A stretch of DNA of 37,117 bases from a virus: IMG/VR virus record IMGVR_UViG_3300042476_000424, positions 1-37,117 of that record. The stretch is one strand, 5' to 3'. Under the pieces are notes generated by a model. The model saw nothing but the letters and a program-made list of their open reading frames with translations, did no database searches and was not told the origin of the DNA. Positions 1 through 37,117 of this stretch are shown here, piece by piece (within the stretch, counting starts at the first letter, position 1; every line of letters begins with the position of its first letter). A program made the translations under genes and the position numbers.

Positions 1-251
1 GTTTGGAGCAACGGCTGCTTGCCTTGGGCCTACGATTGCATACTCTTCTCTTGGGTCATGGCAGACAACTGACAGCGATCTTCCAAGGGTTACAATTAAC
101 AACCTTCCAGCGGGAGTTTATAAGGCGAAGTTTATAGCAGACACATTTAACTTGGTAGCCAACGGGGCGACAGTGTTTGCAATCAATGACGGAACTACTA
201 TGTGTTTCGCCAACTCTGGAAACTCTGCCAACACAACGAGTGCATCTACTA
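1..251. repeat. Left copy of terminal duplication
   Basis: Bases 1-251 recur at 36867-37117 with one difference, G at 127 versus A at 36993. The change is synonymous (GCG versus GCA, alanine) in the fibre gene. The duplicated stretch lies inside a coding sequence. It therefore looks like the unclosed overlap of a circular or circularly permuted contig rather than a functional direct terminal repeat, although a true repeat cannot be excluded from sequence alone. Confidence 0.93.
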
Positions 252-1546
252 TTCACGAGTGCACTTTTACTTATTCCTCATCCGGAAATAGAGTTTTTGA
301 ATTATATGCAGCAGCCGCTACGGGCACAGCCGCCGCTTCAAATACTAGAGTAAACCCCAATGCAGGGACTCAGTTTATCCTCGAATACTACGGAAGCGGT
401 TCGATTTATTCGTCAACAAATGCTGATACCGATTGGGCGACTTGTAACTTCTCAACTCTTGCATGGCAGGGATTGGGTACGGTTACAAATAATCTTCAGT
501 GTAAAAGACAAGGTTCAGATCTTGTGATGCGTGGAAGATTTACAGTAGGAACACCAACAGCATCTGAAGCTAGAATCCCTCTTCCTTTGTGGAATGGATC
601 ACAGCTTTTAACTACAGCCGCTATCGCAACAACAGAAATTGCAGGATTCGCACATCGTAACGTTCTAACAACAACTCAGTATGGTATTTTATCTGAAGCA
701 TCTGTCGCTTATCTTACAATGGATGCTCAGTCAGGTGGAACTGCTGGTCTTACAAAACAAAACGGTTCTACTCTTTTCGGAACAAGTGATATTGTTTCTT
801 TTACTGCTAGAATCCCTATCGCAGGATGGCAAAACTCAAACATCATTATCGGTCAATTCAATGGCCTCGAGTCATGCACAGATACTTATCAGTGTACTGA
901 TGTTTTCAGTGCAAAAGTAAGTGCTGCAGGTGTTGTGAGTGAAGAAAATATTGACTGGATTAATGGAAATGCTTCTATAACATCAACTGCAATTTATACA
1001 ATAACTACAAAATCAGGATTATTTTCTGTTACACCAAATTGCTTAGCATCGCCAAATGTAGATTCTAGGATTGTAAACTACGATATATCATCAAGCACTT
1101 CTTCTAGCCTTGTTTTTAGAGTATTAAATAGCTCTAGTGGGGCTCTGACAGCATCTCCATTTAACATCATCTGCCAAAAGCAAGGAGCTGATTACATCGG
1201 TAAGACAGCCAAGGCAGTAGCGAGTGATCAGAATATTGCGACTCCTGGAACTGTTAAATCCACAATGTGTTCTGCAAAGATTTCTTCAACAGGAGTTATT
1301 AGCGATCAAAAAGGTGGGTGTTTTGCATCTTGTACAAATGCGACAACTCCTGTTTGCACGTTTACGTCAAACTATTGGGTGAGTGGTCAGGTTCCAAATT
1401 GTTGGTATGTTGGGGCGAATGGCTCTGGGGGAATTATGTCTAGCGGATCTGCTACATCAACCACATACCAAGGGCCAATATTAAATGGATCTTTTGTTCC
1501 TCAAGTTGCTGATAGAACATACTTTTGCCACGGAGAAAGACAGTAA
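2..1546 (+). CDS. Secreted-looking, cysteine-rich tail fibre protein, C-terminal part (5' end lies at right end of window)
   Basis: This frame is open from base 2, with no start of its own. It continues the gene that begins at 36166. Joined across the overlap the protein has 748 residues. This part holds about 13 of its 18 cysteines. It also holds two related C-terminal segments: one with AKVSAAGVVSEENIDW followed by VTPNCLAS, the other with AKISSTGVISDQKGG followed by PNCWYVG. The protein ends in YFCHGERQ. The role is inferred: it sits between another fibre-like gene and a fibre-assembly-like gene, so a receptor-binding or surface-decorating protein is likely. The cysteine content is odd for a phage fibre, since the neighbouring 706-residue fibre protein has none that I can see. 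Confidence 0.85.
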   Translation, partial: FGATAACLGPTIAYSSLGSWQTTDSDLPRVTINNLPAGVYKAKFIADTFNLVANGATVFAINDGTTMCFANSGNSANTTSASTIHECTFTYSSSGNRVFELYAAAATGTAAASNTRVNPNAGTQFILEYYGSGSIYSSTNADTDWATCNFSTLAWQGLGTVTNNLQCKRQGSDLVMRGRFTVGTPTASEARIPLPLWNGSQLLTTAAIATTEIAGFAHRNVLTTTQYGILSEASVAYLTMDAQSGGTAGLTKQNGSTLFGTSDIVSFTARIPIAGWQNSNIIIGQFNGLESCTDTYQCTDVFSAKVSAAGVVSEENIDWINGNASITSTAIYTITTKSGLFSVTPNCLASPNVDSRIVNYDISSSTSSSLVFRVLNSSSGALTASPFNIICQKQGADYIGKTAKAVASDQNIATPGTVKSTMCSAKISSTGVISDQKGGCFASCTNATTPVCTFTSNYWVSGQVPNCWYVGANGSGGIMSSGSATSTTYQGPILNGSFVPQVADRTYFCHGERQ

Positions 1547-2013
1547 TGAAAAAACTATTAGTAAAAATTAAAGTTATAGACGTTCCTTACTCTCCAGCAA
1601 TTCCTGCTGTTCCTGAAAAATGGACTAAGGAAGATCAGGAAGTATTTGAACAACCAATGATCGAAGTTGATGGCGCAATGGTTGCCGATCAATCATGGAC
1701 ACATCATCCACATATTCATGAAATTCCAGAACAGCCTGAAGTGTCTCATGAAGAAATCATCGCTCAAACTTATGGCTCTGATGAGGATCTTGCTACATGG
1801 TTAGCCGGTGATTCGTTTAAGTATCCTGAAGGTTACTGGGTAGAGTGGATCGACATTTCAGCACAGGTAGAGCAAGAGCGAATTAATGCTGAAGCACTGG
1901 CATACCTGGAATCTACAGACTGGCTCATTATCCGTGAGGTAGATGCTGGAATCGGTTGTCCTCTTGAAATTAAGATTACTAGGCAGCAAATGAGAGAAAG
2001 AATTGTGAGATGA
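1546..2013 (+). CDS. Tail fibre assembly-like protein
   Basis: 155 residues, starting at an ATG whose A is the last base of the upstream stop codon, which suggests translational coupling to the fibre gene. The reading frame extends to 1525, but the coupled start is more natural. The N-terminus is basic and rich in P-A repeats (PYSPAIPAVPEKW). The C-terminus (AYLESTDWLIIREVDAG, then a basic helix ending RERIV) has the shape seen at the ends of many phage fibre-assembly or tail accessory proteins: an 'LxSTDW..IR' segment followed by a charged helix. Position directly after the fibre supports a chaperone or accessory tail role. The family assignment is by general resemblance only. Confidence 0.5.
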   Translation: MKKLLVKIKVIDVPYSPAIPAVPEKWTKEDQEVFEQPMIEVDGAMVADQSWTHHPHIHEIPEQPEVSHEEIIAQTYGSDEDLATWLAGDSFKYPEGYWVEWIDISAQVEQERINAEALAYLESTDWLIIREVDAGIGCPLEIKITRQQMRERIVR

Positions 2014-2183
2014 CAATGAACAATGACCAAGAGTGGCGAGCACATTTATTTGATGAGATTAAAGAACTCAGGAAAGATGTAGCTGAAGTTAAGTCAGAAA
2101 TGATGACTTTAAAACTCAAGGTTGCTGGGTTTAGTTCCTTCATTGGTGCGATCATTACTTACATTGGAAATAAACTCTTATGA
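2010..2183 (+). CDS. XhlA-like small membrane protein (haemolysin/holin-associated type)
   Basis: A 57-residue protein. Its ATG overlaps the upstream stop codon and its own stop overlaps the next start (ATGA). A charged coiled-coil-like helix (DEIKELRKDVAEVKSEMMTL, about residues 15-34) is followed by one C-terminal membrane helix (AGFSSFIGAIITYIG, about 39-53). This layout, an amphipathic N-terminal helix plus a C-terminal transmembrane segment, is the hallmark of the XhlA/haemolysin family of phage lysis accessory proteins. It is separated from the endolysin by three tail genes, so a role in lysis or as a tail-associated membrane protein is inferred. Confidence 0.65.
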   Translation: MTMNNDQEWRAHLFDEIKELRKDVAEVKSEMMTLKLKVAGFSSFIGAIITYIGNKLL

Positions 2184-4615
2184 GTATGCAACTGTCTGTT
2201 ACAGCACAGGCACTTATAAATGAGATAGGGATTAATCCGCAGATCATTCTTGAGATTGAAGGTCTTGATCTTATATTTGGAGCACTTCCAATCTTAAAAA
2301 CAGCTAGATGGGATGATGACTCTCCTGATGCTATTTGGGACGGTGGAGCTACCTGGGATGGAAAATTCGAAGACATTAGATCAAGAGACTGGATTTCTCT
2401 AAACGAAACAACCACAAATATTACTCAACAGATTGCGCCAGACAAAGGATCAACTAGCTCAATCTCTACAGTTAATATCTGCATAATTGACGTAAATAAC
2501 GAAGTCTCTAAAGCGATTGCATTTGATAGCATATCAGACATATTGGGAAGAAAAGCGACTTTTAGCATTGGATTTGCTCAAGGTGCTCATCCTGAAGATT
2601 CTAATCCAATATTTCGTGGCGTAGTGGTTGATTTCTATTCTGAAGCTGGGAAGATAATGATTTCCCTGGCGTCTCCTGAGGTGTTTAAAAGGCAGCTATT
2701 CTTAGAGAAATTTCAGACTGAAACCACCACATCATTAACAAACTCGCAAACAATTATTCCTGTCGCATCCACGGCCGGAATTTACCCTGCTCAGGATGCC
2801 TTAAATTCATTCATCAGAATTGATGATGAAATCATGAAGATTGTAAGCATTGACTCTAATACGCAGGTGACGGTTATTAGAGCACAGCTTAACACGTTGG
2901 CAAATCCGCATGATGATGAGGCATCCGTTGACACATTCTACACACTAACAGGTAAGCCATTAGACCTAGCACTTAAAGTAATGCTATCTAGCGAAGGTAA
3001 TGCTTATTTTAATTCTCTTGATGTTCCCAAAAGCATTGAGTTTGTTTCTCTTACAGAACAGATTCAAAACGCTCTAATTTTTGACTATTACGACATAAAA
3101 GAAAAAACAGGACTGACTATAGGTGACAGCATCCAGCTTGATTCTACGCTTAATACAGGAACCTACACGATTGACTTCTTTGGTTCACTTCCTAGCGGTG
3201 GTTCTTATATTGTTTTAAATGAGTCACTTAATCTTGAAGTTGAATACACCGGAACATTCAAATACAAGTCAAAATACAACACTCTAAGCACTGGTCTAGG
3301 AATGCTTACAAGTGAAGTTGACGTTGATCAGTTTGAGCTTATTGACCTTCAGTACGGAAACAATTTTGTTAATTACGAAATATACATTAAAGATTCAATT
3401 GATAATGCTAAGGACTTTATTGATTCACAAATCTTCTTTCCACAGGGTCTTTATTCAATCCCACGAAAAGCAAGATCATCAGTTAAGTTTGTAGCTCCAC
3501 CATTTTCGTCTGACATCGTTCCTTATATTGGAATAGATAACGTGCTAAATGCGAGCAAGATTAAGCAGAGAAGATCAGTACACAAGTACCATTATAATAC
3601 TTTCGTCTATAGATATAACGTCGATTCAATTGATGACAAGTATCTCACGGGTAAAGTTATTATTTCGGCCGATTCCATAGACAGAATACCAGTCGGAAAA
3701 AAGCAGCTTAGAATTGAATCTGATGGATTAAGAAACACTCCTGACACATCAAATATGATCAGCAATGTTGGGCAAAGGCAGCTAGATCGCTATCAGTATG
3801 CGCCAGTCTATTACGATGACATTGAAATAAATTATAAGACTGGTTACGCTTTAGAAGTTGGGGATGTTGTCCCTTTTGGTGGATCAGATTTAAAGATTTC
3901 TGATCTTCAGACAGGATCACAAGGAACTAGGTTTGAGCTTTTTGAGATCATTAACAAATCTCTAAACGTCAAAAATGGAAATATTAAGCTGTCTTTAGTT
4001 TCTACAGCTTTTGATATTGCCTCACGATATGCGGTGGTTGCATTGTCTAGCGTTCTTGGCGTAGGTTCTACATTAAACAGAATCAAGATAGAAAGATTTT
4101 TAGATACTGAAGAATACTTCCAAGAATCTGATAAGTGGCTAGACTATGAGGGGCAGATCGTTGCCGTAAGATCACCTGACTACACTTACTATCATGAAGT
4201 TGAGTTTAAGGGTGTTGATCCTTCAGATAACGGGTTTCTTCTTTTAGAGGAGAATCTGCCTACTCCACCACTTGCTGGTTATATTATTGAGCCTGCTGAT
4301 TATGCTAATGAGTCGACTGTAAATGACAGGTTTAAGATTGAATTTGCTCATTTTAACGCTGAGGCAGTTATAACAAACGCTATAAGTCAGACTGTTTTAC
4401 AAGTAAATGATGCTTCTAAATTGGTTGTAGGGTCATTTGTTGTGGTTAATTCAAAGGATTACACTAGAGACAGCTTTGGGAAAAAGCTTAAAATTGACTC
4501 GATTGTTGGGAATCAGGTAACATTAAACGCAAGCATAGGGTTCTTGCCGTTAGTTGGGGATTTAGTAAATAACTCCAATTACCAGGATAATGGAACTCCT
4601 TACGTTTTCATTTAG
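2180..4615 (+). CDS. Large tail tip / hub-like structural protein
   Basis: 811 residues, with start coupled to the stop of the small membrane protein. The N-terminal third looks like a tail-hub fold: a beta-rich stretch with tryptophans and a WDGGATWDG repeat-like motif (about residues 53-61), followed by FSIGFAQG and FRGVVVDFYSE. A further domain near residues 190-245 has the pattern FIRIDDEIMKI, seen in phage tail proteins. The rest is beta-rich with no catalytic motif that I recognise. Size and position after the distal tail and fibre genes suit the tip or adhesin-bearing hub of a siphovirus. I cannot name a precise family. Confidence 0.6.
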   Translation: MSMQLSVTAQALINEIGINPQIILEIEGLDLIFGALPILKTARWDDDSPDAIWDGGATWDGKFEDIRSRDWISLNETTTNITQQIAPDKGSTSSISTVNICIIDVNNEVSKAIAFDSISDILGRKATFSIGFAQGAHPEDSNPIFRGVVVDFYSEAGKIMISLASPEVFKRQLFLEKFQTETTTSLTNSQTIIPVASTAGIYPAQDALNSFIRIDDEIMKIVSIDSNTQVTVIRAQLNTLANPHDDEASVDTFYTLTGKPLDLALKVMLSSEGNAYFNSLDVPKSIEFVSLTEQIQNALIFDYYDIKEKTGLTIGDSIQLDSTLNTGTYTIDFFGSLPSGGSYIVLNESLNLEVEYTGTFKYKSKYNTLSTGLGMLTSEVDVDQFELIDLQYGNNFVNYEIYIKDSIDNAKDFIDSQIFFPQGLYSIPRKARSSVKFVAPPFSSDIVPYIGIDNVLNASKIKQRRSVHKYHYNTFVYRYNVDSIDDKYLTGKVIISADSIDRIPVGKKQLRIESDGLRNTPDTSNMISNVGQRQLDRYQYAPVYYDDIEINYKTGYALEVGDVVPFGGSDLKISDLQTGSQGTRFELFEIINKSLNVKNGNIKLSLVSTAFDIASRYAVVALSSVLGVGSTLNRIKIERFLDTEEYFQESDKWLDYEGQIVAVRSPDYTYYHEVEFKGVDPSDNGFLLLEENLPTPPLAGYIIEPADYANESTVNDRFKIEFAHFNAEAVITNAISQTVLQVNDASKLVVGSFVVVNSKDYTRDSFGKKLKIDSIVGNQVTLNASIGFLPLVGDLVNNSNYQDNGTPYVFI

Positions 4616-4621
4616 GAAATT

Positions 4622-5170
4622 ATGGCAAAATCAGACATCGTAACACCAGCAAGAGAGATTTTTCGAGTTGGTGACATCAGCTATAAAAGATCAGTTTCAG
4701 AAGCGACCTTTAATAGAGTTGCTCAAACTAATAACTTTATCGCTACGTATCAGAACGACATAAAAGAGTGGAAGCTTAACGGCTCTTATTCTGTTGCAAC
4801 TGGTATAACCTTTTTTGATGGTGTAGCTTCATTTTTTACTAAGTCTGAAATCGTTGGGATATTCTTTTATAATGGGACTCAGGGTGCTTCGGGGATTACT
4901 ACTTTTGACCTTCGTTGGATTAATAGTGCTGGTGTTGATCAGGGGAGCATTTTTAGTGTTACTCCAAAGATTGCATCGACAGCTTCAAATAATGCGATAG
5001 GTTTTAAGAACCTTGTAAGTGGGACAAGTGTTGCCCCTACAGGTGTCACATTGCCTACATTTAGCAAGACACAGTTTCTTGAAGGTGAATCAGTATATTT
5101 GGTTCTTACTACGGCAATGGTTAGCGCATTAAATTGTGGTTTAACAATATTCTATCGACCAATTAGTTAA
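4622..5170 (+). CDS. Unknown tail-associated protein
   Basis: 182 residues, preceded by a TAGGAAAT ribosome-binding site. Basic N-terminus (MAKSDIVTPAREIFRVG), then a mostly beta, low-charge body rich in T, S, G and aromatic residues, ending in FYRPIS. I do not recognise the family. Its place in the tail operon between a hub-like protein and the lysis genes suggests a virion surface component. Confidence 0.6.
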   Translation: MAKSDIVTPAREIFRVGDISYKRSVSEATFNRVAQTNNFIATYQNDIKEWKLNGSYSVATGITFFDGVASFFTKSEIVGIFFYNGTQGASGITTFDLRWINSAGVDQGSIFSVTPKIASTASNNAIGFKNLVSGTSVAPTGVTLPTFSKTQFLEGESVYLVLTTAMVSALNCGLTIFYRPIS

Positions 5171-5183
5171 AGGATAATGCAAT

Positions 5184-5492
5184 ATGTCAACCTTCTATGG
5201 CGGGCCACAACTATCATCTGTTACTACTTATTCAGGATATGCTTCTCCTGGTGGAAAATTTACTTATACAGTGCCATCTGGTTTTTGGGGTGAAATAACT
5301 TTTATTGCTGTAAAAATTCCAAATATATTTGGTGGAGGTTTTACTGTTGCTGAATACGAGGTAAATGTATCTGGGACTGGATATTCATCGGTCAATGTTA
5401 GTGAATCAATAACAATTTCATTGTCGTCAGGACAGTCTGTTGCTGCATATAACTATTACTCAATAACTGTAAAACTTTATAAAAACCCATGA
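5184..5492 (+). CDS. Small beta-rich tail-associated protein
   Basis: 102 residues with an AAAGGA ribosome-binding site. The sequence is rich in G, S, Y and V with alternating hydrophobic residues (FTYTVPSGFWGEITFIAVKI), which predicts a compact beta sandwich. The pattern 'PGGKFTYTVPSGFWGEI' resembles small decoration or receptor-contact domains in other phages, but I cannot assign a family. The stop overlaps the endolysin start. Confidence 0.55.
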   Translation: MSTFYGGPQLSSVTTYSGYASPGGKFTYTVPSGFWGEITFIAVKIPNIFGGGFTVAEYEVNVSGTGYSSVNVSESITISLSSGQSVAAYNYYSITVKLYKNP

Positions 5493-5878
5493 TCACAGTC
5501 ACAGAATACTTAATGAATCGTGATAAAGACTTTCCCCTTGATATGCTTCAAGCTAGAAACATGGCGGAACTATTATCAAGAGTAAATTGGCTATTTGGAA
5601 CTCTTGAGTTACATGCCAAGGTTAGTTCTGGATACAGACCGTCGGCAATAAATAAAAAGATCGGTGGGGCAAAGATGAGCACTCACACTGTATGCGCAGG
5701 CATTGATCTTGTAGATCCAGATGGGTTTCTTGCAGCAAAGATGCTTGATCATTTAGACTTACTAGAAGAATGCGGATTATGGTTAGAGGATCCACATTAC
5801 ACGAAATCAAAGAATAATCCAGGTGGATGGATACACTTGGACATAAAGCAAAGAAAAAATAGGGTTTTTGTCCCTTAA
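5489..5878 (+). CDS. Endolysin, M15 zinc peptidase (D-alanyl-D-alanine carboxypeptidase-like)
   Basis: 129 residues. It cleaves peptide stems of peptidoglycan and acts in the periplasm at lysis. Motifs of the peptidase M15_3/VanY group are clear: SGYRP (47-51), the zinc-binding S-T-H66 with D73 in MSTHTVCAGIDLVD, and a final WIHLDI with H116. The three predicted zinc ligands are H66, D73 and H116. There is no signal peptide or binding domain, so it needs a membrane lesion made by a holin. It starts inside the stop of the previous gene and is followed directly by small membrane proteins and a spanin-like pair, forming a lysis cassette. Confidence 0.88.
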   Translation: MITVTEYLMNRDKDFPLDMLQARNMAELLSRVNWLFGTLELHAKVSSGYRPSAINKKIGGAKMSTHTVCAGIDLVDPDGFLAAKMLDHLDLLEECGLWLEDPHYTKSKNNPGGWIHLDIKQRKNRVFVP

Positions 5879-5888
5879 GGAGATAATC

Positions 5889-6041
5889 ATGGAAGTTATT
5901 ATTGCAAACAAGGAAGTCGTTCTAGGTTTATTGTGGGCACTGTCAGAGGTCCTTGCACTTGTCCCACAGGTTAAGGCCAATTCTGTATTTCAGCTTGTAG
6001 TTGGTATCCTTAAGAAAGTAAAAGAAGTTATTTCTAAATGA
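5889..6041 (+). CDS. Small hydrophobic protein, holin candidate
   Basis: 50 residues, with an AAGGAGA ribosome-binding site 5-6 bases before the ATG. One long hydrophobic stretch (VVLGLLWALSEVLALVPQV, about residues 10-28), a second weaker one (VFQLVVGILKKV) and a basic C-terminus (KKVKEVISK). Small size, two amphipathic or hydrophobic segments, a basic tail and position between endolysin and spanin-like genes fit a holin. The stop overlaps the next start. The assignment rests on context, as holins share little sequence. Confidence 0.6.
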   Translation: MEVIIANKEVVLGLLWALSEVLALVPQVKANSVFQLVVGILKKVKEVISK

Positions 6042-6298
6042 TGCAAGCAATCTCTTTAATTCTTGCATTGGCAAAAGCTCTCCCAATCATTGATAAGTGG
6101 CTGGGAGAGTTGTTTGCCGCCTACCTGGTTCAGAAGAGAAAAGAAGTTCAGGAAGCAACAGAAAGAGCAATTAATGAGGCAATTAAAAACCAAGATCAAA
6201 GACCTATTGAAAGTTCTCAAATATCTGGCAAGCCGTCCGGTTTGGGAAGTATTCGTGATTCTCTTCCTGGTGTCATGCGTGACAAGGGAAAGGATTAA
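6038..6298 (+). CDS. Inner-membrane spanin-like protein
   Basis: 86 residues, starting at tandem ATGs (6038 or 6041) overlapping the preceding stop. The N-terminal hydrophobic region is AISLILALAKALPIIDKWLG. A charged helical segment follows (QKRKEVQEATERAINEAIK, about residues 33-51), then a polar tail. An N-terminal membrane anchor plus coiled-coil helix is the layout of i-spanins (Rz). Support comes from a lipoprotein-like reading frame that begins inside this gene in another frame, as in many Rz/Rz1 pairs. The hydrophobic segment contains charged residues, so a holin or other membrane role is also possible. Confidence 0.5.
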   Translation: MMQAISLILALAKALPIIDKWLGELFAAYLVQKRKEVQEATERAINEAIKNQDQRPIESSQISGKPSGLGSIRDSLPGVMRDKGKD

Positions 6299-6557
6299 TG
6301 GTTATTTGTGGCTTAATAATACCCCAATACCGCAAGAGATTTGCGATAGAGAACCGCTATTAAAAGATTATGGACTTTATAGAAGACTCTCCACCGGGAA
6401 CTTTGAATTTATTTCGTTCTGTGATCAAAAAGTTAACCAATTCTATTCAATGCACAAAGATGATCTAGCTAGGATAATTAATGGAACCAAAAAAGTGTCT
6501 AACGAAAAAACAGCAGCTCGAATATTGGCTCCAGCTTTACCTACAAGCAAAGACTAG
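6174..6557 (+). CDS. Outer-membrane spanin-like lipoprotein, overlapping out of frame
   Basis: 127 residues if started at ATG 6174; a TTG at 6207 is an alternative. The basic N-terminus (MRQLKTKIKDLLKVLKYLA) and hydrophobic core (VWEVFVILF) lead to a lipobox L-V-S-C with the cysteine at residue 35. The mature part of about 92 residues contains three more cysteine/proline-rich turns (PIPQEICDREP, FISFCDQK). The 5' part is embedded in the preceding gene in a different frame, typical of spanin pairs. The frame is open further upstream to 6063, but that start would bury the signal peptide. The exact start is uncertain. Confidence 0.55.
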   Translation: MRQLKTKIKDLLKVLKYLASRPVWEVFVILFLVSCVTRERINGYLWLNNTPIPQEICDREPLLKDYGLYRRLSTGNFEFISFCDQKVNQFYSMHKDDLARIINGTKKVSNEKTAARILAPALPTSKD

Positions 6558-6630
6558 CGGTGATACTAAGAAGATGAAGCTTTATGAGGCGATTATCATT
6601 AAGCTGGACGGAACTATTCCGAAGCTATAG
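6481..6630 (+). CDS. Small unknown basic protein at operon end
   Basis: 49 residues, beginning MEPKKCLTKKQQLEYW and ending KLDGTIPKL. It overlaps the end of the lipoprotein gene by 77 bases and the 3' end of the convergent nuclease gene by 17 bases. The composition looks protein-like (two amphipathic helices, LEYWLQLYLQAK and KKMKLYEAIIIKL), more so than the competing C-terminus of the lipoprotein frame. No clear ribosome-binding site is visible. Function unknown. Confidence 0.45.
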   Translation: MEPKKCLTKKQQLEYWLQLYLQAKTSGDTKKMKLYEAIIIKLDGTIPKL

Positions 6631-7009
6631 CACCGTGAAGAATAAGCTGATCCTCAACCGTATCAATCGAATCAGCAAAAAACGCAATCCCACCCAAAGA
6701 CTTTACACGATTAATAAAATTGATCTGATCATCGGACGCAAGCTTCTCTAGTTCTTCTTGGGTTCGATATTTAAACTGCATTGTCTTTTTTGAGATGTAT
6801 GGCTTCTTTACTTCGATTGCCAGAAACTTTCCGTCAATGACTCCCAAGATGTCACTAACGCCATTAATGTGATGAACATTTCTAGATTTACGGAAGACCT
6901 TTCTCCCGGGATCGAATGTTCCTTGGCTGTGATTTTTCCAGGCAAAGATTTTCTTATTTGTCAGATAAGTAAGTATCTGATTCTCAATGATTTTCTCTGT
7001 TATTGACAC
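6614..7009 (-). CDS. VRR-NUC family nuclease
   Basis: 131 residues from a GTG start at 7009, chosen because AAGGAAG lies four bases upstream. The frame is open to 7084 but that extension has no ribosome-binding site. The PD-(D/E)XK nuclease core of the VRR-NUC family is visible: GVSDILG (D53), then FLAIEVKKP (E66 and K68), then DQINFINRVKSLGGIAFFADS. In phages these small VRR-NUC proteins act on branched or replicative DNA. This one ends the leftward recombination operon with ERF, SSB and a DEDDh exonuclease, so processing of recombination intermediates is the likely job. Confidence 0.88.
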   Translation of the reverse strand: MSITEKIIENQILTYLTNKKIFAWKNHSQGTFDPGRKVFRKSRNVHHINGVSDILGVIDGKFLAIEVKKPYISKKTMQFKYRTQEELEKLASDDQINFINRVKSLGGIAFFADSIDTVEDQLILHGAIASE

Positions 7010-7106
7010 AATACTTCCTTGGTTGAGATGATAAGGATGTGGTGTCCTGCCCCTCCATATCCGTCCGAAGAGGTCATTGAACACGGATGCTCTTTGACCT
7101 CTTTAA

Positions 7107-7760
7107 TTAACCATAAATTTCTTGAATAACCCTAGCAAATTTTCCAGTTTTATCTCTGTTTCTTTCCGAAAACTTTCTTTTGGGAAAATATTTTTTTGGA
7201 AATGGATTTACCACCAAGTGTGTCAATGTGGTAAATGTCTTTTGGTCCTTGTTTCTTATTTTAGAAATCACCGTTTTGTCTAAATTCCAAAGATTTGCAA
7301 TTTCTAAATTAGTTTTACCTGAATTTATCATAGTTATTATTGCTAAAACAGCTTCCTCAGAAAGCTTCCCGCTAAATCTTCCAATATTTTTAAAAGCTCC
7401 TCTGTGTCTGGCATTAGCAATGTTTTCCTTGTGTGTAACCCACTCAAGATTACTAGCGTTATTGTTGCTTCTGTCGCCATCAATATGATTAACAGACAAG
7501 CCCTCTTTAAATCCATCTACAAAAAAACTAGCTACCAGTCTATGCAACCTGTGAACTGATTTTCCATTGTATTTTAAACAAACAACAAAATAACCACCGC
7601 CAGATTTATCACATTTTTGAAAGATTGGATTTTTTTCAATCCATTCATTTCCAAGTATAAACCCACTCCTTCCAGAGGCTATAACCTTAGAGTAAAATAA
7701 TCCGTTTTCTAGTAGTTTATACTGCTGTTTATCCCCAAAAATAACTTCTCTCATTTCCAT
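7107..7760 (-). CDS. HNH endonuclease with C-terminal helix-turn-helix (homing-type)
   Basis: 217 residues. An N-terminal NUMOD4-like segment is followed by the HNH_3 core LSVNHIDGDRSNNNASNLEW (H92, N100, N104) with H110 downstream. A helix-turn-helix at about 131-171 (EEAVLAIITMINSGK then IANLWNLDKTVISKI) would bind DNA specifically. This domain order is typical of free-standing homing endonucleases in phages. The start overlaps the stop of the metalloprotease gene. A 97-base gap separates it from the VRR-NUC start, consistent with insertion between two operon members. Confidence 0.88.
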   Translation of the reverse strand: MEMREVIFGDKQQYKLLENGLFYSKVIASGRSGFILGNEWIEKNPIFQKCDKSGGGYFVVCLKYNGKSVHRLHRLVASFFVDGFKEGLSVNHIDGDRSNNNASNLEWVTHKENIANARHRGAFKNIGRFSGKLSEEAVLAIITMINSGKTNLEIANLWNLDKTVISKIRNKDQKTFTTLTHLVVNPFPKKYFPKRKFSERNRDKTGKFARVIQEIYG

Positions 7761-8182
7761 TTTCCCGATGATATTCCTTCAGAAACATAATAATTTACTG
7801 AATATAAAATCTTTTCTTTAGTTTTAAAGTTGTTCCCATGAGAGAATCCAACTTCATGTAAATATTCATGACAAAGAAGACCGACCAAATCTGCATGGGT
7901 TAAAGAGTCCAGTTTATAAACATTTAAATGAATGGCTCCGTTTCCTGAATAACCAAGAGCTTTAGTCCACGGCCATTTTGGGCGGTAGGTAAAAACTGGT
8001 GCAATTCCTTTATAATTCATAATCCTGCAAAAAATCTCGTTGCCTCTCCCTGAGTTAAATTTAAAGTCGTTCTTATTGATGATCTCGTTCATCATTAATG
8101 AATCTGGGAGAAATAATTTTTCGGCATCAATAATCGCATCGGATACTTTCTTGCTAATAACATTGTTTTTAAATCTTTTCAT
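7751..8182 (-). CDS. Miniature zinc protease with metzincin motif
   Basis: 143 residues, no signal peptide. Residues 105-115 read HEYLHEVGFSH, an exact HExxHxxGxxH zinc-binding signature: H105, H109 and H115 as ligands, E106 as catalytic base, G112 at the turn. The remaining 28 residues contain no methionine, so the classical Met-turn is absent. The C-terminus has KILYSVNYYVSEG instead. It is much shorter than ordinary metzincins. The 26-residue gene upstream stops just before its start and the HNH gene overlaps its end. Proteolytic activity is predicted from the motif; the substrate is unknown. Confidence 0.75.
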   Translation of the reverse strand: MKRFKNNVISKKVSDAIIDAEKLFLPDSLMMNEIINKNDFKFNSGRGNEIFCRIMNYKGIAPVFTYRPKWPWTKALGYSGNGAIHLNVYKLDSLTHADLVGLLCHEYLHEVGFSHGNNFKTKEKILYSVNYYVSEGISSGKWK

Positions 8183-8183
8183 T

Positions 8184-8264
8184 CTACATTCCTATGGGCG
8201 TATGCCAGGCCACTATGATTGAGAAAATAAGCATAATAATAAAATATAGAATCATGAATCTCAT
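8184..8264 (-). CDS. Tiny single-span membrane protein (26 aa)
   Basis: 26 residues, MRFMILYFIIMLIFSII then VAWHTPIGM: almost entirely one membrane helix. Its start overlaps the stop of the 52-residue membrane protein (ATGA), and the protease ATG begins one base after its stop codon. The tight packing argues that it is translated. Function unknown; a membrane partner of the neighbouring protease is a guess. Confidence 0.5.
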   Translation of the reverse strand: MRFMILYFIIMLIFSIIVAWHTPIGM

Positions 8265-8419
8265 TCTGCTCTCACTATTCTGAGGCATTGCTGAAGCTTG
8301 ATATTAGCGTGAATCCTATCAAAATGAGCAGACTCAACTCCATCTTTAAATCCTATATGCTTTCCAGACTCATATCCAAGCCAGAAAACCCCAATAAAAA
8401 CCCCAATCTTAAAATACAT
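8261..8419 (-). CDS. Small membrane protein with glycine-rich helix (52 aa)
   Basis: 52 residues. An N-terminal hydrophobic segment with regularly spaced glycines (FKIGVFIGVFWLGYESG, about 3-19) is followed by a charged tail ending CLRIVRAE. The start lies inside the end of the preceding gene (stop of that gene at 8409) and the stop overlaps the next start, so it belongs to the same leftward operon. The spaced glycines suggest helix packing in a membrane oligomer. I do not recognise a family. Confidence 0.55.
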   Translation of the reverse strand: MYFKIGVFIGVFWLGYESGKHIGFKDGVESAHFDRIHANIKLQQCLRIVRAE

Positions 8420-8780
8420 ACTTAATTGCCTTATCTGGATCTTGCTCTAAGATAATATCTGAATTGAATGGTCTGCACAGTGGCTTGCCTGACGTTGATA
8501 TACCAACATATGACCAGTCTGACTCGTCTTCAATCATAAAAAACAAAGAACCCACATAAGAGGATGATTGCATGAGATCCCTGATAGTTTTTGGATCATA
8601 CTCACGATGCTTAAAGGCAAATGTCTCAATTAATGCTGGAACGATATAGACAGGTACTTGGCGCATTGAGAACAGAAAATATCTGATCTCTGTTGATGTT
8701 GTTTGAAAGCTAGTTAAAAGCTCCGAAACTTGGTTTGGATTTTCTTGAATTTCTTTTGCTAGATGGTGAAGCGTTTTCAT
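8409..8780 (-). CDS. Unknown protein in recombination operon
   Basis: 123 residues from ATG 8780, chosen because AAAGGGG lies just upstream. The longer frame to 8879 lacks a ribosome-binding site and would overlap the exonuclease more deeply. It still overlaps the exonuclease gene by 71 bases. Mixed alpha/beta composition with a helical N-terminus (KTLHHLAKEIQENPNQVSEL) and a C-terminal beta stretch (SLFFMIEDESDWSYVGIS). No motif recognised. Confidence 0.6.
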   Translation of the reverse strand: MKTLHHLAKEIQENPNQVSELLTSFQTTSTEIRYFLFSMRQVPVYIVPALIETFAFKHREYDPKTIRDLMQSSSYVGSLFFMIEDESDWSYVGISTSGKPLCRPFNSDIILEQDPDKAIKYVF

Positions 8781-9357
8781 CAATACCCCTTTCGTAGTTA
8801 TAAATTTCTTCCCTACTTGTATGCGGAAGAAGTTGTTTAATAATCTCAACTGTGGCCCGACAATCTGATTCAGCATCATGATGAGTTAATCGAATCCCAA
8901 GTTGTTTGCAAATATTATCGAGCGAATACCCATCAAATGTAAAGCGATTCTGTGTCTTAGCAAGTGAATGACTTGAATATGGTTTAAGCTTATTGATTGT
9001 CCAATAAGCCGCATCACCCATGTTAAGCATGTTCATTCTAAGTACCGCATAGTCATAAGGGACGATCTTCCCATACATCTTAGAGTTTGAATGACACCAA
9101 ATCTCAGATGCGCCGGATAAGTTAATCCAATCGACTAAACTCTGATAAACTTCACTAAACTTCTTATACTTTGATGCCTGTCTTCGAGTGATTCCATGAA
9201 TTTCCTGTGCTTCATCTGACCACTTAAATGGGTTGCATTGTATCAACCTAGTATCAATCACGTTAAACTTATCATCTAAGAGGCAAAAGAATCCTGTGAT
9301 AATCTCAGCATCAAAAACATTCAGACTCGTAGTTTCTAGGTCAGTTACGAGGATCAA
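8710..9357 (-). CDS. DEDDh 3'-5' exonuclease (DnaQ-like)
   Basis: 215 residues. The three exonuclease motifs are present: ExoI DLETT (D6, E8), ExoII around YDYAVL (D102), and ExoIII HDAESD (H160, D165), which places it in the DEDDh/DnaQ (Pol III epsilon-like) superfamily. EIHGIT at 52-57 is also typical. The last 25 residues are basic and serine-rich, possibly for DNA binding. It lies directly downstream of ssb with a 4-base overlap. Since no DNA polymerase is visible in the genome, a role in recombination or end processing is more likely than proofreading for a phage polymerase. Confidence 0.87.
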   Translation of the reverse strand: MILVTDLETTSLNVFDAEIITGFFCLLDDKFNVIDTRLIQCNPFKWSDEAQEIHGITRRQASKYKKFSEVYQSLVDWINLSGASEIWCHSNSKMYGKIVPYDYAVLRMNMLNMGDAAYWTINKLKPYSSHSLAKTQNRFTFDGYSLDNICKQLGIRLTHHDAESDCRATVEIIKQLLPHTSREEIYNYERGIDENASPSSKRNSRKSKPSFGAFN

Positions 9358-9668
9358 GCCACTTCCTTATTGCCTAGAAAGCTGAATTGCTCAACGATAA
9401 ACTGAAATCTCTCAACTCCATTCGGATCCTTGTAAGTATCAATCTGGCAATCAAGATAAACTAATTTACCTTCAGTTACATATTTACCAAGAATTTCAGC
9501 ACTAGACGCATAGGCAACAATGGGAAGGAAAGAGACTTTATCTTTACCATCCTTTTGTGGTCGCCAGACTCTCAGAGAAAACTTGAGCATGGCTTTACCT
9601 GCTTTGGTTTGCTTCATTTCTAGATTGTACGCAGCTCCGAGAAGAGTTGCCTTACTTACAGCGATCAT
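9354..9668 (-). CDS. ssb: Single-stranded DNA-binding protein
   Basis: 104 residues from ATG 9668, with AAAGGA five to six bases upstream. The OB-fold pattern of SSB proteins is evident: KATLLGAAYNLEMKQTKAGK, then AMLKFSLRVWRP, then FLPIVAYASSAEILGKYVTEG and VYLDCQIDTYKDPNG. It lacks the acidic C-terminal tip (DDxIPF type) that bacterial SSB uses to recruit partners, and ends GNKEVA. The frame stays open upstream through the hexamer repeat as a run of Gly-Leu, but the ribosome-binding site supports the internal start. It cooperates with ERF and the exonuclease. Confidence 0.87.
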   Translation of the reverse strand: MIAVSKATLLGAAYNLEMKQTKAGKAMLKFSLRVWRPQKDGKDKVSFLPIVAYASSAEILGKYVTEGKLVYLDCQIDTYKDPNGVERFQFIVEQFSFLGNKEVA

Positions 9669-9690
9669 ATAAATCCTTTTATTGTTATTT

Positions 9691-9834
9691 AGACCCAGAC
9701 CCAGACCTAGACCAAGACCCAGACCAAGACCCAGACCTAGACCAAGACCCAGACCAAGACCCAGACCTAGACCAAGACCCAGACCTAGACCAAGACCTAG
9801 ACCCAGACCTAGACCAAGACCCAAACCCAGACCA
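9691..9834. repeat. 144-bp tandem hexanucleotide array (AGACCN x 24)
   Basis: Twenty-four head-to-tail hexamers with consensus AGACC plus a variable sixth base; only one unit (number 23, AAACCC) departs from this. The sixth base is C, T or A and never G. It follows a partial higher-order pattern, C-T-A-C-A in units 2-6 and 7-11, then C-T-A triplets. On the minus strand the array is (GGTCTN), giving GG or GGG tracts every six bases just upstream of ssb. It is the only such array in the genome. Confidence 0.97.
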
Positions 9835-9854
9835 TTTTTGTTTTTTCCCTCTAA

Positions 9855-10121
9855 TCATTTTAATTCACCAAAACTTTCAATGCAGTTTTTTTGAATGTAA
9901 AATTCGGGCACATTAAGACATTGTTCATCTTTGTATTTTTTATCTGTAAATGCTCCTGTCTCATAAACAATAGCAGGATTGCTTATCAAGACGCATGTTT
10001 CATTCACTCCGATAAGTTCACCAACATAAATGTAATTAAGACAAAAGAAAGTTACTCTTTTACCCATAAGTTTTAGCATACCTTCGTTTTCGACTTCAGT
10101 TACATGTACTAGCTTTTTCAT
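9855..10121 (-). CDS. Conserved phage protein of unknown function (88 aa)
   Basis: 88 residues, starting MKKLVHVTEVENEG. It contains the segment KRVTFFCLNYIYVGELIGVN, then LISNPAIVYETGAFTDK, and ends IESFGELK. I recall this pattern (valine-rich beta strands, 'NPAIVYETG', 'IESFG' at the end) from conserved hypothetical proteins of many tailed phages, but no function is known to me. It sits between erf and the hexamer array in the leftward operon. Confidence 0.75.
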   Translation of the reverse strand: MKKLVHVTEVENEGMLKLMGKRVTFFCLNYIYVGELIGVNETCVLISNPAIVYETGAFTDKKYKDEQCLNVPEFYIQKNCIESFGELK

Positions 10122-10123
10122 TT

Positions 10124-10696
10124 TTATCCCCTTTTATTATTCTGAGCGATGAGCTCAGATGCTTCCTGCTTAGATATGTCATCACTGAATTTTACACCCA
10201 TCTTCTTTAAAGCATTCTTTTGAGCATCTGAAGCAAGTCCTACCATTGGTCGCTGCTGGCCAATGCCATCAACCTGAAATGTAGGCTTAGGCTGTTCTGG
10301 CCTTTTAGGAAGTGAAATTTCAGGGCGAGAAACTGAGTTTCCATCATCATCTTCTTCTGAAGTTGAGATGCCTAATAAGGCTTGAAGTTGATAACGCTTG
10401 TAATATGTAATAAGCGAGCCGAATTTCTGTGGATCAGGGTTATGAGGAAGAATCATTTCCGATGTAATTTCTTCTCCAGTGGTATGAATGATCTTGGTGA
10501 TTAAAATTGTCTTATCACCGTCAACACGCATGGCCTGAATCAGAGCAAGATCAACACTGGCAAGAAGTGGTCTAACAGCGTCTAGGATTCCAGATAAAGT
10601 CAGATAATCTGATTTAAAAAATGGATTCTGAGCGTCTTTTGCGATTGGTTTTAGATTGGCGTGAAACTTTACGAGTGATTGGTTTAAGTTCTTCAT
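10124..10696 (-). CDS. erf: ERF-family single-strand annealing protein
   Basis: 190 residues. The N-terminal ERF domain is recognisable: AQNPFFKSDYLTLSGILDAV (about 22-41), RPLLASVDLALIQ, and the family's diagnostic SLITYYKRYQLQALLGI followed by EEDDDGN. The C-terminal part is a proline-rich linker and a small helical tail (SDAQKNALKKMGVKF..KQEASELIAQ) typical of these recombinases. It anneals complementary single strands during phage recombination or repair, with SSB and the neighbouring nucleases as likely partners. The upstream small gene overlaps its 5' end by 83 bases. Confidence 0.92.
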   Translation of the reverse strand: MKNLNQSLVKFHANLKPIAKDAQNPFFKSDYLTLSGILDAVRPLLASVDLALIQAMRVDGDKTILITKIIHTTGEEITSEMILPHNPDPQKFGSLITYYKRYQLQALLGISTSEEDDDGNSVSRPEISLPKRPEQPKPTFQVDGIGQQRPMVGLASDAQKNALKKMGVKFSDDISKQEASELIAQNNKRG

Positions 10697-10850
10697 TTAG
10701 TACCTCCAAGGCATAGTCCAACGGCTTTTCACCGTTGATAAGTTTAGTATTTGATCTGCATTTGCATTTCGTTTGAGAAACTACTTCTTCATTCTTATAT
10801 TGTAAAGAATATTCAGAACAACATTTAGGGCAGGTTAATAACTCTTCCAT
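10614..10850 (-). CDS. Small zinc-finger-like protein, first gene of leftward operon
   Basis: 78 residues, preceded by a GAGGTAAT ribosome-binding site. The N-terminus has CPKCCSEY (C7, C10, C11) and a second pair C-K-C (C29, C31), which could form a zinc knuckle. The C-terminus is strongly basic (KVSRQSKTNRKRRSESIF). Its last 83 bases overlap erf in another frame, so the basic tail could be partly an artefact of overlap. It is the first gene after the divergent control region; a regulatory or nucleic-acid-binding role is inferred. Confidence 0.55.
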   Translation of the reverse strand: MEELLTCPKCCSEYSLQYKNEEVVSQTKCKCRSNTKLINGEKPLDYALEVLNEELKPITRKVSRQSKTNRKRRSESIF

Positions 10851-10933
10851 TTATTACCTCATATATGATTAATAAGTCAGCAAAGCATGATTAAAACATC
10901 ATAAATGACAAGTAAATACGTAATTTTTACACC

Positions 10934-10962
10934 TTTACATTAATTAGCCCATATTTTATAAG
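10934..10962 (+). promoter_or_regulatory. Sigma70-type rightward promoter
   Basis: TTTACA at 10934-10939 (five of six matches to TTGACA), a 17-base spacer, and TATAAG at 10957-10962 (five of six to TATAAT). Transcription would start near 10969, some ten bases before the pseudoknot leader and about 120 bases before the replisome-organiser gene. Confidence 0.6.
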
Positions 10963-10979
10963 TTATTTATCTAAAGCGA

Positions 10980-11067
10980 CTGCACCGCTAAAAAATTATT
11001 CATAATGATGGGAAACCATCTTCCTCTCTACTTGGGTGCAGCTTTCCGAAATGATTGCCAGGTAGAG
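10980..11067 (+). ncRNA. Candidate H-type pseudoknot leader RNA (cis-regulatory)
   Basis: Three pairings are readable. Stem S1: CTGCAC at 10980-10985 with GTGCAG at 11036-11041. Stem S2: ten pairs, CTCTACTTGG at 11026-11035 with CCAGGTAGAG at 11058-11067, including one G-U. Their order is S1a, S2a, S1b, S2b with no base between S2a and S1b, which is a classical coaxially stacked H-type pseudoknot. Loop 1 carries a small hairpin, GATGG-GAAA-CCATC (11007-11020), capped by a GNRA tetraloop. The RNA ends about 20 bases before the ATG at 11089. I do not match it to a riboswitch class I know. Confidence 0.55.
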
Positions 11068-11088
11068 TTTTATCTTTAGAGGTGATCT

Positions 11089-11592
11089 ATGGCATCGGGG
11101 AAAAAGAATTATTTCAGGCATTCATTTTTTGCCAGGAATGATGACTTTGTAATTCTGCTTATTGATGAACTGGGCTATCAGGGCTACTTTTTATGGTTTG
11201 CATTGCTTGAAGTATGCGGAGAAATTGCGGCTGACAGCTACCCAGAAACTTTCAAAATTCACAACTCCAGACTGCTCAGGAGTTTAAGATGTAGACAGGA
11301 GAAGTTAGACTCGTTCTTAACTCTAGCTAAGCTGGAGTCTAGGTTGAGTTGGACTAGAGTTGAAAATAACCATTTTATCCAAATACATAACTTCCGGAAA
11401 TATTTAGGAAAGTATGAAAATTTGAACGATTCAAATTCTCCTAATAAAAGAAAAGAAAATAAAATAAAAGAAAAGGAAATAGAAAACACAGAAATCGGGG
11501 TCGATTTTAATTTTGATTTAGGGGAAGAAAGCGGGATCAGGAACCCAAAAAACAGACTTGGAATGAGAAGGCCAACTTTTAATATTTCATGA
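11089..11592 (+). CDS. Phage replisome organiser-like protein (N-terminal domain type)
   Basis: 167 residues with an AGAGGTGAT ribosome-binding site. The N-terminus (KNYFRHSFFARNDDFVILLI, then ELGYQGYFLWFALLEVCGE) matches the pattern of phage replisome-organiser / DnaD-like initiator N-terminal winged-helix domains, continuing with LLRSLRCRQEKLDSFL and a final IHNFRKYLGKYEN. A lysine-rich linker follows (KRKENKIKEKEIE) and a short basic tail. Such proteins bind the phage origin and help load the host helicase. It is the first rightward gene, behind the promoter and leader RNA. Confidence 0.75.
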   Translation: MASGKKNYFRHSFFARNDDFVILLIDELGYQGYFLWFALLEVCGEIAADSYPETFKIHNSRLLRSLRCRQEKLDSFLTLAKLESRLSWTRVENNHFIQIHNFRKYLGKYENLNDSNSPNKRKENKIKEKEIENTEIGVDFNFDLGEESGIRNPKNRLGMRRPTFNIS

Positions 11593-11629
11593 TTTTGACA
11601 ACCTTAGACAAACCTGAAACCATTCCAAT

Positions 11630-12601
11630 ATGGAAAAGGTTACGTTCCATGACTTGGTTTCAAAGCTGAAAGAACTTGCTCATGAGCTTGGAAGAACACC
11701 TACCTTAAGAGACTTCGTTCATACTGGCATTTCTAAAAGACAAATAGATAAATATAAATATTCTAAGATTGTAGAAGCTGCTGGTTTAGAACAGAATCCA
11801 TCACCCCATACAAGTGAAGCAGTCCAAGTAATAACAGGAGCTCCAAAGGTTCTTATCTTTGACTTAGAAGTTGCCCCTGCCATTGCCTACACTTACAACT
11901 TTAGAGAAGCATTTATAAATCCAGAAAACATTATTCAGATGCCATACATTCTATCCTATGCAGCAAAGTGGCTTGATAGTGATGAGATCTTTTATGGCGA
12001 CACCAGGAACACACCTAAAAACGATAAGCATTTACTTGATGAGCTTGGAGAGTTAATTAATGAGGCCCATTGGGTAGTCGGGCATAATATGAAGAAATTT
12101 GATTTACCTACAGCTAAGGGAAGGATGATTATTGAGGAAATGCTGCCAGTAAAGGACATCGCTGTATTTGACACCTTCAAAATAGCATTTAAACACTTTA
12201 AATTTCCATTTTATAAGCTAGGGGAGCTTGCCAAGTACCTTAAGTGTGAAAAAGAGAAATTGAGCCATTCTCGCTTCCCTGGGACGTCATTGTTCACAGA
12301 GGCCGATAAAGGAAACCCAGAGGCGTTCATTGAAATGGAAGAATACTGCAAAATGGACGTCATCGTAACTGAAGAGGTATTTAAAAAGCTAATGCCATGG
12401 GAGCCGTCAATAAACTTTGGATCTAATTTCCAGAAAGCTATATGTGTCTGCGGCGGTGAAAAATTCTACAAAAATGGCATTAAATATCTTAAATCTGGAG
12501 CGTTTCAGATATGGCGGTGCGTGAATAAAAATTGTGGTAAACACTTTGTCGGTAAAGATAATTTGTTGCATAAAGACATTAGAAAGCAATTATTGAAATA
12601 G
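11630..12601 (+). CDS. DEDDy-type 3'-5' exonuclease with HNH-associated repeat and zinc ribbon
   Basis: 323 residues. Residues 8-52 form a homing-endonuclease-associated repeat (LKELAHELGRTPTLRDF..SKIVEAAGL), a DNA-binding element. Residues 73-256 are an RNase H-like exonuclease: ExoI DLE at 78-80, ExoII GHNMKKFD (D158), ExoIII YCKMD (Y239, D243), i.e. the DEDDy arrangement. Residues 270-305 are a zinc ribbon with C272/C274 and C297/C302. I know this core from phage exonucleases and polB-like exonuclease domains; the flanking DNA-binding modules on both sides are notable. There is no good ribosome-binding site upstream of the chosen ATG. Confidence 0.8.
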   Translation: MEKVTFHDLVSKLKELAHELGRTPTLRDFVHTGISKRQIDKYKYSKIVEAAGLEQNPSPHTSEAVQVITGAPKVLIFDLEVAPAIAYTYNFREAFINPENIIQMPYILSYAAKWLDSDEIFYGDTRNTPKNDKHLLDELGELINEAHWVVGHNMKKFDLPTAKGRMIIEEMLPVKDIAVFDTFKIAFKHFKFPFYKLGELAKYLKCEKEKLSHSRFPGTSLFTEADKGNPEAFIEMEEYCKMDVIVTEEVFKKLMPWEPSINFGSNFQKAICVCGGEKFYKNGIKYLKSGAFQIWRCVNKNCGKHFVGKDNLLHKDIRKQLLK

Positions 12602-12623
12602 TCGGGTTTAATTTCCGTTTCGA

Positions 12624-12643
12624 TTTCTCACGATCATGCGAAA
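12624..12643. promoter_or_regulatory. 20-bp imperfect palindrome, operator candidate
   Basis: TTTCTCACGATCATGCGAAA pairs with its own reverse complement at 8 of 10 positions per half and is centred on GATC. It lies 8 bases before the start codon of the HExxH gene, in a 50-base gap. Position and size suit an operator, perhaps for the helix-turn-helix protein encoded at 13255, but this is inference. Confidence 0.4.
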
Positions 12644-12651
12644 ATTAATGA

Positions 12652-12975
12652 ATGAAGAAGTTACCAAAATCAGTTTTAATCTTTGGCCGCAAAATACCCA
12701 TTAAAAACATCCCAGGTAAAAAGATAATTGAACTTTACCCAGAATTTACCCAACCACCATTAGGCCTATGGGATAGCTCTAAAAGAGAAATAATAATTAA
12801 TTCAGATTTCCCAATAGAAGATCAGAAGTACACATTAAAGCATGAAATGGCGCATAGCTCTTTCACGTTTACCGGAATAGATTTAATCATTGATCCGGCC
12901 CTTCAGGAAATAATTGTCCAAACTGTTGCAACACTGATTGAAGACATTCTTAATCAAGCACAGACTCTAAAATGA
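12652..12975 (+). CDS. HExxH putative metallopeptidase (IrrE/ImmA-like size)
   Basis: 107 residues. The motif TLKHEMAHSSF gives H64, E65 and H68, a minimal gluzincin zinc site, with E86 in the following helix (ALQEIIVQTVATLI) as a possible third ligand. The preceding strand KREIIINSDFP and the overall layout resemble short phage IrrE/ImmA-like putative metallopeptidases. ImmA proteins cleave repressors. A Cro/CI-type HTH protein is encoded two genes downstream, so a regulatory pairing is possible but unproven. No ribosome-binding site is obvious. Confidence 0.65.
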   Translation: MKKLPKSVLIFGRKIPIKNIPGKKIIELYPEFTQPPLGLWDSSKREIIINSDFPIEDQKYTLKHEMAHSSFTFTGIDLIIDPALQEIIVQTVATLIEDILNQAQTLK

Positions 12976-13223
12976 ATGTTCTGTTCATGAATACTTATTA
13001 TCTCCCAACTCATGAAGAACTTATAAGACTTGATAACGTCCAAAGACAAATAGCTGGCTGGAGAGCTGAACTTGCTAGGGAATGGCAACTTAAAAGATTT
13101 TCTCCTGGCGAGATTTATCTATCTAAGCAAAGATTTCATAATGGCATCATAGACACATGGAAAATATTCCCGGGATTTAAAGAAGAAAATAAAGAAGTTT
13201 ACATTTCAGAAGCATCATCTTAA
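12972..13223 (+). CDS. Unknown small protein
   Basis: 83 residues; start overlaps the previous stop by four bases. A second ATG five codons in is possible. Helical first half (THEELIRLDNVQRQIAGW), then a basic, aromatic-rich second half (WQLKRFSPGEIYLSKQRF). No recognised domain. Confidence 0.6.
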   Translation: MNVLFMNTYYLPTHEELIRLDNVQRQIAGWRAELAREWQLKRFSPGEIYLSKQRFHNGIIDTWKIFPGFKEENKEVYISEASS

Positions 13224-13254
13224 ATTGTTTTTCCACACATAAAAGGGGTACGAA

Positions 13255-13515
13255 ATGAACGTTAAGGCAAACGCTATTGCTGATTTCATTAAAATAACAA
13301 GAGAATCGAAAAACATATCACAAAAAGAATTATGCGTTAAACTTGGTCTTGCTGATAATGGCCATTACATAAGTAATGTCGAGAGAAAAAAATCTCAATT
13401 CCCAATTAAAAGAATAAAAGATTTATCCCAAGCATTAGACGTTGGAGTTGATTCATTAGTCAATCTGATGGTTGATGATTACAGAAATGCACTTTTAAAA
13501 GAGATTTCAAAATGA
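13255..13515 (+). CDS. Cro/CI (XRE) family helix-turn-helix protein
   Basis: 86 residues with an AAAAGGGG ribosome-binding site. Residues 8-60 are a canonical XRE HTH: IADFIKITRESKNISQKELCVKLGL, then ISNVERKKSQFPIKRIKDLSQALDV. The last 25 residues are helical. It is probably a transcriptional regulator of phage genes; the palindrome at 12624-12643 is one possible target. No integrase is present, so a lysogeny repressor role is not supported. The stop overlaps the next start. Confidence 0.85.
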   Translation: MNVKANAIADFIKITRESKNISQKELCVKLGLADNGHYISNVERKKSQFPIKRIKDLSQALDVGVDSLVNLMVDDYRNALLKEISK

Positions 13516-13895
13516 ATTTAAGGCAAAGCTTATCATTCCCTGAGCTATTAGTAGGAAGTGATGGTTCAATTTTTAAGAATGGGCAAAGACTTCCATTAAA
13601 TTATAATCATGGCACTACAATCCGCGGCCCTGTGGTTACTTATTTACATAACGGCAAAGGCAGACAAGTCTCAGTTATAAGACTGGTGTTTGAGGCACAT
13701 GTTAAAAAAGCTAAAATAGAACCAGCTGACTATGTAGAGTTCATAGACGGTAATGAATTAAATGTAAAAGCTGATAATCTAATCAAAGGAAGAAGATATT
13801 CAAAACTACCAATTAAGAAGGTGAAGAAAGAGAAGCAAAAAAGAGAAGAAGTTTATTCAACATGGCTCAATGGCCATTGTGAAGTTTACTGCTAG
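13512..13895 (+). CDS. Degenerate HNH-like protein
   Basis: 127 residues. The middle reads VIRLVFEAH, then YVEFIDGNELNVKADNLIKG. This follows the HNH_3 endonuclease pattern (RLV..aF, then V-x-H-x-D-G-x-x-x-N-N-x-x-x-N-L), but the catalytic histidine of HNH is F at this place. A basic tail (KKVKKEKQKREEVYS) follows. It is probably an inactivated homing-type nuclease retained as a DNA-binding protein, or one reusing other residues. It overlaps the HTH gene by four bases. Confidence 0.6.
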   Translation: MNLRQSLSFPELLVGSDGSIFKNGQRLPLNYNHGTTIRGPVVTYLHNGKGRQVSVIRLVFEAHVKKAKIEPADYVEFIDGNELNVKADNLIKGRRYSKLPIKKVKKEKQKREEVYSTWLNGHCEVYC

Positions 13896-13905
13896 GAGGT
13901 GTTAA

Positions 13906-14226
13906 ATGAATGACATTGAAGCTTTTGAGAAGTGGAGAGATAATAATTTTAGTAAATTGATTGAGGTTGGTAACAAAGGCGGATTAGAAAAATTGAATGA
14001 TAATCTTGCTTGGTGCTGGCAAGCCGCTATCGAGAATAAGGAAATGCAACAAATAAACGGAACTAAAATGAAACAGATGAATGATCGAATAGAAGATTTG
14101 TTAGCTGAAAATAAAAAGCTCCGTGAAGCTTTAGAGTTTTATGCTGCCCATGCTAGAGATAATTGCCACTATCCAGTGACTGACAAAATAGCCAGAGAAG
14201 CACTAAAAGAAGCAGGCAAAGAATGA
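13906..14226 (+). CDS. Unknown coiled-coil early protein
   Basis: 106 residues with GGAGGTGTTAA upstream, a strong ribosome-binding site. N-terminus FEKWRDNN and LAWCWQAAIENKEM is a pattern common in small early proteins of enterobacterial and other phages of unknown role. A coiled-coil stretch (MNDRIEDLLAENKKLREALEF, about 63-83) precedes a short C-terminal helix. The stop overlaps the next start. Confidence 0.65.
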   Translation: MNDIEAFEKWRDNNFSKLIEVGNKGGLEKLNDNLAWCWQAAIENKEMQQINGTKMKQMNDRIEDLLAENKKLREALEFYAAHARDNCHYPVTDKIAREALKEAGKE

Positions 14227-14309
14227 AATACGTATTTGCTCCGATCGTACTGATGTTAACAATCTTGTGGGATATTTTAACTTGGTTTAAAAACAAGATT
14301 TTGTATTAA
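14223..14309 (+). CDS. Tiny membrane protein (28 aa)
   Basis: 28 residues, MKYVFAPIVLMLTILWDILT then WFKNKILY: one hydrophobic helix and a basic tail. The ATG overlaps the TGA of the coiled-coil gene. The overlap and composition favour a real gene; function unknown. Confidence 0.45.
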   Translation: MKYVFAPIVLMLTILWDILTWFKNKILY

Positions 14310-14362
14310 GTACCGATTAAAAGTAACACCACCGTATAGGCCGTATCATTTTTAGGCATCTT

Positions 14363-14428
14363 ATGAAAAACTACAAATCAGATCAGCCGTGTATTGTATG
14401 CGTACAAAATCAGAAGATTATTAAATGA
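14363..14428 (+). pseudogene. Truncated duplicate of the HNH gene 5' end
   Basis: A 21-residue frame, MKNYKSDQPCIVCVQNQKIIK. Its first 51 bases match the first 51 bases of the intact HNH gene at 14687 at 45 positions. The glycine after the second cysteine is V here and the frame ends eight codons later. The stop overlaps the start of the 91-residue gene at 14425 (ATGA). It looks like the leftover of a recombination or insertion event; it might still act as a leader peptide coupling translation of the next gene. Confidence 0.75.
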
Positions 14429-14700
14429 TAAGTAGTAGGATTGACCAAGCTATTGCAAATTTTGTTTTTAACAATGATTGTGTTGTCTCATTGTTGGTTA
14501 AGATAAAATCTGGACAAGTTACAGATGGTCAAAAAATAAGAGAAATTTACAGGAAACAATGGAAAGGTTTAAAAAATTTTAGCGAACTAATCTTTGCATT
14601 AAAAGAACTCAGTAAAATAAATATCTGCTTTATAGAAGAAATTAAACCACCAATAGGCAGACCATATTTGATTATTAGAATAAATAATGAAGAACTTTAA
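14425..14700 (+). CDS. Winged-helix protein related to primase/helicase C-termini
   Basis: 91 residues. The segment DGQKIREIYRKQWKGL, then FALKELSKINICFIEEI and PPIGRPYLIIRIN, follows the winged-helix pattern found at the C-terminus of DUF3987-type phage/plasmid primase-helicases ('IYRrgWkgL..v..al..L...gwi....  GRPs..i.iN'). Here it stands alone with no ATPase part. It may bind DNA or be the residue of a larger replication protein. It lies between a truncated and an intact copy of the same HNH start, overlapping both. Confidence 0.6.
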   Translation: MISSRIDQAIANFVFNNDCVVSLLVKIKSGQVTDGQKIREIYRKQWKGLKNFSELIFALKELSKINICFIEEIKPPIGRPYLIIRINNEEL

Positions 14701-14953
14701 ATCAGATCAACCATGTATTGTATGCGGACAAAATCAGGATAACATGGTCACATATCACCACATCTATAGTCGAAAAGCTTTTCCCGAGTTTGAATGTTCT
14801 AAGTGGAACATGATTCCAGTATGCCAGCCATGCCATTGTCTATTCCACTCACAAGGCAACCAATCAATGATGAAAAAATACATTTCAGTTAGAACTTGGA
14901 TGGAATTAAATGGTTGGGAAGTCTTCAACGGCAAGTTAATTCACAAAGATTGA
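14687..14953 (+). CDS. HNH endonuclease (small, zinc-binding)
   Basis: 88 residues. C10-x2-C13, then TYHHIYSRKAFPE (H24, H25), N41, and the second knuckle CQPCH (C46, C49, H50) with H54 follow the zinc-supported HNH layout. Such short HNH proteins in phages are nickases or accessory packaging nucleases, or selfish homing enzymes. The duplicated 5' end at 14363 and its position beside the ParB/PAPS cassette suggest a mobile history. It starts inside the end of the winged-helix gene. Confidence 0.8.
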   Translation: MKNFKSDQPCIVCGQNQDNMVTYHHIYSRKAFPEFECSKWNMIPVCQPCHCLFHSQGNQSMMKKYISVRTWMELNGWEVFNGKLIHKD

Positions 14954-14964
14954 TATAAATCCTA

Positions 14965-14981
14965 TTGACGAACCATGTAAA
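14965..14981. repeat. Left copy of a short repeat flanking the ParB/PAPS-reductase cassette
   Basis: TTGACGAACCATGTAAA. Apart from one inserted G it equals TTGACAACCATGTAAA at 17338-17353, and the base before each is A. The pair brackets the three-gene cassette exactly. Confidence 0.6.
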
Positions 14982-15045
14982 TATTTCAAAACCATAGAAT
15001 TAAAAAATTAAAATGATATAAATGGGAAAAAGCGAGGTTATATCT

Positions 15046-15720
15046 ATGAATTCAATAAATGATTTAATAATAGAAATTAGTTTAATTGAAGAGGTTGAAA
15101 AGAAAATAGAAATAATAAATCTGATAAAACAAAAACTTCATGAAATAAGCCCGTTTAAGCAAGAACCAGTTGATTGTGTAATTTGGGTGAAAAACTCAAG
15201 TGTTTCGGCAAACGAATACAATCCAAATAGTGTAGCACCACCAGAAATGAAACTCCTTGAGCATTCAATTATAGAGGATGGGTATACTCAGCCAATTGTT
15301 ACTTTTCCAAAAGGTGAAGGCTACGAGGTTATTGACGGATTTCATAGATCAAGAGTTGGTAAAGAATCTGAAGATGTTAAAAAAAGGGTTTTGGGCTATG
15401 TTCCAGTGGTTCGCATTAGAGAGTCTCAGGAAGACTTGAACCACAGAATGGCCTCAACGATAAGGCACAACAGAGCAAGAGGTAAGCACAAAGTAGAGGC
15501 GATGTCAGAGATTGTGATTGAATTAAAAAGAAGGAATTGGTCTGACTCTAAGATTGCTAAAAACCTGGGAATGGATGAAGACGAAGTTCTTAGGCTTTGC
15601 CAGATAACTGGAATGGCAGAACTTTTTGCTGATTCTGATTTTTCAAAAAGCTGGGACATTGGATTTGAAGAGACTCTTGAGGATTTCAACTTTGAGGAGG
15701 AGCTAGATGCAGAAAATTAA
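15046..15720 (+). CDS. ParB-like protein (IbrB/YbdM-type)
   Basis: 224 residues from ATG 15046, with GCGAGG eight bases upstream; ATG 15022 gives eight more residues but lacks such a site. An N-terminal helical region is followed by a ParB/sulfiredoxin-like domain: MKLLEHSIIEDGYTQPIV, then GYEVIDGFHRSRVG, then VPVVRI and LNHRMASTIRHNRARG. A helix-turn-helix follows (WSDSKIAKNLGMDEDEVLRL), then an acidic tail. ParB-like proteins of this type are encoded beside PAPS-reductase-like proteins (IbrA/IbrB pairs) in enterobacteria and phages. The partner lies one gene downstream. Confidence 0.8.
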   Translation: MNSINDLIIEISLIEEVEKKIEIINLIKQKLHEISPFKQEPVDCVIWVKNSSVSANEYNPNSVAPPEMKLLEHSIIEDGYTQPIVTFPKGEGYEVIDGFHRSRVGKESEDVKKRVLGYVPVVRIRESQEDLNHRMASTIRHNRARGKHKVEAMSEIVIELKRRNWSDSKIAKNLGMDEDEVLRLCQITGMAELFADSDFSKSWDIGFEETLEDFNFEEELDAEN

Positions 15721-16135
15721 AAGAATATATCACACATGGGACAAATGGGAATGTTTTCCAGCGGGATTCTATGAAAATAGCTTAAAAGGTAAAAACAAAG
15801 AAGAATGTGAGCAATTTTATGCAAACTTTTTAGCTGACTTACCAAGATTTGAAACTTCTTTAATTGGAGTAATTTCTGAATGGAAAAACTCATGCGAACA
15901 TTATCTTACGAACGAAAAGATGAACAGAATTGCATGGCTAGGGCAAGCATCAGTTTGTTTAGACTCTGGAATACCATCATGCTTTCGTTCTGGGTATTTT
16001 AAATTAACGCAACAACAAAGAGACTGTGCCGATAATCTTGCCTTGAAATATTTAAATATTTGGCTTACTAACAACAATTATCAAACAACAAACTTAGAGG
16101 GTGCCGGAGTTTCAGCCCAGGCAAATATTTACTAA
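15707..16135 (+). CDS. Conserved unknown protein between ParB-like and PAPS-reductase-like genes
   Basis: 142 residues with a strong GAGGAGGAG ribosome-binding site inside the end of the ParB gene. N-terminus YHTWDKWECFPAGFYEN, then NRIAWLGQASVCLDSGIPSC and RSGYFKLTQQQRDCADNLALKYLNIW. I recall similar proteins next to PAPS-reductase-like genes in other phages, so it is likely a third member of the same system. It carries six cysteines; no known catalytic motif. Its stop overlaps the next start by one base. Confidence 0.7.
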   Translation: MQKIKRIYHTWDKWECFPAGFYENSLKGKNKEECEQFYANFLADLPRFETSLIGVISEWKNSCEHYLTNEKMNRIAWLGQASVCLDSGIPSCFRSGYFKLTQQQRDCADNLALKYLNIWLTNNNYQTTNLEGAGVSAQANIY

Positions 16136-17352
16136 TGGGATCAAAAATTTACCGTGAAGATACAGTTTTAATTGCCTCTCAAAAAAGGATTAATCATGTT
16201 TTTGATTCTTTTGAAAAAATAGTTGTGAGCTTTTCTGGAGGGAAAGACAGTTCTGTCATGCTACATCTAATGGCGGACGAGGCTAGAAAAAGAAACAGAA
16301 AAATTGCCGTAATGATTATTGACCTAGAGGCGCAGTACAAGCAAACCATTGAACATCTTTCACAGATGCTTGAGTTTTATTCAGACATTATTGAACCATT
16401 TTGGATATGCCTTCCCATGAGTTTAAGAAATGCCTCAAGTAACTTTGAACCACGCTGGATATGTTGGGATGAAGAAAAGAGATCTGTTTGGGTCAGGGAG
16501 TTCCCAGAAACGTGCATAAAAGATCTTAACTATTTTCCATTTTTCCAAAAGGGCATGGAGTTTGAGGAGTTTATTGTTTTGTTTGCTGAGTGGTATGGGA
16601 AAGGAAAGCTTACTGCAACTATGGTTGGAATTAGAGCTGATGAAAGTTTAAATAGATATCGAACGGTAGCATCTAAGTCTTATCTTCGCAGAAAAGAAAT
16701 GTTTCAAAATCTTCCATGGACTACAAGGGTTATTGATAATGTCTATAACTGTTACCCAATATACGATTGGAAAACTTCAGATATTTGGGTTTATAAAAGA
16801 ATCACTAAAGATAGGCCACACAATAAAATATATGATCTAATGCACCAGGCAGGTGTCTCTCCTTCTCAACAAAGACTATGTCAACCATACGGTGATGATC
16901 AAAGAAGGGGTCTATGGTTGTATCATTTATTGGAACCAGAAACATGGTTTAAGGTGGTAGCAAGAGTTTCAGGGGCGAATGGTATGGCACTCTACGTAGA
17001 AGAAAATGGAAATATTACAGGTTACAATAAAATAAAAAAACCAGAAGGACACACTTACAAGAGTTTTTGTCACCTTTTGCTCACTACAATGCCAAAAAAA
17101 TCAAGAGACCACTTCTTAAAAAGATTCAGGACATTTGTTATTGGTTGGAGGAAAAGGGGGTACAATGATGATATACCAGATGAGGCACCATATGTTCTTG
17201 AATCAAAACACTGGGCACCATCTTATAGAAGATTATGCAAATGCCTATTAAGAAATGACTACTGGTGCAAAGGCTTAGGTTTAACACAACCAAAGTCTGA
17301 AGCATATGGTAGGTATCTTGACATTAAAAAAGAAAAATTGACAACCATGTAA
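16135..17352 (+). CDS. PAPS-reductase-like ATP pyrophosphatase (IbrA/YbdN-type)
   Basis: 405 residues. The PP-loop SFSGGKDSS at 32-40 is that of the PAPS reductase / N-type ATP pyrophosphatase superfamily. VGIRADESLNRYRT and YPIYDWKTSDIW are typical of the DUF3440-containing IbrA/YbdN group, and the cysteine-rich C-terminus (RRLCKCLLRNDYWCKG) fits. It probably adenylates a substrate; the substrate is unknown. IbrA-IbrB is known as a regulatory pair in pathogenic E. coli, while relatives such as DndC act in DNA sulfur modification. Which, if either, applies here is open. Confidence 0.85.
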   Translation: MGSKIYREDTVLIASQKRINHVFDSFEKIVVSFSGGKDSSVMLHLMADEARKRNRKIAVMIIDLEAQYKQTIEHLSQMLEFYSDIIEPFWICLPMSLRNASSNFEPRWICWDEEKRSVWVREFPETCIKDLNYFPFFQKGMEFEEFIVLFAEWYGKGKLTATMVGIRADESLNRYRTVASKSYLRRKEMFQNLPWTTRVIDNVYNCYPIYDWKTSDIWVYKRITKDRPHNKIYDLMHQAGVSPSQQRLCQPYGDDQRRGLWLYHLLEPETWFKVVARVSGANGMALYVEENGNITGYNKIKKPEGHTYKSFCHLLLTTMPKKSRDHFLKRFRTFVIGWRKRGYNDDIPDEAPYVLESKHWAPSYRRLCKCLLRNDYWCKGLGLTQPKSEAYGRYLDIKKEKLTTM

Positions 17353-17353
17353 A
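17338..17353. repeat. Right copy of cassette-flanking short repeat
   Basis: TTGACAACCATGTAAA, forming the last codons of the PAPS-reductase-like gene (L-T-T-M-stop). It matches 14965-14981 except for one missing G. The TTGACA looks like a -35 box, but I find no -10 at proper spacing. Confidence 0.6.
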
Positions 17354-17365
17354 ACTTACAATACG

Positions 17366-17404
17366 CTGAGTAAAAGACCCTGTGGGTCACAACATTTTAC
17401 TCGG
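17366..17404. other. Nested dyad element upstream of terminase genes (packaging-site candidate)
   Basis: The outer stem CTGAGTAAAA (17366-17375) pairs with TTTTACTCGG (17395-17404), ten pairs with one G-T. Inside it, GACCC-TGT-GGGTC (17376-17388) is a second perfect stem, followed by a six-base bulge ACAACA. No T-run follows, so a rho-independent terminator is unlikely. Position just before the small-terminase genes is where cos or pac sites often lie, so a cos/pac site or terminase-binding site is the leading guess. A leader hairpin for the late operon is the alternative. Confidence 0.5.
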
Positions 17405-17411
17405 TGGGTAA

Positions 17412-17618
17412 GTGGTTTATACTGAAATTGGAAGCATTGAAGCTTTATTGTCATCAATTACAACGCTAAAGGATGGCAGTTGTAAAATCTCATTTGAAGT
17501 AAACCCAGAAAACATTGAAGTAATTAACACCTTAATGAGTAAGTTTTTAATAGGGCAGAAGCTTTTTACGCTTGGCATTGTGCAATGCGAAGAAAGCAGG
17601 GGTGCAGCAGATGAGTAA
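17412..17618 (+). CDS. Unknown conserved-looking protein before terminase small subunit
   Basis: 68 residues from a GTG start with GGTGGG upstream. The sequence SCKISFEVNPENIEVINTLM resembles small phage proteins of two beta strands plus a helix that limit or regulate neighbours, but I cannot name the family. The C-terminus (GIVQCEESRGAADE) overlaps the next gene by eight bases. Confidence 0.6.
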   Translation: MVYTEIGSIEALLSSITTLKDGSCKISFEVNPENIEVINTLMSKFLIGQKLFTLGIVQCEESRGAADE

Positions 17619-17919
17619 ATGGGTTAAGGGTCAATCGGGTAACCCAGCAGGGGCAAGAAAAACAGCTTATAAAGAAAACTTTGATCAGCTAATGGCTAAG
17701 AAGAAGATGTTTGATGAAGCATCTCAGATTCTTTCTGAGCGCTGGTCAGATATTTATCATTCAATGTGTGATTGTGCCGAGGCTGGGAATGTCCAGGCAG
17801 CTACATTTGTTTCGAGTTATGTCCTAGGTAAACCAAAAGAAACCATTGAGCATGATGTTAGTGATGATCTTAAAAAGTCTATTCATATTTCAATTATCAA
17901 GGATGAGTCAGACCTGTGA
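17611..17919 (+). CDS. Terminase small subunit candidate (DUF5681-like start)
   Basis: 102 residues from ATG 17611. N-terminus SKWVKGQSGNPAGARKTAYK carries the 'KGQSGNPxG' motif of the DUF5681 family, often adjacent to terminase genes. The rest is helical (MFDEASQILSERWSDIYHSM, CAEAGNVQAATFVSSYVLGKP) with a charged C-terminus, as in small terminase subunits that bind the packaging site. The large subunit follows with a four-base overlap. Confidence 0.72.
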   Translation: MSKWVKGQSGNPAGARKTAYKENFDQLMAKKKMFDEASQILSERWSDIYHSMCDCAEAGNVQAATFVSSYVLGKPKETIEHDVSDDLKKSIHISIIKDESDL

Positions 17920-19184
17920 GTGAATTTAGACTAACTCCAAAACAAATGGAGGCAGTTAAGATTCTTTCATCAGATGCCAGGCACATAATGTTGTTTGGTG
18001 GATCGAGGTCAGGTAAGACCTTTTTAGCTGTTAGGTCACTAATTATTAGGGCATCAAAAGAAAAGTCACGTCACGCCATATTAAGGCTTAACTTCAACCA
18101 CATTAAAACATCAATCTGGTTAGACACATTACCAAAAGTCTTAAAGGTTTCATTCCCTGATCTTGCAGTAGATTGGAATAAGTCTGACTTTTACATAACA
18201 CTTCCAAACGGATCAGAAATCTGGTGCGCTGGCCTTGATGATGAAAAGCGAGTGGAGAAAATTTTAGGTAAAGAATATTCAACACTATACTTTAATGAAT
18301 GTTCTCAGATTCCATATAAGTCAATTCAAGTGGCACTTACTCGACTAGCTGAGAAGAACAATCTTAAAAAGAAAGCTTACTACGATCAGAATCCGCCATC
18401 TAAAAAGCATTGGTCTTACTGGTTATTTCAAAAGCATCTAGACCCAGTTGATAACGTGCCGGTTGATCCTAATAAGTATTCATCAATCTTAATGAACCCA
18501 AAAGATAATCTGGAAAATATTGACCCTGAATACATATCAGAGATTCTTGATAATCTTCCAGAAGCTCAAAGAAAGCGGTTTAAGGACGGAGAGTTTGGAG
18601 AAGATAGTGATGGTGCAGCTTACTACGCTTTTGATCGTGAAAAACACGTTAAGGATATTGATAAGTCTTTCCAGGTAGGTCAGAGATGTATTGGAATGGA
18701 CTTCAATGTCCAGCCAATGACTGCGGTTATCGGGCATTATATTAATAAGAAGTTTTATGTAATGTCAGAAGCATTCTTGGAAAACTCAGATACATTCAAA
18801 ATGTCGACACACCTAATCAAGAATGGTCATAAAGGTGCTAACATTTATCCCGATTCGACTGGCTCTAATAGAAAAACGTCAGGGATCTCAGATCATCAGA
18901 TTTTAAAAAATGATGGCTTTAATATTCAATCAACTAGAAACCCACTGGTGGTTGACCGAGTGAATAATATCAATAGACTATTAAGAGAAGAGAGAATTAT
19001 CATTGATCCATCGTGCAGAAAGCTTATTAATGATCTCGAAAAGGTTTCTTGGAAAGACGGTGCACTAGATCAAAAGACAGACAAAATGGTAACACACATT
19101 TCAGATGCTCTTGGTTATTGGTGTTGGGCACTTGAGCCTCTTAAGATAGAATACAATTTAACTCCAATTACTAAAGTGAGATAA
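17916..19184 (+). CDS. terL: Terminase large subunit
   Basis: 422 residues from GTG 17916. It packages DNA into the prohead with its ATPase and cuts concatemers with its nuclease. Walker A is GGSRSGKT (28-35) and Walker B is LYFNE (124-128). The RNase H-like nuclease carboxylates are likely D262 (GMDFN), D313 (YPDST) and D397 (HISDALGY). It is full length for a phage-terminase of the Terminase_3/6 kind, and starts inside the end of the small-subunit gene. Confidence 0.95.
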   Translation: MSEFRLTPKQMEAVKILSSDARHIMLFGGSRSGKTFLAVRSLIIRASKEKSRHAILRLNFNHIKTSIWLDTLPKVLKVSFPDLAVDWNKSDFYITLPNGSEIWCAGLDDEKRVEKILGKEYSTLYFNECSQIPYKSIQVALTRLAEKNNLKKKAYYDQNPPSKKHWSYWLFQKHLDPVDNVPVDPNKYSSILMNPKDNLENIDPEYISEILDNLPEAQRKRFKDGEFGEDSDGAAYYAFDREKHVKDIDKSFQVGQRCIGMDFNVQPMTAVIGHYINKKFYVMSEAFLENSDTFKMSTHLIKNGHKGANIYPDSTGSNRKTSGISDHQILKNDGFNIQSTRNPLVVDRVNNINRLLREERIIIDPSCRKLINDLEKVSWKDGALDQKTDKMVTHISDALGYWCWALEPLKIEYNLTPITKVR

Positions 19185-19186
19185 TC

Positions 19187-20782
19187 ATGGAAGAAAAACT
19201 ATTAGATATTTCTTACAGAAAGCAAATCATTCGAGAAATTAAGTCGGATGAGAATATTCAGCGGAAGATTGTTTCTTATAAAAAACAAAATATGCAGGAA
19301 GATAACTTTTATCAGTACGTAAAAGAATATCTTGAGTCAAAGCTAGATTCCAACACAGTATCTGAGATGTCTATTTTTGCATCAATTAATCTTCAGAGGC
19401 GTATCTCTAAGGCAGAAGCCAGCCTGTATAAAAAACCACCGACTAGAAGCGTATTCATAGGGGCAGATAAGGTTAAGGAGCTTGATACGATTTTCTCTGA
19501 CCTTGACGTTAATACCGTACTAAGAACGGCAAATGAGTCCTATAAGTATGATGGGCAATGCGCTATTCAATGTTATCCACAGGACGGTAAACTAAACTTA
19601 AGGGTTCTTTTACCTCATCATTTTGATGTTATTCCTAACGAAATGAATCCAGAAATCCCTGAGGTTTATATTGTGTCTAACTTCGATAACACTCAACGAG
19701 ATTACATTAGACGAGAAGACCGCAGGACTGGATTCTCTCAAGGAGATAAATACAGAGACTCAATCAACCAAGCAATTTCTGATTATGATGACCAAGAGCT
19801 TGCCAAAGAGCGATTCTATGTCTGGTCTAAATCATTTAACTTTGTAATGGATGGACTAGGAAATATTCTTGATAAGGATACTGAATCGGTCATTGTTAAC
19901 CAATTCGAGGTAAATGACCCAAATATTATGTCGCCACTTGCCGAATATCAGTGTCTTCCTTTTATTGATGTTAGCTCGGGAAAAAACTTTGAGTTTTGGG
20001 TGAGAGGTTGGGATTCGCTATTTGATGCGACTATTCTTTATAACGTCATTCTTACTTCAGAGTTTCAAACTGTAGAAATGCAGGGTCATGCTCAGGCTTA
20101 TTATCGTGGAGATGCTAATCATCTTCCAGAGAACATGAGAATAGGGCCTGATAAAGTTATTATTATCCCAGTTGATCCACAAAATCCAACTCAAGGCGAG
20201 TTTGGTTTTGCTAATCCTGGATCTGACCTAACTGGCATTAGAGAATTTAGAGAATCATTCTTAAGAGCTTTCCTTTCAAGCCGTGGACTAGACACATCAG
20301 TGGTATCTGGAAGCCCACAAACGACAACAGCTTCTAGTGGAGTTGAAAAACTTCTTCAGATGGTTGAGAAATTTGAAGCATCTCAAGAGGATATTTCTTT
20401 ATTCGAAAAGGTTGAAGCTAAACTATTTAACGTGATTTCTTGCTACATCAAGGCATTTAGAGGCGAAAGAATCGAGGGAGAGTTAATCCTGTCAGATATT
20501 TATCAGATTCAACTTCCAGATGATGAAAAGGCAATGAACCTTCAAGTTGAGTTTGCTAAGCCTGAAATGATTAAAACCGAAATGGAGCTTCTAGACATTG
20601 CCCAGAAAGAAATTGATATGGGTTTAATGTCACGGGTTCACGTTCTTATGAATCTCAAGAAAATGACCAAGGAACAGGCAATTCAACACATAAAAGAAGT
20701 TGATGAGTTTGAGGGAATAAATGGCAGCGATCAATCCACCGAAGTATACCAAGAAGGAAGTATCGCAGAGGTTCAATCTTAA
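19187..20782 (+). CDS. Portal protein
   Basis: 531 residues, starting two bases after the terminase stop. Position, size and sequence (e.g. LYKKPPTRSVF, LRVLLPHHFDVIP, FQTVEMQGHAQAYYRG, ASSGVEKLLQMVEKFEASQ) fit portal proteins that form the dodecameric ring at the head vertex. The C-terminal region from about residue 470 is helical and acidic, as expected for the crown. The next gene begins 62 bases before this one ends, in another frame, behind GAGGGA. Confidence 0.9.
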   Translation: MEEKLLDISYRKQIIREIKSDENIQRKIVSYKKQNMQEDNFYQYVKEYLESKLDSNTVSEMSIFASINLQRRISKAEASLYKKPPTRSVFIGADKVKELDTIFSDLDVNTVLRTANESYKYDGQCAIQCYPQDGKLNLRVLLPHHFDVIPNEMNPEIPEVYIVSNFDNTQRDYIRREDRRTGFSQGDKYRDSINQAISDYDDQELAKERFYVWSKSFNFVMDGLGNILDKDTESVIVNQFEVNDPNIMSPLAEYQCLPFIDVSSGKNFEFWVRGWDSLFDATILYNVILTSEFQTVEMQGHAQAYYRGDANHLPENMRIGPDKVIIIPVDPQNPTQGEFGFANPGSDLTGIREFRESFLRAFLSSRGLDTSVVSGSPQTTTASSGVEKLLQMVEKFEASQEDISLFEKVEAKLFNVISCYIKAFRGERIEGELILSDIYQIQLPDDEKAMNLQVEFAKPEMIKTEMELLDIAQKEIDMGLMSRVHVLMNLKKMTKEQAIQHIKEVDEFEGINGSDQSTEVYQEGSIAEVQS

Positions 20783-21260
20783 AGAACTTCTAGGTTACGA
20801 ACCATCGGGTGATCAAAAAAAGCTATTCTATGAGCTTGCCGTTGATGCAATGGCGCAAAGAACATTGAATGGCGATGATATTAATGGCGAAAATTTTGAA
20901 CCATATTCTCCAAAATATGCCAAGAAAAAAGGTGTATCCGTAAATTCGGTTGACATGGTTTTAACTGGTGAGATGCTTTCATCATTTGAGGAATCACAAA
21001 TACAGAAGAATATTGTGAAAGTAAAAATCCAGGAAGGTGACAACACACTCAAGGCGTATAACCACAATGTCGGAGATACGCTACCTAAAAGGCAGTTTTT
21101 TGGCCTAAAGGACGTTAGTGGAATAGTGAAGAAGGTTGATTCACTTAAAGAAGATACCAAGAAAGAAAGAAAGCAGAAAATAGACTTGGCAGCAATTAGA
21201 AGCGCATTGAATGATATTCGCATAGAAACGGAAGGGTTTAATGGCGAAGATCAAGATTAA
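20721..21260 (+). CDS. Head-tail morphogenesis protein (Mu gpG/HK97 gp10-like), copy 1
   Basis: 179 residues. The middle reads YSPKYAKKKG, then DMVLTGEMLSSFE and AYNHNVGDTLPKRQFFGL. This pattern (LTGxML.S, beta strands, then PxRxFxG) is that of phage virion morphogenesis / tail-completion proteins. An additional basic C-terminal helix follows. It overlaps the portal gene by 62 bases and the next gene by 20 bases. It probably acts at the neck or tail terminator. See the related protein downstream. Confidence 0.7.
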   Translation: MAAINPPKYTKKEVSQRFNLKELLGYEPSGDQKKLFYELAVDAMAQRTLNGDDINGENFEPYSPKYAKKKGVSVNSVDMVLTGEMLSSFEESQIQKNIVKVKIQEGDNTLKAYNHNVGDTLPKRQFFGLKDVSGIVKKVDSLKEDTKKERKQKIDLAAIRSALNDIRIETEGFNGEDQD

Positions 21261-21756
21261 AGGGGTAAGAGAAGTTTCTGAGAAACTAAACAGAAACATC
21301 AGAATAGAGCTTAATAAGATTCTCCGTGATCCAGTATTAAGGCAGAAAGTTGGCCAGATTGTAGTCGATGACATCAAGGAAAATGTAGATTTTGGCTCAC
21401 CTGCTCCAAGCACATTAAAGTGGCGTGAAACATACGACCAGATTAATGCTACCGATCCAGCATATAGTAGAAATAAATTAAATGCAGTTTTCACTGGGGA
21501 ATTACTTGAAGACCTTAAAAACAATGTGAGAGCATTTCCTACTGAGCTTACATTTGAGATTGCCCACAGTGATAAAAGACACAAGAAGTATCAGGGTGTC
21601 ACAAAGAAGATTGGATCAAGAGCAAAATACTCTGAAATCTCTAGTTACCTGGTGGATGATCTTGGTTACAATTATTTTAAACTAACGAAAAAAGCTCAAG
21701 GCGAGATTACTAAACTAATAAAAGAAGAACTTTTTAAACTGCTCACTAATATTTAG
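21241..21756 (+). CDS. Head-tail morphogenesis protein, copy 2
   Basis: 171 residues with a GAAGGG ribosome-binding site. NAVFTGELLEDLKNNV, then LTFEIAHSDKRHKKYQG follow the same scheme as the upstream protein (L/FTGE-L-L followed by beta strands), but the PxRxFxG loop is replaced. A long charged C-terminal helix is present. The two adjacent genes look like divergent paralogues. Likely role in neck or tail completion. Confidence 0.65.
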   Translation: MAKIKIKGVREVSEKLNRNIRIELNKILRDPVLRQKVGQIVVDDIKENVDFGSPAPSTLKWRETYDQINATDPAYSRNKLNAVFTGELLEDLKNNVRAFPTELTFEIAHSDKRHKKYQGVTKKIGSRAKYSEISSYLVDDLGYNYFKLTKKAQGEITKLIKEELFKLLTNI

Positions 21757-21788
21757 TGGGTTGACATAACACGAAAAAAGGGTTGACA

Positions 21789-22379
21789 ATGAAAGAACAA
21801 GATCAAGCTCCAGTGGGGCAAGAAGATTTAGCCAGTGGCGAGTCTGCCAAGACAAAAGATTCAGTTTCTTATGATTCCTATCAGAAATTACTAAAAGAGA
21901 AGAAATCAGTTCTCTCTAAGTATTCTGAGTTAGAAAACCAAGTTGCCCAGCTACGCCAAGAAAAAGATATGGCAGAGGGGAATAAGGACAAGGTTATCGA
22001 GGAGCTTAAGAAGCAGAATCAGCAAATTAAATCAGAGTATGAAAAAACCAAGCAATCCTACACATGGTCTACCTTAACAGGAGAGATTAAACGTGAAGCA
22101 ATGAAGCATGGTTGTAAAGATCCTGATAAACTTTTGCGCCTAATGTCAGATGACGATCTTCGATCTTTAGAAATTGGTGAAGACTTTTCTATCAGTTCTG
22201 ACGGCCTTAAGGAGATTATAGAAAAGAACAAGAAAGAAAATCACTTCTTGTTTGAATCATCTCCGAAAGCCGCCGCCGTTGGAGTACCTGGAAAGAAAGC
22301 ACCAGTTGAACCTGAAAAAAATATTAAGGATATGACCTTAGAAGAACTACGGTCATTGTATAAACAGACATATAAATAA
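21789..22379 (+). CDS. Scaffolding protein
   Basis: 196 residues from ATG 21789 (AAGGG nine bases upstream); a TTG two codons earlier is an alternative. It is highly charged with a long coiled coil (QKLLKEKKSVLSKYSELENQ to EYEKTKQSY, about residues 35-95), then a helical region and a short conserved-looking end (EELRSLYKQTYK). Coiled-coil composition and position directly before the major capsid gene define phage scaffolds (GP20-like), which guide prohead assembly and are then lost or degraded. Confidence 0.88.
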   Translation: MKEQDQAPVGQEDLASGESAKTKDSVSYDSYQKLLKEKKSVLSKYSELENQVAQLRQEKDMAEGNKDKVIEELKKQNQQIKSEYEKTKQSYTWSTLTGEIKREAMKHGCKDPDKLLRLMSDDDLRSLEIGEDFSISSDGLKEIIEKNKKENHFLFESSPKAAAVGVPGKKAPVEPEKNIKDMTLEELRSLYKQTYK

Positions 22380-22393
22380 CACAGGAGCAATAA

Positions 22394-23275
22394 ATGTCAG
22401 TAGCTAAGAACGCAGACGTTGTTAACGTACAGGAAGCACTCGTTGCCGAGGTTGTTCAGAGAGAACTCCAGGCATCAGCTAAGCTTTCTCCACTTTTCGT
22501 AGACTTTTCTGAGCTTGTTGGAAAAGGTACAGCATCACTCAAGATCCCTCGTGCAGATTCATTCTCTGTTCGTTCTCGTGATAATGCTACTCCAACAGCT
22601 GCAACAGCTGATAACCTTACTTTCGGTTTTGATGAAATCCTTCTTAACCAATCTAAGTATGTTTATTATGTAATCCCTGGTGATGTTGAGCTAGATGCTA
22701 AACCATCATATGAGCTTACTGCTGCTGGCCGTGCTGCTTCTGCTCACGCTCGTAACATGGACATTGCTCGAATCGATGCCCTTTGGACTGGCGCTCAGTC
22801 TGCAAACGATATTGATTTCGCTTCAGGCACTTCAAGCATTGAAGAAACTCTTCTTTCTATGATTGAGAAAGCTGACGAGATCAATATGCTTGATGATGGA
22901 AACCGTTTCCTCATCGTTAAGCCAGAGCAGCGTAAGCAGCTTCTTGGTGTAGCTAACTTCGTACAGGCCGATCGTTACGGCGACCGTACACCTATCGTAT
23001 CTGGCGAACTTGGCTCCCTTTACGGCGTTCGTGTTGTTATGGTTAACCTCAACGGTGCTACTGCTGCAACTCTTGGCGGATCTTTCGGTGATGGCAAAAT
23101 CATGCTTGTCCACCGTGAGTCTCTTGGTTTTGCTTTCCACCGTCAACCGGCCCACGACATGGAAAAAGCTATTGAGTACGGTGCTGGTTCTATGGCGCAC
23201 ACTTGGGATGTTAAATACGGACTTAAGGCAATGCAGGGCGGAGCTCTCATCGTTCGTGCTTGGAACATTCCTTAA
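22394..23275 (+). CDS. Major capsid protein
   Basis: 293 residues, with CAGGAGCAATAA upstream. It follows the scaffold gene. An N-terminal helix (VNVQEALVAEVVQRELQASA) precedes the HK97-like order: VGKGTASLKIPRAD, FGFDEILLNQSKYVYYVIPGDVE, then IARIDALWTG, LIVKPEQRKQLLG, and the late strands GSLYGVRVVMVN, MLVHRESLGFAF. Codons end in C more often than in neighbours (CGT/CTT/ATC-rich), as expected for a highly expressed gene. It builds the icosahedral head. Confidence 0.93.
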   Translation: MSVAKNADVVNVQEALVAEVVQRELQASAKLSPLFVDFSELVGKGTASLKIPRADSFSVRSRDNATPTAATADNLTFGFDEILLNQSKYVYYVIPGDVELDAKPSYELTAAGRAASAHARNMDIARIDALWTGAQSANDIDFASGTSSIEETLLSMIEKADEINMLDDGNRFLIVKPEQRKQLLGVANFVQADRYGDRTPIVSGELGSLYGVRVVMVNLNGATAATLGGSFGDGKIMLVHRESLGFAFHRQPAHDMEKAIEYGAGSMAHTWDVKYGLKAMQGGALIVRAWNIP

Positions 23276-23281
23276 TAGTTA

Positions 23282-23497
23282 ATGCGTAAACCTGTTGGAA
23301 GAATACCTAAATTCATCTCCTCTGAGAGCCCGAAAGGGCTCCAGAGGAAGATGTTACAAGTACAGTCCAAGTTAGGTTATGGAGTCGAATGGTTCGACAT
23401 CCAACACGACAAGAAGCAATGGATTGCCTGGTATATTGACCAGGATGACATCACTCTCCTAAACGTGGAGGAAAAGCTTGATACCGCAACCAGCTAG
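23282..23497 (+). CDS. Unknown small head-region protein
   Basis: 71 residues, starting seven bases after the capsid stop. Basic start MRKPVGRIPKFISSESPKG, then LQRKMLQVQSKLGYGVEWFD and QWIAWYIDQDD. I do not recognise the family. A very stable hairpin (23318-23348) lies within its first 25 codons. The end overlaps the next gene by 20 bases. Confidence 0.6.
   Translation: MRKPVGRIPKFISSESPKGLQRKMLQVQSKLGYGVEWFDIQHDKKQWIAWYIDQDDITLLNVEEKLDTATS
23318..23348 (+). other. Stable GNRA hairpin just downstream of the capsid gene
   Basis: TCCTCTG, bulged A, GAGCCC, loop GAAA, GGGCTC, CAGAGGA: thirteen pairs with a single bulge and a C(GAAA)G tetraloop. No T-run follows, so it is not an intrinsic terminator. 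It lies about 43 bases after the capsid stop and inside the next coding sequence. A role as mRNA 3'-end stabiliser, RNase processing site or translational brake is inferred. Confidence 0.7.
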
Positions 23498-23813
23498 TGG
23501 AACAGAAAGGGACAGAAGCTTTAAAAGCTTTGTTGAGTCGCCAACTAGAGGTGAGCAGGGTACGGCCCAAGAAGTCTTCATTGGTAATGCCATCGAGGCA
23601 GAACTAGTTGAAACAATTTCACAACAAATTTTAAAAGCACCAGACAGAAATAAGCAATTTACATGGCTTGATTTCGGTTCAAGAAACGAAAGAGTTAGTA
23701 CAATCGTTTATACAGCTCCTTCAGTGGGGGCATATATATTAACAAAAACATTTTCCTATTCACTTTCAGGCAATGCTTATAGGCTAGATAGTGAAATATT
23801 AGTTTTAACATAA
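23478..23813 (+). CDS. Unknown head/tail structural protein
   Basis: 111 residues starting at TTG 23478; GTGGAGGA seven bases upstream makes this start convincing. Residues 46-65 (ETISQQILKAPDRNKQFTWL) and the tail ERVSTIVYTAPSVGAYILTK suggest a small beta-rich virion protein. No family recognised. Confidence 0.6.
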   Translation: MIPQPASGTERDRSFKSFVESPTRGEQGTAQEVFIGNAIEAELVETISQQILKAPDRNKQFTWLDFGSRNERVSTIVYTAPSVGAYILTKTFSYSLSGNAYRLDSEILVLT

Positions 23814-23826
23814 TCGGAGTTTAAAA

Positions 23827-26169
23827 ATGAAATTAGTAGATTTAAAGCTACTTGATAGCGTTGGCGGAACATACGACCAGACTAGAACTACAATTCAAGG
23901 TCGAGTAAGTCAAAAGACCATTGATTCTAAGCCAGTTCTTGGGCCTTCACCAACTAGATTCCTTGATGTCTTCTCCGACACTGCCGGTGCATTTACACCT
24001 GTCACAACAATGTTCGCTACAGATAACGGTCGAGTATTCATGATCGGTGCTATTGCTGGCGGCGCCTTGCCAGTTGTTTGCTATGAGATCAACCAAGTCA
24101 CTGGTGTTCATTCTTATGTTGGACGAGTCAACATCTCAATGCCGTCTTCACCAGCTATTGTTCACACTATCCGTTCAATTAAAGTAATCGATAACGGAAC
24201 TACAGGCTGGAAGATTTACATTATTGCAACAGGTACGGTTCTGCTTGGTGGTTCTGGTGTATTGCTTGCGAACAACCTTGCAAGAGCAGATTTCTCCCAA
24301 GTTTCTCCACCTAACATTCCCTTTGCTACAGGCAACAACCAAAAAGCTGTCTACCAGCTTGGTCGTCTTGCCTCACTCGGATCTCGCTCCATGACGATCA
24401 CGCTGGGCACACCCGTGAAGTTTAACTTTACTGCCCACGGTCTCAATAACAATGACCAGGTTTACTTTACCAGCCAAGTTGGTACTGCTTGGACAACTTC
24501 AACATTCGCAGTAAACGTAAAATACTTTGTGCGTAACGCCGGCTTAAACGACTTTGAACTGTCGGCAACCTTTAACGGTCCATCCATCGGTGCTGCCGCC
24601 GGACCAACCTCAGTCGTGATGCAGCCACTCAACCAAGAGATTGATGCCTTTGGTGCAATCATCGATGTGGCAGCGAACCGCCTCTATACCCACGTGGGAA
24701 CTGCCGCCAACCCTCAATATTTTGTGCGTGATACTTCTATCGCACCAACTTATTCAACTCAATCTGCACAAATCTCTGTTGCTTCTCCTGCTAAGGTTCA
24801 AATTAACTCGCATGGATTAACAGAAAATGAACCAGTTCAGTTCCTTTCTGGAATAATGCCAACAGGTTTTGCTCTCAATACCACTTATTTTGTTCGTAAC
24901 CTTACAGCTAACGATTTTGAAATTTCTGCAACTCCTGGCGGTGTTGGTATTAACAATACTTCAGTTATAGGAACGGGAGAACTTGGAAAAGCTTTTGGCT
25001 ACACAAACGCCCAATGGCTACACCAGACAAGCATCCTCCCACCAATTACAGGTACCCTGCTCACCACAGCCGACGTTGATGCAATTGCTACTCCCGTCAA
25101 TGCTCCACTAAACGGCTCACTCCTCAACGGTCAAAAGTGCGCCTTCTTTGCGACATCAACCAACCTGTACCTTGGCAGGCTTGATGAATTAACTGCCGCT
25201 GCAACCACATGGCCATCACTCACCACCTCGAACATGCTGGGACTTCCTTCCCAAATTGTTGCGCCGGTTGTTGTTTCTGCCTCTTGGTCGGACGCACTTG
25301 ATCACGCCATTGTGTTAATCGGTCAAGCAGCAACTAACGCATTCAGATTCATGCTTAAAAAGGTCGAAAACAATAAATTCACCACCTTGTTTGGTGACTC
25401 CTGCATGGAGTGGTACGAAGCTTCCTCTAAAGAAGCTTACGAGCTTAGACCATCACTTCCTTATCTTAACTTCACAAATAATTCTGGATGGTTGTTTGCT
25501 CTTTCAAGTGCAACTGGTCAAAGAGGTGTTTTTGCTTCTGATGTGAGATCGGACACAATCTTTGATTTCTCTTATATTGTTTCAAAAGTTTTAACCATAC
25601 CACAAAACGCCATTATCAAGTCTGTTGATGTTAAAAGAGAACTCATTAAAACCGGAGGCGAGATTGACGTAAAATACCGCCTAAGTGGATTTGGTTCTAT
25701 TTCTAATGGATGGACATTGCTCGATGCTGATCAGGAGTTATCACTCGCAGCAGGCAGTCAGATTCAATTCAGACTAGATTTTAGAAGTCATTCAGCAGAC
25801 AAAACAAGTCACGTTCAAGTTTCTGACTTGCTTGTGGGATATGAAGCTCAAGAAGAATTATCTGATAACTGGGAATATAGCTTCGATGATTCTGCTAGTG
25901 GATCACCTACTAGATCAGGGTTCAGGCTTAAGTCTGCATATCTTTCTGCCATTCCTTCAACTCTGACTTTTAGAGCATTTGACCTTAGTGGAACCCAGAT
26001 TGTTGCTGATTCAATTACAGCTCAGCCTACTAGATTCCAGTATTCAACAGATAATGGATTGACTTGGCTTGCTCTTGGAACGATTCCAAATGTTGTCGGC
26101 ACACTTGTTCGATATACATTTACATCGCCTCCAGGAACAGACGTAAGACCATCACTTAAGGATGTTTAA
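23827..26169 (+). CDS. Large structural protein with two tandem beta domains
   Basis: 780 residues with GGAGTTTAAAA upstream. Two tandem beta domains sit at about 190-265 and 316-380. Each has the sequence scheme HGL..N..V.F......T......YFVRN...NDFE-S-AT, as in many phage tail/head surface proteins: TAHGLNNNDQVYFTSQV / NVKYFVRNAGLNDFELSAT and NSHGLTENEPVQFLSGI / NTTYFVRNLTANDFEISAT. The C-terminal part is beta-rich. Base composition changes within the gene: about 24360-24720 and 25020-25330 are GC-richer with C-ending codons, the rest AT-rich. A surface or head-decoration role is likely. Confidence 0.7.
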   Translation: MKLVDLKLLDSVGGTYDQTRTTIQGRVSQKTIDSKPVLGPSPTRFLDVFSDTAGAFTPVTTMFATDNGRVFMIGAIAGGALPVVCYEINQVTGVHSYVGRVNISMPSSPAIVHTIRSIKVIDNGTTGWKIYIIATGTVLLGGSGVLLANNLARADFSQVSPPNIPFATGNNQKAVYQLGRLASLGSRSMTITLGTPVKFNFTAHGLNNNDQVYFTSQVGTAWTTSTFAVNVKYFVRNAGLNDFELSATFNGPSIGAAAGPTSVVMQPLNQEIDAFGAIIDVAANRLYTHVGTAANPQYFVRDTSIAPTYSTQSAQISVASPAKVQINSHGLTENEPVQFLSGIMPTGFALNTTYFVRNLTANDFEISATPGGVGINNTSVIGTGELGKAFGYTNAQWLHQTSILPPITGTLLTTADVDAIATPVNAPLNGSLLNGQKCAFFATSTNLYLGRLDELTAAATTWPSLTTSNMLGLPSQIVAPVVVSASWSDALDHAIVLIGQAATNAFRFMLKKVENNKFTTLFGDSCMEWYEASSKEAYELRPSLPYLNFTNNSGWLFALSSATGQRGVFASDVRSDTIFDFSYIVSKVLTIPQNAIIKSVDVKRELIKTGGEIDVKYRLSGFGSISNGWTLLDADQELSLAAGSQIQFRLDFRSHSADKTSHVQVSDLLVGYEAQEELSDNWEYSFDDSASGSPTRSGFRLKSAYLSAIPSTLTFRAFDLSGTQIVADSITAQPTRFQYSTDNGLTWLALGTIPNVVGTLVRYTFTSPPGTDVRPSLKDV

Positions 26170-27257
26170 TGTCTAATCAGCTTATATCAGGCGGTACAAT
26201 CACCCAGGGGACAACTCTGGGTGCTGAATTTTCCAATCAATTAGTAACTGGTGGATCATTTCAGCCAACTTCTCAGGTCTGCGTCGTTGATCTTACTCCT
26301 CCTACGTTTGCAGGAATTGACTTTCTAACTAGAGGGCCATTGGGTCAGTTAAGAATGTCATGGCTTTCAGGATCAGATGCAACACTACCGATCAGGTATG
26401 AAGTTTATGTGAAGCCTGTTGATGACATTAATTTATTCCATGTTTCCAATATTGCCTTAATTACATCTCAGCTAAATGCAGATGTTTTTGCTCTCGGAAA
26501 TGGAACACTTCTTCAGACAGGTGTTAGATACTATGTTGGAGTTAGGGCCGTTGATGCTGTTGGTAATAGAGATGCAAATACAGTTATCCTTAATCAGACA
26601 AGCCCAGGAATTACAGGAGCAACAAATGCCCAAATCAATGGTGTATTTGCTGTTAATACAAGCAACAATCTCATTGCGACATTTTGGGTTAATGACAACG
26701 ATGGTGTGATTAACGATCCTGTCAGACTTGGAAGTGCTTCTTATGTTATCTATGACAGCACAGGGAATCTAGTCCCTAGTATGTCTGAGACTGGAATCAC
26801 ATTTGATTCGAATGGATTCTATGAGATTACTCCAAGACCATCAGTCTTAAATCTTGATAATACGTTCTACACTGTTAAGGTTCAGATACCTGTGGATGGT
26901 GTTCAGATCATTTACAATCTTCCTATTACATACCCTGAGGCAGGGCCAGAATACGAACCAAGAGCAGTATTCTCAATCAATGCAGCTAATCAGCTCCAGG
27001 TGTCAATGTGGGTTATCAAAAACGGTGAACAGATGAGCACTGAGCTAGGTGTTGCATCATTTACAATTTATGATAAGGACGGTGTTGCTGTTGGTATTTC
27101 ACAGTCTGGAATTGTTGCTGATGTTAATGGGTTATTCAAATCAACTCCAGTAAGTGCAAACAATTTAACAGACCTTACTCATTATACAGCAATTTTCTCA
27201 ATTGTTGCTGACTCTCAAACTAGAAGAGGAGCGATTGGTTTAACCATAGCTGAATAA
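26169..27257 (+). CDS. Structural protein with fibronectin-III-like domain and two tandem repeats
   Basis: 362 residues, start overlapping the previous stop. Residues about 40-140 look like an FN3 domain (LTPPTFAGID, QLRMSWLSGSDATLPIRYEVYV, RYYVGVRAVDAVGN). Two tandem repeats follow (about 150-255 and 258-360), each with A-V/F-x-x-N-x-x-N-Q/N-L, W-V-, 'ASY/FTIYD..G', 'SETGITFDSNGFYEITP' / 'SQSGIVADVNGLFKSTP'. Such domains decorate heads or tails and bind surfaces. A 7-bp hairpin (CACCCAG/CTGGGTG, 26201-26223) lies near its 5' end. Confidence 0.65.
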   Translation: MSNQLISGGTITQGTTLGAEFSNQLVTGGSFQPTSQVCVVDLTPPTFAGIDFLTRGPLGQLRMSWLSGSDATLPIRYEVYVKPVDDINLFHVSNIALITSQLNADVFALGNGTLLQTGVRYYVGVRAVDAVGNRDANTVILNQTSPGITGATNAQINGVFAVNTSNNLIATFWVNDNDGVINDPVRLGSASYVIYDSTGNLVPSMSETGITFDSNGFYEITPRPSVLNLDNTFYTVKVQIPVDGVQIIYNLPITYPEAGPEYEPRAVFSINAANQLQVSMWVIKNGEQMSTELGVASFTIYDKDGVAVGISQSGIVADVNGLFKSTPVSANNLTDLTHYTAIFSIVADSQTRRGAIGLTIAE

Positions 27258-27273
27258 TATGAGAGGAGTTCAG

Positions 27274-27786
27274 ATGCTTATATCAAATGATTTTGTTCAA
27301 CCTTTAAAGCTAAGGTTTAACAATCCAATTGTATTAAGCAGCTTTACTCAAGTTTTACCCAAGCTTGGATTCAGTAAGCCCACAAAAAAAGACTTTAAGA
27401 TTAGAGCATGGGCGAAGTTTGATGCCGAAAATTTTAATGGCATTCAATTAATAGCAGCACTTTCTATTAGTGGACGAGACAAATCAATCTCGTCAGCAGA
27501 GTTTACTGTAAACTCAGTTTCCATTGATGATACATGGTCAGGAACTGGCATAGGTGTATTTATAGGGACACAAGCAGGGAAAAGGTTTATTGCTTCAGTT
27601 CCTCAATCAGCACTTAACCCCGTGATTCTTTCAGGTGATGTTAGCTTAAAAATTGATGTTAAGATCACAGTTTTAAATAATGTTTATAAAGATTATTTTT
27701 ACGTAAATCATCTTGGTATATTTGATGAGATGGTTAGGGCAAAGAATAAGATTAAGTTTCTTGAACTAACTAAAGCTGATGAATAG
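27274..27786 (+). CDS. Unknown structural protein
   Basis: 170 residues from ATG 27274, chosen because GAGGAG lies five bases upstream; the earlier ATG at 27259 has no such site. Mixed beta composition (LRFNNPIVLSSFTQVLPKLG, KIDVKITVLNNVYKDYFYVN). No family recognised; it lies between decorated structural proteins and the connector genes. Confidence 0.6.
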   Translation: MLISNDFVQPLKLRFNNPIVLSSFTQVLPKLGFSKPTKKDFKIRAWAKFDAENFNGIQLIAALSISGRDKSISSAEFTVNSVSIDDTWSGTGIGVFIGTQAGKRFIASVPQSALNPVILSGDVSLKIDVKITVLNNVYKDYFYVNHLGIFDEMVRAKNKIKFLELTKADE

Positions 27787-27795
27787 GAGTACAAA

Positions 27796-27939
27796 GTGCC
27801 GTTAAAAAAAGGTTATTCACAAAAGTCTATTAGCTCTAACATTAAGAAAGAAAAGAAATCTGGCAAGTCTCAAAAGCAAGCTGTTGCAATTGCTTTGTCT
27901 GTTGCTAAAGCTGCTAAAAAAGCCAAGAAAAAGAAGTAA
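27796..27939 (+). CDS. Small lysine-rich protein (DUF6496-like)
   Basis: 47 residues from GTG with AGGAG seven bases upstream. MPLKKGYSQKSISSNIKKEK, then GKSQKQAVAIALSVAK and a lysine-only tail. The pattern 'PLKKGxSxKxIsxNIkxexkxGKpqkQAvAIAls' is that of a short, widespread phage family (DUF6496) of unknown role. The strongly basic tail would bind DNA or RNA. It lies among connector genes. Confidence 0.8.
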   Translation: MPLKKGYSQKSISSNIKKEKKSGKSQKQAVAIALSVAKAAKKAKKKK

Positions 27940-27948
27940 GGGGCGAAA

Positions 27949-28647
27949 ATGATCTTCCTAAGCTGTATCCGTGAATCTCTGGTCCAGGTCAATGACAAGA
28001 CTAGAATTGACGTTTCAAAGTCATTTGTTAGCGGGTCTGGCATTACAGGGATTTCAATTAAGCCAGAGGCGAGCGGAGCATTTATCCCTGTTTTTAACAC
28101 CAATCAGGCAAAATGGTACTTAGATTGGGCATACGCAACAAGCGGAACGAAGGTCATTTCAGTTCAGGCAACGGATGGGACTAGCACAGTAAGTCAAAAC
28201 TTTGAGTTAGAAGTGATTACAGAAGCAAATGATAATCTTTATTCATCTGATGAACAGATTTTTTCTATTGAATCAGAACTTAAAAGATATATCCCAGATG
28301 GCAAAAACAGCTTTAAAAACATTCACAGAGAGGCTCAATCAAGGATTTTAAACTATCTTGATAGAAAGAGAATATGGGCATCTAACGGTGAACCCTACAC
28401 GAAAGACCAGGTAAACCTTAACGGTGAGCTTTCTAAATGGTCACTTTATGAGGCAATGTTTATCATTTACAGCGATTTATTTGTCTCTGTAGGTGATAAA
28501 TTCGCTGAGAAAATAAACCAATATAAAGACCTTAGAAATTCTGAAAGAGATCGGGCATCGATCAGGATTGATAAAGACAATTCTGGGACATTTGATGGAA
28601 GTGAAGAGATCCAGGATCTTAAATCATTTAGGATGATCAGACGATGA
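27949..28647 (+). CDS. Head-tail connector-like protein with an EF-hand loop
   Basis: 232 residues. The first 95 residues are beta-rich; residues 100-200 are helical as in head-tail adaptors (LKRYIPDGKNSFKNIHREA, LSKWSLYEAMFIIYSDLF). Near the C-terminus DKDNSGTFDGSE (208-219) matches the 12-residue calcium-binding EF-hand loop: D208, D210, S212, D216 and E219 in the right places. A head-tail adaptor role is suggested by position before the tail-completion and tail-tube genes. It overlaps the next gene by four bases. Confidence 0.65.
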   Translation: MIFLSCIRESLVQVNDKTRIDVSKSFVSGSGITGISIKPEASGAFIPVFNTNQAKWYLDWAYATSGTKVISVQATDGTSTVSQNFELEVITEANDNLYSSDEQIFSIESELKRYIPDGKNSFKNIHREAQSRILNYLDRKRIWASNGEPYTKDQVNLNGELSKWSLYEAMFIIYSDLFVSVGDKFAEKINQYKDLRNSERDRASIRIDKDNSGTFDGSEEIQDLKSFRMIRR

Positions 28648-29066
28648 TTGGTGAGATAAGAAACTACATTAAGGAAATGATTTTAGAAGTCGATCCAGAT
28701 TTTAAAGAGAATCCATCGGCCTTCTACGATGGAGATATTGGTGAGCCTATCCTTGATTCATCCTATCAGATAAGCATCAACAGCCTGACTAAGGATTTTC
28801 GAACTGATTACACAGAAAGGACGATGGCGGTGGTTGTTTCTATTTTTGGGCTTGGTTACAGGTCAGAGATAGAAAACTACGATTTACTGCTAGATAAGGC
28901 GATTTGCATTGAAGACAAAATCTTAGATTTACAAAATTTCCATAATATTGAGACAATCAGTAACATAATCAGTAACGGCATCGAGGCTAGTAAGTTGCCT
29001 TCTAACGATGACGTATTTAAGATTGATATTAATTTAACGCTTACACAAGCTTATACAAGGGAGTAA
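28644..29066 (+). CDS. Tail completion / neck protein
   Basis: 140 residues. Helical N-terminus (EIRNYIKEMILEVDPDFK), an alternating beta centre (RTMAVVVSIFGLGYRS) and a C-terminal strand (DINLTLTQAY). Size, alpha/beta order and place just before the tail-tube gene match minor tail or tail-terminator proteins. Assignment mainly by context. Confidence 0.6.
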   Translation: MIGEIRNYIKEMILEVDPDFKENPSAFYDGDIGEPILDSSYQISINSLTKDFRTDYTERTMAVVVSIFGLGYRSEIENYDLLLDKAICIEDKILDLQNFHNIETISNIISNGIEASKLPSNDDVFKIDINLTLTQAYTRE

Positions 29067-29069
29067 AAA

Positions 29070-29975
29070 ATGGCATTATGCTCATCTGCCAAATCAACAG
29101 AACAACGATTAGAAGCAATGAAGTGGTATTTTGGTAAAAGACATTGCCGAACAATTACTTTCGCTGCTGATGTTGCAGGTTCACAGGATGCGAAATATTT
29201 CGATCTAAACGTGATCGGTTCTGACTATAAGGAAAAGAGATATGTTGTTCAGCTTTCTGATGGTACTACTACCCCACCAAGCCTTGCTGCAGATCAAACA
29301 CTCGTTACTGTTACATACACTTCAGGGGCTAGTGCTTCTGCTATTGCGGCCCTATTTGTTACGGCGTTAGCAGCAATCAAGGTTCGTTGTGAACAATCTG
29401 GTGCTGCTGTTGAAGTACAAAATCACTTTGTAGGAAAGATCACAACTGAAGTTACTTCAGGCGCAACCGGAATTACTTTCGTGGTTGGTGCTGCTGGTTT
29501 TGGTGGTTATATTGGCCAGACTGGTGAATCAGAACTTACAACGACTGTTGAAGTTGTTCAGCTTCTTGATGATGCTCAAGGATCTGTTGTTCTTGACGAA
29601 ATCATTACTGGATACAGCGCAGAAATCACAATTCCTCTTAAAGAAATGACCACTCAGCGCTGGCAAGACCTTGTCGGTGAGGTCACTGGTAACAACATCA
29701 CTGTAAGCGGTGAAGAAATTACTGGATGGGGGACAAAGAAGCTTTATCAGTCTATGTTCAATTACTCTGGCCGTCTTGTTGGTCATCCAATCAGAAACCT
29801 TGAAACAAACATTTCAGAAGATATTGTCATGCTTAACACAGCTCCCAAGCTTGAAAGCATCAACTTCTCTGGCGCATCTGTACAGGAAGCTTCCTTCTTG
29901 TTCACTTCATATAAAGATGCAAACGCAGCAGAAGAGATTAACCTTCTCGCTCGTGGTGATCATTCTAAATTCTAA
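29070..29975 (+). CDS. Major tail (tube) protein
   Basis: 301 residues, with a GGGAGTAAAAA ribosome-binding site. Codon use is C-ending-rich like the capsid gene, indicating high expression. The sequence is beta-rich (DLNVIGSDYKEKRYVVQLSD; EITIPLKEMTTQRWQDLVGE; GRLVGHPIRNLETNISEDIV), consistent with siphovirus tail tubes. It is directly followed by an intrinsic terminator and then the tail-assembly chaperone, the usual order. Confidence 0.85.
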   Translation: MALCSSAKSTEQRLEAMKWYFGKRHCRTITFAADVAGSQDAKYFDLNVIGSDYKEKRYVVQLSDGTTTPPSLAADQTLVTVTYTSGASASAIAALFVTALAAIKVRCEQSGAAVEVQNHFVGKITTEVTSGATGITFVVGAAGFGGYIGQTGESELTTTVEVVQLLDDAQGSVVLDEIITGYSAEITIPLKEMTTQRWQDLVGEVTGNNITVSGEEITGWGTKKLYQSMFNYSGRLVGHPIRNLETNISEDIVMLNTAPKLESINFSGASVQEASFLFTSYKDANAAEEINLLARGDHSKF

Positions 29976-29981
29976 ACTAAT

Positions 29982-30016
29982 GGGGTCGGTTGTTGTAAGA
30001 TAACTGACCCCTATTT
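29982..30016 (+). terminator. Rho-independent terminator after tail-tube gene
   Basis: GGGGTCGGTT pairs with AACTGACCCC (ten pairs, one G-U) around a ten-base loop, followed by TATTT. It would lower expression of the tail chaperone and tape-measure genes relative to the tail tube, fitting their stoichiometry. Confidence 0.85.
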
Positions 30017-30028
30017 ACAGGACACACA

Positions 30029-30283
30029 ATGCTAGATTTTGATTTTAAAAAACTTCAGTTTAAATTTGACGGAAAAATATTTGAACTTGAATATCCAACA
30101 ATAAAAAAGATCAATTCATTTAGGAAGGATCTTAAAAAGCCAGATTGTGATGAGGTCGAAGTGATTGTAGATTTTCTGTGCGATCTTGGAGCAGAAAAAG
30201 AGATTATTGAAAGACTTAGAGTCTCTCAACTGAATGCCCTTGTAGAAGAATTGACAAGTGAGCTTACGCTAAAAAAAAATTAA
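30029..30283 (+). CDS. Tail assembly chaperone, short form
   Basis: 84 residues (ending LTLKKN). Between the tail-tube and tape-measure genes, the place of phage lambda G. Small acidic/basic alpha-beta protein: FKFDGKIFELEYPTIKKINS, then CDEVEVIVDFLCDLGAEKEI. It ends in a nine-A run where a -1 shift extends it into the next frame. Confidence 0.85.
   Translation: MLDFDFKKLQFKFDGKIFELEYPTIKKINSFRKDLKKPDCDEVEVIVDFLCDLGAEKEIIERLRVSQLNALVEELTSELTLKKN
30271..30279 (+). other. Programmed -1 frameshift site (A9)
   Basis: Nine A residues at 30271-30279, i.e. A AAA AAA slippery heptamer in the zero frame, lie just before the TAA stop (30281-30283). A -1 slip leaves the frame open from here through 30301 to the stop at 30558. 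Confidence 0.85.
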
Positions 30284-30558
30284 GTCCTGATGATATTCTG
30301 TTGGTAAAATTAGTAAGATTCTATCAACAATACAAAATAGAGGATTTTCTTAACATGGATGTTTCAACCTTCAACCTTCTAGTTAATGGAATGAAAAGAC
30401 TTGAAGCGTCTGAGCATTTGATGGCCATGGATTGGTCAATCTATGCCCACATAAGCGACAAAGATAGAAAAAAGCAGCATAAAAAGTGGTACAAAGATGC
30501 ATACCCAGAGGCGTTTGAAGAAAAAGTAGTTAAAACAAGTGATCTGGAGTTATTCTAA
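30277..30558 (+). CDS. Tail assembly chaperone, frameshift extension
   Basis: Translated in the -1 frame after the A9 run, this adds KLSPDDILLVKLVRFYQQYK and onward to the end (EKVVKTSDLELF), giving a fusion of about 176 residues. It is the counterpart of lambda GT: the T part binds the tape measure and recruits tail tube protein. A start codon near 30301 (TTG) exists, but the frame is open upstream without interruption and no good ribosome-binding site precedes it, favouring frameshifting. Confidence 0.88.
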   Translation, partial: KLSPDDILLVKLVRFYQQYKIEDFLNMDVSTFNLLVNGMKRLEASEHLMAMDWSIYAHISDKDRKKQHKKWYKDAYPEAFEEKVVKTSDLELF

Positions 30559-33278
30559 TGTCAGAAACTATTAAGGTTCAGATAGATTTAGACTCTGAAA
30601 AACTCAATAAAACATTGGATGATTCTGCTAAAAACACTGAATCAAAATATAAGCAAGTATCTGTAGAAATAGAAAAAAATCTATCTAACTCTTTTAATAC
30701 AGCAACAAAATCAGCTCTTAATTTAAATGCTGCGCTTACAGGAATAGGGGCCGCCCTTATTACATCTCCACCGGCCGGAAGAGGTCTATACGGGACTATT
30801 TCTAAGCTAACATTTGTGTCAGGTTCAATGTATGCACTTTCAGAAGCATTGGCCCAAGTTGAGTCATCATTTGCTAAGGTTGCATCAGTAGCACTAAAAA
30901 CCATTGCTGTCGTCACTGGTGGTTTGGCGGCAGCGTTTGGATTTGCAATCGTAGCTGGTTCAGAGTTTGCTCAAACTGTCGGCAACAAAATGGTTAATGC
31001 CTTACAAAACTTAAGAGATTCATCTAACGAATTTATTGCCAGTCAGAATGTATTAACAAAAGTTATCGATAACTATAATGCTGTAACTGGAAGCGCAATA
31101 GGAACCACAAAACAGTGGGAATCTGTAATTTCAGACCTATCAACAGAGCTGAATCTTTCTGTTAAGGAACTAAATAAATCAGCACAAGAAATTATATCAG
31201 TAGGTTCTCAGATAGGATTAACAGCAGATCAAATGCAGAAATTGACAAGAGTTTCTGCTGAATATGCAAAAGTAAACAATAAAGACGTATTTGAGACGAC
31301 AATTGCACTTATAAATGGTCTAAATGGAAATTCTCAAGCAGCCCAAAATCTTGGAATTAAATTAACCGAGGCAAGCGTAAGGGCCTACGCATTTAAAAAA
31401 GGCATTACTGAATCATTTGAATCTCTATCAGATAACGAAAAAGTTCAAATAAGATACAATAAACTCCTTGATCAATATGCAAACATTACCGGAATTGCTG
31501 CTAACGTAGCTGGTCAGCTTGCCGATCAGGAAAATGCACTTTCAGTAGTTTTGGAAAAACTCAATTCCAGATTTGGCCAAGGTGTTGCCATAGTAGAAAA
31601 TTACAACATTGTATCTAAAGCTCTTGGTGCAGTGGCCGGATCAGTTAATGAAACTTTTGTAGAGGCACTTGGTTTTGTTTCTGCACTTGGTGCCAGATTT
31701 ATTCAAATAACTGGATACATTGTAGAATACACTTTTAAATTATTCTTATTATCAAAAGCAATAGCTCTATACAATTCGGTAACGTCTGGCTCTATAACAG
31801 TAAGTACATTATTTAATACTAAACTTAAATTAATTAATGTTTCCCTTGCAGAAATGATCTCTTTCTTGACTGGCGGAAGAGTTGGAATCGATGCGATTAC
31901 AAAATCAGCATCATCAATGTCTGAAGTATTCAAAAGACTATTTGGAAATTTTCTAGTTTTTTCATCTAGTGGATCATTATCATTGTTTGCCTCTTTGAGG
32001 CAGGTGTTTTCAACATTGGCGGCAGGGTCAGTTAGATTGCTTGTGACATTGTCTCCATTGTTATTAGTTGCAACAAAAATTGGTGCAATAATTGCGGCAG
32101 TAGTGGCAGCTTTTATGGTTTTAAAAAATGCCTTTTTAGAAATAGAGAAAAGAACAAAAGCATTTTCAGAAATTTGGAATATTTTAGTAAAGGAAATTTC
32201 TGCTGCATCTATAGTTTTTGAGCCTATATTAAACTTCTTTAAAGGCATGATCAGCATCATAAAAGAATTGGGAATGAGATGGTTTGGATTGCTTGTTTTC
32301 CAAATATCTAAAGTCGTGGAAGCATTGACATTTCTTGCGATGCAGAACCCATTTAATGTTTTTTCAAAAGAATCAATATCTAAGCTCACAGAAATAAATT
32401 CAAAGCTTAAAGAGTTTTCATCAAACCTAATTGACGTTGGTTTTGATATTTCAAAAATTCCTGTAGAAGCAGAAAGAGCCGTTGCATCAATTGTTCAAGC
32501 TTCTTCAGTTAATATAGAAGCACTTGTGCAAAAACTTAATGCACTTAGAGAGCAATTTAAGGACTTTGGTTTAAGTGATGCTGAAATTATTAGAAAAAGA
32601 GAATCTGAGGCATTAGAAACGCTAAGACTGTCCTATGAAAATAAACTACTAGCAGAAAGAGAATACCAGAAGCTAAGATCGCAAGTAATTGAAGATGCAA
32701 ACAACAAAATTGCAGAGCTTGAAAATAAGTCAAACAAAAGCAGGATACTAGCTACGCAACAGGCTAACGGAATGATAAAGAATGCGATGGTTAATACGAT
32801 AAGTGGCGGTATTCAGAACATTGTAAAATCATTAATGACTGGAGAAAATGTTTTTAAAAACTTTACAAAATTTGTACTTTCAACATTTGGTGATCTTGCC
32901 ATACAGCTTGGACAATTTTTTATCGGTTTTGGTATTGCTTTTGATGCGTTTAAAGCCCTTGGTAGTGGTGCGGCCATGGTTGCGGCTGGTGCTGCTCTAG
33001 TAGCAATCGGCACATTAATTAAGGGATTTACAGAAAAGGGAGCCACTGGAGGGGGTGGAGTTGCTTCGGTTGGTGCTCAGCCTGGCCCTGGTCAATTTAC
33101 AACACCAGACATTGCAAACCCAGAAACGGTGGAAAGACAGGCTCCAAACACAAATGTTTCTGTTACAGTCCAAGGATCACTAGTAAGACAAGAGGAGCTT
33201 GGCCAGTTCATTACTGAGACACTTAATGAAAGTTTTGCCAAGCAAGGCGTAACATTAACCGATGCGAGATTTGCATGA
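30558..33278 (+). CDS. Tape measure protein
   Basis: 906 residues, setting tail length. The N-terminus is coiled coil (LDSEKLNKTLDDSAKNTESK), followed by hydrophobic segments (e.g. AGLAAAFGFAIVAG-like near 120-135; MISFLTGGRVGIDA; VRLLVTLSPLLLVATKIGAI; LGQFFIGFGIAFDAF-like near 780-800) and long helical stretches. Glycine- and proline-rich end with GGGGVASVGAQPGPGQ. Position after the frameshifted chaperone and length are typical. The next gene starts four bases inside its end. Confidence 0.9.
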   Translation: MSETIKVQIDLDSEKLNKTLDDSAKNTESKYKQVSVEIEKNLSNSFNTATKSALNLNAALTGIGAALITSPPAGRGLYGTISKLTFVSGSMYALSEALAQVESSFAKVASVALKTIAVVTGGLAAAFGFAIVAGSEFAQTVGNKMVNALQNLRDSSNEFIASQNVLTKVIDNYNAVTGSAIGTTKQWESVISDLSTELNLSVKELNKSAQEIISVGSQIGLTADQMQKLTRVSAEYAKVNNKDVFETTIALINGLNGNSQAAQNLGIKLTEASVRAYAFKKGITESFESLSDNEKVQIRYNKLLDQYANITGIAANVAGQLADQENALSVVLEKLNSRFGQGVAIVENYNIVSKALGAVAGSVNETFVEALGFVSALGARFIQITGYIVEYTFKLFLLSKAIALYNSVTSGSITVSTLFNTKLKLINVSLAEMISFLTGGRVGIDAITKSASSMSEVFKRLFGNFLVFSSSGSLSLFASLRQVFSTLAAGSVRLLVTLSPLLLVATKIGAIIAAVVAAFMVLKNAFLEIEKRTKAFSEIWNILVKEISAASIVFEPILNFFKGMISIIKELGMRWFGLLVFQISKVVEALTFLAMQNPFNVFSKESISKLTEINSKLKEFSSNLIDVGFDISKIPVEAERAVASIVQASSVNIEALVQKLNALREQFKDFGLSDAEIIRKRESEALETLRLSYENKLLAEREYQKLRSQVIEDANNKIAELENKSNKSRILATQQANGMIKNAMVNTISGGIQNIVKSLMTGENVFKNFTKFVLSTFGDLAIQLGQFFIGFGIAFDAFKALGSGAAMVAAGAALVAIGTLIKGFTEKGATGGGGVASVGAQPGPGQFTTPDIANPETVERQAPNTNVSVTVQGSLVRQEELGQFITETLNESFAKQGVTLTDARFA

Positions 33279-34042
33279 GCTTAACTACATTCAGCGGATT
33301 TACATACGGCCACGACATCTCAGAAGATAATCAGTTTATTGACTTTAACGAGGATGGATCAACAGAAATAGGGGCACAAATTAAGATTGGCTCTTATACT
33401 CTCCAGACGTTTATTGATGCAGTATCTAACGCAATGAACGAAGCTGGTGACAATACTTATACGGTAACTGTTGATCGTGCCACTAGGTTAATAACAATAA
33501 CTGGAAGTGCGCCATTTAACTTAACTGTTGTTTCAGGGTCACATTTTGAAATATCAGCATTTGCCCTTATGGGATTCACGACTAACAGATCAGGTTCAAG
33601 TTCTTATGTAGGAAATCAGCCAAGTGGTTATCTGTATGAGCCACAGTATAAGCTCCAAAAGTATATTGATTTTAATGATTATGTTGAGTCAGTAGACTCA
33701 AGTGTAAATACATCTGCAAGTGGTATTGTGGAGGTAGTTTCTTTTGGTCAAAATCAATTCATGGAGTGTAATATAACTTATGTGACCAACATTGTTGGCC
33801 AGGGAGTTATTAAGAATAACCCATCGGGCATATCAGATTTAAGAGCGTTTATGAATTACGCTATCCAGAAAAAGCCTATGGAGTTTATTCCTGATTTGTT
33901 GACCCCTGGTGTTTATGTGCCTTGCATACTTGAGAAAACACCAAGAAACTCTAAAGGTGTTGGTTTCCAGCTTTATGAACTTTATTCTAAAGGTTTGGCA
34001 AACTACTTTGAGACAGGGACACTAACTTTTAGAAAGGTTTAA
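33275..34042 (+). CDS. Distal tail / tail tip protein
   Basis: 255 residues directly after the tape measure, as expected for distal-tail (Dit)-like proteins. Beta-rich: YTLQTFIDAVSNAMNEAGDN, TVTVDRATRLITITGSAPFN, and a C-terminal GVGFQLYELYSKGLANYFET that closes the fold. No catalytic motif. The assignment is mainly positional. Confidence 0.65.
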   Translation: MSLTTFSGFTYGHDISEDNQFIDFNEDGSTEIGAQIKIGSYTLQTFIDAVSNAMNEAGDNTYTVTVDRATRLITITGSAPFNLTVVSGSHFEISAFALMGFTTNRSGSSSYVGNQPSGYLYEPQYKLQKYIDFNDYVESVDSSVNTSASGIVEVVSFGQNQFMECNITYVTNIVGQGVIKNNPSGISDLRAFMNYAIQKKPMEFIPDLLTPGVYVPCILEKTPRNSKGVGFQLYELYSKGLANYFETGTLTFRKV

Positions 34043-34044
34043 AC

Positions 34045-36165
34045 ATGCCAATCAGCTTTAAGTCAAAACTCTCTTCATCTGTTGCTAATGCAACATTCCT
34101 AGATAAAACAATTGATGACCTAAAAAAAGGCAAACTCGGTCTTTATAAAGTCACATCAACTGAAACTGGCGCAATTCAGGACGTTCAAGTTTTCATTAAT
34201 GAGCTTGCTGATGCCTCTGGTGTAACTGGTGAAGGTGATGCTACTAGGAAAACATATTCTAGCACTAACTACATAGCTAATGGTGATAATAGAAAAGTAG
34301 CTATTGGAAAGCTTGATTCAAGTCTTTTAACTGCAAACAACAGAATTACCAGCGTTGAAAATGACATTAATACGACTCAAGAGCTAGTTAAAGAGCCTAC
34401 AGGATTCCCAAATAGAACAGACACAACCCTTGCATTTGTTGAAGCATCAAGACAGTTTACGATTGCTCCCACAGGGTCAAGTTTTGATGTTCACATTAAG
34501 GGAACAAAATACACAAAAACATCTGAGTCAATTGTAATTGCTGACACTGATGGAAATCATTACATCTATTATGATTCAACTGGTCTATTATCAGAGACAA
34601 CTACTTTTAGCCCATCATTGTTTGAGAATAACGCTTTAGTTTCTATCATCTATTGGAATACATCTAACCAAAAAGCTGCTTATTTTGCCGATGAAAGACA
34701 CGGTCTAGTAATGGATGGTGCCACCCATGGTTATCTCCATACAGTATTTGGAGCAAGGTATTTAAGCGGTTTAGGACTTCAGGGATTCTCTGTTGATGGA
34801 GATGGCTCCCTAGGTGCTCATGCTCAATTTCAAGCAGACTCAGGAACAATAAGAGATGAGGATCTGGTTTTAACGTCAGCACTAACCTCATCTATTCCGG
34901 TCTTGTATAGAAGTGGTTTATTGTGGAGAAAGAAAGCTGCTGATTCTTTTCCTCTTATTTATAACGGGACAGCAGGATATACAGGTACAAACATTGCGTA
35001 CAATGAATTTACTGGTGGGGCCTGGCAATTAACCGAAGTCATTAACAATAATTACGTTTTGATTCATGTTTTTGCAACCAATGATTACCAGACTCCAATT
35101 ATTGCAATCCTTGGAACTGCATCTCATCCAAACGTACCAGCAGCAAGACTAGCGGCTGATTCAGAAATATCTTCAATAAGTGGTCTACCATTTGCTGAGT
35201 TTGTTGCTGTTGGGTCAGTGATATTTAAGACAAATTCAGCTTTTACAAATACTCCAAAAGCTGCTGTTGTATCTGCTTCTGCTGGAGAGAATTACGTAGA
35301 CTTTAGAGGTGAACAGCTTTACACACCTAGCGGTGTTGCTACTTCTCACAGCCTACTTTCAAACCTATCTAGTGATGACCATCTTCAATATTTCAATGAG
35401 TCAAGAGGTGATGCTAGATATGTGAGAAACGGTGCGAGTGTTGGTGCTGGTGAGCCAGTATTTAAACAAAAATCAGGAACTGATCTTCAATTCAAGTCAA
35501 TTGTGGCAGGGTCAAATGTAACTCTGACACCAGGAACTGACACTTTAACGATAGCTGCAACTGATACAGGAGAGTCAAACACTGCTTCTAATGTAGGCAC
35601 TGGAGACGGTGTATTTAAGCAAAAAACAGGCGTAAACCTAGAGTTTAAATCTTTAGTTGCAGGATCAAATGTAACCATTACTCCTGGTAATGACTCACTC
35701 ACAATTTCTTCCACTGATACAGGTGAAGTTAATACAGCTTCAAACCTCGGCGCTACGGGTGAAGGAGTATTTGCCGCAAAGGTCGGAGCCGATTTACAAT
35801 TTAGAAAATTAATACCAGGCACAAATGTGACATTCTCATCTAATGGGGAAAGTATCACAATAAATGCAGCTGGAGGAGCATCAACAATGGCCGGAACAAT
35901 TACCCAAACTCAAAAGACAGTCGGAACATCCGCCGTAAGAGCAACAGTCTCGGGATCTGCACCGTCAGCGACTAGAAAGAAACTTGTTCTTAAACCTTCT
36001 AAAAATAATACTGGATCAATCTTTATTGGATCATCTGCTGTTACAACAGCTAACGGCATGGAAATCATTGGCCCCGATAGATTAGAGATTCAACTAGATG
36101 CTTCTGATTATTATTTAATCAGTGACACAGCAGGACAATTGGTTGAGATTTTGGAGATAGATTAA
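34045..36165 (+). CDS. Tail fibre protein with three tandem repeats
   Basis: 706 residues. A central SSDDHLQYFNESRGDARY (about 442-459) is the 'DDHxQYxNexRGDARY' linker found in many tail fibres. Three tandem repeats follow (about 462-611), each GVF.....G..L.FK.......NVT.......T......TDTGE(S/V)NTASN. The repeats likely form a trimeric beta-helical shaft. The C-terminal 90 residues form a compact end (KLVLKPSKNNTGSIFIG). Likely the side or central fibre. The next gene begins directly at its stop. Confidence 0.8.
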   Translation: MPISFKSKLSSSVANATFLDKTIDDLKKGKLGLYKVTSTETGAIQDVQVFINELADASGVTGEGDATRKTYSSTNYIANGDNRKVAIGKLDSSLLTANNRITSVENDINTTQELVKEPTGFPNRTDTTLAFVEASRQFTIAPTGSSFDVHIKGTKYTKTSESIVIADTDGNHYIYYDSTGLLSETTTFSPSLFENNALVSIIYWNTSNQKAAYFADERHGLVMDGATHGYLHTVFGARYLSGLGLQGFSVDGDGSLGAHAQFQADSGTIRDEDLVLTSALTSSIPVLYRSGLLWRKKAADSFPLIYNGTAGYTGTNIAYNEFTGGAWQLTEVINNNYVLIHVFATNDYQTPIIAILGTASHPNVPAARLAADSEISSISGLPFAEFVAVGSVIFKTNSAFTNTPKAAVVSASAGENYVDFRGEQLYTPSGVATSHSLLSNLSSDDHLQYFNESRGDARYVRNGASVGAGEPVFKQKSGTDLQFKSIVAGSNVTLTPGTDTLTIAATDTGESNTASNVGTGDGVFKQKTGVNLEFKSLVAGSNVTITPGNDSLTISSTDTGEVNTASNLGATGEGVFAAKVGADLQFRKLIPGTNVTFSSNGESITINAAGGASTMAGTITQTQKTVGTSAVRATVSGSAPSATRKKLVLKPSKNNTGSIFIGSSAVTTANGMEIIGPDRLEIQLDASDYYLISDTAGQLVEILEID

Positions 36166-37117
36166 ATGAAAAATATTACAATTCTATTAATTTTTATTTT
36201 TAGCATTAACCTATGGTCAGCAGCACCTTACGGAATTAAAGGGCAGTCACAGTCAGGAACTTTGTATTCAAACGTCCACCAATTCCCAAATAACCAGGTT
36301 ACAAATCTTGGTGGCATTAATGCTCTAGTAGAAACGGGCAACAAGAACATTCTCGTCAATCCGTCTTTTGAGCACTCCACTTTTTCAACTGGCTGGACTA
36401 ATTCAGCTGGAACATTCACTGAAGAGACGGTTTTGGAGATCGATGGTCTGAAGTCAGCCAAACTAGTCCTATCATCTCAAACGATGTCACTCACTCAAAG
36501 CTCAACACTCTATCAGGCACAGTTTGCTGATGGTGTTCAAGGTCTTGCAAGTGTTAGAGTTAAGTCTAATGTAGCTCTTAAGGTATGCGCCATTCAAGCT
36601 GGAGTTGTGTCAAGCTCATTGTGTGTCGACGTTCAGGCCAATAACAAATGGGGACTCTATAAGGTTCCATTTATTCTAGGTGCTACTAGTAACGGTATCT
36701 CGATTGCTTCAACAGGAGCGGTATCAGGTACTGTTTACATTGATGATGCTTTTGTGGGTGCGGTTGATCTTCAAGCGACAGTCGATCAGTCCAGGGTCGC
36801 GGGGCAAGCGTATTTTGCGGGAATTGCTGGATGCACATGGACAAGAGCATCCACGACAATAGGTGCGTTTGGAGCAACGGCTGCTTGCCTTGGGCCTACG
36901 ATTGCATACTCTTCTCTTGGGTCATGGCAGACAACTGACAGCGATCTTCCAAGGGTTACAATTAACAACCTTCCAGCGGGAGTTTATAAGGCAAAGTTTA
37001 TAGCAGACACATTTAACTTGGTAGCCAACGGGGCGACAGTGTTTGCAATCAATGACGGAACTACTATGTGTTTCGCCAACTCTGGAAACTCTGCCAACAC
37101 AACGAGTGCATCTACTA
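36166..37117 (+). CDS. Secreted-looking tail fibre protein, N-terminal part (continues at base 2)
   Basis: Starts at ATG 36166, the base after the preceding stop. The N-terminus MKNITILLIFIFSINLWSAA is a textbook Sec signal peptide with likely cleavage after A-x-A around residue 20; phage tail proteins normally have none. A jelly-roll-like domain follows (ILVNPSFEHSTFSTGWTNSA to YIDDAFVGAVD, about 60-195), a common carbohydrate-binding module layout. The remaining protein is cysteine-rich. Joined across the overlap it has 748 residues. It could be a captured host surface protein, or be exported from the infected cell. Confidence 0.8.
   Translation, partial: MKNITILLIFIFSINLWSAAPYGIKGQSQSGTLYSNVHQFPNNQVTNLGGINALVETGNKNILVNPSFEHSTFSTGWTNSAGTFTEETVLEIDGLKSAKLVLSSQTMSLTQSSTLYQAQFADGVQGLASVRVKSNVALKVCAIQAGVVSSSLCVDVQANNKWGLYKVPFILGATSNGISIASTGAVSGTVYIDDAFVGAVDLQATVDQSRVAGQAYFAGIAGCTWTRASTTIGAFGATAACLGPTIAYSSLGSWQTTDSDLPRVTINNLPAGVYKAKFIADTFNLVANGATVFAINDGTTMCFANSGNSANTTSAST
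36867..37117. repeat. Right copy of terminal duplication
   Basis: Same 251 bases as 1-251 with one mismatch (A at 36993 versus G at 127, synonymous). Confidence 0.93.

Follow-up and report, generated by a model that had tools for sequence, protein, structure and literature searches.

A kissing-loop pseudoknot kept by matched mutations in the leader of a putative phage replication initiator gene

The locus and the architecture of the leader

The window analysed here is the whole of the 37-kb virus record IMGVR_UViG_3300042476_000424 from IMG/VR (37,117 nt), in which a non-coding leader sits between two divergent gene blocks. The leftward genes include those of an Erf-like annealing protein and an SSB. 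The first rightward gene, rep, starts at 11089 and is followed by the gene of a DNA polymerase exonuclease subunit. The Rep protein weakly matches the replication initiation protein of PHROG 2562 (E 4e-4), and its relatives in the loci L014 and L011 pass the Pfam model PF14297 (Lin1244_N). Matches to DNA polymerase exonuclease-subunit families occur in two separate genes of the window, one per early operon (8710-9357, minus; 11630-12601, plus). Further along, a phosphoadenosine phosphosulfate reductase-like gene (16135-17352) lies next to a ParB-like gene (15022-15720).

The leader is preceded by a sigma-70-like promoter with a 17-nt spacer, from which the RNA would be expected to start at about 10969, and a promoter-like region is found at the corresponding place in the homologues. 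The consensus scanner instead lists TTTACA at 10926 with CATATT, which scores 9/12 and is no better than its shuffles; it demands a T at the last position and hence passes over TATAAG. An earlier reading of the DNA, made from the letters alone and referred to here as the sequence-only reading, had called the promoter good, which we soften to plausible, as judged by eye. On the minus strand, a promoter-like site at 11135-11108 is weak and no better than shuffles. The features of the leader region are as follows.

10934..10962 (+): putative sigma-70-like promoter, TTTACA (10934-10939), 17 nt, TATAAG (10957-10962), read by eye
10975..10989 (+): P1 hairpin, AGCG[ACTGCAC]CGCT, 7-nt loop; two-sided changes at 4/4 pairs over 7 leaders, 0/2000 shuffles
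10980..10985 (+): 5' strand of the kissing helix, CTGCAC, 6 of the 7 loop bases of P1; covariation
11007..11020 (+): P2 hairpin, GATGG-GAAA-CCATC, GNRA tetraloop; hairpin in 7/7 leaders
11026..11035 (+): 5' strand of P3, CTCTACTTGG; covariation
11036..11041 (+): 3' strand of the kissing helix, GTGCAG, stacked directly on P3; covariation
11042..11057 (+): remainder of the P3 loop; P4 hairpin in L002, L003, L012 and L025, weak in the window
11058..11067 (+): 3' strand of P3, CCAGGTAGAG; covariation
11068..11077 (+): U-rich tract TTTTATCTTT, flush with P3, intrinsic-terminator-like; T count in 7 leaders
11079..11087 (+): Shine-Dalgarno sequence GAGGTGATC, from the sequence
11089..11592 (+): rep, putative replication initiator of the Lin1244_N type, 167 aa; PHROG 2562 and Pfam matches of its relatives

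Two interleaved stems of 6 and 10 pairs with no linker between them, and the GATGG-GAAA-CCATC hairpin in the first loop, had been reported by the sequence-only reading and lie exactly where it placed them, at 10980-11067. The 6-pair stem (S1) is the kissing helix and the 10-pair stem (S2) is P3. The 4-pair hairpin P1 (10975-10978 with 10986-10989) had been overlooked. Since the 5' strand of the kissing helix is the loop of P1, the leader is a loop-loop (kissing) pseudoknot, a more precise description than the H-type pseudoknot first proposed. The helices follow in the order P1, P2 and P3, with the apical loop of P3 opening with the kissing strand, and the whole element measures about 95 nt. 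A further stem, P0 (10970-10976 with 11074-11080), was rejected as a conserved part, being clear only in the window and in L014 and overlapping P1. The nested-only fold of the leader gave a z of -1.5, which is uninformative because a pseudoknot cannot be represented in a nested fold.

When P1, the kissing helix and P3 were scored together, the leader reached 51. None of 2000 dinucleotide shuffles attained this value, and the second-best site on either strand of the window scored 44. No second copy turned up in this search of both strands, whether behind the leftward promoter or in the rest of the window.

Homologous leaders and covariation

The search of IMG/VR with the Rep protein returned 17 loci, and rep profiles gave largely the same records, so that the set is nearly exhausted. 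The same architecture was found upstream of rep in six other distinct leaders (L014, L002, L003, L012, L016 and L025), in which all three helices are kept despite the primary sequence being largely lost. P1 occurs as AGCG/CGCT, AACTG/CAGTT, AAACG/CGTTT, GGTG/CACC, ATTGCT/AGCAAT and AGCGA/TCGCT, with a loop of 7 nt (6 nt in L025); the kissing helix is formed by CTGCAC/GTGCAG, TCGCAC/GTGCGA, AACGAC/GTCGTT, CTAGCAA/TTGCTAG or GTCGCT/AGCGAC, and P3 varies likewise. In a hand alignment of the seven leaders, 19/19 pairs of P1, the kissing helix and P3 show two-sided compensatory change and none is broken or non-standard; L012 was omitted from the P3 part of this tally because its P3 has bulges. Homologues with compensatory changes were the test that the sequence-only reading had itself proposed, and they uphold both its placement of the element between promoter and ribosome-binding site and selection on the pseudoknot. 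The wobbles comprise eight U-G pairs, always with the U in the 5' strand and the G in the 3' strand, and no C-A, so that the plus-strand RNA is the selected form.

An alignment of four leaders made without reference to structure gave 98.8% paired cells and two-sided change at 9/20 pairs, as opposed to 30-44% paired when the structure was slid by 1-3 columns as a control. A covariance model trained on four leaders ranked L025 and L012 next, weakly (E 0.3-0.6) but at the homologous place. Five leaders score 51-56, with none of 2000 dinucleotide shuffles of each getting there; the scores of L012 and L016 were reached by 13 and 12 of 2000 shuffles, both being under-scored because their P3 stems are bulged or contain several wobbles. 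The P2 hairpin is present in 7/7 leaders; its GNRA cap, correctly noted for the window, is kept in only 4/6 lineages. Unpaired positions vary freely, and the 3' end of P3 lies 17-22 nt ahead of the start codon in 7/7 leaders. As judged from this comparison, the three helices exist and are selected as plus-strand RNA, conservation extends to the U tract described below and to the distance from the start codon, and the pseudoknotted leader is real, kept by matched mutations in seven related phages.

L032 (1866-1985, on a contig shared with L013) carries a classical terminator, CCGCCCTCG...CGGGGGCGG TTTTTTTT, with a loop complementary to an upstream hairpin. The leader of L032/L013 is possibly a distant, degenerate relative of the element, and it is counted only as such because its kissing strand overlaps P1. 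The architecture is absent from the leaders of L011, L023 and L033, with a faint resemblance only in L011. Among 50,697 phage records neither DNA similarity nor a match to the Rep protein was found, and a rep profile gave no confirmed relative across 84,980 genomes. A DNA-pattern scan of IMG/VR for close members returned known records only, together with a GC-rich chance match (L053).

Exchange of the leader and rep for a larger RNA

Searches with the polymerase exonuclease protein and with a DNA motif led to the related phages L040, L041, L042, L043, L081 and L082, most of which have an Erf-like gene in common. A rep homologue was found in 0/6 of these records, several of which are fragments, and in 8/8 records with the kissing-loop leader or, in L013, its possible variant. 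In the relatives lacking rep, about 250-450 nt after the same promoter are non-coding. Upstream of this region, L014 is nearly identical to L042/L043 up to about the transcription start, after which the sequences are unrelated, and L002 and L081 are likewise matched up to about +1 and then switch. With the promoter shared and the downstream part switched in two pairs, together with the distribution of rep, the leader and rep behave as one swappable cassette, which appears from these comparisons to be exchanged for another structured RNA.

This larger RNA of about 230-290 nt lies directly after the early promoter and is common to L040, L041, L081 and L082; its positions, including that in L042, are as follows.

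L041, 2655-2885: larger RNA
L040, 2304-2576: larger RNA
L081, 2000-2288: larger RNA
L042, 2684-2960: larger RNA
L082, 11768-12056 (minus): larger RNA

Read by hand, its helices 1 (ACCGCC/GGCGGT), 2 (CTCATTT/AAATGAG) and 3 interleave and show compensated changes, also in L042. These helices come from the hand tally; the automatic pair count, whose columns were misplaced because the alignment was out of register, was set aside. L041, L081 and L082 have the motif TTCTTAGTTTAAAGACTGTG unchanged, and L040 differs from it by one base. No Rfam match for the larger RNA was found in L040-L043. In L043, the same slot (95-460) holds a non-coding, apparently structured region of about 350 nt with an MFE z of -1.3.

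Attenuation, translational control and other readings of the leader

The leader probably sets how much replication protein is made. For the mode of action we tentatively favour, with a probability of about 0.42, a cis-acting pseudoknotted attenuator of the Rep operon that works co-transcriptionally. The first ~100 nt of the early rightward transcript would fold into the kissing-loop pseudoknot, with the loop of the 5'-terminal P1 pairing with the strand just inside the P3 stem-loop. P1 would fold first, while RNA polymerase leaves the promoter, and the pairing between its loop and that of P3 may set how often transcription terminates at P3 and the U tract, thereby attenuating the operon of the Rep initiator. 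The exposed P1 loop would be a possible contact point for a regulator, which could be Rep itself, another protein or an RNA.

Attenuation is suggested by the sequence that follows P3. The 8 bases after it contain 5-7 T in 7/7 leaders (35/48 T over six lineages), whereas the mean count is 2.5 for the other genes of the window and 2.75 where rep lacks the element. At its base P3 is rich in G and C, the C lying on the 5' side, and the bare P3 hairpins have -14 to -21 kcal/mol. Together with the flush U tract, P3 is laid out like an intrinsic terminator whose loop is large, structured and kissing, placed some 20 nt ahead of the start codon of rep. Also in favour are the covariation with its strand-specific wobbles, the shuffle test, the lack of a conserved unpaired core and the position of the element between promoter and rep. 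The eight T that follow CCGCCCTCG...CGGGGGCGG at the corresponding place in the more distant relative L032 also count for attenuation. Against it, intrinsic terminators usually have shorter loops than that of P3 (about 22 nt), L016 has AATATTTT in place of the flush T run, and U-rich stretches can also aid ribosome binding. A standard intrinsic-terminator scan (loops of 3-8) called none at the leader. An antiterminator pairing that would exclude P3 is not conserved: the pairing of upstream segments with the P3 strands amounts to only -2 to -9 kcal/mol, compared with -13 to -22 kcal/mol for P3 itself. The element would resemble the pT181-type rep attenuators in that an initiator gene has a leader combining a terminator-like hairpin with a U tract; however, those are driven by a countertranscript, whereas the element has no conserved alternative pairing and no known countertranscript.

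Ranked next after attenuation, and in our view possible, is translational control, in which the pseudoknot borders the ribosome-binding site on its upstream side, and translation of rep goes up or down when the pseudoknot folds or when Rep (possible autogenous control) or some other phage protein binds it, on the model of T4 gene 32 or IncI repZ. The constant distance from the end of P3 to the start codon, near the edge of the ribosome footprint, fits this reading, as does an architecture without conserved sequence, which is typical of such operators. In the window, moreover, the predicted nested fold traps the Shine-Dalgarno sequence with CACCGCTAAA, a pairing that P1 and the kissing helix would block. 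However, this trapping is not conserved (only -4.7 kcal/mol in L002, other partners elsewhere), and the U tract is left unexplained. U-rich stretches can also aid ribosome binding.

Both models of translational control share features with the leader. The gene 32 mRNA pseudoknot of T4 and RB69 is an autogenous translational operator in which structure matters more than sequence, and like the leader it lies 5' of the ribosome-binding site in the mRNA of a phage replication protein (PMC535899). The T4 pseudoknot has about 28 nt and is followed by UUAAA repeats, bound cooperatively by gp32, ahead of a gene for a single-stranded DNA-binding protein; the window element, in contrast, has about 95 nt, a kissing loop, a U tract and no UUAAA/UAAA repeat array, and precedes a different gene, that of a putative Lin1244_N-type initiator. 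Work cited in PMC10724649 includes pseudoknots in plasmid rep leaders. In the IncI/IncB/IncL-M leaders (e.g. ColIb-P9 repZ), as in the window, the loop of a hairpin is paired to a remote strand ahead of an initiator gene, and the loop size suits RNA-RNA control. These plasmid pseudoknots work through a leader peptide that is translated and through an antisense RNA. The leaders studied here, in contrast, have no conserved leader ORF and no translated peptide overlapping the structure. A leader-peptide model for the window was rejected, its 24-codon ORF being absent from L014, L002 and other leaders.

It is unlikely that the RNA acts on RNA polymerase or in trans, either as a put-like antiterminator of the early operon or as a small RNA of about 100 nt released at the U tract, with rep merely downstream. 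In line with this, the element starts, at P1, no more than about 6 nt from where the early transcript is predicted to begin, and in the relatives lacking rep a different structured RNA follows the same promoter, so that a structured RNA is the constant part and rep is not. HK022 put, a looser analogue, is likewise a structured RNA close behind an early phage promoter. However, the put RNAs (about 70 nt) share sequence, consist of two plain stem-loops without a kissing helix and occur once in each early operon (PMC9378689), whereas the element has interleaved helices, occupies a single site in the window and is found only together with rep.

A metabolite riboswitch or RNA thermometer is very improbable. 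H-type pseudoknots are aptamers in several riboswitch classes. The ligand-controlled switch considered by the sequence-only reading is nevertheless disfavoured, since unpaired bases are not conserved among the leaders, a pattern that fits an architectural element better than a metabolite sensor. Rfam 15 gave no match at the gathering threshold in the window or the 17 related loci; loose thresholds, applied to the window leader and five homologous loci, gave none either. Least probable of all is that the inverted repeats act in DNA, as an origin or as protein-binding palindromes: the site does lie in the divergent early region beside a replication gene, but the helices interleave and the non-Watson-Crick pairs are all U-G on the plus-strand RNA.

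Since the element fails the defining features of T4 gene 32 and of the plasmid rep leaders and has no Rfam match, it is filed as a member of none of these systems. The general kind, a pseudoknotted leader of a replication gene, is known, and the architecture is distinct. Protein- or RNA-controlled switching of rep expression is likely.

The cassette exchange allows a more speculative and rather improbable reading, in which one early promoter would serve two exchanged cassettes, the kissing-loop RNA with a protein initiator or the pseudoknotted RNA of about 230-290 nt without an initiator gene. The larger RNA may then initiate replication in place of the protein, acting for instance as a structured primer, and the small RNA may belong to that origin machinery instead of being just a regulator of rep. 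With seven sequences, the present analysis extends the short list of RNA elements controlling phage replication genes by a kissing-loop leader that covariation supports, and the cassette exchange poses the testable question whether RNA structures at early phage promoters help to start replication or only regulate it.

Follow-up and report, generated by a model that had tools for sequence, protein, structure and literature searches.

An acquired IbrB-Mid-IbrA cassette in the pre-terminase slot of a virus as a candidate phage DNA-modification module

The DNA analysed in this study, referred to as the window, is the complete IMG/VR record IMGVR_UViG_3300042476_000424 with a length of 37,117 bases. 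At positions 15022-17352 it carries a cassette of three genes in the order IbrB-Mid-IbrA, all on the + strand, which we interpret as an acquired phage module that probably modifies the phage's own DNA and so marks it against host defences. We favour this reading because, in two phage groups that are not related to each other, the slot occupied by the cassette holds genes predicted or proven to modify DNA.

The open reading frames of IbrB (15022-15720), Mid (15707-16135) and IbrA (16135-17352) overlap by 14 nt and 1 nt, respectively. Mid has a strong Shine-Dalgarno sequence (GAGGAGG) upstream, whereas ibrA has none and shares a TAATG junction with Mid, to which its translation is probably coupled. 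When the window was compared with its homologues L001 and L002, pS was 0.74-0.82 and pN 0.14-0.23 for ibrB, mid and ibrA, a signature of purifying selection. Since pN is far below pS, all three are real genes. Together with the reading frames, their overlaps and the family matches, this confirms the ParB-like, unknown and PAPS-reductase-like cassette of overlapping genes that the first-pass annotation of this DNA had recognised.

IbrB is a ParB/Srx-type protein (phrog_2159, E 1.3e-70) that matches Spo0J/ParB structures in sequence searches, while its match to the Pfam family ParB_N (E 2.3e-4) is under the curated cut-off. The residues of its motifs DGFHR and TIRHNRARGKH are invariant across 47 homologues. 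The true start is probably the ATG at 15046, giving 224 aa, and not 15022, because a GAGG lies upstream of it and the homology to L001 begins there. IbrA is a PP-loop ATP-pyrophosphatase-type protein of the PAPS-reductase superfamily with a DUF3440 domain, as assigned by Pfam, PHROGs (phrog_2302, E 2.1e-81) and an AF2 model (pLDDT 82), in which approximately residues 1-260 match, with Z 12-15, the PP-loop fold of PAPS/APS reductases, ATP sulfurylase and FAD synthase. It carries the PP-loop SGGKDS and an invariant cysteine, C249. Its Pfam matches to PAPS_reduct (2.1e-14) and DUF3440 (6.6e-33), both above cut-off, and the adjacent phrog_2159 partner identify the two genes as an IbrA/IbrB pair. 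IbrA and IbrB of E. coli and its prophages belong to the same two families and share about 42% and 52% identity with the window proteins, but they are arranged in the order IbrA-IbrB and lack Mid.

Mid is an all-helical protein of 142 aa. In an alignment of 46 homologues, R6, H9, W14, E15, W59, S62, E64, N73, R74, G79 and Q80 are invariant, and C16, C63, H65 and C84 nearly so. The latter four residues are near-invariant in the main clade and not jointly kept in L082 and L083, and metal binding is accordingly not claimed here. No confident family match was obtained in Pfam, PHROGs, NCBIfam or PADLOC. Structure prediction, which had been proposed as a check, gave a confident helical model (pLDDT 93.3, pTM 0.88) and no PDB fold match with E below 1 (best Z 2.9). 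The single good match in a BFVD fold search was A0A649V0K8, which, given the equal length, is probably the Pseudoalteromonas XCL1123 homologue. Mid is conserved and, as judged from these comparisons, probably represents an undescribed protein family, in agreement with the first-pass annotation.

When viral contigs were scanned with Mid, 105 matches were obtained, and 80 loci were kept. IbrB is located immediately upstream and IbrA immediately downstream of Mid in all 80, and the co-occurrence survey suggested earlier found all three genes at 97/97 Mid loci, consisting of these 80, a Microcystis phage and 16 more distant loci of the Amjad_SA type. A single open reading frame encodes both IbrB and Mid at 37 of these 80 loci and at 19 of the 49 non-redundant ones. 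Only six relatives of Mid were found in 84,980 species genomes, so that Mid is mainly a phage gene. Among the records of isolated phages, IbrA occurs in 216 and IbrB in 219, with matching organism counts, and Mid in 6. Mid is consequently missing from most IbrA/IbrB pairs there, an outcome that the first-pass annotation had named, jointly with unmodified DNA and an unchanged host range upon deletion, as refuting its reading; yet it is present at 80/80 of the closest IbrA loci. At E. coli-type IbrA loci, Mid was not found in 23 of 25. Gene order is also variable, being Mid-IbrA-IbrB in L161 and L230. On a tree of 55 IbrA sequences, the presence of Mid requires 4 changes as opposed to 16.6 in shuffles, which is why Mid is regarded as a clade-linked third subunit and not as part of the IbrA/IbrB core.

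The cassette lies between an HNH endonuclease gene (14687-14953, +), the left neighbour of the cargo slot, and the terminase operon. The operon is opened by a small gene, dn1 (17412-17618, +), followed by a probable small terminase subunit (17572-17919, +; DUF5681 family match, true start likely near 17613) and the large subunit TerL (17916-19184, +; Terminase_3 E 3e-17, phrog_979 E 3.8e-39), the right anchor of the slot. The initial 51 nt of this HNH gene occur twice (14363-14413 and 14687-14737, 324 nt apart, 88% identical), which suggests that part of it was duplicated or that an insertion of the homing type took place upstream. In L093, the HNH gene is 75%, dn1 87% and TerL 92% identical to the window, and the HNH gene is followed by a short segment containing a minus-strand open reading frame, a single TTGACTAACCATGTAAA and dn1-TerS-TerL, without the cassette. 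Because this close relative has one repeat copy and no cassette at the same site, the cassette is considered acquired cargo, and the self-contained, moron-like unit proposed at first pass is supported in this respect.

The repeat flanking the cassette consists of an upstream copy, ATTGACGAACCATGTAAA (14964-14981, +), and a downstream copy, ATTGACAACCATGTAAA (17337-17353), which differ by one G. The score of the two-flank alignment beats 300/300 shuffles and was matched by 1/400 random segment pairs from the window. The downstream copy, which overlaps the last ibrA codons and precedes the terminase operon, is part of a promoter-like element, TTGACA-N18-TACGCT (17338-17367, +), kept in L093, L098 and L101-L105. 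As cassette-free relatives also carry it, the upstream copy is the only one that indicates the insertion. Comparison with these relatives shows the repeat to be chiefly a promoter-like element that belongs to the terminase operon, and not a pair of cassette-specific ends; the view that the cassette has repeat boundaries of its own is therefore abandoned, and an interpretation as mobile-element ends was rejected for the same reason. A loose version of the pattern (TTGAC-N17/18-TANNNT) was found within 1.5 kb before TerL in 13/42 loci versus 19/318 control windows, although some of these 13 are unlike the window element, whose conservation rests on near relatives. The upstream copy and its flank resemble the single copy of L093, and the upstream copy also those of cassette-free L105 and of L101, while the downstream copy resembles that of the cassette-bearing L098. 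The simplest account we infer from this pattern is that the cassette was exchanged by recombination within the shared promoter-like element. Between this element and the terminase operon, a hairpin is predicted, GAGTAAAAGACCC-TGT-GGGTC-ACAACA-TTTTACTC (17368-17402, +), for which an Rfam search gave no match; a packaging site is one possible role, an attenuator another. Its stem is GACCC/GGGTC in the window and L098, and GAGTC/GACTC in L093, L101 and L103, that is, the changes are paired.

The content of the slot was surveyed in 37 TerL relatives whose upstream sequence spans 1.9 kb or more, not counting the window, by searching for four gene classes. ParB-DNA-methyltransferase fusions account for 18 of the slots, N4/N6 methyltransferases for 3 and IbrB-Mid-IbrA for 2; none of the four classes was detected in the remaining 14, some of which are distant TerL relatives. 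Two kinds of cargo were never combined in one slot (0/37). The fusions match the Pfam families N6_N4_Mtase and ParB_N, and L101 and L102 carry a methyltransferase at the same point at which L105 has none. The fusions (phrog_498 type) thus resemble the window cassette in occupying the same pre-terminase slot and in combining a ParB-type domain with a modifying enzyme, but a methyltransferase takes the place of the PP-loop enzyme and Mid is absent.

A second lineage with a comparable slot is formed by the Cluster B mycobacteriophages, whose left end consists of a ParB-like gp1, cargo and the terminase, with the exception of Colbert, which has TerS-TerL alone without gp1 or cargo. The subclusters have homologous gp1 proteins (46-76%) and TerL in common. 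In LizLemon (Rosebushvirus) and Quesadilla, the cargo is annotated as TGT-QueC-QueD-QueE-GCH1; for the TGT of LizLemon, which gave no Pfam or PDB match, the identity is taken from the record and the literature (PMC6884629). In Rosebush DNA, dPreQ0 was found at about 28% of G (PMC6884629). The cargo of Zemanar (L270, 785-1759) and LilMcDreamy (L272, 855-1787) is a TET/JBP-like gene, gp2, whose product matches Tet_JBP below the curated cut-off (E 5.1e-8 and 2.7e-5); in view of this weak match, the annotation of these proteins as TGT (queuine tRNA-ribosyltransferase) was not accepted. They also gave very weak matches to structures of Tet-like dioxygenases. In Phlyer and Akoma, the cargo is IbrA-IbrB. 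The Phlyer proteins belong to the same PHROGs as those of the window (2302 and 2159), although its IbrA is divergent and has no DUF3440 match, and Mid is absent. The Rosebush-type preQ0 operon and the Phlyer pair thus share the position between gp1 and TerL, and QueC is likewise a PP-loop enzyme, whereas TGT, QueC/D/E and GTP cyclohydrolase have no counterpart in the window cassette. In Arthrobacter phage Wheelbite, the annotated order is IbrA-IbrB-"methyltransferase"-TerS-TerL, and a gp1-type ParB precedes IbrA, as it does more distantly in Bacillus phage 031MP002 and Rhizobium phage L338C. In L338C, the gene beside IbrA that is annotated as "DNA methyltransferase" (L268, 3245-3940) encodes a ParB-domain protein in which no methyltransferase domain is present, and it was excluded from the evidence. 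ParB-domain genes have also been reported beside other phage DNA-hypermodification genes (PMC12783734).

According to the mechanism that we propose, IbrB would act as a ParB/Srx-type NTP-binding protein that recognises phage DNA or is loaded onto it, with Mid attached. Mid, which many phages encode as a fusion with IbrB and most encode next to IbrA, would be the bridge, a helical subunit docking IbrA. Many enzymes of the PP-loop superfamily use ATP to activate a group prior to the transfer of sulfur or nitrogen. With its PP-loop, IbrA would adenylate a DNA position or a small group for attachment, a sulfur- or nitrogen-containing group would be installed in the DNA, and the marked phage DNA would resist host nucleases. 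The sequence comparisons show that the three genes are inherited together, that IbrB and Mid can be fused, that the PP-loop motif is intact, that the cassette was acquired as cargo and that known or predicted DNA-modification genes take its place at the same locus. Complex formation, the chemistry and the protective effect are inferred here, as is DNA as the substrate of IbrA, for which we rely on the position in the slot. DNA modification, one of the options raised at first pass, is the best reading of the slot evidence, while modification of nucleotides is retained as a rival below. Several points argue against DNA modification: few methyltransferases occur near Mid loci, where the Pfam analysis of 82 neighbouring open reading frames gave one C5 DNA methylase and a name-pattern search for methyltransferases flagged none; cysteine desulfurase, DndD, DndE and TGT are missing from the 25 commonest families of these neighbours; many Mid loci are surrounded by replication or recombination genes, so that the slot argument is drawn from two lineages; Phlyer IbrA is divergent and has no Mid beside it; the role described for E. 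coli IbrAB is that of a co-activator; 14 of the 37 slots gave no detection; and cargo slots also exchange unrelated genes. No paper assigning IbrAB to DNA modification was found in a literature search that did not extend to the IbrAB paper of 2002 or to the survey of base-modification systems in NAR from 2013, so an earlier proposal is possible.

It is unlikely, but deserves consideration, that the cassette encodes a transcriptional co-activator set, in which IbrB is the DNA-binding component, modulated by IbrA and Mid, and late genes, for instance the adjacent terminase operon, are switched on. E. coli IbrAB, whose name and annotation agree with such a role, is reportedly an activator (co-activator) of eib prophage genes, and we know of no enzymology for either protein. 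A weak HTH match in residues 153-190 of IbrB and the location of the cassette directly before the terminase operon in both the window and Phlyer point in the same direction. However, the PP-loop SGGKD[ST] is retained in 38/39 IbrA sequences, the promoter-like element and the terminase operon are retained unchanged in kind by cassette-free relatives, and most Mid loci are not beside a terminase, many of them being situated among replication or recombination genes.

The fold of IbrA leads to another rather improbable reading, a module for counter-defence or host takeover whose targets would be RNA or nucleotides, for example through tRNA thiolation or an altered dNTP, and not phage DNA directly. 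Folds similar to that of IbrA include the tRNA thiolases NcsA and TtuA as well as TilS and FAD synthase. Against this, the cassette exchanges at one locus with DNA methyltransferases and a measured DNA-modification operon, and its constant partner is a ParB-type protein.

That the acquired cassette acts on other phages, as defence or superinfection-exclusion cargo, is very unlikely. PADLOC detected distant matches of IbrA to DndC, BrxP and SspD, but these are far below family level, IbrB and Mid gave no match, and the cassette has no nuclease or toxin partner. Dnd and the Ssp/BREX-4 phosphorothioation systems do resemble the window in having a PAPS-reductase-like PP-loop enzyme (DndC, SspD, BrxP), and DndB of the Dnd system belongs to the ParB superfamily. 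IbrA, by contrast, is a separate DUF3440 family with a DndC match of only E 6e-7, and against the DndC equivalog TIGR03183 it scored 26.3 bits (E 3.3e-6), short of the cut-off of 290.4 bits. DndA, DndD and DndE were found neither beside the cassette, where the neighbours searched are HNH, phage and terminase genes, nor among the 25 commonest families of the 82 neighbours of Mid loci, and membership in Dnd was rejected owing to the low score and the missing partners. Finally, an auxiliary metabolic gene of the CysH type that serves assimilatory sulfate reduction, as implied by the PAPS reductase annotation in PHROGs and many phage records, was rejected as a scarcely credible explanation, since the catalytic-cysteine motif of CysH (ECG[IL]H type), searched as CG[ILMVF]H, is missing in all 39 IbrA sequences and the ParB-type partner, in this clade together with Mid, is constant.

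Returning to DNA modification, IbrA-IbrB is found in several variants. A stand-alone C-terminal piece of IbrA lies directly 3' of Mid in L260 (Nebkiss, 5937-6137), L083 (3748-4104) and L127 (1189-1434). A full IbrA is additionally present in L260 and L083, and the idea that the short IbrA of L127 is a truncation was dropped, as both carry the same piece after Mid. In these three loci, an ectoine-synthase-like cupin is fused to or located beside IbrB (L260, 4299-5195, Nebkiss gp104; L127, 2-859; L083, 2584-2973), with fusion in Nebkiss and Gaia, and this variant might point to dehydration or cyclisation as one of the steps. An SNF2-type helicase of 389-403 aa adjoins IbrA-IbrB in phages of Lactobacillus (L261, 1842-3008), Flavobacterium (L262, 1243-2451) and Fusobacterium (L263, 5162-6355), in which no Mid was found. 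At the Mid locus L019, IbrA is fused to an N6_N4 DNA methyltransferase (Pfam). This fusion, the gene order of Wheelbite and the cupin fusions of Nebkiss and Gaia count in favour of DNA modification. In Microbacterium phage Rasputia (L267, 80-5137), three glycosyltransferases, an acetyltransferase and a methyltransferase are annotated before a DUF3440 PAPS-reductase-like gene.

It is conceivable, with a likelihood that we place somewhat below even, that IbrA-IbrB, with Mid or other partners such as the SNF2-type helicase, the cupin or a methyltransferase, constitutes a widespread, unrecognised family of phage DNA hypermodification with new chemistry, to which many viral DUF3440-type "CysH sulfate-reduction" genes would belong. 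If this is true, hundreds of phage records, among them those of M. smegmatis phages, would contain a DNA-modification system in the form of a pair described as a prophage co-activator or assigned to sulfate metabolism. Mid would add a third subunit without a known fold, suggesting new DNA chemistry, and the viral "PAPS reductase" genes of ecological surveys would need to be re-read, which would give these "sulfate reductase" genes a testable role.
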